From IMG/VR virus record IMGVR_UViG_3300021356_000050, positions 1 to 39,915 of that record: 39,915 nucleotides of DNA. One strand, 5' to 3'. Below are positions 1 through 39,915 of this stretch, one piece after another. Source of the stretch: a virus. The first letter of the stretch is position 1. Each line of letters opens with the position of its first letter. A model generated the notes under the pieces. That model was given only the letters and a program-made list of their open reading frames with translations. It did no database searches and was not told the DNA's origin. A program made the translations under genes and the position numbers.

Positions 1-34
1 CATACTTTAAAATGTTCTTGATGAAGGAGATATT

Positions 35-1060
35 ATGGCAAAAAGAATTCTTATCACAGGTGGCGGTGGTTTTATCGCTCACCATTTAATTAATCAAATA
101 CTTATACGAACAGATTGGGATATTGTTACACTAGATCGTCTTGATTATAGTGGTAATCTCAATCGTCTGCATGATCTTCTTCAGGATAGAACACCAGCAG
201 AACGGAAACGCGTACGAACAATTTTCCATGATTTAAAAGCAGAAATTAATCCAATGCTCGAGGCAGACATTGGTCCAGTCAATATCGTCGCTCACCTCGC
301 AGCAGGTTCTCATGTTGATCGTTCGATTGAGCGTCCTATGGAATTTGTAATGGATAACGTTGTTGGTACATGTAATCTATTAGAATACGCTCGCCGACAA
401 GACAATTTAGAAAGGTTCTTATATTTTAGTACTGATGAAGTATTTGGACCAGCACCCGAAGGAGTAAAATACGATGAGTATGATCGTTATAATTCAACTA
501 ATCCGTATTCTGCGTCAAAAGCGGGTGGTGAAGAACTCGCTGTAGCATTTCAAAATACTTATGGTATGCCGATTTATATCACGCATACTATGAACGTGTT
601 TGGACAACGTCAACATCCCGAAAAATTTATTCCGATGACAATCCGTAATGTTCGCGATGGTGGAACTGTTACAATTCATTCTGATTCTACTAAAACAATT
701 CCAGGTTCTCGTCATTATATTCACGCTGAAGACGTAGCTGATGCTACACTCTTTTTATTAGAGAATGATCGTACATTGGATATGACAAATAACACAGGCA
801 TTAAATGCCCGAAATTTAACATCTGCGGTGCAACTGAATTAAATAATCTCGAACTAGCTCAAATGATTGCAGATGCTCAAGGTAAGGAACTTAAATATGA
901 ATTTATGGATTTCCATAGCAGCCGTCCTGGTCATGATCTCCGTTACGCTTTATCAGGTGAACGCATGGCAAATATGGGATGGACTCCAAAACCTGTCGAA
1001 GATCGAATCGCTGAAGTAGTACATTGGACATTGAACAACACAAGGTGGCTTGATATATGA
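35..1060 (+). CDS. dTDP-glucose 4,6-dehydratase-like SDR (RmlB family)
   Basis: An extended short-chain dehydrogenase of 341 aa, close to the usual RmlB length. Seen: the Rossmann motif GGGGFIAHH (residues 9-17), the RmlB signature STDEVFG (132-138, with the catalytic Thr-Asp-Glu) and the Tyr-x3-Lys pair YSASK (158-162). By family knowledge it would use NAD to oxidise C4 of a nucleotide hexose, dehydrate it and give a 4-keto-6-deoxy sugar in the cytoplasm. The start ATG follows AAGGAG at a good distance. It overlaps the next gene by 4 bases (ATGA), and a run of sugar genes follows, so it probably supplies a modified sugar for glycan synthesis. A UDP-GlcNAc or GDP-mannose dehydratase is possible, but the TDE triad favours the RmlB branch. 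Confidence 0.85.
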   Translation: MAKRILITGGGGFIAHHLINQILIRTDWDIVTLDRLDYSGNLNRLHDLLQDRTPAERKRVRTIFHDLKAEINPMLEADIGPVNIVAHLAAGSHVDRSIERPMEFVMDNVVGTCNLLEYARRQDNLERFLYFSTDEVFGPAPEGVKYDEYDRYNSTNPYSASKAGGEELAVAFQNTYGMPIYITHTMNVFGQRQHPEKFIPMTIRNVRDGGTVTIHSDSTKTIPGSRHYIHAEDVADATLFLLENDRTLDMTNNTGIKCPKFNICGATELNNLELAQMIADAQGKELKYEFMDFHSSRPGHDLRYALSGERMANMGWTPKPVEDRIAEVVHWTLNNTRWLDI

Positions 1061-1623
1061 CATGGGAAGAATACATTCGACGAGAGTATGAGAAATCGCT
1101 CTACGCCGAAAGATCTGACATTAAAGAACACTTGCCAATTCTCGCAAGTTTAGCGTTAGAGTGCGATAGTGTTACTGAAATGGGAAGTCGTTTTGGTGAT
1201 AGTACTCGAGCGTTCTTAACTACTCCTGCGAAGTTTACAGCTTATGACTTAGAGCTTGTAGATTCTGTGAATGAACTTTTCTTGAAAGCAAAAGAAGCAG
1301 GTAAAGATGTAGCATATATAAAAGCTGATACTCGAGATCTTGAGATTGAAGAAACCGACATGTTGTTTATTGATACGTGGCACAGTGGTGATCAACTTCG
1401 TCAAGAACTTAAGCTACACGGCAACAAAGCTCGTAAGTATCTTGCTTTTCATGATACACAAACATATGGGCTAATGGATGAAAGCTGGGACAAACAACGT
1501 AAGATTTATCCGGGCGAAGGTTTACTTCCTGCGATTATTGACTTTTTAATTAAGAACCCGCACTGGCGTTTTAAAATGCATAGAACAAATAATAATGGAT
1601 TGACTGTTTTAGAAAGAGGATAA
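1057..1623 (+). CDS. SAM-dependent methyltransferase-like protein
   Basis: A 188 aa protein with a class I Rossmann layout. TEMGSRFGDSTRAFL (about 40-54) resembles motif I, which binds S-adenosylmethionine. The acidic strand AYDLEL (62-67) follows, then LFIDTWHSGDQL (103-114), like the central beta strand of Methyltransf_24-type proteins. FHDTQTYG (131-138) is typical of the cephalosporin-hydroxylase-like subgroup. The gene is translationally coupled to the RmlB-like gene upstream and lies 1 base before the GT17 gene, so a role in trimming or methylating a sugar is inferred. The substrate cannot be read from the sequence. Confidence 0.6.
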   Translation: MTWEEYIRREYEKSLYAERSDIKEHLPILASLALECDSVTEMGSRFGDSTRAFLTTPAKFTAYDLELVDSVNELFLKAKEAGKDVAYIKADTRDLEIEETDMLFIDTWHSGDQLRQELKLHGNKARKYLAFHDTQTYGLMDESWDKQRKIYPGEGLLPAIIDFLIKNPHWRFKMHRTNNNGLTVLERG

Positions 1624-1624
1624 C

Positions 1625-3205
1625 ATGGCACAGATTATTGATTGCTTTCCATTTTTTGCACCTTACAATGAAGAACTATTATGGTTACGTGTAAATCTTT
1701 TAAAAGATCACGTAGATAAGTTTATTATTGTTGAGAGTAATAAGACTCATAGTGGATTGCCCGTTGAACGTAAGTTTGAAGAGATTGCACGAAAGCAAGG
1801 TCTTCCAATGGAAAAAATCATTTATGTTCCTCATGATATTCCTGATGTTGAAGATCTCGAGATTCGTCCTATTGATAAAAAGAACGCAGGACCTAACTTC
1901 AGAAATGAAGAAAGTATCCAAGCTCGAGCACGAGAACGTATGCAAAAAGATGCGGTGATGAGTGTGCTTGATCAATTTGAAGATGATGACGTCTTTATCT
2001 ATGGTGATATCGATGAAATCATTAATCCTAAAAATATTCAATGGTGTGCTAATATGGCACGTGCTCATCGAAATATTATCTTAAAGATTCCTCTTGTTTA
2101 TCTTCAAGGTCGTGCCGATTTACGTATTCATCATCGAGATAATAAACCCGTTGTTTGGTGGCGTGCAATGTTCTTTGTAACAAAAGAGCAACTTCGAGAA
2201 TTTACAATTAATAATATTCGCTGTGGCTACATTCCTATCAAAACAACTTGGCCTGCACAAAACGGTAAAGTAGTACAAGACATGGGTTGGCATTTCTCTT
2301 GGATGGGAAATAATGAACAAAGAAAGATTAAAGCAGATTCTTTTGCGCATGCTCATGATCAATTCGAGTGGATGGCTGAAGGTGAAGGATATAACTCAGA
2401 AGCTTATCAAGCTTTTGTGAATACAACTACTCCTGCAGAAGGAAAGGTTGCACCTGATGGTAATGAAGATCATATTCTTCGAAGATATCCTTTATCTGAA
2501 TTACCACAACTAATATTTGAAAATCAAGAAATCAAAGACTTCTTATTACCAGAAACAAAACTCGCAAATGATTTCGCATTTAATGACTGTGGTTGTTATT
2601 GGTGTAAAACACTTGAGTGGCCGTTGATGTACGATCTCGATGGAAAGAAAACTTGGTTTGAAGTACCTCGTAGTTGTTCCGTCACAATTAAAGAAAGTTT
2701 TCCTAAACGTAAACAAGTGATGAGATCTACAGAAGAGTATGAAGAAGCAATTGAGAATCAAAAGCCAGTCGTCGTCTTTACAGATCCTGTTGAACGCTTC
2801 TTATCTTGTATGAATGTTTATCTAGTCAAAGGACAAAGATATTACGACTACGGTAAAGACATTTTTAAATCATTTGGTGTAGATATTGAAGAATGCACGA
2901 TAAAAGAAAAAGTCGATTACTTCTTTCGACATCTTCACAAGATTACAGATCAGCATCAGGTACACCACTTCCATCCTCAATGTAGATTTGTAGATACACA
3001 AAACTTTTCTGAATTCACAATCGTAACAAAACAAGAAGTGAGTACGTTCTTTAAAACAGAGAAACATTTGAATACGACAAAATACGAAATCACTCCTCGC
3101 GAGTTAAGTCGTGATCAAAAGGAATTCATAAAGAAAATTTATAAGAGCGATTACGACTTCTATAAAAAATATAGTGGTGGTGATGGTAAAAAGAATAAAA
3201 CGTGA
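1625..3205 (+). CDS. GT17 glycosyltransferase fused to a sulfotransferase-like domain
   Basis: This 526 aa protein appears to hold two enzymes. Residues 1 to about 300 match glycosyltransferase family 17 (the GlcNAc-transferase III type): CFPFFAPYNEELLWLR at the N-terminus, the metal-binding acidic motif GDIDEI (127-132) and GWHFSWMG (221-228). Residues about 320-515 look like a Sulfotransfer_2-type domain. WFEVPRSCSVTI (344-355) sits where the 5'-phosphosulfate loop (usually IPKTGGTSI) belongs. VVVFTDPVERFLSC (382-395) matches the 3'-phosphate site with its R-x-P-x-E-R-F pattern, the first Arg being replaced here, and HFHPQ (448-452) is a typical late motif. Inference: one protein adds a GlcNAc-like sugar and sulfates a glycan. 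The P-loop Lys-Thr is replaced by Arg-Ser, so activity is uncertain. A C-terminal lysine-rich tail ends the protein. Confidence 0.7.
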   Translation: MAQIIDCFPFFAPYNEELLWLRVNLLKDHVDKFIIVESNKTHSGLPVERKFEEIARKQGLPMEKIIYVPHDIPDVEDLEIRPIDKKNAGPNFRNEESIQARARERMQKDAVMSVLDQFEDDDVFIYGDIDEIINPKNIQWCANMARAHRNIILKIPLVYLQGRADLRIHHRDNKPVVWWRAMFFVTKEQLREFTINNIRCGYIPIKTTWPAQNGKVVQDMGWHFSWMGNNEQRKIKADSFAHAHDQFEWMAEGEGYNSEAYQAFVNTTTPAEGKVAPDGNEDHILRRYPLSELPQLIFENQEIKDFLLPETKLANDFAFNDCGCYWCKTLEWPLMYDLDGKKTWFEVPRSCSVTIKESFPKRKQVMRSTEEYEEAIENQKPVVVFTDPVERFLSCMNVYLVKGQRYYDYGKDIFKSFGVDIEECTIKEKVDYFFRHLHKITDQHQVHHFHPQCRFVDTQNFSEFTIVTKQEVSTFFKTEKHLNTTKYEITPRELSRDQKEFIKKIYKSDYDFYKKYSGGDGKKNKT

Positions 3206-3422
3206 AGAAAGCTTAAGTTATCTTCAAAACGAATTACAAACTCATAGTAAGAACGCAGGGGCTTTGAGGCAAGAGAATGAAGTATTGCGAAATGATCGGA
3301 GCATGTTGCTCTCTGCACTTGAAGATTTAACCTCTGATGAGGCTTACTGGTCAGAAGAGGCAATAAAATCAGGTATTGTATGGCGGTTAAAAAACGTTTT
3401 GAATCAGATAAAAAACGGTTGA
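3183..3422 (+). CDS. small coiled-coil protein of unknown function
   Basis: Not recognised. From ATG 3183 it encodes 79 aa; three in-frame GTG codons just upstream (3174-3182) are alternative starts. The centre is rich in Leu, Glu and Asn with heptad-like spacing (about residues 12-48), suggesting a coiled coil. It overlaps the 3' end of the GT17-sulfotransferase gene by 23 bases in another frame. Its TGA stop lies inside the -35 box of the next promoter. The Shine-Dalgarno is weak (only GGTGGTG), so translation probably relies on coupling. Confidence 0.6.
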   Translation: MVKRIKREESLSYLQNELQTHSKNAGALRQENEVLRNDRSMLLSALEDLTSDEAYWSEEAIKSGIVWRLKNVLNQIKNG

Positions 3423-3447
3423 CATTCTCCTCAAGATAGTTTATATT
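3419..3447 (+). promoter_or_regulatory. sigma70-type promoter for the cell-wall hydrolase operon
   Basis: TTGACA (3419-3424), a 17 bp spacer, then TATATT (3442-3447), preceded by AAAAAACGG. The same A-run plus ACGGTTGACAT recurs at several other operon starts in this window. The TGA stop of the upstream gene (3420-3422) is part of the -35 box. Confidence 0.85.
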
Positions 3448-3477
3448 AGAACATATTATAAATGAAATGAGGCAGAT

Positions 3478-3996
3478 ATGAAAAAAATCGTTCTAATCAT
3501 GATGACTTTGATGGCAGTAAATGCTCCTATCAAAGCGAATACTGAACACAACTGGTTGAATATACCAGAAGGTGAAGTCAAGTGTTTGGCTTTAAACATC
3601 TACTTCGAGACAATGGCTGTGAGTATGGCCGACGCTTACGCTGTAAGTGATGTAGTCTTAAATCGAGTAGACAGCCCTTATTTTCCTAACAGTGCGTGTG
3701 AAGTTGTAACAGAAGGACCTGTTCGTCCAAGTTGGAAAGACGAGAATGTGATGATTCCTCGTCGTAACCTATGTCAATTTAGTTGGTACTGCGATGGAAA
3801 ATCAGATGAACCACGAAACTCTGAAGCTTGGAGTCGTTCAGTAAAATTTGCACATGATATTTACGAGTTCGATCAATTCCGTGGAATTACAGAAGGTAGT
3901 ACACATTATCACGCAGATTATGTTGCTCCTTACTGGGCGCCTACACTTGATCGAGTAACTCAGATTGGTGCGCATATATTTTATAGGATGAAGTAA
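3478..3996 (+). CDS. SleB-type cell-wall hydrolase with signal peptide (probable endolysin)
   Basis: A 172 aa protein of the Hydrolase_2/SleB family of peptidoglycan hydrolases. Family hallmarks in order: ALNIYFETMA (the usual LA-x-x-IY-x-E region), DVVLNRVDSPYFP, CQFSWYCDG and, near the end, THYHADYVAPYW followed by IGAHIFYR. The N-terminus (MKK, a hydrophobic stretch to about residue 18, then an alanine-rich end) is a clear secretion signal or signal-anchor, implying export by the host Sec system. Length matches the catalytic domain alone, with no cell-wall binding domain. It has its own promoter 30 bases upstream and a GAGG ribosome site. It probably degrades the wall at lysis; a prophage-like or entry role is less likely. 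Confidence 0.85.
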   Translation: MKKIVLIMMTLMAVNAPIKANTEHNWLNIPEGEVKCLALNIYFETMAVSMADAYAVSDVVLNRVDSPYFPNSACEVVTEGPVRPSWKDENVMIPRRNLCQFSWYCDGKSDEPRNSEAWSRSVKFAHDIYEFDQFRGITEGSTHYHADYVAPYWAPTLDRVTQIGAHIFYRMK

Positions 3997-4208
3997 TGAT
4001 CTTAGAACCGAGTGAAGAATATTTGCTCTTAATAGGCAGAGTCAATTACTGGTATAATCAAACGATTATTTACCAACACTCTGACTCTGAAAAGTTTCGT
4101 TACGCTTCTGCAAAGTGGAAACAATATCGTGAAGACTTGTTACGCTTTCAGAAGAGTAATGATCAAAAAGCGTATTATGATATAGAAGGAGTACAGAATG
4201 TCAGATGA
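3996..4208 (+). CDS. hypothetical 70 aa protein
   Basis: Not recognised. A small protein rich in Tyr, Gln and charged residues, with no membrane segment or signal peptide. Its ATG shares a base with the stop of the SleB-like gene (TAATG), and its end overlaps the next gene by 11 bases, so it is part of the same translationally coupled operon. Confidence 0.7.
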   Translation: MILEPSEEYLLLIGRVNYWYNQTIIYQHSDSEKFRYASAKWKQYREDLLRFQKSNDQKAYYDIEGVQNVR

Positions 4209-4539
4209 ACGTTATGTTGTTGTTACTTGTGTGAGTTCTTTTCGACAACGATATTGCATTCCTGTAAGCGAATTGCAGAAGTTGAATCCTGATGTAGATA
4301 TCACAAATGATCCCGAAAAACAAGTTGAATGGGCAAATGATAGTGTTGTTGGAGAAGAGATTAAAGAATTTTCTCAAAAGTGGTTAGGAGAACAAATCCT
4401 AGATACATTTATCGTAGATGAACCTCGAGTTCTTCATATGTTTAATCGAGACAACGATTATCTCGCTGGGTGGGAAAAAGAGCAAAAGCTTAAGTACATC
4501 CATGATTGGAGAGAGAAAAAAGATGAGTTTAAAAAGTAA
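4198..4539 (+). CDS. hypothetical 113 aa protein
   Basis: Not recognised. An acidic, soluble-looking protein with a beta-rich N-terminus (YVVVTCVSSFRQRYCIPV) and a charged helical C-terminus (KLKYIHDWREKKDEFKK). It has a strong Shine-Dalgarno (AGAAGGAG) located in the 3' end of the preceding gene. Nothing in the sequence gives a function. Confidence 0.75.
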   Translation: MSDERYVVVTCVSSFRQRYCIPVSELQKLNPDVDITNDPEKQVEWANDSVVGEEIKEFSQKWLGEQILDTFIVDEPRVLHMFNRDNDYLAGWEKEQKLKYIHDWREKKDEFKK

Positions 4540-4744
4540 GTTTCTTTCTTTTGTTCAGATGCAAATGTCAGCCGAAGACATTCTTCGTGCTCACGGCAAC
4601 GAAAGCAAACAAACAAAGCTTGCCTTTGAACAAGCAAATCAATTAAAACGAGAAGTCTTAAATCGTATCGACGAGCTCGAACATGAAATCAATTTGAAAG
4701 AAGAACCTAATCAAAAAAACTTGAATAGGATTATTAACGAATGA
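4523..4744 (+). CDS. hypothetical 73 aa helical protein
   Basis: Not recognised. I place the start at ATG 4523, preceded by GGAGAG, rather than at an upstream ATG (4418) deep inside the previous gene. It then overlaps that gene by 17 bases. The product is mostly charged alpha helix (about residues 20-60), probably a short coiled coil. Its stop overlaps the start of the sugar dehydrogenase by 4 bases (ATGA). Confidence 0.65.
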   Translation: MSLKSKFLSFVQMQMSAEDILRAHGNESKQTKLAFEQANQLKREVLNRIDELEHEINLKEEPNQKNLNRIINE

Positions 4745-5502
4745 ACATCTTAATCGCAGGATATGGATTTGTAGGAAAAGCTCATGCAATTGCTTTAGAA
4801 CGAGATCACAACGTAAGTGTACATGATCCTGCACAAGGCTATGAAGCCGACTACGACAAAGCTGAAGCAGTCATCTGTTGCGTAAGTACTCCAATGTTAA
4901 AAAATGGACCTACAAAAGGAGCATGCGACATCGGCAACGTAGTTGATGTAGTAATGAAAACTCCTGAAGGTATTCCGATCTTAATCAAGAGTACTATTAG
5001 TCTTGAAGGATGGCGAGCGATTTGCGAACTTTATCCTGAACGAGAAATTACTTTTTCTCCCGAGTATCTGCGCGCAGCAAGTGCGATGGAAGATTTTCGA
5101 GAACAGACACTCGTAAAGATTGGTGGAGGAGATACTCAATTCTGGAAGACACTGCTGAATCTGAGTTTAAAAGTAGATGTAAAGATTGAAAATCCAGAAG
5201 AACTAATCCTCACGAAATATTTCATAAATAGTTTTCTAGCGACCAAGGTTGCGTTCTTTAATCAGATTTATGATCTGTGTAAAGCAGCTGGCGTTCGACC
5301 CGAGAGCGTAATCGAACACGTCTCTGCTGACGAGCGAATTGGTACAAGTCATACGACTGTTACACCTGAGCGAGGTTTTGGAGGGCATTGCTTTCCTAAA
5401 GATACATCTGCTCTAATGGCAACAGGCAAAAGAGTATTTAATGACTTAACAATTCTAGGTGAAGCGATAGAATATAATCGAAAGATAAGGAGCGAGAAAT
5501 GA
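4741..5502 (+). CDS. UDP-glucose/GDP-mannose dehydrogenase family protein, short form
   Basis: A nucleotide-sugar 6-dehydrogenase relative. Seen: the NAD-binding motif GYGFVGKAHA (7-16), CVSTPM (47-52), PEYLR (107-111), KYFINSFLATKVAFFNQ (159-175, with the family's Lys and Asn) and the active-site motif GFGGHCFPKD (212-221) with the catalytic Cys at 217. Such enzymes oxidise a UDP- or GDP-hexose to the uronic acid in two NAD-dependent steps. At 253 aa it is far shorter than the usual 390-430 aa: it stops soon after the catalytic Cys and lacks the C-terminal domain that helps bind the nucleotide. No frameshift is evident, because the next gene starts at the overlapping ATGA. Confidence 0.8.
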   Translation: MNILIAGYGFVGKAHAIALERDHNVSVHDPAQGYEADYDKAEAVICCVSTPMLKNGPTKGACDIGNVVDVVMKTPEGIPILIKSTISLEGWRAICELYPEREITFSPEYLRAASAMEDFREQTLVKIGGGDTQFWKTLLNLSLKVDVKIENPEELILTKYFINSFLATKVAFFNQIYDLCKAAGVRPESVIEHVSADERIGTSHTTVTPERGFGGHCFPKDTSALMATGKRVFNDLTILGEAIEYNRKIRSEK

Positions 5503-5654
5503 ACATCTTAAATATTAAAAAAGAATTGTTTCAAAAAATATTGGAGAGTCTTCCTGACTCAAAAGATAAAGAATGGTTGAAGCTTCAATATGATGAACAA
5601 ACGAAAGGCGGAGCTTGGAAAGCAAGAATCCGTGAACAAGGCCACGCAATCTAA
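5499..5654 (+). CDS. hypothetical 51 aa protein
   Basis: A short reading frame starting at the ATGA that ends the sugar dehydrogenase gene, with AAGGAGCGAG as a strong ribosome site. The product is basic and helical, beginning MNILNIKKELFQKILE and ending in RIREQGHAI. Function unknown. It fills what would otherwise be a 160-base gap, and its strong ribosome site supports real translation. Confidence 0.65.
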   Translation: MNILNIKKELFQKILESLPDSKDKEWLKLQYDEQTKGGAWKARIREQGHAI

Positions 5655-5663
5655 GGTGAGAAG

Positions 5664-5978
5664 ATGAGAGATTTTAGTGGATTACAACAATTTGTAATCG
5701 ATAAAGTACGTTTAGAAACTACATTAGACGGAAAAACTGTAGACAAAGATACTTCAATCTTTGATTATCTTGATTCGTTAGGTATACTCATGACGATGAT
5801 GGATCTTGAAGAAGAATTCTTTGATCCAGGCACTTCTGTTCCTGAACATGTAATGGCTGAGTTTGTTCGACGAAAGCCTTCGATTGAAGTCTTTTGTTGG
5901 ATGGTAACAGATTACGCTTTAGGTAACTTACCAGAAGACGAGATTGATGAGAACTACGTTTATCAAAAGATGCACTAA
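5664..5978 (+). CDS. acyl-carrier-protein-like protein
   Basis: A 104 aa acidic protein. Residues 30-52 carry the pattern of a carrier protein: DTSIFDYLDSLGIL followed by MMDLEEEF. The D-S-L triplet (37-39) is the usual phosphopantetheine attachment site at Ser, and helix II of carrier proteins usually reads like LEEEF. The N-terminal helix (LQQFVIDKVR) and the short acidic loop before the motif also fit. Inference: a carrier for an acyl or aminoacyl group used to decorate a sugar, given the cupin and cytidylyltransferase that follow. The C-terminal part (65-104) is not typical of carriers. No phosphopantetheinyl transferase is visible here, so the host's would be needed. Confidence 0.5.
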   Translation: MRDFSGLQQFVIDKVRLETTLDGKTVDKDTSIFDYLDSLGILMTMMDLEEEFFDPGTSVPEHVMAEFVRRKPSIEVFCWMVTDYALGNLPEDEIDENYVYQKMH

Positions 5979-6223
5979 TGAGTGAAGAACAAAAATTAAT
6001 TCTAATTTCTGACTTTATTGAGCAAAAGCTTCGTAAAGAAAAAGAACTCGAGTTTTATTTAAAAGAGCTCGAAGAATTAAATCGAAAGATTGGTTGGCTT
6101 CGAAGAGAAGTAGATTTAACAAATACAATTATTAACATGATCAAGCATGAACAAGTTTATGATATTAAAGAACAAATGATCGAAAAAGATACTATTTTAA
6201 AATTACCAGAGGAAGATAAATGA
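5978..6223 (+). CDS. hypothetical coiled-coil protein
   Basis: Not recognised. An 81 aa highly charged protein that is almost entirely predicted helix, with a likely coiled coil across residues 10-60 (repeated Lys/Glu/Leu heptads such as KELEFYLKELEELNRKI). It starts at a TAATG overlap with the carrier-like gene and ends in an ATGA overlap with the cupin gene, so it is coupled to both. Confidence 0.7.
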   Translation: MSEEQKLILISDFIEQKLRKEKELEFYLKELEELNRKIGWLRREVDLTNTIINMIKHEQVYDIKEQMIEKDTILKLPEEDK

Positions 6224-6546
6224 AATATGGAGCATGGGACATTGGTGGAGAAGTTGTAAAAGCAGATGATAGATACAAAGTCAAAGACAATACAACTTTA
6301 AATAATTTAATTGTAAGTAGCACAGATCTTAAACCAAATAAAAGCACAACAGGTCATAAGCATGAAGGTCAAGAAGAAGTCTATATGTTTATTAGAGGTA
6401 GAGGTGTTATGGAAATAGATGATGATAGATTTGATGTTTACGAAGGTGATACTGTTCTTATACAAGATGGTGTTTTTCATCGTGTGCACGCCGGTGTTAA
6501 TGGTTGCTATTTTATTTGTGTATTTGATGGAAGGAGAAATCATTGA
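6220..6546 (+). CDS. cupin-domain protein (sugar-isomerase-like)
   Basis: A 108 aa single cupin beta-barrel. Motif 1 is seen at GHKHEGQEEVYMFIRGRG (about 46-63), with metal-binding His-x-His and Glu, and motif 2 at GDTVLIQDGVFHRVHA (about 75-90), with the second His. Small cupins of this type in polysaccharide loci often act on nucleotide sugars or sugar phosphates as isomerases or epimerases. Here it sits between an acyl-carrier-like gene and a cytidylyltransferase, so a sugar substrate is inferred but not proven. A clear AGAGGA ribosome site precedes ATG 6220. Confidence 0.75.
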   Translation: MKYGAWDIGGEVVKADDRYKVKDNTTLNNLIVSSTDLKPNKSTTGHKHEGQEEVYMFIRGRGVMEIDDDRFDVYEGDTVLIQDGVFHRVHAGVNGCYFICVFDGRRNH

Positions 6547-6959
6547 GAGTAGGTATTACTTTTAGTACGTTTGATTTATTACATGCGGGTCACGTACAAA
6601 TGCTTAGAGAAGCAAAAGAACAATGTGATTATTTGATTTGTGGATTACAAATGGATCCATCTCTAGATCGTCCAGAAAAGAATTCTCCAGTTCAAACTGT
6701 AGTAGAACGTTACACTCAATTAAACGCTATTCGTTATGTTGATGAAATTATTCCCTATAATTCTGAGAAAGATGTTGAAGATATATTGACAATGTATGAT
6801 ATTGATATTAGAATATTAGGAGAAGAATACAAAGAGAAGGATTTTACGGGCAAGGATATTTGTAAGAAGCGTGGTATCCAGCTCTACTTCAATAAACGCG
6901 ACCATCGCTTCTCATCATCGGACTTACGGAAGCGAGTAGCAGAAAGAGAGGACTCATGA
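6543..6959 (+). CDS. cytidylyltransferase (glycerol-3-phosphate/TagD-like)
   Basis: A 138 aa nucleotidyltransferase of the HxGH superfamily, matching TagD-type length (about 130 aa). Motifs: GITFSTFDLLHAGHVQML (4-21, with the HAGH catalytic motif), ERYTQLNAIRYVDEIIPY (the usual substrate loop) and, near the C-terminus, FSSSDLRKR (the ISTTxIK/R equivalent). The family transfers CMP from CTP to a polyol or sugar phosphate, giving for example CDP-glycerol. It starts with TTG, placed by a strong GGAAGGAG site and by overlap with the cupin stop. RfaE- or FAD-synthase-like activities are possible alternatives. Confidence 0.8.
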   Translation: MRVGITFSTFDLLHAGHVQMLREAKEQCDYLICGLQMDPSLDRPEKNSPVQTVVERYTQLNAIRYVDEIIPYNSEKDVEDILTMYDIDIRILGEEYKEKDFTGKDICKKRGIQLYFNKRDHRFSSSDLRKRVAEREDS

Positions 6960-7141
6960 TGGCTAACAACGACATATATGACACAACAAAACAACGCGAA
7001 GAAGACGAAAAGATGCAAACTTTTTTAAACGACTTGGCGAAAAAAACAAAAGACAATTTTATTCAAAGTGTAGCAGATCGCTTTAATGAACTTTCTACTG
7101 CAGCACACAACCGTAAACATTGGACAGGAAGTGAGAAATGA
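6956..7141 (+). CDS. hypothetical 61 aa protein
   Basis: Not recognised. A charged, polar, mostly helical protein with no membrane segment. It starts at ATG 6956 (or the adjacent ATG 6959), overlapping the stop of the cytidylyltransferase gene, and GAGAGG lies just upstream. It ends in an ATGA overlap with the next tiny gene. Confidence 0.65.
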   Translation: MMANNDIYDTTKQREEDEKMQTFLNDLAKKTKDNFIQSVADRFNELSTAAHNRKHWTGSEK

Positions 7142-7245
7142 AAAAATTGATTTTTGAGCGTGTAGATAATATTGTCTACGCTCGTTATTTTGGTTCTGAT
7201 CCCAGCACTCGTTGGGTTTATAAGGTGATGAAGAGAGTGAAATGA
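7138..7245 (+). CDS. 35 aa basic microprotein
   Basis: A very short reading frame (begins MKKLIFERVDNIVYARYFG, ends KVMKRVK) linked to both neighbours by ATGA overlaps: its ATG overlaps the upstream stop, and its TGA overlaps the start of the phosphomannomutase gene. The double coupling and a GGAAGTGAG site upstream support translation. Function unknown; it may only serve to keep ribosomes moving into the next gene. Confidence 0.55.
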   Translation: MKKLIFERVDNIVYARYFGSDPSTRWVYKVMKRVK

Positions 7246-7964
7246 ACAAATACATTTTTGATGTTGATGGAACTCTAACTCCGAGTAGAGGAAAGATTGA
7301 TCCCGATTTTCATGATTGGTTTTTAGATTTTTGTAAAAACAATCACGTTTTTCTTGTAACAGGAAGTGATTATCCTAAGACTCTCGAGCAGTTGGGTGAA
7401 GAAATTTGTTATCATGTAAAACGTGTTTATAATTGCAGTGGAAGTGACGTGTGGATGCAAGGAAAAAACATTCACACAAACAAATGGGAAATCGACGACT
7501 TTACTTATGAATGGCTTGAAAGTAAACTTGAGTCAAGTGATTTCGAGATTCGAACAGGTAATCATATCGAAGAAAGACCCGGTATGGTGAATTTTAGTGT
7601 AGTTGGTAGAAACGCAACAAAAGAAGAACGCGCAGCTTATGTCGAATATGACACAAAATTCAAAGAACGAGAAACAATTGCTCGAGAATTTAACTACATT
7701 TTTGGTGAAGCCTCTGCTCAACTTCGTGCAGTTGTAGGTGGCGAAACAGGAATTGACATATTTCCAATTGGTGCAGATAAATCTCAAATTATTGAAGAGT
7801 TTAGTCCTCGCACCGATATTATCTTTTTTGGTGATCGCATAGATCCTCACGGTAACGATTGGCCTCTTGCTGTAGTCAATACCGAAGGAACAAATCATCA
7901 CGTACGAGATTGGAAACATACTTGGGAAATATTAAAAGACTATGCGAATACTCGGAATCAGTGA
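7242..7964 (+). CDS. eukaryotic-type phosphomannomutase (HAD family)
   Basis: A 240 aa HAD-superfamily protein with the PMM1/PMM2-type motif set rather than the bacterial ManB fold. YIFDVDGTLTPSR (4-16) carries the two catalytic Asp residues (7 and 9). ERPGMVNFSVVGR (111-123) is the substrate-binding cap signature, GGETGIDIFPIGADKSQI (166-183) is the family hallmark and FFGDRIDPHGNDWPLA (195-210) holds the metal site. It would convert mannose-6-phosphate to mannose-1-phosphate, feeding GDP-mannose synthesis. It is slightly shorter than human PMM2 (246 aa). Coupled upstream to a 35 aa gene; its 3' end overlaps the carbamoyltransferase start by 23 bases. Confidence 0.85.
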   Translation: MNKYIFDVDGTLTPSRGKIDPDFHDWFLDFCKNNHVFLVTGSDYPKTLEQLGEEICYHVKRVYNCSGSDVWMQGKNIHTNKWEIDDFTYEWLESKLESSDFEIRTGNHIEERPGMVNFSVVGRNATKEERAAYVEYDTKFKERETIAREFNYIFGEASAQLRAVVGGETGIDIFPIGADKSQIIEEFSPRTDIIFFGDRIDPHGNDWPLAVVNTEGTNHHVRDWKHTWEILKDYANTRNQ

Positions 7965-9315
7965 AGGCTTTCATGACGCCGGCGCAACACTTATCGAAAA
8001 TGGAAACATCTTAAGCGCCACTCACTCGGAAAGATTTTCTCGTAAAAAGAACGATCGTTGGCTTCATCCAAATCAAATGGTTGAAGCTGATGTTGTTGCG
8101 TATTTTGAAAAGCCTTGGTTAAAAAGAACAAGACAACTCTACGCAGGACAAGGTTGGAAACGTTTTCGTTCAAATTACGACTGGTCCTTTTATCATCACG
8201 AATCTCACGCCGCGGCTGGCTTTTACACATCAAAATTTGAAGAATGTAATGTTCTCGTCATTGACTCGATTGGTGAATGGGATACAGTTTCTGTTTGGCG
8301 TGCTTGGGAAGACAAAGGTTTTGCAGGTGAATCTACACCTAGAATGAAAAAGATTAAGAGTTGGAAGTATCCTTAATCGATTGGATTATTTTATTCAGCA
8401 ATTACAAAAGCAATAGGCTTAAAGCCGAACGAAGACGAATACATTACAATGGGTATGGCTGCATATGGCGAACCTCTTTATTATGATAAGATGATGGATA
8501 TGTTAGAGTATGAATATTGTCATAAAGGTTTAGACCATCGTCCCGAATTAAAGCTCTGGAAAAAAGAAGACATCGCAGCTTCAGCTCAACTCGCGGTCGA
8601 GAAACGAGTAATCGATATCGTAATGAAATACTGCAAACACAAAAATCTTGTGTTTATGGGCGGTGTTGCTTTAAACTGTGTATTGAATTCAAAGATCGCT
8701 CAATTAGGAAAAAACATGTGGATCATGCCGAATCCCGGCGATTGTGGTTCTTCTCTTGGTGCCGCTGCTTTAGCATATGGAAAGAAGCTTAATTGGATTG
8801 ATCCTTATCTCGGCACTAATATAGAAAGGCAAATCAATGTTAAGAAAGTGGTTCAACATCTGTATGATCATAGTTATTGCGGTGTTGCAAACGGCCGTGC
8901 TGAGTTTGGCCCTCGTGCCCTTGGCAATCGTAGCCTTCTTGCTGATGCTCGACGACCTATTAAAGATACTGTTAACAAAATTAAACGTAGACAAGGATTT
9001 CGACCCTTTGGTCCTGCGATCATGGAAGAATATGCTGATCAATATTTCGACGGACCGATGAACGAATATATGCAATTTGTAGCGAAAGCAAATCATCCTT
9101 TTGATTCTGTTACTCACGTTGATGGTACTGCTCGTGTACAAGTTGTTCGAAAAGATTGTAACTCAATTCTTCGCAAAATCTTAGAAGAATGGTATGAAAA
9201 AACGCGTTTTCCTATGTTGTTAAATACTAGTTTGAATATTAAAGGACAACCAATGGTTGATACTTGGCAAGACGCAAGAAACTTTATGAAGGAATACAAT
9301 GTCAAAGTCTTCTAA
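7942..9315 (+). pseudogene. NodU/TobZ-like carbamoyltransferase interrupted by one in-frame TAA
   Basis: The reading frame from ATG 7942 shows carbamoyltransferase features: GISEGFHDAGATLIENG and HSERFSRKKND at the N-terminus, HHESHAAAGF (the His-x3-His-x2-A metal motif) and VLVIDSIGEWDT. It stops at TAA 8374-8376 after KSWKYP. With no shift of frame it continues as SIGLFYSAITKAIGLKPNED, then GMAAYGEP, GGVALNC and GRAEFGPRALGNRSLLADAR, all conserved in the family, and ends at 9315. The stop falls where the family usually has His, Asn or Gln in a YP-x-S-x-G-L-x-YS motif, so a single CAA-to-TAA change explains it. No ribosome site precedes the internal ATG at 8449. If whole, it would O-carbamoylate a sugar or small molecule. 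Confidence 0.8.
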
Positions 9316-10120
9316 ATACATATTAGCATGTGGGTGTAGTTTTACAGATGAAAATTTTACATCTGTAGTGGTTCCTGAATACGATACATCTTATGATAAG
9401 TGGCCAGCTTTATTAGGAGATATGCTTGATCTTCCTGTTAAAAACATCGCTCGGTCAGGTGTTGGAAATGACTACATCTTTATGAAACTTGTTGCTGATA
9501 TCGTAAAAAATCATGAAAATATTGACCTCGTAGTTGTCGGATGGACTGACATGCAAAGATTTGTTGTTTACGATATGCATTTTCATAATCCAGAATCTGG
9601 ACTAGCTCCTAATCATGATCTTTATCGAAGTGGTTATCATCTAGCCGCAGAAGATTATTACATGTACTTATGGGAAGAGCATGTAAATAAATCGCATGGA
9701 AATTCTAATCAACACTTATGGAGATTATCAGCAGAAGCTCTTTTTTCAAGAATGGTCGCACTTCAAAGGTTATGTAAAAGCTTTAATATAAAACTACTTC
9801 AATCAAGCTTACATGGCGTGTTTAATAGACAAAAGTATGATCACCTAAATGCTCGAAGAAAAGATTTAAATATTCAATTTGATGCAACAGAAGGATTAAC
9901 TGCAGTAATGAGCTGTCCTTCGTTTTATGAAGTTAATCCAAAGGGAGTTATCGGCTGGCCTTTCATAAAAGCTCTTGGAGGATTTGAATTTGGTAGTCTT
10001 AAAATTCTTACACCCGAGCACTTAATTAATAAGGACGTGGGCGAGTGGCATCCAAACAAGAAAGGGCATGAACTCATTGCAGAATATTATGCTAGAGAAT
10101 ATAAGAAAATTTATCTTTAA
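9299..10120 (+). CDS. SGNH/GDSL-like hydrolase
   Basis: A 273 aa protein with the block pattern of SGNH esterases. Block I is ILACGCSFTDEN with the presumed nucleophile Ser14. Block II is NIARSGVGNDYI (conserved Gly). Block III is VVVGWTDMQR, where the usual Asn is replaced. Block V is GEWHPNKKGHELIAEYY with His251. Family members remove acetyl or other acyl groups from carbohydrates or lipids. It overlaps the 3' end of the carbamoyltransferase frame by 17 bases and closes the sugar island, so de-esterification of a glycan is a reasonable inference. Substitution at the Asn block lowers certainty about activity. Confidence 0.65.
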   Translation: MSKSSKYILACGCSFTDENFTSVVVPEYDTSYDKWPALLGDMLDLPVKNIARSGVGNDYIFMKLVADIVKNHENIDLVVVGWTDMQRFVVYDMHFHNPESGLAPNHDLYRSGYHLAAEDYYMYLWEEHVNKSHGNSNQHLWRLSAEALFSRMVALQRLCKSFNIKLLQSSLHGVFNRQKYDHLNARRKDLNIQFDATEGLTAVMSCPSFYEVNPKGVIGWPFIKALGGFEFGSLKILTPEHLINKDVGEWHPNKKGHELIAEYYAREYKKIYL

Positions 10121-10127
10121 ACTTAAG

Positions 10128-10214
10128 ATGAAATTTTATTTTTACACTCGTAGATTTAGAATATATAAACAACAAGAAGAACAACCAACTTACATATACG
10201 AGGACGACGAATAA
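10128..10214 (+). CDS. 28 aa microprotein
   Basis: A tiny frame between the SGNH gene and the next acidic protein, basic at its N-terminus and acidic at its C-terminus (starts MKFYFYTRRFRIYKQQ, ends YEDDE). Its TAA overlaps the next ATG (TAATG), the same coupling used throughout this region. There is no strong ribosome site, so translation is plausible rather than shown. Confidence 0.4.
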   Translation: MKFYFYTRRFRIYKQQEEQPTYIYEDDE

Positions 10215-10471
10215 TGTTTACTGTAGAAACAGACTGGGATGAAATCGCAATCACAGTTTTAGACGAGCACGCGTATCACGAAGATCTTCAATGTTTAATT
10301 TACGAGGATATTGTCTACGTGAGACAATGGAATCCAGACGAAGAAAGGTATAACATGATATCGATGTCTCCTGAGATGTTTGACGAGTTTAGAGCAGCTT
10401 TTGACCAGCATGACGGTGCTTATCGAGCTGAAAGACCAGGATATGAAGAAGACGAAGAAGAAAATTATTAA
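10214..10471 (+). CDS. hypothetical acidic 85 aa protein
   Basis: Not recognised. A strongly acidic protein ending in a run of Glu and Asp. A GAGGACGACG purine-rich stretch precedes the ATG. It is coupled to the 28 aa gene upstream and overlaps the basic protein downstream by 29 bases. The size and charge are like small phage proteins that bind and inhibit host factors, but there is no direct evidence. Confidence 0.65.
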   Translation: MFTVETDWDEIAITVLDEHAYHEDLQCLIYEDIVYVRQWNPDEERYNMISMSPEMFDEFRAAFDQHDGAYRAERPGYEEDEEENY

Positions 10472-10760
10472 AAAGATTCAAGATACTCTTCCACTTCAAG
10501 CTCAAGAATACATCTCTAAACACGAACCTCATGTACTTGAATGTATTAATCTCAATCTAAAGCTATTATGGAGGCTTCAAGAGCCTGAAGAAAAGATTTC
10601 TTTTCTACAAAGGGTTTTCCATAATATAAATTCATATGTGGATCTGGTGTATTCTAGAAGCCTAGAACTGCTGATTTTTAGACCCTTTCAAGCACTGAAT
10701 TCGATCTATGTAAGGATCTATGCTCGATGGAGTTTGTGGAATAGGCGTCAAAACCGTTGA
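10443..10760 (+). CDS. hypothetical basic 105 aa protein
   Basis: Not recognised. I choose ATG 10443 because the longer frame from 10380 would overlap the previous gene heavily. The N-terminus is very basic (MKKTKKKIIKKIQDT), followed by helical segments rich in Leu and Phe, and a basic C-terminus (YARWSLWNRRQNR). The charge is opposite to that of the acidic protein upstream, whose gene it overlaps. Nucleic-acid binding or pairing with the acidic partner is possible, but neither is shown. Confidence 0.55.
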   Translation: MKKTKKKIIKKIQDTLPLQAQEYISKHEPHVLECINLNLKLLWRLQEPEEKISFLQRVFHNINSYVDLVYSRSLELLIFRPFQALNSIYVRIYARWSLWNRRQNR

Positions 10761-10792
10761 GTTTAAACACTAATTTTTTTTTCAAAAAACGG

Positions 10793-10821
10793 TTGACATT
10801 TGTTTTAATAAAGTATATATT
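10793..10821 (+). promoter_or_regulatory. sigma70-type promoter of the ACGGTTGACAT class
   Basis: TTGACA (10793-10798), a 17 bp spacer and TATATT (10816-10821), preceded by CAAAAAACGG and followed by the AGGACACACAT leader of the gene at 10851. The stretch from the A-run through TTGACATTTGTTTT is shared with the promoters at 20388 and 22252. Confidence 0.9.
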
Positions 10822-10850
10822 AGTACAGTAAACATCGAAAGGACACACAT

Positions 10851-11093
10851 ATGCCATACACAATACAACTCGACATTCCCTATACTACACCTAAAATTTT
10901 GGTCAAAGAATTCGCCCAATCCCACGGCTGTGACCACAAACTCATTATGGAAAACGGACCGGCCGGAGGAAATCCTCTTTACGAATTCTCTTCTAACAAC
11001 TTCGACCACCTATGGGAACTAACGGATCAACTTCTCGGACCTGACAAATTTTCGGAAGACGAAATCCGAGAAATGATGACCATCATCCCTTAA
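10851..11093 (+). CDS. hypothetical 80 aa protein
   Basis: Not recognised. First gene of an operon under the promoter at 10793, with a GAAAGGA ribosome site. The product is soluble and slightly acidic, with FSSNNFDHLWELTDQLLG in the middle and an acidic helical C-terminus. Its codon use (many C-ending codons in the first 150 bases) looks slightly different from its neighbours. Function unknown. Confidence 0.75.
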   Translation: MPYTIQLDIPYTTPKILVKEFAQSHGCDHKLIMENGPAGGNPLYEFSSNNFDHLWELTDQLLGPDKFSEDEIREMMTIIP

Positions 11094-11106
11094 ACGGAAT
11101 TTATAA

Positions 11107-11598
11107 ATGACAATCAAAAAAGCACTTACATTCGCAAAAACTGCACACGGAAGCCAGAAACGAAAGTACACTGGCGCTCCGTACTACGTACACTTAGTTG
11201 AAGTAATGAAACTTGTGAAGTCTGTAACAAAAGACGAAGAGATGTTACAAGCAGCTTTGTTGCACGACGTAGTTGAAGACACACCAGTGACGCTTCAACA
11301 AGTACGTGACGAGTTCGGTGATCGAGTTGCGATGTTGGTAGGTGGCTTGACTGATGTGTCTCGTCCTGAAGATGGTAACCGTAAAAAGCGTAAAGCTATC
11401 GACAGAGCAAAACTTCAGAAGCAACCTGCAGATGTGCAAACAATTAAATACGCAGACATCATCTCTAACGCTCGTGATATCTCTGAGAACGATCCTAAGT
11501 TTGCAGTGGTATACTTAGATGAGATGAGGCAGCTTTTAGCTGGAATGAAGAAAGGTAATCAAAAGCTTTACAAACTAGCACTACAATTAGTGAGGTAA
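11107..11598 (+). CDS. MESH1/SpoT-like HD-domain (p)ppGpp hydrolase
   Basis: A 163 aa stand-alone HD phosphohydrolase. It opens with ALTFAKTAHGSQKRKYTGAPYYVH, the HD1 region of RelA/SpoT and MESH1 proteins, which supplies His29. LLHDVVEDT (51-59) gives the His-Asp metal pair and the Glu-Asp catalytic pair. IKYADIISN (113-121) supplies the last metal Asp and corresponds to the family's IKLADRLHN. By family knowledge it removes the 3' pyrophosphate of ppGpp, lowering the starvation signal in the infected cell. No synthetase domain follows. Action on another nucleotide cannot be excluded. Confidence 0.85.
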   Translation: MTIKKALTFAKTAHGSQKRKYTGAPYYVHLVEVMKLVKSVTKDEEMLQAALLHDVVEDTPVTLQQVRDEFGDRVAMLVGGLTDVSRPEDGNRKKRKAIDRAKLQKQPADVQTIKYADIISNARDISENDPKFAVVYLDEMRQLLAGMKKGNQKLYKLALQLVR

Positions 11599-11603
11599 TT
11601 ATT

Positions 11604-12053
11604 ATGACTATGCATCTAGTACGTGGTATGACTACCACTAACACACGTAAGCGTAAATCTAAAATGACTAAAGGCAAAATGGATCGCTTAGTTAAAGAGC
11701 ATCGTGAACACAATAAACGAATGAAACAAATGAATTGTCATAATCTACAAATGACTTTCGATGAATACGTAGATTATGTACACGGTTACTATAAACCAAA
11801 GAACCCTATGTCTGCAGTGAATCTCGATTGGCACGCGTCTGGTGGTTTCCGTCGAGAAACAGAACATGTTCCAAGTCGTGAGTCTAACTTTGCACCTTGC
11901 ACAGTGAAGCCACGTAAAGAATACTCAGGCGAACGCAAACTTGTAGGTATCGCTACAATGCACAAAAGTAATATGGTTCCGGTGTTTGCAGATGAAGACG
12001 ATAAGACAGGATCTAAGCAAGCAACTGAGATCGCTCAAATGAGAAGAAACTAA
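11604..12053 (+). CDS. hypothetical basic 149 aa protein
   Basis: Not recognised as a characterised family. The N-terminal 45 residues are very basic (TRKRKSKMTKGKMDRLVKEH), suggesting nucleic-acid contact. The middle has YVDYVHGYYKPKNPM and the C-terminus is polar. It begins 5 bases after the ppGpp-hydrolase stop and belongs to the same operon. Confidence 0.75.
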   Translation: MTMHLVRGMTTTNTRKRKSKMTKGKMDRLVKEHREHNKRMKQMNCHNLQMTFDEYVDYVHGYYKPKNPMSAVNLDWHASGGFRRETEHVPSRESNFAPCTVKPRKEYSGERKLVGIATMHKSNMVPVFADEDDKTGSKQATEIAQMRRN

Positions 12054-12130
12054 TGTTTGATTGGTTTCTTTTCGAGTGGTTTCTTGTGGGTTGTTTGATA
12101 GGACTTTTCATTATACGATTAACCAAATAG
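12053..12130 (+). CDS. 25 aa single-pass membrane microprotein
   Basis: A tiny frame coupled by TAATG to the gene before it. The product is nearly all hydrophobic (begins MFDWFLFEWFLVGCLIGLF, ends RLTK), consistent with one membrane helix and a positive C-terminal end. Function unknown. Confidence 0.5.
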   Translation: MFDWFLFEWFLVGCLIGLFIIRLTK

Positions 12131-12137
12131 GAATGTT

Positions 12138-12308
12138 ATGTGGGAATTGTGGTGCAAATCAATAGGAGAAAAAGCTTATGAAGATAAAGATCGAGCCGAC
12201 AGAGTTGCAATTATACGTACTGGGTGGGTATTGTTGCACATTCTTACTTGCCTTGCTATTATATTGAACGCGATCGCAAATCATGGCTGGGGATTAATCG
12301 GCTTGTGA
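12138..12308 (+). CDS. small membrane protein, 56 aa
   Basis: A short frame starting 7 bases after the microprotein, preceded by AGGAATGTT. The N-terminal half is charged (MWELWCKSIGEKAYEDKDRADR) and the second half is a single membrane helix (about residues 28-50, VLLHILTCLAIILNAIA). It is followed by a late-promoter box. Function unknown; the layout suggests an inner-membrane protein with its N-terminus in the cytoplasm. Confidence 0.7.
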   Translation: MWELWCKSIGEKAYEDKDRADRVAIIRTGWVLLHILTCLAIILNAIANHGWGLIGL

Positions 12309-12312
12309 TTCA

Positions 12313-12320
12313 TATAAATA
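12313..12320 (+). promoter_or_regulatory. T4-type late promoter box TATAAATA
   Basis: An exact TATAAATA 25 bases before the ATG of the GIY-YIG gene, in a 36-base intergenic space. It is the only exact plus-strand copy I found at a gene start; the other exact copies precede minus-strand structural genes. Confidence 0.7.
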
Positions 12321-12344
12321 CTCTTATTAATATGGGAGTATTTT

Positions 12345-12761
12345 ATGTGGTTTTATCAAGGTAAGGAATTTACCTCTGAGATGATAGGTGATAATATTGG
12401 ATTTGTTTATTGCTTAACAGACAAGTCTAATGATAAAAAATATATCGGTAAAAAGACACTCGTCTCAAAGCGCAAGCTTCCTCCACTTAAAGGCAAAAGC
12501 CGCCGAAGAACTAAACTCGTTGAGTCTGATTGGCAGAACTATTATGGTTCTTCTGAAGAGATTCAGCAATTAGTTGAAGAACACGGTGGCGATCGATTTC
12601 ACCGTGAGATCTTGTATCTATGCAAGAGCAAAGGTGAGATGTCGTATTTAGAATTAAAAGAACAAATGGATCGGCAGGTTCTTTTAAACGATGAATACTA
12701 TAATGGAATCATTCAAGTCAGAATACATCGTTCTCATGTTCAATCGTTAAAAAACGGTTGA
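12345..12761 (+). CDS. GIY-YIG nuclease (SegE-like)
   Basis: A 138 aa protein whose N-terminal half carries the GIY-YIG pattern: GFVYCLTDKSNDKKYIGKK (19-37), where VYC replaces GIY and YIG is intact, followed by a basic stretch and FHREILYLC, which may carry the catalytic Glu. It resembles the SegE-type homing endonucleases common in T4-like phages. It is preceded by a late promoter box, and its TGA stop lies inside the -35 box of the next promoter. Whether it is a free-standing homing endonuclease or a domesticated nuclease cannot be decided here. Confidence 0.75.
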   Translation: MWFYQGKEFTSEMIGDNIGFVYCLTDKSNDKKYIGKKTLVSKRKLPPLKGKSRRRTKLVESDWQNYYGSSEEIQQLVEEHGGDRFHREILYLCKSKGEMSYLELKEQMDRQVLLNDEYYNGIIQVRIHRSHVQSLKNG

Positions 12762-12786
12762 CATCTCTTGTAGTGTGTGGTAGTAT
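12758..12786 (+). promoter_or_regulatory. sigma70-type promoter of the ACGGTTGACAT class
   Basis: TTGACA (12758-12763) inside AAAAAACGGTTGACAT, a 17 bp spacer, then TAGTAT (12781-12786), a weaker -10. The upstream stop codon TGA (12759-12761) is part of the -35. A better TATAAT at 12793 is too far from the -35. Confidence 0.75.
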
Positions 12787-12815
12787 AGCTACTATAATAC
12801 AAACAGGAGAATGCT

Positions 12816-13043
12816 ATGATTATTAAACGTAAGAGTTGCCTAAGCGGCGTAGTTCGTTCTAAAAACATCGATGTAGATCCAAAAGACTATGAACAATGGG
12901 AAAAAGGATATACAAGTATTCAAGAGGTAATGGGATATCTTAAGCAAGAAGATCGTGAATTTATTCTAGCAGGGATTACACCCGATGAATGGAAACGAGC
13001 GTTTGCTGACGAAATCAACAACATTGTAATGGATAAAGTATGA
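12816..13043 (+). CDS. hypothetical 75 aa protein
   Basis: Not recognised. First gene of the operon, with an AGGAGA ribosome site. A mixed-charge, mostly helical protein with a FILAGITPDEWKRAF segment near the C-terminus. Its stop overlaps the start of the nucleotide kinase (4 bases), so the two are coupled. Confidence 0.75.
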   Translation: MIIKRKSCLSGVVRSKNIDVDPKDYEQWEKGYTSIQEVMGYLKQEDREFILAGITPDEWKRAFADEINNIVMDKV

Positions 13044-13657
13044 TAGTATTATTCAATGGTCCACCGGGCGCTGGTAAAGACGCAGCTGCTGATCATTTCA
13101 AGACGAAAGGATTCAAGCACTTGTCTTTTAAATACCAGCTCTTTAAAGAAACCATCAAATACTTCGATGTAGAAGAAGATTGGTTTATGGATGGATACAA
13201 AAATCGTGAAATTAAAGAGATGGCCACGAGTTTGCTCGGCGGTTTTTCTCGTCGTGAGGCAATGATCCACGTATCTGAAAAAGTGATTAAACCAAGAAAA
13301 GGTTTAGATTACTTTGGTAAACTTGTCGCAGACGAAATTGATATTAATAACGACTATTGTATTTCTGATGGTGGATTTATTGATGAACTGATTCCTGTAA
13401 TAAATAGAGTTGGTAATGAAAATTTTGTATTAGTACAACTTACTCGAGATGGTTGTGATTACTCGTCTGATAGTAGACGTTATTTTGATGGAAATGTGGT
13501 GAGTGAACACACGCTTAAACATCAAACGCCTATTCAGAAAAAGTATATCCTCCCTCACAAATTTGATGTAAGAACGTATCGCATACATAACAACAGCACA
13601 CTTGAAGAGTTTTATGATGTGCTTGACAAAATATATAAGGAAGAGGTAACACAATGA
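13040..13657 (+). CDS. deoxynucleoside monophosphate kinase-like P-loop protein (T4 gp1-like)
   Basis: A 205 aa protein with a Walker A motif GPPGAGKD at residues 7-14, then a helical lid region with basic residues (KNREIKEMATS) and a DGGFIDEL segment like that of the T4 gp1 family. The family phosphorylates dNMPs to dNDPs for phage DNA synthesis. Its length is close to T4 gp1 (241 aa) though shorter. It is coupled to a small gene upstream and to another downstream. Identification rests on the P-loop plus overall pattern, so other small-molecule kinases are possible. Confidence 0.7.
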   Translation: MIVLFNGPPGAGKDAAADHFKTKGFKHLSFKYQLFKETIKYFDVEEDWFMDGYKNREIKEMATSLLGGFSRREAMIHVSEKVIKPRKGLDYFGKLVADEIDINNDYCISDGGFIDELIPVINRVGNENFVLVQLTRDGCDYSSDSRRYFDGNVVSEHTLKHQTPIQKKYILPHKFDVRTYRIHNNSTLEEFYDVLDKIYKEEVTQ

Positions 13658-13950
13658 GTTTAACACCAAGACCTGTTACAATGAAAAAGTTTAAGAAGGA
13701 TATCGCAGAAGGTACATATCGTCTTCATCTTCGCAGAAAAGACGGCGGTCCTAATAAACAAATCCTTGTAACTTTAGATAAAAACTTTTTGCCAGAAGAT
13801 CAGCAACCTTTAACTGATCATTTCTTAAAAGGTTTAGCACCAAATCAACTTCGAATTTTTGTTTTTGAAAATTCTGAGTCTGCAGGTGGTCGTCCTAAGT
13901 GGAGAGATATCATCTTCACAAACATTGTAGGCTACGAGCGCGTTGATTAA
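13654..13950 (+). CDS. hypothetical 98 aa protein
   Basis: Not recognised. A basic, beta-rich protein (for example TYRLHLRRKDGGPNKQILVTLD) with no membrane segment. It overlaps the kinase stop by 4 bases, with AGGAAGAGG as its ribosome site. Nothing gives a function. Confidence 0.75.
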   Translation: MSLTPRPVTMKKFKKDIAEGTYRLHLRRKDGGPNKQILVTLDKNFLPEDQQPLTDHFLKGLAPNQLRIFVFENSESAGGRPKWRDIIFTNIVGYERVD

Positions 13951-13965
13951 TCAAGGGAGTAAATT

Positions 13966-14919
13966 ATGAGTTGCATTTATAAAGGTCAGGTAATTGAATC
14001 TGAACTTTCCGGCAAATCTCAAGGTGGCACTGAGATGATGAGACGACGTGTTCTCGATAATTGCCGACATGACTTGCTGAAAGAAGTTGCTATTCACTTC
14101 TCAAGACCTCGTGATCTATATGATGATGTTCCTAATATCCTCTATTGTCATGATCTAGCAGAAGATCCAGAAAATAATATTTTAGCAAACAATGGTTGGG
14201 AAAAGTTTGACCACTTTGTTTTTGTATCAGCTTGGCAACGTGATCAGTATATCACTCGCTTTGGCATGCCTTATTCTGATTGTACTGTAATTCATAACGC
14301 AATTGAAAAGCAGTACACACTTCCAGAAAAAGATTATGAAACAATTCGCTTTATCTATCACACAACACCTCATCGTGGACTTGAGTTGTTAGTGCCTATC
14401 TTTGATGCATTAACAAAAGAATTTGATAACATTCATCTTGATGTATATTCGGGTTTTGAAATCTACGGATGGGAACAACGTAATGCTCCGTACGAAGGAG
14501 TGTTTAATAATATTCGTGGTAATCCTAAAATGACTTATCACGGTGTAGTAAATAATGATGTAGTGTTAGAAGCTTTAGATAAAGCACACATCTTCTTGTA
14601 TCCTAATATATGGAAAGAAACTTCTTGTATCGCTTTAATTGAAGCAATTAAATCAGGTGTGTTATGTATTCATCCTAATTATGGCGCCTTGTCAGAAACA
14701 GCTGGCCACGCTACAGTAATGTATGATTATACAGAAGATACACAATATCACGCAAATTTTGCTTTCTCAGTAGCTAAGCAAATTCTTGAAAATCAAAAAG
14801 CAGATCCTACATTTCTTAAGAAACTCACAACATCTGATCGTTATGCACTAGGTCGCAACAGCATTAATTCTTTCACCAACTCTTGGAACAAATTGATCAA
14901 AGACCTAACAGATGAGTAA
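13966..14919 (+). CDS. GT-B glycosyltransferase, family 4-like
   Basis: A 317 aa glycosyltransferase with a short N-terminal domain (SGKSQGGTEMMRRRVLD, like the glycine-rich loop that starts GT4 proteins), an inter-domain VFVSAWQRDQY and VIHNAIE (the usual hinge signature before the C-terminal domain), and the donor-site region CIALIEAIKSGVLCIHPNYGALSE, whose Glu and Gly fit the E-x7-E region. It probably transfers a sugar from a nucleotide sugar. In a T4-like phage the acceptor could be modified DNA bases or host lipopolysaccharide; the sequence does not decide. Its 3' end overlaps the next gene by 8 bases. Confidence 0.8.
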   Translation: MSCIYKGQVIESELSGKSQGGTEMMRRRVLDNCRHDLLKEVAIHFSRPRDLYDDVPNILYCHDLAEDPENNILANNGWEKFDHFVFVSAWQRDQYITRFGMPYSDCTVIHNAIEKQYTLPEKDYETIRFIYHTTPHRGLELLVPIFDALTKEFDNIHLDVYSGFEIYGWEQRNAPYEGVFNNIRGNPKMTYHGVVNNDVVLEALDKAHIFLYPNIWKETSCIALIEAIKSGVLCIHPNYGALSETAGHATVMYDYTEDTQYHANFAFSVAKQILENQKADPTFLKKLTTSDRYALGRNSINSFTNSWNKLIKDLTDE

Positions 14920-15253
14920 CATTATAGATTTTCCTAAGCACATTTTTGGTGCACCGCCCAAGTCAGCTGAAGAGCTTCAACAAAAGCTTGAAGAATATCG
15001 TCACAGCTATAGTGATGAGATCTCCGAGATTCTTTGGGGTCACGTTCTACGCGAGATGATGCGTTCTGGCTGCGAATTTGCAAACGACATGCCTAAGTAT
15101 TTTCCTTCGATGCTTTTAGTTCTCGAGTCGATGAGATCTCTTCACCTTCAATCTCAAGGAATTCACCATCCTCTTCAAGATTATGCAAAAGAAGAAATGG
15201 ATGTTGAAGCTTATGAAGAAAAAGCGGTTGACATTGATGAAGAAATGGAATAA
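14912..15253 (+). CDS. hypothetical acidic 113 aa protein
   Basis: Not recognised. A mainly helical acidic protein with a hydrophobic patch in the middle (MLLVLESMRSLHLQ) and an acidic tail. The promoter for the RNase H operon is embedded in its last 26 bases, so the final residues KAVDIDEEME are partly set by the promoter sequence. Coupled to the glycosyltransferase upstream. Confidence 0.7.
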   Translation: MSNIIDFPKHIFGAPPKSAEELQQKLEEYRHSYSDEISEILWGHVLREMMRSGCEFANDMPKYFPSMLLVLESMRSLHLQSQGIHHPLQDYAKEEMDVEAYEEKAVDIDEEME

Positions 15254-15256
15254 TAT
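15228..15256 (+). promoter_or_regulatory. sigma70-type promoter inside the 3' end of a gene
   Basis: TTGACA (15228-15233) preceded by AAAAAGCGG, a 17 bp spacer and TAATAT (15251-15256). The TAA stop of the gene at 14912 is the first half of the -10 box. It drives the RNase H gene at 15292. Confidence 0.75.
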
Positions 15257-15291
15257 AGAAGTATAAATCAAATGAAAACTGGAACAATATT

Positions 15292-16146
15292 ATGGCTATT
15301 TTAGTAGATTATAACCAAGTAGTTCTTGCGAGTCTTTTCGCAAGTATTGGTAATCACACAAACGTCGAGATCGATGAAAATCTAATTCGACACATGTTGC
15401 TTAATTCTCTTCGAATGAATCGTAAGAAATTCGGCGACAAATATGGTGAGCTTGTTATTTGCGCTGATGGTAAGAATACATGGCGCCGAGAAGCTTATCC
15501 TTATTACAAAGCAAATCGCAAAAAGTCGCGAGATGAATCTGAACTTGACTGGGGTAACCTATTCAACATTATTAACACGATTCGAGAAGAATTACGAGAC
15601 TTTTTTCCTTATAAAGTAATTCATATCGAGCACTGTGAAGCAGATGATGTAATTGGAACTGTAATTCATAAGTATGGAACTGAGCTCAACACCGGAGGTG
15701 ATCGATATCTAATTCTCTCTGGCGATAAAGACTACATTCAATTACAGAAATACGCAAATGTAGATCAGTACGATCCAGTACGTAAACGTTGGATTCGCAA
15801 CGATAATCCTGAACGTTATCTTCAAGAACATATTCTTAAAGGTGATACTGGTGATGGTGTACCTAATGTTCTTTCTGATGATAATTGTTTAGCAATCGGT
15901 AGACGCCAAAAACCGATGACTCAAAAGCGTCTTCATATCTTGAAAGAAGGAAACTTCGATGAAGAAACAAATCGACGTTTTCACCGCAATAAAATGATGA
16001 TTGATTTATCAGAGATTCCACAAAAATATCAAGATCAGATTATGCAAGAATATGAACAAAAAGAAGATGTTGGACGAGAACAATTGTTTAACTTCTTTAT
16101 GGATAAAAAACTTAAAAACCTTATTACGGATATACAGGACTTTTAA
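15292..16146 (+). CDS. rnh: T4 RNase H-like 5'-3' exonuclease/flap endonuclease
   Basis: A 284 aa FEN-1-type nuclease, close to T4 RNase H (305 aa). Metal ligands are visible in order: Asp6 (ILVDYN), Asp59 (ICADGK), Glu116-x-Asp118-Asp119 (CEADDVIG), Asp145 and Asp147 (LSGDKD) and Asp185/Asp188 (GDTGDGVPN, the helix-hairpin-helix loop). WRREAYPYYKANR (64-76) supplies the conserved Arg and Lys. It removes RNA primers and flaps from lagging-strand fragments at the replication fork. It is first in an operon with two small proteins. Confidence 0.9.
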   Translation: MAILVDYNQVVLASLFASIGNHTNVEIDENLIRHMLLNSLRMNRKKFGDKYGELVICADGKNTWRREAYPYYKANRKKSRDESELDWGNLFNIINTIREELRDFFPYKVIHIEHCEADDVIGTVIHKYGTELNTGGDRYLILSGDKDYIQLQKYANVDQYDPVRKRWIRNDNPERYLQEHILKGDTGDGVPNVLSDDNCLAIGRRQKPMTQKRLHILKEGNFDEETNRRFHRNKMMIDLSEIPQKYQDQIMQEYEQKEDVGREQLFNFFMDKKLKNLITDIQDF

Positions 16147-16572
16147 ATGCAATACTCAATTTCAGAGATTATCGGTAAGTGTTCTGAAATGAAAACAGCC
16201 GATGAAAAAGTAGAGTGGTTGAAAAAACATGACTCTCAACCTCTACGAATGGTTCTTCAAGCAACCTATGATAAAGAGCGAGTGAAATGGCTTTTGCCAG
16301 ATGTAGCTCCACCTTGGAATAAAAATGAATTTGAAGATCAAGCAAGAAACCTTCTTTATAAAGAAGCTCGAAGATTAAAGATCTTTATTAAAGGTGGTGG
16401 CTATGATAACTTGAATCAAGCAAAACGCGAGCAACTTTTCATTAGTTTACTTGAAGATATTGATAATGAAGACGCTGATATGCTAGCGCATAACAGTATC
16501 GCACAGAAACCTTTTAAAGGTTTACAAAAGAAGACTATTAACAAAGCATTTCCTGGACTAATCAAGGAGTAA
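16147..16572 (+). CDS. conserved phage protein (DUF6433-like), unknown function
   Basis: A 141 aa helical protein starting immediately after the RNase H stop. Features: MKTADEKVEWLKKHDSQPLR, a PDVAPPWN motif and a basic C-terminus. It resembles a family I recall from T4-like cyanophages annotated only as DUF6433; this match is from memory. Its placement in the RNase H operon suggests a part in replication, but no catalytic motif is visible. Confidence 0.7.
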   Translation: MQYSISEIIGKCSEMKTADEKVEWLKKHDSQPLRMVLQATYDKERVKWLLPDVAPPWNKNEFEDQARNLLYKEARRLKIFIKGGGYDNLNQAKREQLFISLLEDIDNEDADMLAHNSIAQKPFKGLQKKTINKAFPGLIKE

Positions 16573-16577
16573 AGTTC

Positions 16578-16760
16578 ATGGCCAAGAGTTTCAAGAAATT
16601 CCGCGAGAGCAAGTGGGATGATGATGAATGGGGCTCAGAAGACGACAACCACGAGCGAAGAAAAGAGCAGCGAATGGAAAAACGACGCAATAAGCGTAAG
16701 ATGAAATACAATGAGCGGCTCAGTCGTTTTGCGGATGAAGAATTCAAAAAACGTAAATAA
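16578..16760 (+). CDS. hypothetical highly charged 60 aa protein
   Basis: Not recognised. More than half the residues are charged: an acidic middle (WDDDEWGSEDD) followed by a very basic stretch (KRRNKRKMKYNERL). Likely disordered or a single long helix, with possible nucleic-acid binding. It has an AAGGAG ribosome site and lies 5 bases after the preceding gene. Confidence 0.7.
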   Translation: MAKSFKKFRESKWDDDEWGSEDDNHERRKEQRMEKRRNKRKMKYNERLSRFADEEFKKRK

Positions 16761-16784
16761 ATCGTTTTTATTATAAATTAACGG

Positions 16785-16813
16785 TTGACATCTACCTTCT
16801 ACTGTGTTATATT
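16785..16813 (+). promoter_or_regulatory. sigma70-type promoter of the ACGGTTGACAT class
   Basis: TTGACA (16785-16790) within TAACGGTTGACAT, a 17 bp spacer and TATATT (16808-16813). It lies in a 78-base intergenic space and leads into the HAD gene. Confidence 0.85.
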
Positions 16814-16844
16814 AATAATATAACAATCAAAAAGGAAATTGAAT

Positions 16845-17537
16845 ATGAATATGTGCGATAAAGTAATCTTGGTAGATTGCGATGGAGTACTTCTAGATTG
16901 GGAATACGCATTTACTTCATGGATGAAAAAGCACGGCTATCACGTTGTTGATGGTCCCGATGCTGATCACTATGATATGAATAAGCGTTATGGTCTCGAA
17001 AAACCTGAAAAAGAACGTCTAGTTCGAATGTTTAATGAGTCTGCATGGATTCGTAAACTTCCTCCTTTGCGAGATGCAATTAAGTATGTTCGTAAACTTC
17101 ATGAAGAGCATGGATATATCTTTCACGCGATCAGCTCTTTAAGTAACGATACTTACGCACAACACTTGCGTACTAAAAACCTTCGAGAACTTTTTGGTAA
17201 CACAACATTTGAGCGTTATACTTACCTTGATACTGGTGCTGACAAAGACGATGCACTTGAGTGTTATCGTGACACTGGTTGTTTCTGGGTTGAAGATAAA
17301 CCCGAGAATGCAGTTTTAGGAGAAACACTTGGTCTTGAACCAATTCTGATGTCTCATAAACACAACCAAGACTTTAAACGCACTAAGTCTTGGACTGCTT
17401 TAGGAATGGCTCGTACTGATATTGATCTAGATCACTATGATCCAACTACTTACAATCCTTTCGGTGATCCATTAGATGATCTCATCACTCGTGTAAACAA
17501 TTGGCGAGAAATTTATGAGATAATTACTGGAAAGTAA
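16845..17537 (+). CDS. HAD-family hydrolase, 5'(3')-nucleotidase-like
   Basis: A HAD-superfamily protein of 230 aa. ILVDCDGVLLDWEYAF near the N-terminus holds the two catalytic Asp residues in a D-x-D-G-V pattern typical of the NT5C nucleotidase group, HAISSLSND carries motif II (Ser) and FWVEDKPENAV carries motif IV acidic residues. It probably dephosphorylates a nucleotide or sugar phosphate. I prefer ATG 16845 over the TTG at 16839: AAAGGAAA sits a normal 8 bases before the ATG but only 2 bases before the TTG. It is alone between a promoter and a terminator. Confidence 0.75.
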   Translation: MNMCDKVILVDCDGVLLDWEYAFTSWMKKHGYHVVDGPDADHYDMNKRYGLEKPEKERLVRMFNESAWIRKLPPLRDAIKYVRKLHEEHGYIFHAISSLSNDTYAQHLRTKNLRELFGNTTFERYTYLDTGADKDDALECYRDTGCFWVEDKPENAVLGETLGLEPILMSHKHNQDFKRTKSWTALGMARTDIDLDHYDPTTYNPFGDPLDDLITRVNNWREIYEIITGK

Positions 17538-17547
17538 GTCGTGCAAA

Positions 17548-17555
17548 GATAAATA
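17548..17555 (+). promoter_or_regulatory. possible late promoter box, one mismatch (GATAAATA)
   Basis: GATAAATAAAACT resembles the late box before gp23 (TATAAATAAAACA) with one mismatch. It is upstream of the gene at 17640, but the terminator hairpin at 17591 lies between them, which argues against simple use. Confidence 0.25.
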
Positions 17556-17590
17556 AAACTATGCACAGGCATTATATACTATGATTGAGT

Positions 17591-17622
17591 AGGCAAACTG
17601 TGTATGCGGTTTGCCTTTTTTT
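17591..17622 (+). terminator. rho-independent terminator or attenuator
   Basis: AGGCAAACTG and CGGTTTGCCT form a 10-base stem with one G-T mismatch or wobble around a TGTATG loop, followed by a T-run (17616-17622). It lies 53 bases after the HAD stop and only 18 bases before the next ATG. Confidence 0.85.
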
Positions 17623-17639
17623 ATTAAAAAGGGAGTCCT

Positions 17640-17891
17640 ATGCCCACATATACTTTTAAAAATAAAGACACAGAAGAGGTCTTTGACATTAGTATGTCCA
17701 TTTCAGAACGTGATCAGTACGTTCAAGATAATCCACACCTCCAGCAACTTATTACTGGCGCCCCCGCTATTGGTGACCCTGTACGGCTCGGGTTACGTAA
17801 ACCTGATGCCGGTTTTCGTGATGTTTTAAAGAAAGCAAAAGAAGCTCATCCGGGTTCTCGGAGAGTTAAAAACACAATCAATGACTTTTAA
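17640..17891 (+). CDS. conserved 83 aa phage protein (FmdB-like fold, no cysteines)
   Basis: The N-terminus (MPTYTFKNKDTEEVFDI) resembles the start of FmdB-type regulatory zinc ribbons, but the Cys pairs are absent, so no zinc site is expected. The middle (SISERDQYVQDNPHLQQLI) is a motif I recall from marine T4-like phages. The C-terminus is basic. AAGGGAG precedes the ATG. It heads a cluster with the PhoH and PAAR genes and sits just behind a terminator hairpin. Function unknown. Confidence 0.7.
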   Translation: MPTYTFKNKDTEEVFDISMSISERDQYVQDNPHLQQLITGAPAIGDPVRLGLRKPDAGFRDVLKKAKEAHPGSRRVKNTINDF

Positions 17892-17918
17892 CATAAACAA
17901 CATCCATAAGGAGGTTTC

Positions 17919-18671
17919 ATGGCAAAACAGCGTCGTTTATCACGAAAGGAAAAGGCGAGAGCAGAGCGTAATTTAGATCACATGGTGAATAATATTTTAA
18001 ATTCCAAATTTGGAATGAGAAATATTCAACCTTTAACACCAACGCAAGAAGAAATGTTCGAGTCTTATCGAGATGGATACAACATCGCCGCCATCGGAAC
18101 AGCAGGTACAGGAAAAACAATGTGCGCAGTTTACCTAGCGCTAAAAGACGTACTACAGAGGGGAGAGTATAAGCAAGTCGTCGTTATTAGATCTGCAGTT
18201 CAGACGCGCGAACAGGGCTTCATGCCGGGTTCAAAAGCCCAAAAAGAAGCTGTATTCGAAGCACCATACACAGATATCATTAACGAGCTCTTTGGGAGGG
18301 GAGACGCATACCAAATTCTAAAACAAAAACAAATGGTCAAGTTCATGACTTCATCGTTTGTTCGAGGACTAACATTTGACAACTCTATCATTATTGTTGA
18401 TGAGTGTCAAAGTATGACATACCACGAATTAGATACGATTATTACTCGAGTAGGAGAATCATCTAAAATCTTATTCTGTGGTGATACAAAACAAGACGAT
18501 CTTGAGATATCGAAAAACAGAGCGGACGTGTCTGGGCTCGGCGATTTCTTAAGAGTATTAAATCGAATCGAATCTTTTGACACAATTCAATTTACACCTG
18601 ATGATATTGTTCGTTCAGGACTCGTGAAAGAATATATTGTAGCAAAAGAATCAACATTAGAGGCAGCTTAG
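17919..18671 (+). CDS. phoH: PhoH-like P-loop ATPase
   Basis: A 250 aa ATPase of the PhoH family, very common in marine phages. Walker A is GTAGTGKT (60-67), NIAAIG precedes it as usual, VVVIRSAVQTREQGFMPG is a family hallmark and Walker B is IIIVDECQS. FCGDTKQDD (a sensor-like motif) follows. The family may couple ATP to RNA handling; its role in phages is not established. The start has a strong AAGGAGG site. A PAAR gene follows after 4 bases. Confidence 0.9.
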   Translation: MAKQRRLSRKEKARAERNLDHMVNNILNSKFGMRNIQPLTPTQEEMFESYRDGYNIAAIGTAGTGKTMCAVYLALKDVLQRGEYKQVVVIRSAVQTREQGFMPGSKAQKEAVFEAPYTDIINELFGRGDAYQILKQKQMVKFMTSSFVRGLTFDNSIIIVDECQSMTYHELDTIITRVGESSKILFCGDTKQDDLEISKNRADVSGLGDFLRVLNRIESFDTIQFTPDDIVRSGLVKEYIVAKESTLEAA

Positions 18672-18675
18672 TAAA

Positions 18676-18975
18676 ATGGCATTATGCGCAAGAGTAGGAG
18701 ATAGTGTAGCAACAGGACACCTTTGTGACGCAACGACTACTCTTGCGTTTGCTAATCATAACGTTAACGCTCAAGGTGCGAATGCACTTAGGCTAGGTGA
18801 CGCAACTGTAACACACGACATTCTCGTAGGAATTGTTTGTGTTCCTCATGTCGAGACGATTAAAGCTGGATCAAGTAAAGTGACGATTGGTGGTATTCCA
18901 GCAGCAAGATTAGGTGATGCATGTGACGCAGGAAGTATCACATCTGGAGCAAGTAAAGTCGACATCGGTGGTTGA
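18676..18975 (+). CDS. PAAR-domain tail spike tip protein (T4 gp5.4-like)
   Basis: A 99 aa protein with the PAAR pattern: an N-terminal RVGDSVATGHLC, a repeat of short beta hairpins, GIPAARLGDACDAG (the PAAR-like core with zinc-binding Cys and Asp/His candidates) and a terminal GASKVDIGG. PAAR proteins sharpen the end of the membrane-piercing spike in T4-type tails and type VI secretion. It lies far from the minus-strand tail genes, next to PhoH. Its TGA stop is part of the -35 box of the next promoter. Confidence 0.85.
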   Translation: MALCARVGDSVATGHLCDATTTLAFANHNVNAQGANALRLGDATVTHDILVGIVCVPHVETIKAGSSKVTIGGIPAARLGDACDAGSITSGASKVDIGG

Positions 18976-18999
18976 CATATCACGTACATGTGATATAAT
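18972..18999 (+). promoter_or_regulatory. consensus promoter with an internal dyad (possible operator)
   Basis: TTGACA (18972-18977), a 16 bp spacer and TATAAT (18994-18999), both perfect consensus, with TG one base before the -10 (an extended -10). Between the boxes, ATATCAC (18977-18983) and GTGATAT (18990-18996) form a 7-base inverted repeat. The TGA stop of the PAAR gene (18973-18975) is inside the -35. Confidence 0.85.
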
Positions 19000-19029
19000 G
19001 GAATACAGTATGAAAAAAAGGTTTATATT

Positions 19030-19716
19030 ATGTTTAATCATGTCAAGAATGACATTCAACTTCCAAAATTAACGCGTAAAACAACAGAAGAAGGACGACT
19101 CTATTTTACAGAGGACGGTTCAGCCTATCCTTCGATTACGACAGTTCTTGGAATCTTAAGCAAACAAGCAATCATGGAATGGCGAAAGCGTGTAGGCGAA
19201 GAAGAAGCAAATAAGATTTCTCGTCAAGCTGCTGGTCGTGGCACGGCTGTGCACAAAATGGCTGAAGACTATCTCAATAACGTAGAAGATTGGAAAGGCA
19301 GCCACATGCCCGCGAATATTCATATGTTTATGGATATCAAGAAAATCATTGATGAACATATTGATAACGTCTGGTTTCAAGAAGAATTTCTCTATAGTGA
19401 TAAACTGAAAACTGCAGGTCAAGTTGACTGTATCGCAGAATACGACGGTGTGCTCTCGATTATCGATTTTAAAACAAGTCGTAGAGTCAAAAAAGAAGAA
19501 GACATCACAAGCTATTTTATTCAGATGTTCTTTTATGCAGCGGCTTTTTACGAGCGCACAGGTGTTCCTATCAAGCAAGGTGTTATCATCATGGGTGTAG
19601 ACGGTAATGAGCCTCTCGTCTTTAAGGTTCCTGTTTATGACTATATGGAACACTTCTTAAAAGTTCGTCGACAATATGGATATATGTACGAAGGACTGAA
19701 AAAAAATTCAAAATAA
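19030..19716 (+). CDS. RecB/Cas4-like PD-(D/E)XK exonuclease
   Basis: A 228 aa nuclease of the PD-(D/E)XK superfamily. AAGRGTAVHKMAEDYL (68-82, His75) is the RecB-type motif I, AGQVDCIAEY (129-138, Asp133) is motif II, and LSIIDFKTS (142-150, with Asp146 and Lys148) is the catalytic D-x-K strand. Gln164 (FIQMFFYAAAF) fits the trailing Q-x3-Y motif. Probably a DNA exonuclease for recombination or host DNA breakdown. Transcribed from the dyad-bearing promoter. Confidence 0.85.
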   Translation: MFNHVKNDIQLPKLTRKTTEEGRLYFTEDGSAYPSITTVLGILSKQAIMEWRKRVGEEEANKISRQAAGRGTAVHKMAEDYLNNVEDWKGSHMPANIHMFMDIKKIIDEHIDNVWFQEEFLYSDKLKTAGQVDCIAEYDGVLSIIDFKTSRRVKKEEDITSYFIQMFFYAAAFYERTGVPIKQGVIIMGVDGNEPLVFKVPVYDYMEHFLKVRRQYGYMYEGLKKNSK

Positions 19717-19729
19717 TAACGAAAAAGGG

Positions 19730-19757
19730 TTGACATTTCGTGAAAATAGATTATATT
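19730..19757 (+). promoter_or_regulatory. sigma70-type promoter
   Basis: TTGACA (19730-19735) after GAAAAAGGG, a 16 bp spacer and TATATT (19752-19757). A variant of the ACGGTTGACAT class, with AGGG in place of ACGG. Confidence 0.8.
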
Positions 19758-19789
19758 AATATTATACGGAATGAAAAGGAATCCGCAAA

Positions 19790-20083
19790 ATGACAGCTCA
19801 AGAATTTTGGAAAAAAGCTTCTCTTACAAATGTAGAAATCTTGATTGATGACTACAAAAAATATGCTGAAGAAGAAACAAGCTTTGGTCTAAACGAGATG
19901 TATATGCAAGATCGCAAAGATTTTGAAAAAGTCGTTGAACTTTTCCGTGCAGATGATCCTGAAAAACTTTCAACATTCATTGATCGCATGGATACTTCTC
20001 CTCGTGAAGAAGTCGTTGTTGCTCTTGCAAAAGATCTTGGAAAGGATTGGGTAAGCCAAACACTTGGCTGGAATGTGAAATAA
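19790..20083 (+). CDS. hypothetical 97 aa protein
   Basis: Not recognised. A soluble helical acidic protein (repeated short helices with FWKK, DYKKYAEEE, DRKDFEKVVELF). AAAAGGAA lies upstream of the ATG, and it is first in its operon. Function unknown. Confidence 0.7.
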   Translation: MTAQEFWKKASLTNVEILIDDYKKYAEEETSFGLNEMYMQDRKDFEKVVELFRADDPEKLSTFIDRMDTSPREEVVVALAKDLGKDWVSQTLGWNVK

Positions 20084-20088
20084 AATGT

Positions 20089-20319
20089 ATGACAGAATTT
20101 AAAATAGGAATATTCAACCTCATAAAAAAGCTGGTTGGAGGTAACAGCTTTACACTTGCTTTTGTATATACGATAGGCCATATCTTAATTGCTATGGTGT
20201 GTAATAATCTCATCACTGGTGCAGAATTCCAATTAGCTGCAATTGATGCTATCATTGAACCAATCATTAACGGTGTTTGGTTCTATATTCTGCATAAAAC
20301 GTGGAAAAAATACAACTAA
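20089..20319 (+). CDS. DUF2061-like small membrane protein
   Basis: A 76 aa protein from ATG 20089 (an earlier in-frame ATG lies inside the preceding gene). Two membrane helices (about 19-42 and 50-68), with TLAFVYTIGHILIAMV and DAIIEPIINGVWFYILHKTWKKY. The pattern is like DUF2061 proteins, which end in an acidic helix with HE-R-x-W; here the end is LHKTWKKY. Function unknown. Confidence 0.55.
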   Translation: MTEFKIGIFNLIKKLVGGNSFTLAFVYTIGHILIAMVCNNLITGAEFQLAAIDAIIEPIINGVWFYILHKTWKKYN

Positions 20320-20387
20320 TTTTAAACTTTTTTTGAAAACCCTTATTTCTCAACGGTTTCCGGGTGAAAAAAAATGAAAAAAACGGT

Positions 20388-20415
20388 TGACATTTGTTTT
20401 GATTATGATATATTA
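20388..20415 (+). promoter_or_regulatory. sigma70-type promoter of the ACGGTTGACAT class
   Basis: TTGACA (20388-20393) inside AAAAAAACGGTTGACAT, a 16 bp spacer and TATATT (20410-20415). Shares a long identical stretch with the promoters at 10793 and 22252. Confidence 0.9.
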
Positions 20416-20444
20416 GATATATCAAGTCGAAAGGAAACACACAC

Positions 20445-20843
20445 ATGACACAATTTGTAAAAGAAAACTTCATCAAATCTGGTGATTATCTTATGTATGC
20501 TGGACCCTTCGAAGGTCAAAAGACTTATCGCGAAGCTTTAGGTCCTGACCGCGAAATCCATCCTACTCGTGAGAATATGCCAATGGAAGCTTTCATCGCA
20601 CGTTTCAAATATCAACGTGGAGGAATGGCTTCTTTTCAAAACTTCCTCATCAAAAATTTTACAGTTGAAGAGTACATCAGTCGTCAAGAAGCTGGTGAAG
20701 CTCCAATGCAAATTGCCGAGAGCAAAGGTTATCTTTTGCCTCACATCAAAAAAATGCTAAAGCGAAGAGGTTACGAAGTTACACCTCAAGGATTCGCGCA
20801 AATGATATCAGATCAAATTTTTAACAAAATGGAGGAAGCATAA
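20445..20843 (+). CDS. hypothetical 132 aa protein
   Basis: Not recognised. A soluble protein with a mixed N-terminus (SGDYLMYAGPFEGQKT) and a helical basic C-terminal half including a PHIKKMLKRRGYEV segment, suggestive of a small helix-turn-helix but not clear enough to call. First gene after a strong promoter, with a GAAAGGAA site. Coupled to the next gene by TAATG. Confidence 0.7.
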   Translation: MTQFVKENFIKSGDYLMYAGPFEGQKTYREALGPDREIHPTRENMPMEAFIARFKYQRGGMASFQNFLIKNFTVEEYISRQEAGEAPMQIAESKGYLLPHIKKMLKRRGYEVTPQGFAQMISDQIFNKMEEA

Positions 20844-21046
20844 TGTATAAAGGACTCATATATGGACTCATCATCTGTGCTTTATTTGGTGGTTTTTTGT
20901 ATTCTTTGAACGAAGCTCTCAAAATTCCTGACGTAAAGTTCAGTTATTCTACAAACGAATGTGTTGAAGTCGTTAACTACGATTCAGCTCACAATTACGA
21001 TTGTGGAAATTATCCGGATAAATTTAATCACGTATGGGTTGAGTAA
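20843..21046 (+). CDS. small membrane-anchored protein
   Basis: A 67 aa protein with one N-terminal membrane helix (about residues 5-22, LIYGLIICALFGGFLYSL) and a polar part beyond it with two Cys residues (in STNECVEVVNY and NYDCGNY) that could form a disulfide if it faces the periplasm. I recall related short proteins in marine T4-like phages. Function unknown. Coupled on both sides by TAATG. Confidence 0.7.
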   Translation: MYKGLIYGLIICALFGGFLYSLNEALKIPDVKFSYSTNECVEVVNYDSAHNYDCGNYPDKFNHVWVE

Positions 21047-21651
21047 TGAATATCTTCATACTAGATAAAGATCCCAAACGAGCAGCAACAATGGTCTGTG
21101 ACAAACACGTCAATAAGATGATCATTGAGTCTGCTCAAATGATGTCAACGGTACATCGTATGCTCGATGGTACACCTGTAAAACGTCCTTCAAAGTCAGG
21201 TAAAACAATTCAAACTTATTATACATTTGGCGATCAACGGGATGAATTGTACTATTTAGCTGTACATAAATTTCATGGATGTACTAAATGGACCGCTGAA
21301 TCAAAGGCTAATTACGAATGGCATTATAACCACTTTGTAGGTCTTTCAGAAGAGTTCTCGTACCGTTATAAAAAGCCACACAGTACTTATCTCAAGCTTG
21401 GAGAAATGCTATCCACGCCGCCCAAGAACATTCCTGATATAGGTCTTACGCCTTTTTATCAAGCAATGACACATTATCCAATGTGTTTTAACGAAGATGC
21501 TGTACAGGCATATCGTAATTACTATCACGCAGCAAAACATTTTGCTAAATGGGAAAAAGGTCGTCCTGCACCTGATTGGTGGGAGGGATATAAAGGACCT
21601 GAATTTCTAATTGAGAAAGCACTTAAAAAATTTATAACGGAGAAAGCATGA
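21046..21651 (+). CDS. conserved phage protein with CDKH motif, unknown function
   Basis: A 201 aa protein that begins MNIFILDKDPKRAATMVCDK, with the striking CDKHVNKMIIESAQMM segment (18-33) and later His-, Trp- and Tyr-rich parts (KFHGCTKW, HYNHF, HYPMCF). This family recurs in phages, but no activity is established to my knowledge. The number of conserved His, Cys and Asp residues suggests metal binding or catalysis. Its stop overlaps the next ATG. Confidence 0.7.
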   Translation: MNIFILDKDPKRAATMVCDKHVNKMIIESAQMMSTVHRMLDGTPVKRPSKSGKTIQTYYTFGDQRDELYYLAVHKFHGCTKWTAESKANYEWHYNHFVGLSEEFSYRYKKPHSTYLKLGEMLSTPPKNIPDIGLTPFYQAMTHYPMCFNEDAVQAYRNYYHAAKHFAKWEKGRPAPDWWEGYKGPEFLIEKALKKFITEKA

Positions 21652-21845
21652 GTATTAATGAACAATATTATATGGCAAAACGACTTCGCGACTTGATTCG
21701 TGATACTCAACATCCTAACGAAGGTATACCTGCTTCTCGAATCGCTGACCTTGCTGAAGAGCTCGAAGCAGAAGCCGAGAAGATGGAAATGGACATGATC
21801 GTCTGGATGCAGCGCTCAAATCTGGGAATCGACGCTCAGAAATAA
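21648..21845 (+). CDS. hypothetical 65 aa helical protein
   Basis: Not recognised. An acidic helical protein with a likely coiled coil (RIADLAEELEAEAEKMEMDM). Coupled to the previous gene by an ATGA overlap, with a GGAGAAAG site. Last gene of its operon. Confidence 0.65.
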   Translation: MSINEQYYMAKRLRDLIRDTQHPNEGIPASRIADLAEELEAEAEKMEMDMIVWMQRSNLGIDAQK

Positions 21846-21867
21846 GTTTCGAACGCAAATAAATAAA

Positions 21868-21887
21868 ACTAGAAACAAAAATCTAGT
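21868..21887 (+). promoter_or_regulatory. hairpin in the 5' leader next to the ribosome site
   Basis: ACTAGA (21868-21873) and TCTAGT (21882-21887) form a perfect 6-base stem around an 8-base A-rich loop, and the second arm overlaps the start of the ribosome site GTGGAG (21886-21891) of the TTG-started gene at 21899. It follows AAATAAATAAAACT, which is similar to a late-promoter box. Confidence 0.5.
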
Positions 21888-21898
21888 GGAGTTTATGA

Positions 21899-22222
21899 TT
21901 GCGTTACATTATTATTGATAAAAATCAAGGTGTATTTTTAGGAACACATCTTGATACGTCTGAAGATCCAGACGGTGTTGTGTATGTTCTATGGTCAAAA
22001 GATAATTTCTTTTCTTGTTCGAAAGCTTATTCTTTTGATAATGTAACAGACGCCAGACTATTTGCAGATACAACTTTACGAAGATGGCCGATGACTTCTG
22101 TAGCTAAAATTGACACAAATGAGAAGTATGTTGATGTTATAGATCTTCTTAAGGCTGGGTTCGGTCCTTACACACACGATATGATCAACTGTATTCCAAT
22201 GGCTAACGAATCGATCCACTAA
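21899..22222 (+). CDS. hypothetical 107 aa protein with TTG start
   Basis: Not recognised. A beta-rich soluble protein (MRYIIIDKNQGVFLGTHL, VVYVLWSKDNFF, AYSFDNVTDARLFADTTLRR). TTG 21899 is the likely start: it lies 7 bases after GTGGAG, while the nearby ATG (21895) opens a frame of only 7 codons. A small hairpin overlaps the ribosome site, so translation may be controlled. Confidence 0.65.
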   Translation: MRYIIIDKNQGVFLGTHLDTSEDPDGVVYVLWSKDNFFSCSKAYSFDNVTDARLFADTTLRRWPMTSVAKIDTNEKYVDVIDLLKAGFGPYTHDMINCIPMANESIH

Positions 22223-22251
22223 AAAAATTCAAAATAATTTCAAAAAAACGG

Positions 22252-22280
22252 TTGACATTTGTTTTAAGAAGGTATATATT
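22252..22280 (+). promoter_or_regulatory. sigma70-type promoter of the ACGGTTGACAT class
   Basis: TTGACA (22252-22257) within CAAAAAAACGGTTGACAT, a 17 bp spacer and TATATT (22275-22280). It leads into the DUF932 operon. Confidence 0.9.
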
Positions 22281-22325
22281 AGATATATCAAATCAAAACA
22301 AACTATATGAAATGGAGAATATATT

Positions 22326-23282
22326 ATGGCACATGAACTTGAAGTAATCAACGGTGAAGCTCAAATGGCTTATCGTGCAAGTCAAGGACTTCCTTGGCAT
22401 GGTTTGGGAACACCAGTAGACGACGAAATGACGCCCCAAGAAATGATGAAGGCCGCTGGTCTTGATTGGGAAGTCAGCAAAGTTCCTACATATATTGACT
22501 ATAACGGTCAACAAATCGAAACTGGTCAAGAAGCTCTTGTCCGTTCAACTGACGGAAAAATTCTTACCCAAGTAGGTACTGGTTGGAATCCTGTACAAAA
22601 CGCCGAAGCATTCGATTTCTTTACAGAATTCGTATCAAATGGTGATATGGTAATGGATACAGCTGGTTCACTTAAAGGTGGCCAACTTGTTTGGGCTTTG
22701 GCTGATGTCAACGATGGCTTTTCGCTCTTCAACGGTGATGAAGTGAAAGGTTATCTTCTTTTCTCAAATCCTCACATGTACGGTAAAGCAATTGACGTAA
22801 AGTTCGTAATGGAACGTGTTGTTTGTAACAATACACTCGCAGTTGCATTAGGCGAATCAGGTCAACCTGCAGTTCGAATCAATCACCGTTCTGAGTTTAA
22901 TCCAGAAATGGTAAAAGAAGTTCTTGGAATCTCTCACGACAAAGTTGAGAAATTCAAAGAAGCTGCTGAGTTCTTAGGCTCAAAAGCTTACAACAAAGAG
23001 CAATTGAATCGTTTTATGGCTCAAGTGTTTGGTACTTCGAATCGTGAAGATAAGGATCTATCACGTACAGCAGATCAAGCTCTTGGTTTTGTTGAGAACC
23101 AGCCAGGCGATCACTTTAGACCGGGTACATGGTGGAACGCATATAATGCAGTAACTTATATGGCGGACCACAAACTAGGACGTTCTGCGGACACTAGAAT
23201 GTCTTCAGCGTGGTTCGGTGTAAACGCTAAAAGAAAAGTAGATGCATTGGACGCAGCTCTTAGCTTCGCTAAGGCGGCTTAA
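22326..23282 (+). CDS. DUF932 phage/plasmid-like protein
   Basis: A 318 aa protein with the DUF932 N-terminus (AYRASQGLPWHGLGTPVDD) and internal RSTDGKILTQVGTGWNPVQN and VCNNTLAVAL segments typical of the family. It is common in phages and plasmids and often linked to recombination or anti-restriction, but its biochemical role is unknown. First gene after a strong promoter, with a GGAGAA site, so expressed early and probably at a high level. Confidence 0.85.
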   Translation: MAHELEVINGEAQMAYRASQGLPWHGLGTPVDDEMTPQEMMKAAGLDWEVSKVPTYIDYNGQQIETGQEALVRSTDGKILTQVGTGWNPVQNAEAFDFFTEFVSNGDMVMDTAGSLKGGQLVWALADVNDGFSLFNGDEVKGYLLFSNPHMYGKAIDVKFVMERVVCNNTLAVALGESGQPAVRINHRSEFNPEMVKEVLGISHDKVEKFKEAAEFLGSKAYNKEQLNRFMAQVFGTSNREDKDLSRTADQALGFVENQPGDHFRPGTWWNAYNAVTYMADHKLGRSADTRMSSAWFGVNAKRKVDALDAALSFAKAA

Positions 23283-23653
23283 TGCTTTTTAAAAACTATA
23301 TATTGATGACGCTGGTCCATGTGGCCGGCGTCTACCTCTATCTTGAGCTCGGTTCTTTGGAACTATTGTTTCCAAGTTTCATCATTTTAAGCTGGCACTT
23401 CATGATTTTTGTTATTGGTGTTGGTGTATTAATGAGTCCTGAGACTACGATAGAGCTCGATGAAAAAGAATACTCATACCAATCTGACTACTCTGCTCGA
23501 CTTGCACTTCAAGCAGCAGCGGCGTTAGTTGCGTATGTTTTGTATACAAATGGGTTTGTAATTATTGCGGGTGCTCTTTGGCTTCAAGCAATCATTACAG
23601 CAGTCTCTTGTTTAATCTCAATTTATATTAAAAGTGGAGCTAAAAATACATGA
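23282..23653 (+). CDS. polytopic membrane protein, unknown function
   Basis: A 123 aa protein with about four hydrophobic stretches (roughly 5-25, 29-52, 75-92 and 94-117) and an acidic loop near residues 55-70 (TTIELDEKEYSYQS). No family recognised. Coupled to DUF932 by TAATG and to the kinase by an ATGA overlap. Confidence 0.7.
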   Translation: MLFKNYILMTLVHVAGVYLYLELGSLELLFPSFIILSWHFMIFVIGVGVLMSPETTIELDEKEYSYQSDYSARLALQAAAALVAYVLYTNGFVIIAGALWLQAIITAVSCLISIYIKSGAKNT

Positions 23654-24105
23654 AAATTTTAATATTTGGATTGCCAGGCGCCGGAAAGACTTGGCTAGCT
23701 GAAAGACTTCAAAAACATCTCGAATGCGCTTGGTTTAATGCAGACGAAGTTCGTAAAATGGCTAACGACTGGGAGTTCGGTGATGAAGCTCGTATTCGTC
23801 AGGCAAGACGTATGCGCAATATCGCAGATTATGAAAAAGGTTGTGGACGGCATGTAATTTGCGACTTTGTTTGTCCTACAGAACATACTCGTTATATCTT
23901 TGAATCCGATTGCACGATCTGGGTAGATACTATTGAAGAAGGTCGATTTGAAGATACAAATAAGATGTTCGAGAAACCAAAAAAGCCTACAGATTTTCAT
24001 ATTACAGAACACTTAAATGATAAGCAGATTGAAGATCTAGCTTGGGAAATTAAAGAGTTTATGGAAGATCAAAATTACGTAGAACAACTTTCTTTTCAGA
24101 TGTGA
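23650..24105 (+). CDS. cysC: adenylylsulfate (APS) kinase-like protein
   Basis: A 151 aa P-loop kinase. Walker A is FGLPGAGKTWLAERL (6-20). CAWFNADEVRKM matches the family's substrate-binding D-x-V-R (usually DGDNVR). RNIADYEKGCGRHVICDFVCPTEHTR corresponds to the region that ends in PxxxxR of APS kinases, and IWVDTIEEGRFEDTNKMFEKP resembles the V-D-x-P-x-E-x-C-E...G-L-Y lid. The family phosphorylates adenosine 5'-phosphosulfate to PAPS. A short form (about 150 aa against 180-200) known in phages. PAPS is the donor for the sulfotransferase-like domain encoded at 1625. Other small P-loop kinases are possible. Confidence 0.65.
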   Translation: MKILIFGLPGAGKTWLAERLQKHLECAWFNADEVRKMANDWEFGDEARIRQARRMRNIADYEKGCGRHVICDFVCPTEHTRYIFESDCTIWVDTIEEGRFEDTNKMFEKPKKPTDFHITEHLNDKQIEDLAWEIKEFMEDQNYVEQLSFQM

Positions 24106-24111
24106 GAAATC

Positions 24112-24519
24112 ATGATTAAGCACGCGCCTTTATTTAATGTTGAATTAGTTGAGAAAAAATACACAGAAAAAGACGGTGTACCTGTTAAGTATGTGTGTAC
24201 CACAGATTTACGCGCAAGTGACGTTCCTGTAGATGTCTTTTATCGAGATACACCTCATCCCGAGTTTGGCAATAAGTATTTTGGTTTGTATAACGATAAC
24301 GTTAGAGGTCATATGATGATTACTAACGCAGACATCGTTGAAGAACTTCAATTCGGTATGATCGAAGACAAGAACGGAGATCTCTGGTATAGTCAATGCC
24401 ATCATGATTGTTTGCATATAGATGGTAAAATGATCGATGGTGGTCGTCAATATATAAGACATAGTGGCGGTGCAGAAATTTGGAAAGTTCAAAATGGAGA
24501 AATGATAAAAGATGAATGA
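24112..24519 (+). CDS. hypothetical 135 aa protein
   Basis: Not recognised. A beta-rich soluble protein with several His and Cys residues (SQCHHDCLHIDGKMIDGGRQ) that could bind a metal. Six bases after the kinase stop; its end overlaps the DUF2061 gene by 8 bases. Confidence 0.7.
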   Translation: MIKHAPLFNVELVEKKYTEKDGVPVKYVCTTDLRASDVPVDVFYRDTPHPEFGNKYFGLYNDNVRGHMMITNADIVEELQFGMIEDKNGDLWYSQCHHDCLHIDGKMIDGGRQYIRHSGGAEIWKVQNGEMIKDE

Positions 24520-24733
24520 AAAAGTTTCAAGAAAGCGACATCTAGCTAAAGCAGTAACATGGCGAATTGTAGCAAGTGTTACTACAGCTATCATCGCTTT
24601 TATATTTGGATTACCTCCGAAAGCAGTAGGAGCTGTTTTCGTGGCTGATCTAATCATAAAGTTCGTAATGTATTACGGACACGAAAGAATCTGGTACAAC
24701 TATATTAAATTTGGAGTAAAAAAAGATGTATGA
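24512..24733 (+). CDS. DUF2061 membrane protein
   Basis: A 73 aa protein with the DUF2061 pattern: KAVTWRIVASVTTAIIAFIFG, then AVFVADLIIKFVMYYGHERIWY, that is two membrane helices and the HER-x-W end. Function unknown. It sits between the APS-kinase-like gene and the nucleotidyltransferase, with overlaps on both sides. Confidence 0.8.
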   Translation: MNEKVSRKRHLAKAVTWRIVASVTTAIIAFIFGLPPKAVGAVFVADLIIKFVMYYGHERIWYNYIKFGVKKDV

Positions 24734-25151
24734 TAAACCAATGTTTGATTACCAAAAGCCTACAGTTCAGATGTTAGGCAGATGGCAACCGTGGCATGAT
24801 GGCCACACCGCTCTGTTTAAAAAAGCCTTGACATTAACAGGTCAAGTTGTTATAATGGTAAGAGATGTTGGCGGTATCATCGGCAAAGACGCTGGTGGTG
24901 GCCGAACAATGACTCAAGACGACAATCCATTTGGTGAACTCCAAGTGGTTGAAAGTATCGAAAAAGGTTTAGAAAAAGAAGGATATCATAATGGATACGA
25001 ATATGTTATTATCTGTGTTCCCAATATCGTTGATATTTCTTACGGCCGTGGTGTTGGGTACACATTTACTGAGCACGATCTCGGTGAGGAAATACACAAC
25101 ATCTCAGCAACCAAAATCCGAAAACAAATGCGAGAAGATGGTAAACTATAA
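24726..25151 (+). CDS. nucleotidyltransferase of the HxGH superfamily
   Basis: A 141 aa protein with MLGRWQPWHDGHTALFKKAL (the HDGH nucleotide-binding motif), VRDVGG as the middle strand, VESIEKGLEKEGY and, near the end, HNISATKIRKQM (the ISxTxIR motif). The superfamily transfers a nucleotide to a phosphate or sulfate compound (NMN adenylyltransferase, cytidylyltransferases and, more distantly, ATP sulfurylase). Being in an operon with an APS-kinase-like gene, a nucleotidyl transfer feeding sulfur activation is a tempting but weak guess; NadM-like or CTP-dependent activity fits the motif better. It overlaps the DUF2061 gene by 8 bases. Confidence 0.75.
   Translation: MYDKPMFDYQKPTVQMLGRWQPWHDGHTALFKKALTLTGQVVIMVRDVGGIIGKDAGGGRTMTQDDNPFGELQVVESIEKGLEKEGYHNGYEYVIICVPNIVDISYGRGVGYTFTEHDLGEEIHNISATKIRKQMREDGKL
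24828..24856 (+). promoter_or_regulatory. perfect-consensus promoter inside a coding region
   Basis: TTGACA (24828-24833), exactly 17 bases, TATAAT (24851-24856), inside the nucleotidyltransferase gene. It lacks the ACGG and A-run of the other promoters. It could drive the downstream genes at 25138-26481. Confidence 0.5.
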
Positions 25152-25218
25152 AATTCACGAAGACGACAAAAGCGGACACCGCAAGTATTCAGTATTATAT
25201 GAGGATTTATGTCAATGA
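25138..25218 (+). CDS. possible 26 aa microprotein
   Basis: A short frame starting inside the end of the nucleotidyltransferase gene (GCGAGAAG before the ATG) and ending just past the start of the next gene. The product is polar (MVNYKIHEDDKSGHRKYSVL). Its main support is that it bridges the two genes; it could be chance. Confidence 0.35.
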   Translation: MVNYKIHEDDKSGHRKYSVLYEDLCQ

Positions 25219-25949
25219 AACTATATTGGGATAATATTTGGAATAACAACGAGCATTTCGAGTTTGATGATTACATTGGCTCTCGTGCAAAGAATCTTCC
25301 TCAGTGGTGGAAGCGATTGTCGATGTATGCGCATGATTCAAAATCGATGAAAGAACTTTTAGTAAAAGACTTTGATTATTTTTTTAAAGGTGGAAACAAC
25401 ACACCTAAATCTGCTAAAGGTTGTCCTGCTTTCATCAATCTTTGGAAGCAATCTTTTGCTCTTAAAACACCAAGTGATCTCTTTATTAAAATTTATGAAT
25501 CTTTTGACGAAAACAAGAAAAAGAAAGAATGGTTTTGGGAATGGTCTGGTGCTTCTCCCATGATTGACATCTCAGGCCATTCTGATTGGCAAGGTGGAGA
25601 TCTAGCTAAAGATAATCTTATATTAAAAATGTCGTGGAGCTTTGCTTTTCAGGCAACAGAACATACTCAATTTCAATATGTAGATCCTTACATCGCGAAT
25701 CCTATTCATTATCGAGTCGTTCCTGGCGTTATTGATTTAAAAAAGAATTCTATTGCTTGCATGAATATGGTCACATTGTGGCCTAAAAAACAAGAAGAAT
25801 ATTGGATACCTGCAGGTAGTACACTTGGATATGTACAACTTACAAAACCAATTAAAAGTTTTCACAAGAAAGATCTACAAAAAGAACTGAAAGTGAAAAA
25901 TTATCATACACACGTGAAAGGAGATCAAAGTGAGTACATCGCAAAGTAA
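25209..25949 (+). CDS. hypothetical 246 aa protein
   Basis: Not recognised. A soluble protein rich in Trp and aromatic residues with a mixed fold (KLYWDNIWNN, AKNLPQWWKRL, EWFWEWSGASPMIDI) and a likely beta-sandwich second half (VVPGVIDLKKN, YWIPAGSTLGYVQLTKP). GAGGA lies before ATG 25209, with a second possible start at 25215. Its 3' end overlaps the DsbA-like gene by 20 bases. Function unknown. Confidence 0.7.
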   Translation: MSMKLYWDNIWNNNEHFEFDDYIGSRAKNLPQWWKRLSMYAHDSKSMKELLVKDFDYFFKGGNNTPKSAKGCPAFINLWKQSFALKTPSDLFIKIYESFDENKKKKEWFWEWSGASPMIDISGHSDWQGGDLAKDNLILKMSWSFAFQATEHTQFQYVDPYIANPIHYRVVPGVIDLKKNSIACMNMVTLWPKKQEEYWIPAGSTLGYVQLTKPIKSFHKKDLQKELKVKNYHTHVKGDQSEYIAK

Positions 25950-26229
25950 CTTGCCTTCGAATATTACATCCGAAGATCGCAAGAAAATTCAAAACGCTCT
26001 TCAAGAGATGTCGAATAGCATGACTCGAGTAGAAGCCGAGAAAGACTTGATGAAAGATATCGCGGAAAAGATCCATGAAGAAATGGGTGTTCCAAAGAAA
26101 GATTTCAACAAGCTTGCTCGTATTTTCCACGCTTCAAACCTAATGGAAGAAGCTGCTCGAAACGAAGAGTTTATGGAATTTGCTGAAGCTGTGATGGCGC
26201 CGGTTGAGCGTCAGATCGAGAGTCAGTAA
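25930..26229 (+). CDS. dsbA: DsbA-like late transcription DNA-binding protein
   Basis: A 99 aa protein similar in size (T4 DsbA is 89 aa) and pattern to T4 DsbA: a central KDIAEKIHEEMGVPKKDFNKLARIFH stretch is the conserved part, with an acidic C-terminal helix. T4 DsbA binds double-stranded DNA and stimulates late transcription. Starts with GTG after AAAGGAG. Its placement just before the structural block fits a link to late gene expression. The stop overlaps the next tiny gene (TAATG). Confidence 0.7.
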   Translation: MSTSQSNLPSNITSEDRKKIQNALQEMSNSMTRVEAEKDLMKDIAEKIHEEMGVPKKDFNKLARIFHASNLMEEAARNEEFMEFAEAVMAPVERQIESQ

Positions 26230-26318
26230 TGCCTGAAGCAGTCACAGCCGCATCTATCCTCGCGCTTATTATCGGCGGATTTGTATGGATTTGTGTTTCA
26301 GAAATGAAACGTAAATGA
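26229..26318 (+). CDS. 29 aa single-pass membrane microprotein
   Basis: A tiny frame coupled by TAATG to the DsbA-like gene. One membrane helix (AASILALIIGGFVWICV) and a positive tail (EMKRK). Function unknown; the next membrane protein starts 1 base after its stop. Confidence 0.5.
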   Translation: MPEAVTAASILALIIGGFVWICVSEMKRK

Positions 26319-26319
26319 A

Positions 26320-26481
26320 ATGATACGCTGGTATGATTGGTTCTTTGCAGGATGCTGTGCTTACAGCATGCTTTGGAGCTTTTTCTCAATTCCTATGTTA
26401 GGAGCACTTCTCGCTTTTGCTTATTGGGAAATTTGGGATAATATCTATTGTCCTTTTCGAAAGCGAATGGAAGAACAATAA
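26320..26481 (+). CDS. 53 aa aromatic-rich membrane protein
   Basis: A short frame of 53 aa with one or two hydrophobic stretches (YDWFFAGCCAYSMLWSFF and PMLGALLAFAYWEIW) and a charged C-terminus (FRKRMEEQ). The last plus-strand gene before the convergent terminator. Its position near the end of the block and its size would suit a small holin-like protein, but there is no proof. Confidence 0.5.
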   Translation: MIRWYDWFFAGCCAYSMLWSFFSIPMLGALLAFAYWEIWDNIYCPFRKRMEEQ

Positions 26482-26505
26482 AAAAGGGGCCCATGAAAGG
26501 GCCCC
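26480..26505 (-). terminator. terminator at the convergence of the two gene blocks
   Basis: GGGGCCC (26486-26492), the loop ATGAAA and GGGCCCC (26499-26505) make a perfect 7-base G+C stem. Read on the minus strand it is followed by six T (26480-26485), a standard rho-independent terminator for gp23. On the plus strand it is followed by AGTTAATTT, so it may stop that side only weakly. Confidence 0.9.
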
Positions 26506-26551
26506 AGTTAATTTGTAGAAGGTAGGTTATCCCTACTCTTATTCTTATTCC

Positions 26552-27871
26552 TTAGAACAAGTTAGTTACGCGTACCTTACGGTAGTACTTGTTAGTATTG
26601 GCTGTAAGTGCGCCAAGACCTTGGTCAGTACCTTGTGCGAATGGGTTAGCAACCATGCCGTAACGAGTTTTAAACCCGATTTTTGGCTGGAAGCTGTTCT
26701 CACCGATTGCACGGACCATTTGTAGAGGTACGTATGGGCAGTAGAATAAGCCTGCGTCGAATGCTGATGTACCTTTGTAACCAACAACCATGTAGTTGTT
26801 ACCTGCATAAGGATCAACATAGACTCTGTAGCGACCATTAAGAACACCAGCGAAAGTGTTACCTGTGTCGTCTACATTTAATGCGTTACCGTTAAGAGCT
26901 GGAGCGTAGTCAAGAACACCTGCCATTTGTAATGCTGATGCTACATCAGAAGAACAAATTACGATGTTACCTTTCCCGCGACGAGTCCCTTTTGCAATCG
27001 CATTGGCTTCTTGTTCGATTTGGAACATTAAACCTTTAAATTTCTCTACAGACCAGCGACCGTTTGCGTCAACGTCTAAGTCAAATACACCTGCAGATGC
27101 TGTACCGCTTGCACCTACTTCTGAAGTAGCATAAATTGTACGAACAAGCTCACGGTTGATTTCTGTTAAGATCTCAGACTGTAAGATGTTTGCCAATTCT
27201 GTTTCAGCGTCAAGACCATGAACTGCTTTCAAGTCTTGTGCTAATTCAGTTGTGTATTCTGCTTTTAGAGCTCTTGATTTCGCAGTGACCGATACTTTCT
27301 CGATTGAGAAAGCCATTTCGTTCATTGTTGCTCCATCGCCGAGATCTTCAGCAGTTGCTGTTGGCATACCAGTACCTGTGTCAAACAATGAAGTGTTTGC
27401 AGCATCAGTAGCAGGAATTGTTCCTGTCTGAGTACCTGTACCAGCATGAGTTGTATCAGCTTCGTTATAGAATGCTTCTGTACCTGCTTGTGTGTCGTAA
27501 CGTGAACGCATTGCAAAGATCAAGCCTGTTGGGCCTGTCATTGGCTGAACGCCTGCAATATCGTATGCCATAAGGTTTGGCATTGAACGACGAACAAGTG
27601 AGATTAGTACTGGGTCGTAACCAGCAGTTGGACCTGCTGCTGCTGATCCAGCGCCGAACCCGCCTGTACCAGCATCGTTGGTTGGTGCTTCTGTTAATAA
27701 GCTGCTCATAGACATCTGTGTATCACCAGACTCTAGGAGCGCCTTTTCTGTATTTTCAAGAATAGTCGCAGTAACGGCTTTCTTGTGATTGTCTTCAATT
27801 GTCGAGAAAGATTCGTGCTCAAGAATTGGGCCCCACTTTTCGACAAGAGCTTGATAGTTTGTCTGTGACAT
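26552..27871 (-). CDS. 23: major capsid protein gp23
   Basis: A 439 aa T4-type major capsid protein. The N-terminus (YQALVEKWGPILEHESF), LVRRSMPNLMAYDIAGVQPM, FSIEKVSVTAKSRALKAEYT, ELAQDLKAVHGLDAETEL and VGYKGTSAFDAGLFYCPYVP are all clear gp23 blocks. The prohead protease is expected to cut after LLTE (residues 58-61), as in T4 (LTE/A), releasing a mature protein starting at Ala62. It is shorter than T4 gp23 (521 aa), as is common in marine T4-like phages. A late promoter lies 36 bases upstream, with a strong AAGGAGAT site. It forms the hexamers of the head. Confidence 0.97.
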   Translation of the reverse strand: MSQTNYQALVEKWGPILEHESFSTIEDNHKKAVTATILENTEKALLESGDTQMSMSSLLTEAPTNDAGTGGFGAGSAAAGPTAGYDPVLISLVRRSMPNLMAYDIAGVQPMTGPTGLIFAMRSRYDTQAGTEAFYNEADTTHAGTGTQTGTIPATDAANTSLFDTGTGMPTATAEDLGDGATMNEMAFSIEKVSVTAKSRALKAEYTTELAQDLKAVHGLDAETELANILQSEILTEINRELVRTIYATSEVGASGTASAGVFDLDVDANGRWSVEKFKGLMFQIEQEANAIAKGTRRGKGNIVICSSDVASALQMAGVLDYAPALNGNALNVDDTGNTFAGVLNGRYRVYVDPYAGNNYMVVGYKGTSAFDAGLFYCPYVPLQMVRAIGENSFQPKIGFKTRYGMVANPFAQGTDQGLGALTANTNKYYRKVRVTNLF

Positions 27872-27906
27872 TTGGTTCTATCTCCTTGTTTTGGGTTTTA
27901 CTGTTT

Positions 27907-27914
27907 TATTTATA
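27907..27914 (-). promoter_or_regulatory. T4-type late promoter box for gp23
   Basis: Exact TATAAATA on the minus strand, 36 bases before the gp23 ATG, in the short space after gp22. Followed by AAACAG. Confidence 0.85.
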
Positions 27915-27939
27915 TAATTAATGTTTTCAAAAAAAGTTG

Positions 27940-28923
27940 TTACTTTCTTCTCGCGTTAAGAGCCTCAACGAGAGCGTTAACGGAAGCAAAGTCAGAAGCC
28001 GGAGCCTTTGGCTTTTCTTCTTCTGTTACGATCTCTTCTTCCTCAACTTCTTCATTCACAACTGGTTTATCTTCAGAAAAGAAAGATTCCTTTAAAGTTT
28101 CCAAGTTAGCCTTGTACTCTTCAATGTTTTGGAAGTCAAGCTTTTCTGACAAGACTTTCAGCTTTTCACTTTGTGTAAGTGTCATGCCTTCAGTCATTTC
28201 GTCAAAGACTTTACCAGCTTTAAAAGCAGCGATTTCCTTGTTTAGTGCAAGGTTCTCTTCAACTCTTTGGTTAGCAAAAGTCTTTAGTTCTTCAACCTCT
28301 TTTTCGAGACCATCAACAACGTCTACAGTTTCTTCATCCACTGCAATGTTGTGAGACTCAAATAAGTCGCGAAGACCGTCCATTAAGGATTCTGCCATCT
28401 CTACTTTGATGCCAGCCTCAACGGCTAGTTTGTTTTCTTTCATCCACTCTTCGACTACATAGTCAAGATAAGAATCAAGATTATCAACCATTGTGTCAAC
28501 AGTCGACTGAACAGATTCGTTCATCTCTTTTTCAAGCTCAGCTGTTTTTTCTTCAACGATCGCGTTTGCTTTCTCTTTAGCTGCTGCGTTTACAGCTGCT
28601 TCGAACACAAGAGTTGCTTTGTTCTTAAACTCTTCTGAGATTTCCATGCCTTCAAACATTGCAGCAACGGAATCCTCGACAGAGATAACTTCTTCTTCGA
28701 TAACTTCTTCAGTAACCTTAGCTTCTTCTTCTGCAGGTTGTTCAGCAGACTCTTCAACTCCAGTTACACCGTCATCGACAGGTTTTGATTTTTCGGATTT
28801 GCCATCCTTAGCGTCGGCTGTGCGCTTCTTCTTGTTGGCTTCTCCACCCTCTGGTGTGGTTGGATCTTCAACAGTAGACACACCGTCGTCGCTTACGAAC
28901 TTTTCTTCGATTTGATCTGACAT
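27940..28923 (-). CDS. 22: prohead core scaffold protein gp22
   Basis: A 327 aa scaffold. It is highly acidic with long helical coiled-coil parts, for example GLEKEVEELKTFANQRVEEN, followed by MTLTQSEKLKVLSEKLDF, a typical gp22 segment near the C-terminus. An acidic, low-complexity N-terminal region (about residues 1-95) is extra compared with T4 (269 aa). It assembles inside the prohead and is cut to peptides by gp21. Position and order (21-22-23) support the call. Confidence 0.9.
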   Translation of the reverse strand: MSDQIEEKFVSDDGVSTVEDPTTPEGGEANKKKRTADAKDGKSEKSKPVDDGVTGVEESAEQPAEEEAKVTEEVIEEEVISVEDSVAAMFEGMEISEEFKNKATLVFEAAVNAAAKEKANAIVEEKTAELEKEMNESVQSTVDTMVDNLDSYLDYVVEEWMKENKLAVEAGIKVEMAESLMDGLRDLFESHNIAVDEETVDVVDGLEKEVEELKTFANQRVEENLALNKEIAAFKAGKVFDEMTEGMTLTQSEKLKVLSEKLDFQNIEEYKANLETLKESFFSEDKPVVNEEVEEEEIVTEEEKPKAPASDFASVNALVEALNARRK

Positions 28924-28958
28924 AGTGGTACTCCTCTTAGTAAGTTATTCTATTTCGA

Positions 28959-28966
28959 TATTTATA
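28959..28966 (-). promoter_or_regulatory. T4-type late promoter box for gp22
   Basis: Exact TATAAATA on the minus strand, 36 bases before the gp22 ATG, at the end of gp21. Confidence 0.8.
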
Positions 28967-28972
28967 CATGTG

Positions 28973-29668
28973 TTAATTTCTAATTGATTTGATAAAGCGT
29001 TCAAATAATATTGCCGCTCTAGTCTCATCAATCTGATGAACTGTTCTCTTATAGTGCCTTCTCACTTCTTTTTGAACTTCTTCTACGACTTCAGCAACTT
29101 CCTCTTGTTTCTCTTGTGGTAACCAAGAATTCGTTGCGATATCATAGTAAAATTCAACATTTTCCATCATACCTTTTACAAAGCACTGAGGACCAGAAGG
29201 ATCAGTTACGATATCAACAGTAGCTAAATGGAAGTCGTCTTGTACTTCCATAATACCATCTTTTGTTGGTTTTACTGAACCGAGGCCTCTTGTAGAGACT
29301 CCAACAGTAATACCCTCATCAATAAAATTCTTAACAATCTCACCCATAGGTGTACCAAGAATTTTAGCTTTACCGATGAAGTTCGAACCATCTCGCTTCA
29401 TTTCAGTAATTAGGTGGGACACACGATCACCATTAATAGTTGGCCCATCGGGATGTCCTAATTCTCCAAGAGCGCGTTTTGTATCAATATAATCTTTCTG
29501 ATACCGCGTCATCTCTTTTTCTAGAACAGATGAAGGATAAATGCGACCGTTACGATTCTTAACGTCACCTTGCATGAAGATACCTTCAATATAATGCGAT
29601 TTCTTACCGGTAGCTTCATCAAGCTCGGTTGTATAAGCGGCTTCGCTAAGTTCTGTAATGAGTTTCAT
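28973..29668 (-). CDS. 21: prohead core protease gp21
   Basis: A 231 aa protease (T4 gp21 is 212 aa). Seen: IEGIFMQGDVKNRNGRIYP, the GELGHPDGP block with the catalytic His, ITVGVSTRGLG with the likely catalytic Ser, and ATVDIVTDPSGP, all gp21 hallmarks. It cuts gp22, gp23 and other head proteins during maturation. The C-terminal 50 residues are an acidic-then-basic tail, probably removed by self-cleavage. Confidence 0.93.
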   Translation of the reverse strand: MKLITELSEAAYTTELDEATGKKSHYIEGIFMQGDVKNRNGRIYPSSVLEKEMTRYQKDYIDTKRALGELGHPDGPTINGDRVSHLITEMKRDGSNFIGKAKILGTPMGEIVKNFIDEGITVGVSTRGLGSVKPTKDGIMEVQDDFHLATVDIVTDPSGPQCFVKGMMENVEFYYDIATNSWLPQEKQEEVAEVVEEVQKEVRRHYKRTVHQIDETRAAILFERFIKSIRN

Positions 29669-29698
29669 TTTTATCTGTCCTTTAATTCCTTTGTTATT

Positions 29699-29706
29699 TA
29701 TTTATA
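29699..29706 (-). promoter_or_regulatory. T4-type late promoter box for gp21
   Basis: Exact TATAAATA on the minus strand, 31 bases before the gp21 ATG, followed by another AATAA. Confidence 0.8.
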
Positions 29707-29717
29707 ATCAATGTGAA

Positions 29718-29942
29718 TTAGATCCTGGCATCATAATAGTTTTTAGACAGTTCACCTCGTACAATTGTTTCACCGGCTTTTCTACACTTTACATAAGTTT
29801 CTTGTGTATTTCCGCCAGGAGGTGTAAACGATCTAACTCCACCAGTCACTGTTCCATTTGCAGATCCATAGTATTCACCTGCAGAAGGAGCGTTGTCGTA
29901 CTCCCAGATACTATTTGATCCCGGAACAGTTACCCAAGCCAT
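29718..29942 (-). CDS. small conserved structural-region protein (74 aa)
   Basis: A 74 aa Gly/Ser/Tyr-rich protein starting MAWVTVPGSNSIWEYDNAPS. I recall similar proteins at this spot in marine T4-like phages, function unknown. It lies where T4 has gp68, but does not look like it. The composition suggests a beta structure, perhaps a minor head component. Its ATG shares a base with the stop of the core-protein gene. Confidence 0.7.
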   Translation of the reverse strand: MAWVTVPGSNSIWEYDNAPSAGEYYGSANGTVTGGVRSFTPPGGNTQETYVKCRKAGETIVRGELSKNYYDARI

Positions 29943-30985
29943 TAAAGAGCTTCTCTCGCAAATCCAACGATTTCTTCAAAACCGTCTTTATCAGTCATGA
30001 GTACTTTACTCATTTCTTGTTTGTTTCTTCGATCGAGATCTTTAAACATATCTGTTAAGAGTTTTGCATCTTGACGAGATACTTTGACCTTATCGCCATT
30101 CTTTAATCTCATTGTGCCGGGTCTGAACTTCATCTCAACAAGATCTTGAAAAGTTTTTTTCTCTTCTGTTTCTTCACCTAGCATACGTGCTGCTTGTTTG
30201 ATGCCTACAGTTTGAAACTTTCCACTTTCATCTTGAATTTTAAATTCAAATTGACCATTTTTGTTTACGGATGCTTGAACATCATATCTTTTACGACCTT
30301 TGCCCATAATACCTTGTGCGTTGATCTGACCTTTTGCTTTTCCCTTTTGAATCTTAGGAGGTCTTGCTGCAGCACCTACTGGTGTTCCTACAGGAGCACG
30401 TAATCGTGCTTCTTCAAGGTTTTCTTCCATGTCGTCTTTCATGTGATAGCCGCGGCCATCGCAGTGATCGCATTTTTCGCCTTCAATTTTACCAGTGCCA
30501 TCGCACTCTGGGCATTCAATACGACCGTCGGATGCTTCGTCCATACCCATGCTCATCATCTCTGATGTAGCGTAACCATAAAGTGTTTGCATCTCTTTTG
30601 AGACGCCAGCTAATTTGTTTTGATACCATTCTTCTGGATCAGGAGTCATTTGTACATATTTTGCAATACCTTGAAGATAATGGCCCATTGCTCTAAGAGC
30701 TCCCATCATCATTGGCTTTTCTTCCCACGCATCTTCATCGATGTTGCGGGGCATTTTGAATGGTTTATCTTTTTCAGAGTATGCTTGATCGTATGCTTCG
30801 GCGTCTTGACCTTGCATATAATCTGCCATACGCTTCTTAACGGAAATCTGTCCAGTAAAGATGTGATCTTGACCAGAAGGCTCCGCATCGAATTTTTGAA
30901 CTGAGTGTTGGTCCTTAAAAGCCTTTTCCTCGCCGGCTTTAGGCTGAGCGACTTCTGTTACTAAATTTCTAAATGTTTTTGACAT
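29942..30985 (-). CDS. prohead-core-like protein with a DnaJ-type zinc finger
   Basis: A 347 aa protein between gp20 and gp21, where T4 has the small core proteins gp67 and gp68. The N-terminus (FRNLVTEVAQPKAGEEKAFK) and the C-terminus (KLLTDMFKDLDRRNKQEM) look like head or core parts of marine T4-like phages. Residues 158-179 hold two CxxCxGxG repeats (CPECDGTG and CDHCDGRG), the cysteine-rich zinc-binding motif of DnaJ chaperones, present here as one pair instead of four repeats. A basic linker with an APVGTPVGAAARPPK segment follows. Candidate protease sites such as LGEE are present. Function in the head is an inference from position. Confidence 0.7.
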   Translation of the reverse strand: MSKTFRNLVTEVAQPKAGEEKAFKDQHSVQKFDAEPSGQDHIFTGQISVKKRMADYMQGQDAEAYDQAYSEKDKPFKMPRNIDEDAWEEKPMMMGALRAMGHYLQGIAKYVQMTPDPEEWYQNKLAGVSKEMQTLYGYATSEMMSMGMDEASDGRIECPECDGTGKIEGEKCDHCDGRGYHMKDDMEENLEEARLRAPVGTPVGAAARPPKIQKGKAKGQINAQGIMGKGRKRYDVQASVNKNGQFEFKIQDESGKFQTVGIKQAARMLGEETEEKKTFQDLVEMKFRPGTMRLKNGDKVKVSRQDAKLLTDMFKDLDRRNKQEMSKVLMTDKDGFEEIVGFAREAL

Positions 30986-31010
30986 CTTTAAACTCCTAAT
31001 GATTCCGTAT

Positions 31011-31018
31011 TATTTATA
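31011..31018 (-). promoter_or_regulatory. T4-type late promoter box for the core-protein gene
   Basis: Exact TATAAATA on the minus strand, 26 bases before the ATG at 30985. Confidence 0.8.
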
Positions 31019-31022
31019 AAAG

Positions 31023-32561
31023 TTATAGATCTTGATCCTGTTCTTCTTCGCCGCTACCTTCAGCTGCCTGTTTTTCAGCTACAATCTGATCTCTCATCTC
31101 ATTTGCTTCTTCTTCTGTCATTTGAAGAATATTCGAGATAACCCATTCTCTCGAGAAGTATGTTCCTACGTGTTCTTCAACATCTCGTAAAGTAGTCATT
31201 CTTTCACGAGTAATCTCAGCTTGTTTCATTTCTTCAAAGTAGTTATCCTTTACAAAATCAAAACGAATTTCATTCTTAATTTTAGTAAATTCTTCAGGAG
31301 TCATAATGCCTTTTAGAATTAACTGTTTCTCAAGAATGATTGTAAAGATCCATCCGAAACGAGCACGCATACGTCGAATAAATTTAGCGAACTTCATTTC
31401 GTCTCGAGTAATCTCGGTAGTACGACCGAATGTGTATGCAGTTTCAGGCTCTAATCGAGATAAAGGTACTTTCAAAGACTTATATAATTTTCTTTGGAAG
31501 TACTGCATATTCTCATCAGTACTTAATGCCTGTGAAGCGCCACCTGCAAGTGTATCAACTTCAGTAGATCTCTCACCACCACGGCGTGGGAACCAGAAAT
31601 CTTCAGTCATAGTCATCATCTTACGAGCGTCTGAGATCTCACCAGTTGTTGCGTTATACTGCAACTTATTCTTATGACGAGTCATCATATCACGAAGATA
31701 TTGTTCTGCTTTTGACTTCGGCAAGTTACCAACATCAATATAGAAAATACGACGCTCAGGTGCTCGAGTTAAAGTATAGATAACAGTCGCGTCTTCCAAC
31801 ATACGAAGTTGGTTAAGAGGTTTAATCGAGGGATGAATATAGGAGAGAACAAGACTGTTGTTCTCGTTCATTTGACCCGATGTAATTCGAGCAACTGAAT
31901 CTTTCGAAATTTTGTAACCAGTAGTACCAGTTCCCGACATCCCGCCAGTAGAACTAAACCCATTTTCAGAATACATATAATATTCTGATTTTACTTTTTT
32001 GACCGGTATACCTGAGTGAGGATCTTTATCTTTTTTATCCATCTCTCGAATAAGTTTAATTTTACGAGGATCGATATACCTTAACTCAGTAATACCTTTT
32101 TTCAGGTCTTCATTATCAATCATCATATGATAATTTAAACGACCGTCAACATAAAATTTAGCAAATATATCGTAAGCGCTATTTCTAAAATCTAAAAGAC
32201 TCAGAACGTTTTCAAATTCTTCTCTTACTTTATCTTGTACTTTATCAGGTAGATCTGTGTCGTCAAGAACAATCTCAACAACTTTATCATCTGTATCAAC
32301 GTTGATTGCTTCGTTGACTACTTCATCGATTGCTTGAGCAATCTCGGGATGCAACGCCATGCCTCGATACTTTGTAACGAGTTCAGACTCGGTTTTAGCC
32401 GAGCCTTCCATATCCAGCATTGTTCCATAGAAACCACCAAGGGCGTTACCAACGGTGATAGCACCTTGGTCATTCGTCGGTTCAACAAAAGAAAGCGGTT
32501 CGCTTTTGCCTGTTTGCTGCTCCTCCTCAGCCCTTGTAATTTCGAATCCAAAAATTTTCAC
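31023..32561 (-). CDS. 20: portal vertex protein gp20
   Basis: A 512 aa portal (T4: 524 aa). Clear blocks: YRGMALHPEIAQAIDEVVNE, VDGRLNYHMMID, LTRAPERRIFYIDVGNLP, FWFPRRGGERSTEVDTL and LSRLEPETAYTFGR. It forms the dodecameric ring for DNA entry and exit. The start is GTG at 32561 after GAGGGAA; the nearby ATG opens only a 3-codon frame. No late promoter of its own, so it probably reads through from gp19. Confidence 0.96.
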   Translation of the reverse strand: MKIFGFEITRAEEEQQTGKSEPLSFVEPTNDQGAITVGNALGGFYGTMLDMEGSAKTESELVTKYRGMALHPEIAQAIDEVVNEAINVDTDDKVVEIVLDDTDLPDKVQDKVREEFENVLSLLDFRNSAYDIFAKFYVDGRLNYHMMIDNEDLKKGITELRYIDPRKIKLIREMDKKDKDPHSGIPVKKVKSEYYMYSENGFSSTGGMSGTGTTGYKISKDSVARITSGQMNENNSLVLSYIHPSIKPLNQLRMLEDATVIYTLTRAPERRIFYIDVGNLPKSKAEQYLRDMMTRHKNKLQYNATTGEISDARKMMTMTEDFWFPRRGGERSTEVDTLAGGASQALSTDENMQYFQRKLYKSLKVPLSRLEPETAYTFGRTTEITRDEMKFAKFIRRMRARFGWIFTIILEKQLILKGIMTPEEFTKIKNEIRFDFVKDNYFEEMKQAEITRERMTTLRDVEEHVGTYFSREWVISNILQMTEEEANEMRDQIVAEKQAAEGSGEEEQDQDL

Positions 32562-32589
32562 TTTTTCATTCCCTCATTATATAGTTAAG

Positions 32590-33123
32590 TTATGTTGTTG
32601 GAATGCCAGTGTTACCTTCAACTCTCCATAGATCATACTGGAATGTTACACCGTATTCCTCAATTTGATCTCGTGCATCCCAGTCCATGCCAATACCATC
32701 GACAGCAACAGGAAACAGTCCTTCAAAAACATAAGTACGTAAAGGTGTGCCATCTTTACCGAATTGCGTAATTAACGCATTAGACTTATAGTCTTGAGGA
32801 AGCGCACGAGTATTAGAGTCATGCGTATTGATTGCATTCATCCATGCTTCCATAGCGTTACGAATTGCGAAGTCTTCATCGTTAATGATTGTGACCGCCC
32901 AATCTTCAAATGTTCTATCACCTGCGTATTTCACTGTTCTACCAAAGTAGGAAACTTCATAGCTTCCTAAAGATGAAGCAGGAATACCCGCTGCTCGAAC
33001 AAGAAACGGAATTTTTGCATCCGCTGCATTTTCGATAGGGTTTGTGATTTGCACCTGAAAGAGCGTAGGACGGGCACCGCCACCGACAAGCTCAGATTTG
33101 AACTGGTTGATATTAAATGCCAT
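32590..33123 (-). CDS. 19: tail tube protein gp19
   Basis: A 177 aa tail tube protein (T4: 163 aa), with FQVQITNPI, the FLVRAAGIPASSLGSYEVSY segment, FGRTVKYAGDRTFEDWAVTI and a C-terminal QIEEYGVTFQYDLW that are standard for gp19. It stacks as hexameric rings inside the sheath. Preceded by a strong AAAGAGGAG site. A weak AATAAATA element lies upstream, but not an exact late box. Confidence 0.95.
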   Translation of the reverse strand: MAFNINQFKSELVGGGARPTLFQVQITNPIENAADAKIPFLVRAAGIPASSLGSYEVSYFGRTVKYAGDRTFEDWAVTIINDEDFAIRNAMEAWMNAINTHDSNTRALPQDYKSNALITQFGKDGTPLRTYVFEGLFPVAVDGIGMDWDARDQIEEYGVTFQYDLWRVEGNTGIPTT

Positions 33124-33151
33124 TTTTCTCTCCTCTTTACCTTATTATTTA

Positions 33152-35071
33152 TTAGCTAATTGATCCAACAATCTCGTCAAACTCAACACCAGTTCTAGTA
33201 GCTACGAATGTAAGTTCAATAACATTAATAGAGCGAGCAGGCTGAATAAAGATGTTTGCACGGAATTTGTTTTGGTCAATTACAGAAGGAGTATTCACAG
33301 TCGAGTCAGATACAACTCTGAAGTCAATAATACCTCTTCTTCCTTGAATATCTCTCAAGAATGGATCAACGATATTTTTAAACTGTGACTGTGTAAACTC
33401 GTCATTAAGCTCAAAGAGGAATCCTTGTGCAGCAGTTGCAATCGCTTTTTCAACAGCGATAAACAATCTACGAACATTGATTCGATCAAATGCACTTTGT
33501 GTTCCAAGAATCGTTTTATCACCGAAGAGTACAATTCCTTGTCCAACTTGAGACATCACAGGGTTGATGTCGTTAGTGTAAAGTTGATCTCTCATTGGCT
33601 TACTTGGATTAAATGCAAGTTTTACGACGTTTTTAATGACACCTTTACGGAAACCTGCTGGTGATTCCCATACTTCTACTCGAGAAGCTAGGCCAGCCAT
33701 GTCACCGTTGAGAGGTACCCAACGATAAACATCGTTGTACTTGTCATAGCGGTATTTGTAACCACTATCCATGAATGCATAAGATGTGTTTTGTAACTTG
33801 TTACGATAAGCAATCACATTTTTAAGTTTTGTGTTTACCGCGGTTGCGTCTACTGCAGCTTCTTTCGAAGGTGATAGATAAGCAACACAATCTTTACGAT
33901 AATCTACGATATTTGAAAGAATGTAATTTGCTCGTTGTGCACCATCGTCGCCTTTACCTTGTAGAATAAAGTTAACATCGATTTCGTTTGTATTCTTAAA
34001 TACATCGTAACCAAAAGCAACTGGTCCTAAAGGAACATTCGTTTCAGTAGTTGCGTCTGTACCTCCCGCTAAGTTTTCATACTCAGAGAGAACTGCAGAA
34101 GCTGTTCCGATAATCGTTGTGTTTGCAACTTTAACCCACGATGAATTGTTTTCCATTACAGATTCATAGTAGTTGTCAGATCCATCACTTCTTGTGGCAC
34201 CTGCAGTTGTAGAGAGGTTCTCAAAGACCTCAAGTACAGTATCTGCTTCGCCTGTGATATCACCTGTGCGGTCAATAACCGCTACATTAAGACTACCTGC
34301 CGATGGGTTTTGGTTGAATAGATTTGAATATTTCCACTTTTTAGTGATTGAAACCTTATTCAATTCTGTTTCTGCAAGAGTGTAATTCGGTGAAACTCCG
34401 ATACTATATTCGTAACCAATTGCAACTGTTACAGCTGTGTTACCAGTACCGAATGTTTGATTGATAGGTGTTTCAGTAATCGATGAAACTGTAAGTGTTT
34501 GGAAACCAACTGAGTCGTTACCAATCTCAATTTTATCTCCGGCTTCAATCGAAGTGATTTGACCACCCGTGTTAGCAACTTCAAAAGCAACTGTACTTGT
34601 GTTAAAAGTAATCAAGTTATCTTCTGTGTTGTCAGAAATTTTATCTGTTGGAATATCACCGACTTCAATTGCCGCATCTTCAGCACCTGTTGCCGAGCAA
34701 TAGGCTACTTCTAATGAATTACCAAGAGCACCTGGATATTTGGCCTCAAATGCACCGTAAGCTGTAATTACGTTATTTGCATTGCGAGTGTTAGAGTCCG
34801 CTGTGACGGATGAATCATCTAGACGTACTACAAAAAGAGCATTAGCATATGCTAAATAATCTGCAGCAGTGAAGAATGTTTCGAAATTGTTATCATTTGG
34901 CTTACCAAAACGATTAACTAATTGTGTCTCTGAAGTGATAAGTGTTGCTTCGTTAACTGGGCCCCATCTGAAAATACCAGCGATGCCAGCAGGTGGCGTC
35001 GCAATGGCTGGAACTGTTGCCGATGCGTCCACTTCACGAACAATTACGGAAGGACTTACGGAAAAAGCCAT
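33152..35071 (-). CDS. 18: tail sheath protein gp18
   Basis: A 639 aa sheath protein (T4: 659 aa). The N-terminus has SPSVIVREVDAS and AGIFRWGPVNEATLI. The C-terminal core has YRNKLQNTSYAFMDSGYKY, GLASRVEVWESPAGFRKG, GQGIVLFGDKTILG, INVRRLFIAVEKAI and a final DFRVVSDSTVNTP. It contracts to drive the tube into the host. The middle (about 150-330) is variable, as in other gp18 proteins. A late promoter lies about 53 bases upstream. Confidence 0.96.
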   Translation of the reverse strand: MAFSVSPSVIVREVDASATVPAIATPPAGIAGIFRWGPVNEATLITSETQLVNRFGKPNDNNFETFFTAADYLAYANALFVVRLDDSSVTADSNTRNANNVITAYGAFEAKYPGALGNSLEVAYCSATGAEDAAIEVGDIPTDKISDNTEDNLITFNTSTVAFEVANTGGQITSIEAGDKIEIGNDSVGFQTLTVSSITETPINQTFGTGNTAVTVAIGYEYSIGVSPNYTLAETELNKVSITKKWKYSNLFNQNPSAGSLNVAVIDRTGDITGEADTVLEVFENLSTTAGATRSDGSDNYYESVMENNSSWVKVANTTIIGTASAVLSEYENLAGGTDATTETNVPLGPVAFGYDVFKNTNEIDVNFILQGKGDDGAQRANYILSNIVDYRKDCVAYLSPSKEAAVDATAVNTKLKNVIAYRNKLQNTSYAFMDSGYKYRYDKYNDVYRWVPLNGDMAGLASRVEVWESPAGFRKGVIKNVVKLAFNPSKPMRDQLYTNDINPVMSQVGQGIVLFGDKTILGTQSAFDRINVRRLFIAVEKAIATAAQGFLFELNDEFTQSQFKNIVDPFLRDIQGRRGIIDFRVVSDSTVNTPSVIDQNKFRANIFIQPARSINVIELTFVATRTGVEFDEIVGSIS

Positions 35072-35123
35072 ATTTTTCTCCTTTATATATTAAACGCGTT
35101 TATGTTTTTTCTATGACTGATAG

Positions 35124-35131
35124 TATTTATA
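35124..35131 (-). promoter_or_regulatory. T4-type late promoter box for gp18
   Basis: Exact TATAAATA followed by CTAT on the minus strand, 53 bases before the gp18 ATG, in the space after gp17. Confidence 0.85.
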
Positions 35132-35150
35132 AAAAGATGATTTTACTGCA

Positions 35151-36743
35151 TTACAGCTTAATTCCATCGTCATACACCTCATCATCACCTGTATCGATAA
35201 ATCCAAAAGGCAACAGTTCTTCTTCAATTTGTTCTTCTGTTTTTTCTCGAAGTTTCATTAAAGTATTAATATCGGTCATTTCTTTAAAGTAATCTTGGTC
35301 TGATAACCAAGCAAATAGCACTAAATTCATAACCAAATCATCATGACATCCCGGTTCTGCCTCATATGATCCCTTCTTTTTAGAGAATCTTGACAGTTCC
35401 TGTATCGTATTATAATCCCTCAGATGCAGCTGATCTTGCTCGATCAACGTTTTCAGTATTGAGCATCCAATTGATTTTACTGTTTTTGTCGTTCTTATAC
35501 CGTTATCTAGTCTTTTACCACCAAAACCAGACGAGATTTGCTTTCCTCTCGCACCCTGATTCTGAGTATAGAGCATGTTCTCATATCCATAATCCATTAA
35601 TAATGTATCTGAGACTTGTTCTCCGATATCATTAATCTCAACGAGAACAGCTGCTTCGTTGTACATCTGTCCTATTCTATATATAAAGTTAGCAAAATCT
35701 ACAGGACCAATATAATTGTCTCTAAAGACGCACACCTGTTGGTAAGGCATCTCGCTGATATCAATAACATTAAATGTCGAATAGTCTAATCCTTTTCCTC
35801 TTGATACGTCTGCTATCAGAGCATATGTATGATTTTCAATTGGTTTAATATATTGAATAATTCCTTGACTCTCTGTTAAAGGACGATCATATGCCAGCGT
35901 CTTAAGTTTTGCACCATCGATCAAAGTACCCGAACTTCCTAGAAATTCACAACAATATTCTTGTCTAAACTTTTGTTCGTCATAATCAAGAGCAGCAAGT
36001 GTCTCAGCTTTCCATTTGTCGTCCCGGCCGGGAACATCATCCCACATGACTTCAACATATTCGTAACCATTAGTACCTTCTTTAGCACCTTTACAAGTTT
36101 TCCAAAAATGATTTAATCCATTTGGAGTAGAAGTCATTAACAACTTAGTTGAATCACCAGATGAAATCGTAGGATAAACAGATGCGAAGAATTCGTCATA
36201 TCCTTCAATAAACGCGACCTCATCGAGATACAAGAAGTTAACAGATTTACCACGAATAGCACTTGAAGAAGTTGTACCTGCTAGAACTTGGCACCCATTC
36301 TCAAGGGCGATGTTACCTTTGTTCCATTCTTCTACACCTTGTTGTAACCACTTGGGTAGAGCTTCATACGCAAGTTTTACTCGAGCAAGAACCTCTCGAG
36401 CGGCGTCTCCTTTGTTTGCTAGAATCGCAACTGTTTTAAATTCATTAAAGATAATATAATGAAGAATAATAGCACCAGCGGTTGTTGTTTTACCACTCTG
36501 TCGAGCAGTTAATACAGCAACTCGTCTATTATTTGTAATCTTTTCGGTAATCTCTTTCTGATAATCATACATGTCTAAAGGAACAAGGCCTTTATCTACA
36601 TGAACAATTTTAATATAATTCAGAGCAAAGTAAATAGGATCTTCAGCACACTTCATAAACTCCTTCACTAGATCTGGAGTCCATTCTATGTCTTGTCCAC
36701 TTCTTTTGAGATTTAAGTTACCGAGGTAACCTTTTTCAAACAT
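35151..36743 (-). CDS. 17: terminase large subunit gp17
   Basis: A 530 aa packaging motor (T4: 610 aa). Walker A is ARQSGKTT (80-87), Walker B with the catalytic Glu is FLYLDEVAF, LLMTSTPNGLNHFW is the coupling motif, and ALIADVSRGKGLDYS begins the RNase H-fold nuclease with its first Asp, followed by VEINDIGEQV and a later CHDDLVMNLVL with the other acidic residues. The N-terminus is shorter than in T4. It cuts and pumps DNA through gp20. The start overlaps the gp16 end by 8 bases. Confidence 0.96.
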   Translation of the reverse strand: MFEKGYLGNLNLKRSGQDIEWTPDLVKEFMKCAEDPIYFALNYIKIVHVDKGLVPLDMYDYQKEITEKITNNRRVAVLTARQSGKTTTAGAIILHYIIFNEFKTVAILANKGDAAREVLARVKLAYEALPKWLQQGVEEWNKGNIALENGCQVLAGTTSSSAIRGKSVNFLYLDEVAFIEGYDEFFASVYPTISSGDSTKLLMTSTPNGLNHFWKTCKGAKEGTNGYEYVEVMWDDVPGRDDKWKAETLAALDYDEQKFRQEYCCEFLGSSGTLIDGAKLKTLAYDRPLTESQGIIQYIKPIENHTYALIADVSRGKGLDYSTFNVIDISEMPYQQVCVFRDNYIGPVDFANFIYRIGQMYNEAAVLVEINDIGEQVSDTLLMDYGYENMLYTQNQGARGKQISSGFGGKRLDNGIRTTKTVKSIGCSILKTLIEQDQLHLRDYNTIQELSRFSKKKGSYEAEPGCHDDLVMNLVLFAWLSDQDYFKEMTDINTLMKLREKTEEQIEEELLPFGFIDTGDDEVYDDGIKL

Positions 36744-37209
36744 CTTTCTCGCCTTTAATCATTTTAAGAAGATCAGCCGTAGAAACAATAAGATTGTTAT
36801 TTGTAACGTTTGTTTCTTGTTTAGTAGGAGATGCTTCTTTTTCGAATTTCTTTTTATTTGAGAGATCTACAAAATCCTTATTTGCATCAAGGAGTGTCTT
36901 CATTAAAGTAGATACAACCTCAAATGCACGAGGGCTTTCTGATTGTTTTGCAATCTCAACCATTTCTTTCACTGCGTCATCACCCATTTCAATGATATTT
37001 TGAACATTTTGACGAGCAAGCTCAATATCTTTCTCGTGTTCTTGATCTTCGGGTATAGCTGGAGGATGTGCAACGTCTTTTACGTCACCTTCAATTAAAG
37101 CGTTTTCTTGCTGGTTTTCTTCGTTTTCGTTTAATTTATTTGCTTCTTCTTGAGCTTCTTCAATTGAACGAATACCCAAGTTCTTTGAGATATTGTCATT
37201 TGTTGTCAT
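36736..37209 (-). CDS. 16: terminase small subunit gp16
   Basis: A 157 aa acidic helical protein (T4: 164 aa) directly before gp17. The central part (ELARQNVQNIIEMGDDAVKE and SESPRAFEVVSTLMKTLLDA) is the conserved oligomerisation core of gp16. It recognises DNA ends or cut sites for packaging. The ribosome site GAGGAA overlaps the gp15 stop region, so its translation depends on gp15. Confidence 0.9.
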   Translation of the reverse strand: MTTNDNISKNLGIRSIEEAQEEANKLNENEENQQENALIEGDVKDVAHPPAIPEDQEHEKDIELARQNVQNIIEMGDDAVKEMVEIAKQSESPRAFEVVSTLMKTLLDANKDFVDLSNKKKFEKEASPTKQETNVTNNNLIVSTADLLKMIKGEKDV

Positions 37210-37212
37210 AAT

Positions 37213-39315
37213 TTATTCCTCTACAATATTTAATAATACACCCCAGTCATCATCGAATTCAATTTGATCATAAGGAACAGATGTTGCAGCAGGTGCACCT
37301 ATTGTTACAGTAGGAGCTGTTCGATATCCTGCGCCTGGATTTGTAATTGTGATACCTCCGATATCGCCACTTGCGGTAACTTGAGCATTTGCGGTAGCAG
37401 TAACTCGATTAGGAGCCGCGATTGATACGTCAACATTATCATAAAAATTACCGCCATCAATCACACTAATTCCAGTAACAACTCCATTTGTTAAAGTTGC
37501 TCCGGCCGAAGCTTGGAAATCTGCTCGGGTTGCGTTAGGAGTAGTGATGGTAACCGCAGGAGCACTTTGATAATCTGATCCTGGATCTGTAATTGTAATC
37601 GAAACGAGTTGACCATTTACAACATTCGCTGTTGCTGCTGCTGTATTTTTCTCAAAATCTTGTTGAAGAATGCTTCCTACAATCGCTGTGTTAGGAACAG
37701 TAATTGTGCCGGGTGTTGTTAAAGACGCGATGTTATTAATTGCAATGTTATCTAAATATCCAATGAAACTCTCATCTGCTGAGTCTCCTACAGAATCAGC
37801 TGCTGTTGCGTCACCAGCGAAGATCGTGTCTCCACTTACTGCGATCGTACCTCCACCTGGAAATCCGCCAGCATCCATTGTGTCGTTGATACCGAATTGA
37901 ATCTTATTTCCTACATGCTCAAATCTTACATAATTCCATTCGTCAAAGTTAAGAGCTTCAGGACTAGATGTAGTTCCTCCACCGAAAGGAGGGAAGTATC
38001 TCATAATACCGGTGTTAGCGTTATAAACAATCTTGAATTGATCTGCGTGAATTACAGACAGTTCTTTTTGAAGTGTTGTAGATTCTGGCCATAACCAAAA
38101 CTCAATACTATAACCGGGATTCGATGATAAGTTAGAAGGCAATACACCTACTGTTGTTACATCTGTATTTGAAGAATGATAAAGAGCGTCATCACCAAAC
38201 TTAATCTGTGAAGATCGAGCGGGTGGTTCAGAGATACTTACGTTTGCTGAACTATAAAAAGTTCCTGCATTCACAACATCAATTGAAGCTACTTCATTAT
38301 TTGAGTTAAGTGTTGCTGTTGCAGTGGCATTTACAAAAGCTAAGTCTGGCGCACTAATTGTAACGCCCGGAACAGATGTATAATATCCACCACCTTCAGT
38401 TACATTAAATGAACTGATTTGATTATTAGAAGTGACTGCAACCGCCGCAGCATTAACGGTATTTGGAGGACTAATCGATACATTAATTATATTATTAGCG
38501 TTATATTTTTCTCCGTCATTTAATACGGTGATTGCAGTCACTAAACCATTTTCAATAGTCGCTTGAGCTGATGCAGTAATCCCGTCTCTTCCTGAGATTG
38601 GATTTCCTTGAGAGTCCATCCCAGGTTTGATATCGATTCCCGAAAGAAACGGAGCATCTGCTTCCACGCCATTGTATAAATTTGTGTCGATGAATTTGAT
38701 AACTTTTTGTTTTTTCGAAGGACCAAAGTACCATCCTTTCATTGTAAAAGTTAAGGTATAAAGAACACTTCTGCGTTCTTCGAAGTTTCCTTCATATAGT
38801 TCTTCTGTAGTTACACCTGTTAAAATAATAGGAATATCAATAGGATCGATATCTGGAATCAGCTTTACAGTTTGTGTATAATCAGGTTGAAAGAATGGAA
38901 TAATTTGCTCCATAATCTTTGCAGCATCTTCTGTGTATTTTGTCATAATCACTAACTGAAAATCAAGATTATAAGGTGCACCTACATATGTAAAGTTACG
39001 TTCCTGATTACTTTCAGGACTTGATTTCAAAATCTTTTGTGTTTGACCAACTTTGCGCTCGGGATCAAAAGTCATACTTAAAAGCTCAAACGACATGCGA
39101 GGAAGTGTAATCGCGCTTTTACGATTGATGTTTGGATCTTGTTGAAGTCTCGCTAGAAATTTTTGTTGAGGACCGTATGATAAAGGAACGATGATGCTTT
39201 GTCTTACGGTGCCATCAGCTTTTGCGCGTTCAATCTTAATTTGATTAAACACGGTGCCGAATACTGCCACGTATTTTCTTGTCGTCTCGTTATAGAAGTA
39301 ATTAGCAATAGCCAT
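37213..39315 (-). CDS. 15: gp15 tail terminator/sheath stabiliser with a long repeat and LamG-like extension
   Basis: Residues 1-215 match T4 gp15: FGTVFNQIKIER, IIVPLSYGPQQKFLARLQQD, LPRMSFELLSMTFD and RRSVLYTLTFTMKGWYFGP. T4 gp15 ends near 272 aa; this protein has 700. The extension has six copies of a repeat of about 37 residues, recognisable as A-x-A...NG-x-V-x-x-I-x-V-x-x-G-x-x-Y followed by V-x-I-x-x-P, at about 247-285, 289-324, 328-364, 558-595, 598-635 and 638-677. Between copies three and four (about 365-530) is a concanavalin/LamG-like beta sandwich (YSIEFWLWP, FDEWNYVRFEHVGNKIQFGI, FIGYLDNIAI). gp15 caps the tail below the neck, so the extension probably projects outward. It shares a base with the gp14 stop. 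Confidence 0.88.
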   Translation of the reverse strand: MAIANYFYNETTRKYVAVFGTVFNQIKIERAKADGTVRQSIIVPLSYGPQQKFLARLQQDPNINRKSAITLPRMSFELLSMTFDPERKVGQTQKILKSSPESNQERNFTYVGAPYNLDFQLVIMTKYTEDAAKIMEQIIPFFQPDYTQTVKLIPDIDPIDIPIILTGVTTEELYEGNFEERRSVLYTLTFTMKGWYFGPSKKQKVIKFIDTNLYNGVEADAPFLSGIDIKPGMDSQGNPISGRDGITASAQATIENGLVTAITVLNDGEKYNANNIINVSISPPNTVNAAAVAVTSNNQISSFNVTEGGGYYTSVPGVTISAPDLAFVNATATATLNSNNEVASIDVVNAGTFYSSANVSISEPPARSSQIKFGDDALYHSSNTDVTTVGVLPSNLSSNPGYSIEFWLWPESTTLQKELSVIHADQFKIVYNANTGIMRYFPPFGGGTTSSPEALNFDEWNYVRFEHVGNKIQFGINDTMDAGGFPGGGTIAVSGDTIFAGDATAADSVGDSADESFIGYLDNIAINNIASLTTPGTITVPNTAIVGSILQQDFEKNTAAATANVVNGQLVSITITDPGSDYQSAPAVTITTPNATRADFQASAGATLTNGVVTGISVIDGGNFYDNVDVSIAAPNRVTATANAQVTASGDIGGITITNPGAGYRTAPTVTIGAPAATSVPYDQIEFDDDWGVLLNIVEE

Positions 39316-39915
39316 TATTCGTTATCCTCGATATCAATTGTTTCACTGAATGGATCAATCTCGGAGAAGTCAATAATGTCGTCGGCTACTTTTTCAAATT
39401 CAAGGTTGTCTGCTTGTGCATCTAGATCTTGAACTTTTTCAAGTGTCGTTGCTGCTTCAATATTCTCGTCTGCTTCTGAGAAGAATGTATCAATATTCTC
39501 ACGTCCAGTTTGGAAACGCTCGCCTGAATACTCGAATAACTCACACTTAAGATCGTAGAGTTGAAGTGAACCCATTTGATAGAAAATTGATTCATGCTCG
39601 ACGTGCATGATTTTAAACATCTTTTCGTTAAGTGGGAAGTAAATTAAGTCGCCTTCTTTAGGACGTGTAATTGATTGTTTGTCTTTTGTAACGAATCGTT
39701 CAAATGTACGGTTTGCAACTGAGAAAGTAACACTATCTCGAATCTGTAAACCAAACTTTGAGAGGAAGTCTCCTTCACCTTCAAACCCGTCTACGTTCTT
39801 TACATAAGCTTCGAAGTCAAATGTTTGATTGAAAATGCTTAAATCGTTTTCGTTTAGAATCTCATCAGTGCCTTCTTCAAGACTACGTGTGATGTAGATG
39901 ACGTCAACACCATAG
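39315..39915 (-). CDS. 14: neck protein gp14, partial at the window edge
   Basis: An open frame runs from the window edge to the TAA at 39315-39317, giving 199 visible residues without the N-terminus. Typical gp14 blocks: YGVDVIYITRSLEEG, DGFEGEGDFLSKFGLQIRDSVTFSV, RPKEGDLIYFPL and LQLYDLKCELFEYSGERFQT. The Met at 39620 is internal. gp14 completes the head neck and joins head to tail. T4 gp14 is 256 aa, so about 50-60 residues are cut off. Confidence 0.9.
   Translation of the reverse strand, partial: YGVDVIYITRSLEEGTDEILNENDLSIFNQTFDFEAYVKNVDGFEGEGDFLSKFGLQIRDSVTFSVANRTFERFVTKDKQSITRPKEGDLIYFPLNEKMFKIMHVEHESIFYQMGSLQLYDLKCELFEYSGERFQTGRENIDTFFSEADENIEAATTLEKVQDLDAQADNLEFEKVADDIIDFSEIDPFSETIDIEDNE

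Follow-up and report, generated by a model that had tools for sequence, protein, structure and literature searches.

The gene at positions 1,625 to 3,205 (plus strand) encodes a protein of 526 residues, read from an ATG start, in which a GT17 glycosyltransferase domain is joined in one frame to a domain that is assigned here to the sulfotransferase superfamily as a divergent member. The product is a new domain architecture built from known enzyme kinds; GT17 enzymes and sulfotransferases are both already known in phages. The reading preferred here, with a probability of about two in three (0.68), is a bifunctional glycan-tailoring enzyme whose GT17 domain would add a sugar and whose sulfotransferase module would sulfate the same or a neighbouring glycan.

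The window, defined here as the whole stretch of 39,915 nucleotides that was analysed, is a fragment of a T4-like myovirus with portal, sheath, terminase, and major head protein. The source phage is marine, and its major head protein is closest, among isolates, to that of Sinorhizobium phage phiM12 (68%).

The fusion gene and its GT17 half

The AlphaFold model of the full-length fusion protein has a pTM of 0.86 and a pLDDT of 91. The GT17 half is defined as residues 1-310 (positions 1,625 to 2,554, plus strand), and the sulfotransferase-superfamily domain as residues ~312-518 (positions 2,558 to 3,178, plus strand).

Glyco_transf_17 (PF04724) is the only significant Pfam match of the fusion protein. 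It covers residues 17-145 with an E-value of 1.2e-9 and 38.2 bits against a cut-off of 26. The DxD motif for metal and nucleotide-sugar binding reads D-I-D-E and lies at residues 128-131 (positions 2,006 to 2,017, plus strand). Across 45 homologous rows, conservation reaches 90% or more at D128, D130, E131, G221, W222, and H223, and likewise at the W-M-G residues of this half. A Foldseek search of the PDB with the full-length model gave matches to GT-A enzymes at E-values down to 1.6e-6, among them chondroitin synthases and K4 chondroitin polymerase. By profile, DxD motif, and GT-A fold, the N-terminal half is a GT17 family member. A preliminary description, made from the letters of the sequence, had placed a GT17 domain in this frame by GDIDEI (residues 127-132) and GWHFSWMG (residues 221-228), and the match above the PF04724 cut-off bears this out. 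The activity of characterised eukaryotic GT17 members is beta-1,4-GlcNAc transfer.

The closest comparison for this half is the GT17 protein of cyanophage RN05-S, which shares the Pfam GT17 match, the DxD motif, and the GT-A fold. Its gene likewise comes directly after epimerase-family and methyltransferase genes (FkbM in RN05-S) in a glycan cluster. The RN05-S protein differs in consisting of GT17 only, in its length of about 290 residues, and in having 22% identity to the fusion protein. Elsewhere in phages, GT17 was seen joined to a methyltransferase, to a 2OG-oxygenase-like domain (recognised by eye), to a second GT17, or to other domains (L007:3146-4630, L013:2775-4592, L016, L022, L034, and L036). 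GT17 gives the impression of a hub for tailoring enzymes in phages.

Homology searches with the C-terminal half alone found 74 viral contigs. The fusion is present in 63 of these, a standalone gene in 10, and a copy cut at the 5' end in one. Counted by distinct C-terminal sequence (n = 47), the numbers are 41, 5, and 1, respectively; these counts are safer, since the related contigs share part of their origin. The recurrence of the join in 63 contigs, with 41 different C-terminal sequences among them, rules out a frameshift or an assembly artefact as the source of the fusion. The fusion proposed in the preliminary description is thereby upheld, with fold and relatives in agreement.

Fold and motifs of the C-terminal domain

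The C-terminal domain was modelled with AlphaFold from a profile of 29 relatives, with a pLDDT of 87.7 and a pTM of 0.84. Foldseek gave 11 matches in BFVD at E ≤ 1e-3, the best at 1.2e-5 with a probability of 1.00, and the majority are annotated as sulfotransferases of cyanophages, uncultured phages, and giant viruses. The leading PDB matches are all sulfotransferases (a Schistosoma sulfotransferase, NDST1, heparan 3-O-sulfotransferase, and SULTs), but they are weak, with E-values of at least 0.067 and low TM-scores. As modelled, the domain has the sulfotransferase fold of the PAPS sulfotransferase superfamily, and not the unrelated fold that the preliminary description had named as counting against its proposal.

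An hhalign comparison with phage Sulfotransfer_2-type proteins, mostly taken from the same phage group, reached 89% probability across the 3' loop and the C-terminus, compared with 0.1% for an unrelated control and only 46% for a subset of six of those sulfotransferases. Sulfotransfer_2 was matched by 7 of the 29 domain members, with a best E-value of 5e-5; the E-values at which some relatives reach this model run from 5e-5 to 0.01. The fusion protein itself matches no sulfotransferase model significantly by sequence, PF03567 (Sulfotransfer_2; cut-off 22 bits) included, and a PDB sequence search with the domain profile returned chance matches only. Relative L086 scores 19.5 bits against PF03567 by hmmscan and 23.3 bits summed in frame; relatives checked as whole proteins score under the cut-off. 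Because the fusion protein is unmatched and the whole-protein scores of its relatives fall short, the C-terminal half is called here, from sequence and model together, a divergent sulfotransferase-superfamily member and not a Pfam Sulfotransfer_2 member. The sulfotransferase character claimed in the preliminary description is retained on the strength of fold and relatives; clean membership in Sulfotransfer_2 is not.

Pfam DUF7913, DUF1493, KilA-N, and HH_signal, and NCBIfam SroA, were rejected as chance or below-cut-off matches. For roseophage SIO1 gp5.1, single-sequence hhalign against the domain was uninformative; by eye, its loop VPKTATIAIEKAF is like EVPRSCSVTIKESF.

The motifs VPRSCSVTI (residues 347-355), TDPVERFLSC (residues 386-395), and HFHPQ (residues 448-452) occur in the translation in the order first described. 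The 5'-PSB, or P-loop, WFEVPRSCSVTIKE, spans residues 344-357 (positions 2,654 to 2,695, plus strand). In the AlphaFold model, VPRSCSV leads from strand 32-35 into helix 41-47 (domain numbering), so that the strand and the helix flank a basic residue and Ser/Thr, as expected of a 5'-PSB. The 3'-PSB-like loop, VVVFTDPVERFLSCMNVY, spans residues 382-399 (positions 2,768 to 2,821, plus strand) and is modelled as strand 71-74, TDP, and helix 77-89. It has Thr in place of the first Arg of the usual loop (R-D/N-P-x-x-R), a position filled throughout by Thr, Ser, or Ala; the preliminary description had named only the P-loop replacement. In the model, both loops sit where sulfotransferases have their 5'-PSB and 3'-PSB.

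In 24 aligned relatives, P37, R38, S39, S41, V42, T43, K45, and E46 of the domain are invariant, as are P77, R80, F81, and S83 of the 3' loop. Also invariant are H136, H137, F138, and Q141 of HHFHPQ (residues 447-452; positions 2,963 to 2,980, plus strand) and the three cysteines of C-x-C-x-W-C at the start of the domain (residues 322-327; positions 2,588 to 2,605, plus strand). CxCxxC, which is invariant, and HHFHPQ, which is nearly so, are candidates for a metal site. The patterns P-R-S-x-S-V-T-x-K-E, P-x-x-R-F-x-S, and HHF-x-x-Q persist down to 43-45% identity; their invariance in the 24 relatives, standalone homologues included, shows that these motifs are not due to chance. Some standalone homologues (L100, L199, and L200) read PRSGSVT.

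The change of the P-loop Lys to Arg is real and common to all 74 contigs. Human TPST1 and TPST2 read GGVPRSGTTLMRAML at the P-loop, and their VPRSGTT resembles VPRSCSV, with Arg for Lys in both. They differ in having a protein acceptor, and their overall sequence similarity to the domain is not detectable. The 3'-PSB of NDST1, LINPADRAYSWY, is without the first Arg, as is TDPVERFLS; INPADRAYS has Ile there. NDST1 is an active enzyme, and further residues take part in its binding of PAP (PMC10864358). It resembles the fusion protein in being a bifunctional glycan enzyme with a sulfotransferase domain (PMC10864358), but its partner domain is a deacetylase rather than a glycosyltransferase, and its 5'-PSB keeps the Lys (K614, PMC10864358). 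Judged by dN/dS, purifying selection acts on both halves: most values in each lie at 0.03-0.14, and the two that are higher come from pairs of almost identical sequences. Since Arg-Ser is natural in TPST1/2, the Arg is also missing in NDST1, and dN/dS is low, the comparison argues against reading the two loop substitutions as signs of decay. The suggestion that the domain is altered or inactive is left unsupported.

Phage Sulfotransfer_2 proteins (L106, L107, and the BFVD cyanophage entries) share with the domain the fold, the order of the PAPS loops, and a length of ~200 residues, and standalone PF03567 members occur in the same phage genomes. The two groups are separated by their loops, which read P-K and R-D/N-P in the phage Sulfotransfer_2 proteins and P-R and T/S-D-P in the fusion. 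Unlike these proteins, the fusion's domain has the CxCxxC and HHFHPQ motifs and scores under the PF03567 cut-off. Standalone Sulfotransfer_2 genes accompany the fusion or the standalone domain in L105, L106, L107, L108, L110, L111, L112, and L113, and a 221-kb contig carries two adjacent Sulfotransfer_2 genes in addition to the fusion.

Distribution and gene neighbourhood

The standalone gene takes two forms. The first starts at the domain (L093 and L100), and the second has ~40 extra N-terminal residues (L196, L199, and L200). One 170-kb phage contig carries GT17 and the sulfotransferase as separate standalone genes ~40 kb apart. With tblastn, no true homologue of the C-terminal domain was found among isolated phages, and the sulfotransferase half is absent from every GT17 match in the isolated-phage collection. 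The open literature searched yielded neither the GT17-sulfotransferase architecture nor any other fusion of a glycosyltransferase to a sulfotransferase.

Outside viral contigs, homologues were found at three loci only, all in one Rhodobacteraceae bin. These loci are probably binned phage DNA, because the two that were checked share synteny with the phage copies, and the third has exactly the sequence of the copy on a viral contig. The bin is weak evidence only as a hint of the host. Upstream of the standalone sulfotransferase of L093, an open frame (L093:6336-7538) resembles, by eye, 5-aminolevulinate synthase; such a gene would be a hint that the host is an alphaproteobacterium.

The cluster begins with an RmlB-like NDP-sugar 4,6-dehydratase/epimerase gene at positions 35 to 1,060 (plus strand; Pfam Epimerase, 2.4e-47). 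Its best NCBIfam match is dTDP-glucose 4,6-dehydratase at 2.8e-71, under the cut-off of that model. The dehydratase is found upstream, at 70-94% identity, in almost every relative with a contig that extends to this point. The next gene, at positions 1,057 to 1,623 (plus strand), encodes a small class-I methyltransferase-like protein of 188 residues with a weak Methyltransf_24 match. It overlaps the preceding gene and ends one base before the start codon of the fusion gene. A homologue of this methyltransferase is joined to GT17 in L007-L009, and that of L007 matches Methyltransf_24 at 1.8e-4. The order of dehydratase, methyltransferase-like gene, and fusion gene is kept in most relatives with contig coverage. 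The fusion gene directly follows the dehydratase in L078, and the standalone sulfotransferase does so in L100.

Sugar genes continue downstream, with a nucleotide-sugar dehydrogenase, a nucleotidyltransferase, a carbamoyltransferase, and a group-1 (GT4-type) glycosyltransferase. The dehydrogenase (positions 4,741 to 5,502, plus strand) has 253 residues compared with the usual ~410 and is conserved in relatives at 51-58% identity. The carbamoyltransferase is of the Nol/NodU type and extends over two ORFs (positions 7,942 to 8,376 and 8,449 to 9,315, plus strand); both pieces are present in L065, L067, L069, and L104.

A P-loop kinase of 151 residues is encoded at positions 23,650 to 24,105 (plus strand) and matches APS_kinase (PF01583) above the cut-off. 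It is also present in six related contigs. As a phage source of PAPS it is a possible lead only, because it is short, has an equally good match to AAA_18, and lies far under the cut-offs of the NCBIfam APS kinase models. It resembles other small kinases just as closely and is also seen in Stenotrophomonas phages, there without sulfur context.

Proposed function and alternatives

In the proposed mechanism, the GT17 domain would transfer a sugar from a nucleotide-sugar donor to a glycan acceptor, and the C-terminal domain would transfer sulfate from host PAPS to that glycan or to one next to it. A donor sugar is probably supplied or altered by the upstream dehydratase-like enzyme, and the small methyltransferase-like protein would add a third modification. 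The product would probably be a sulfated, methylated glycan on the envelope of the infected cell or on the virion. A glycan on the envelope might block superinfection, or resist grazers or enzymes. Judged from sequence and model, the fusion protein is probably catalytically active; its two domains may act on different molecules.

It is unlikely that the domain has kept the sulfotransferase fold without catalysis and serves GT17 as a scaffold or as a module that binds glycans or nucleotides. The loss of both the usual P-loop Lys and the first 3'-loop Arg, and the divergence from all curated sulfotransferase models, would suit such a role. Both substitutions are, however, present in known sulfotransferases, R-S-x-S-V-T and the Arg and Ser of the 3' loop do not vary even in the most distant relatives compared (43-45% identity), and standalone genes with the same motifs are unexpected for a mere accessory of GT17. 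Those standalone copies, which suggest that the domain can work without GT17, would also fit an active sulfotransferase with another acceptor (protein tyrosine, lipid, or small molecule) that the fusion merely co-expresses or co-localises with the glycosyltransferase, as would the Arg-type P-loop like that of tyrosylprotein sulfotransferases. This explanation is rated as more doubtful still, as the position of the L100 standalone gene directly after a sugar dehydratase and the repeated joining of GT17 to other tailoring enzymes in related phages both point to glycan modification.

Very improbable is a different P-loop fold, such as that of a kinase, with a superficial likeness to sulfotransferases. 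Strand-loop-helix P-loops are common to kinases and sulfotransferases, and the PDB E-values are weak, but the Walker sequence GxxGxGK[ST] is absent, the P-x-x-R-x-x-S of a 3'-PSB is present, and the leading PDB and BFVD matches are to sulfotransferases, not kinases.

For the bifunctional glycan-tailoring enzyme, the recurrence of the same join in dozens of related phage genomes suggests that such phages add sulfate to a surface sugar while they infect the cell. Sulfotransferase genes have been reported in marine phages (PMC10580990), and their function "remains unclear" according to one recent paper (PMC10580990). The conserved join to a glycosyltransferase ties one phage sulfotransferase domain directly to glycan modification, and it offers a single gene for expression and assay with defined donors. 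If the enzyme is active, it would mean that sulfated sugars are put in place by phages, with possible effects on receptor masking, superinfection, or virion surface charge in seawater. The chances are even that the fusion represents a phage-specific family of single-chain enzymes, with a TPST-like Arg P-loop and an NDST-like 3' loop, that add and sulfate a sugar on the envelope or virion; such a family would give phage sulfotransferases a concrete glycan role.

One of the BFVD matches is a giant-virus protein of 429 residues that bears the annotation glycosyltransferase family 25. Given this match, other combinations of glycosyltransferase and sulfotransferase may exist.
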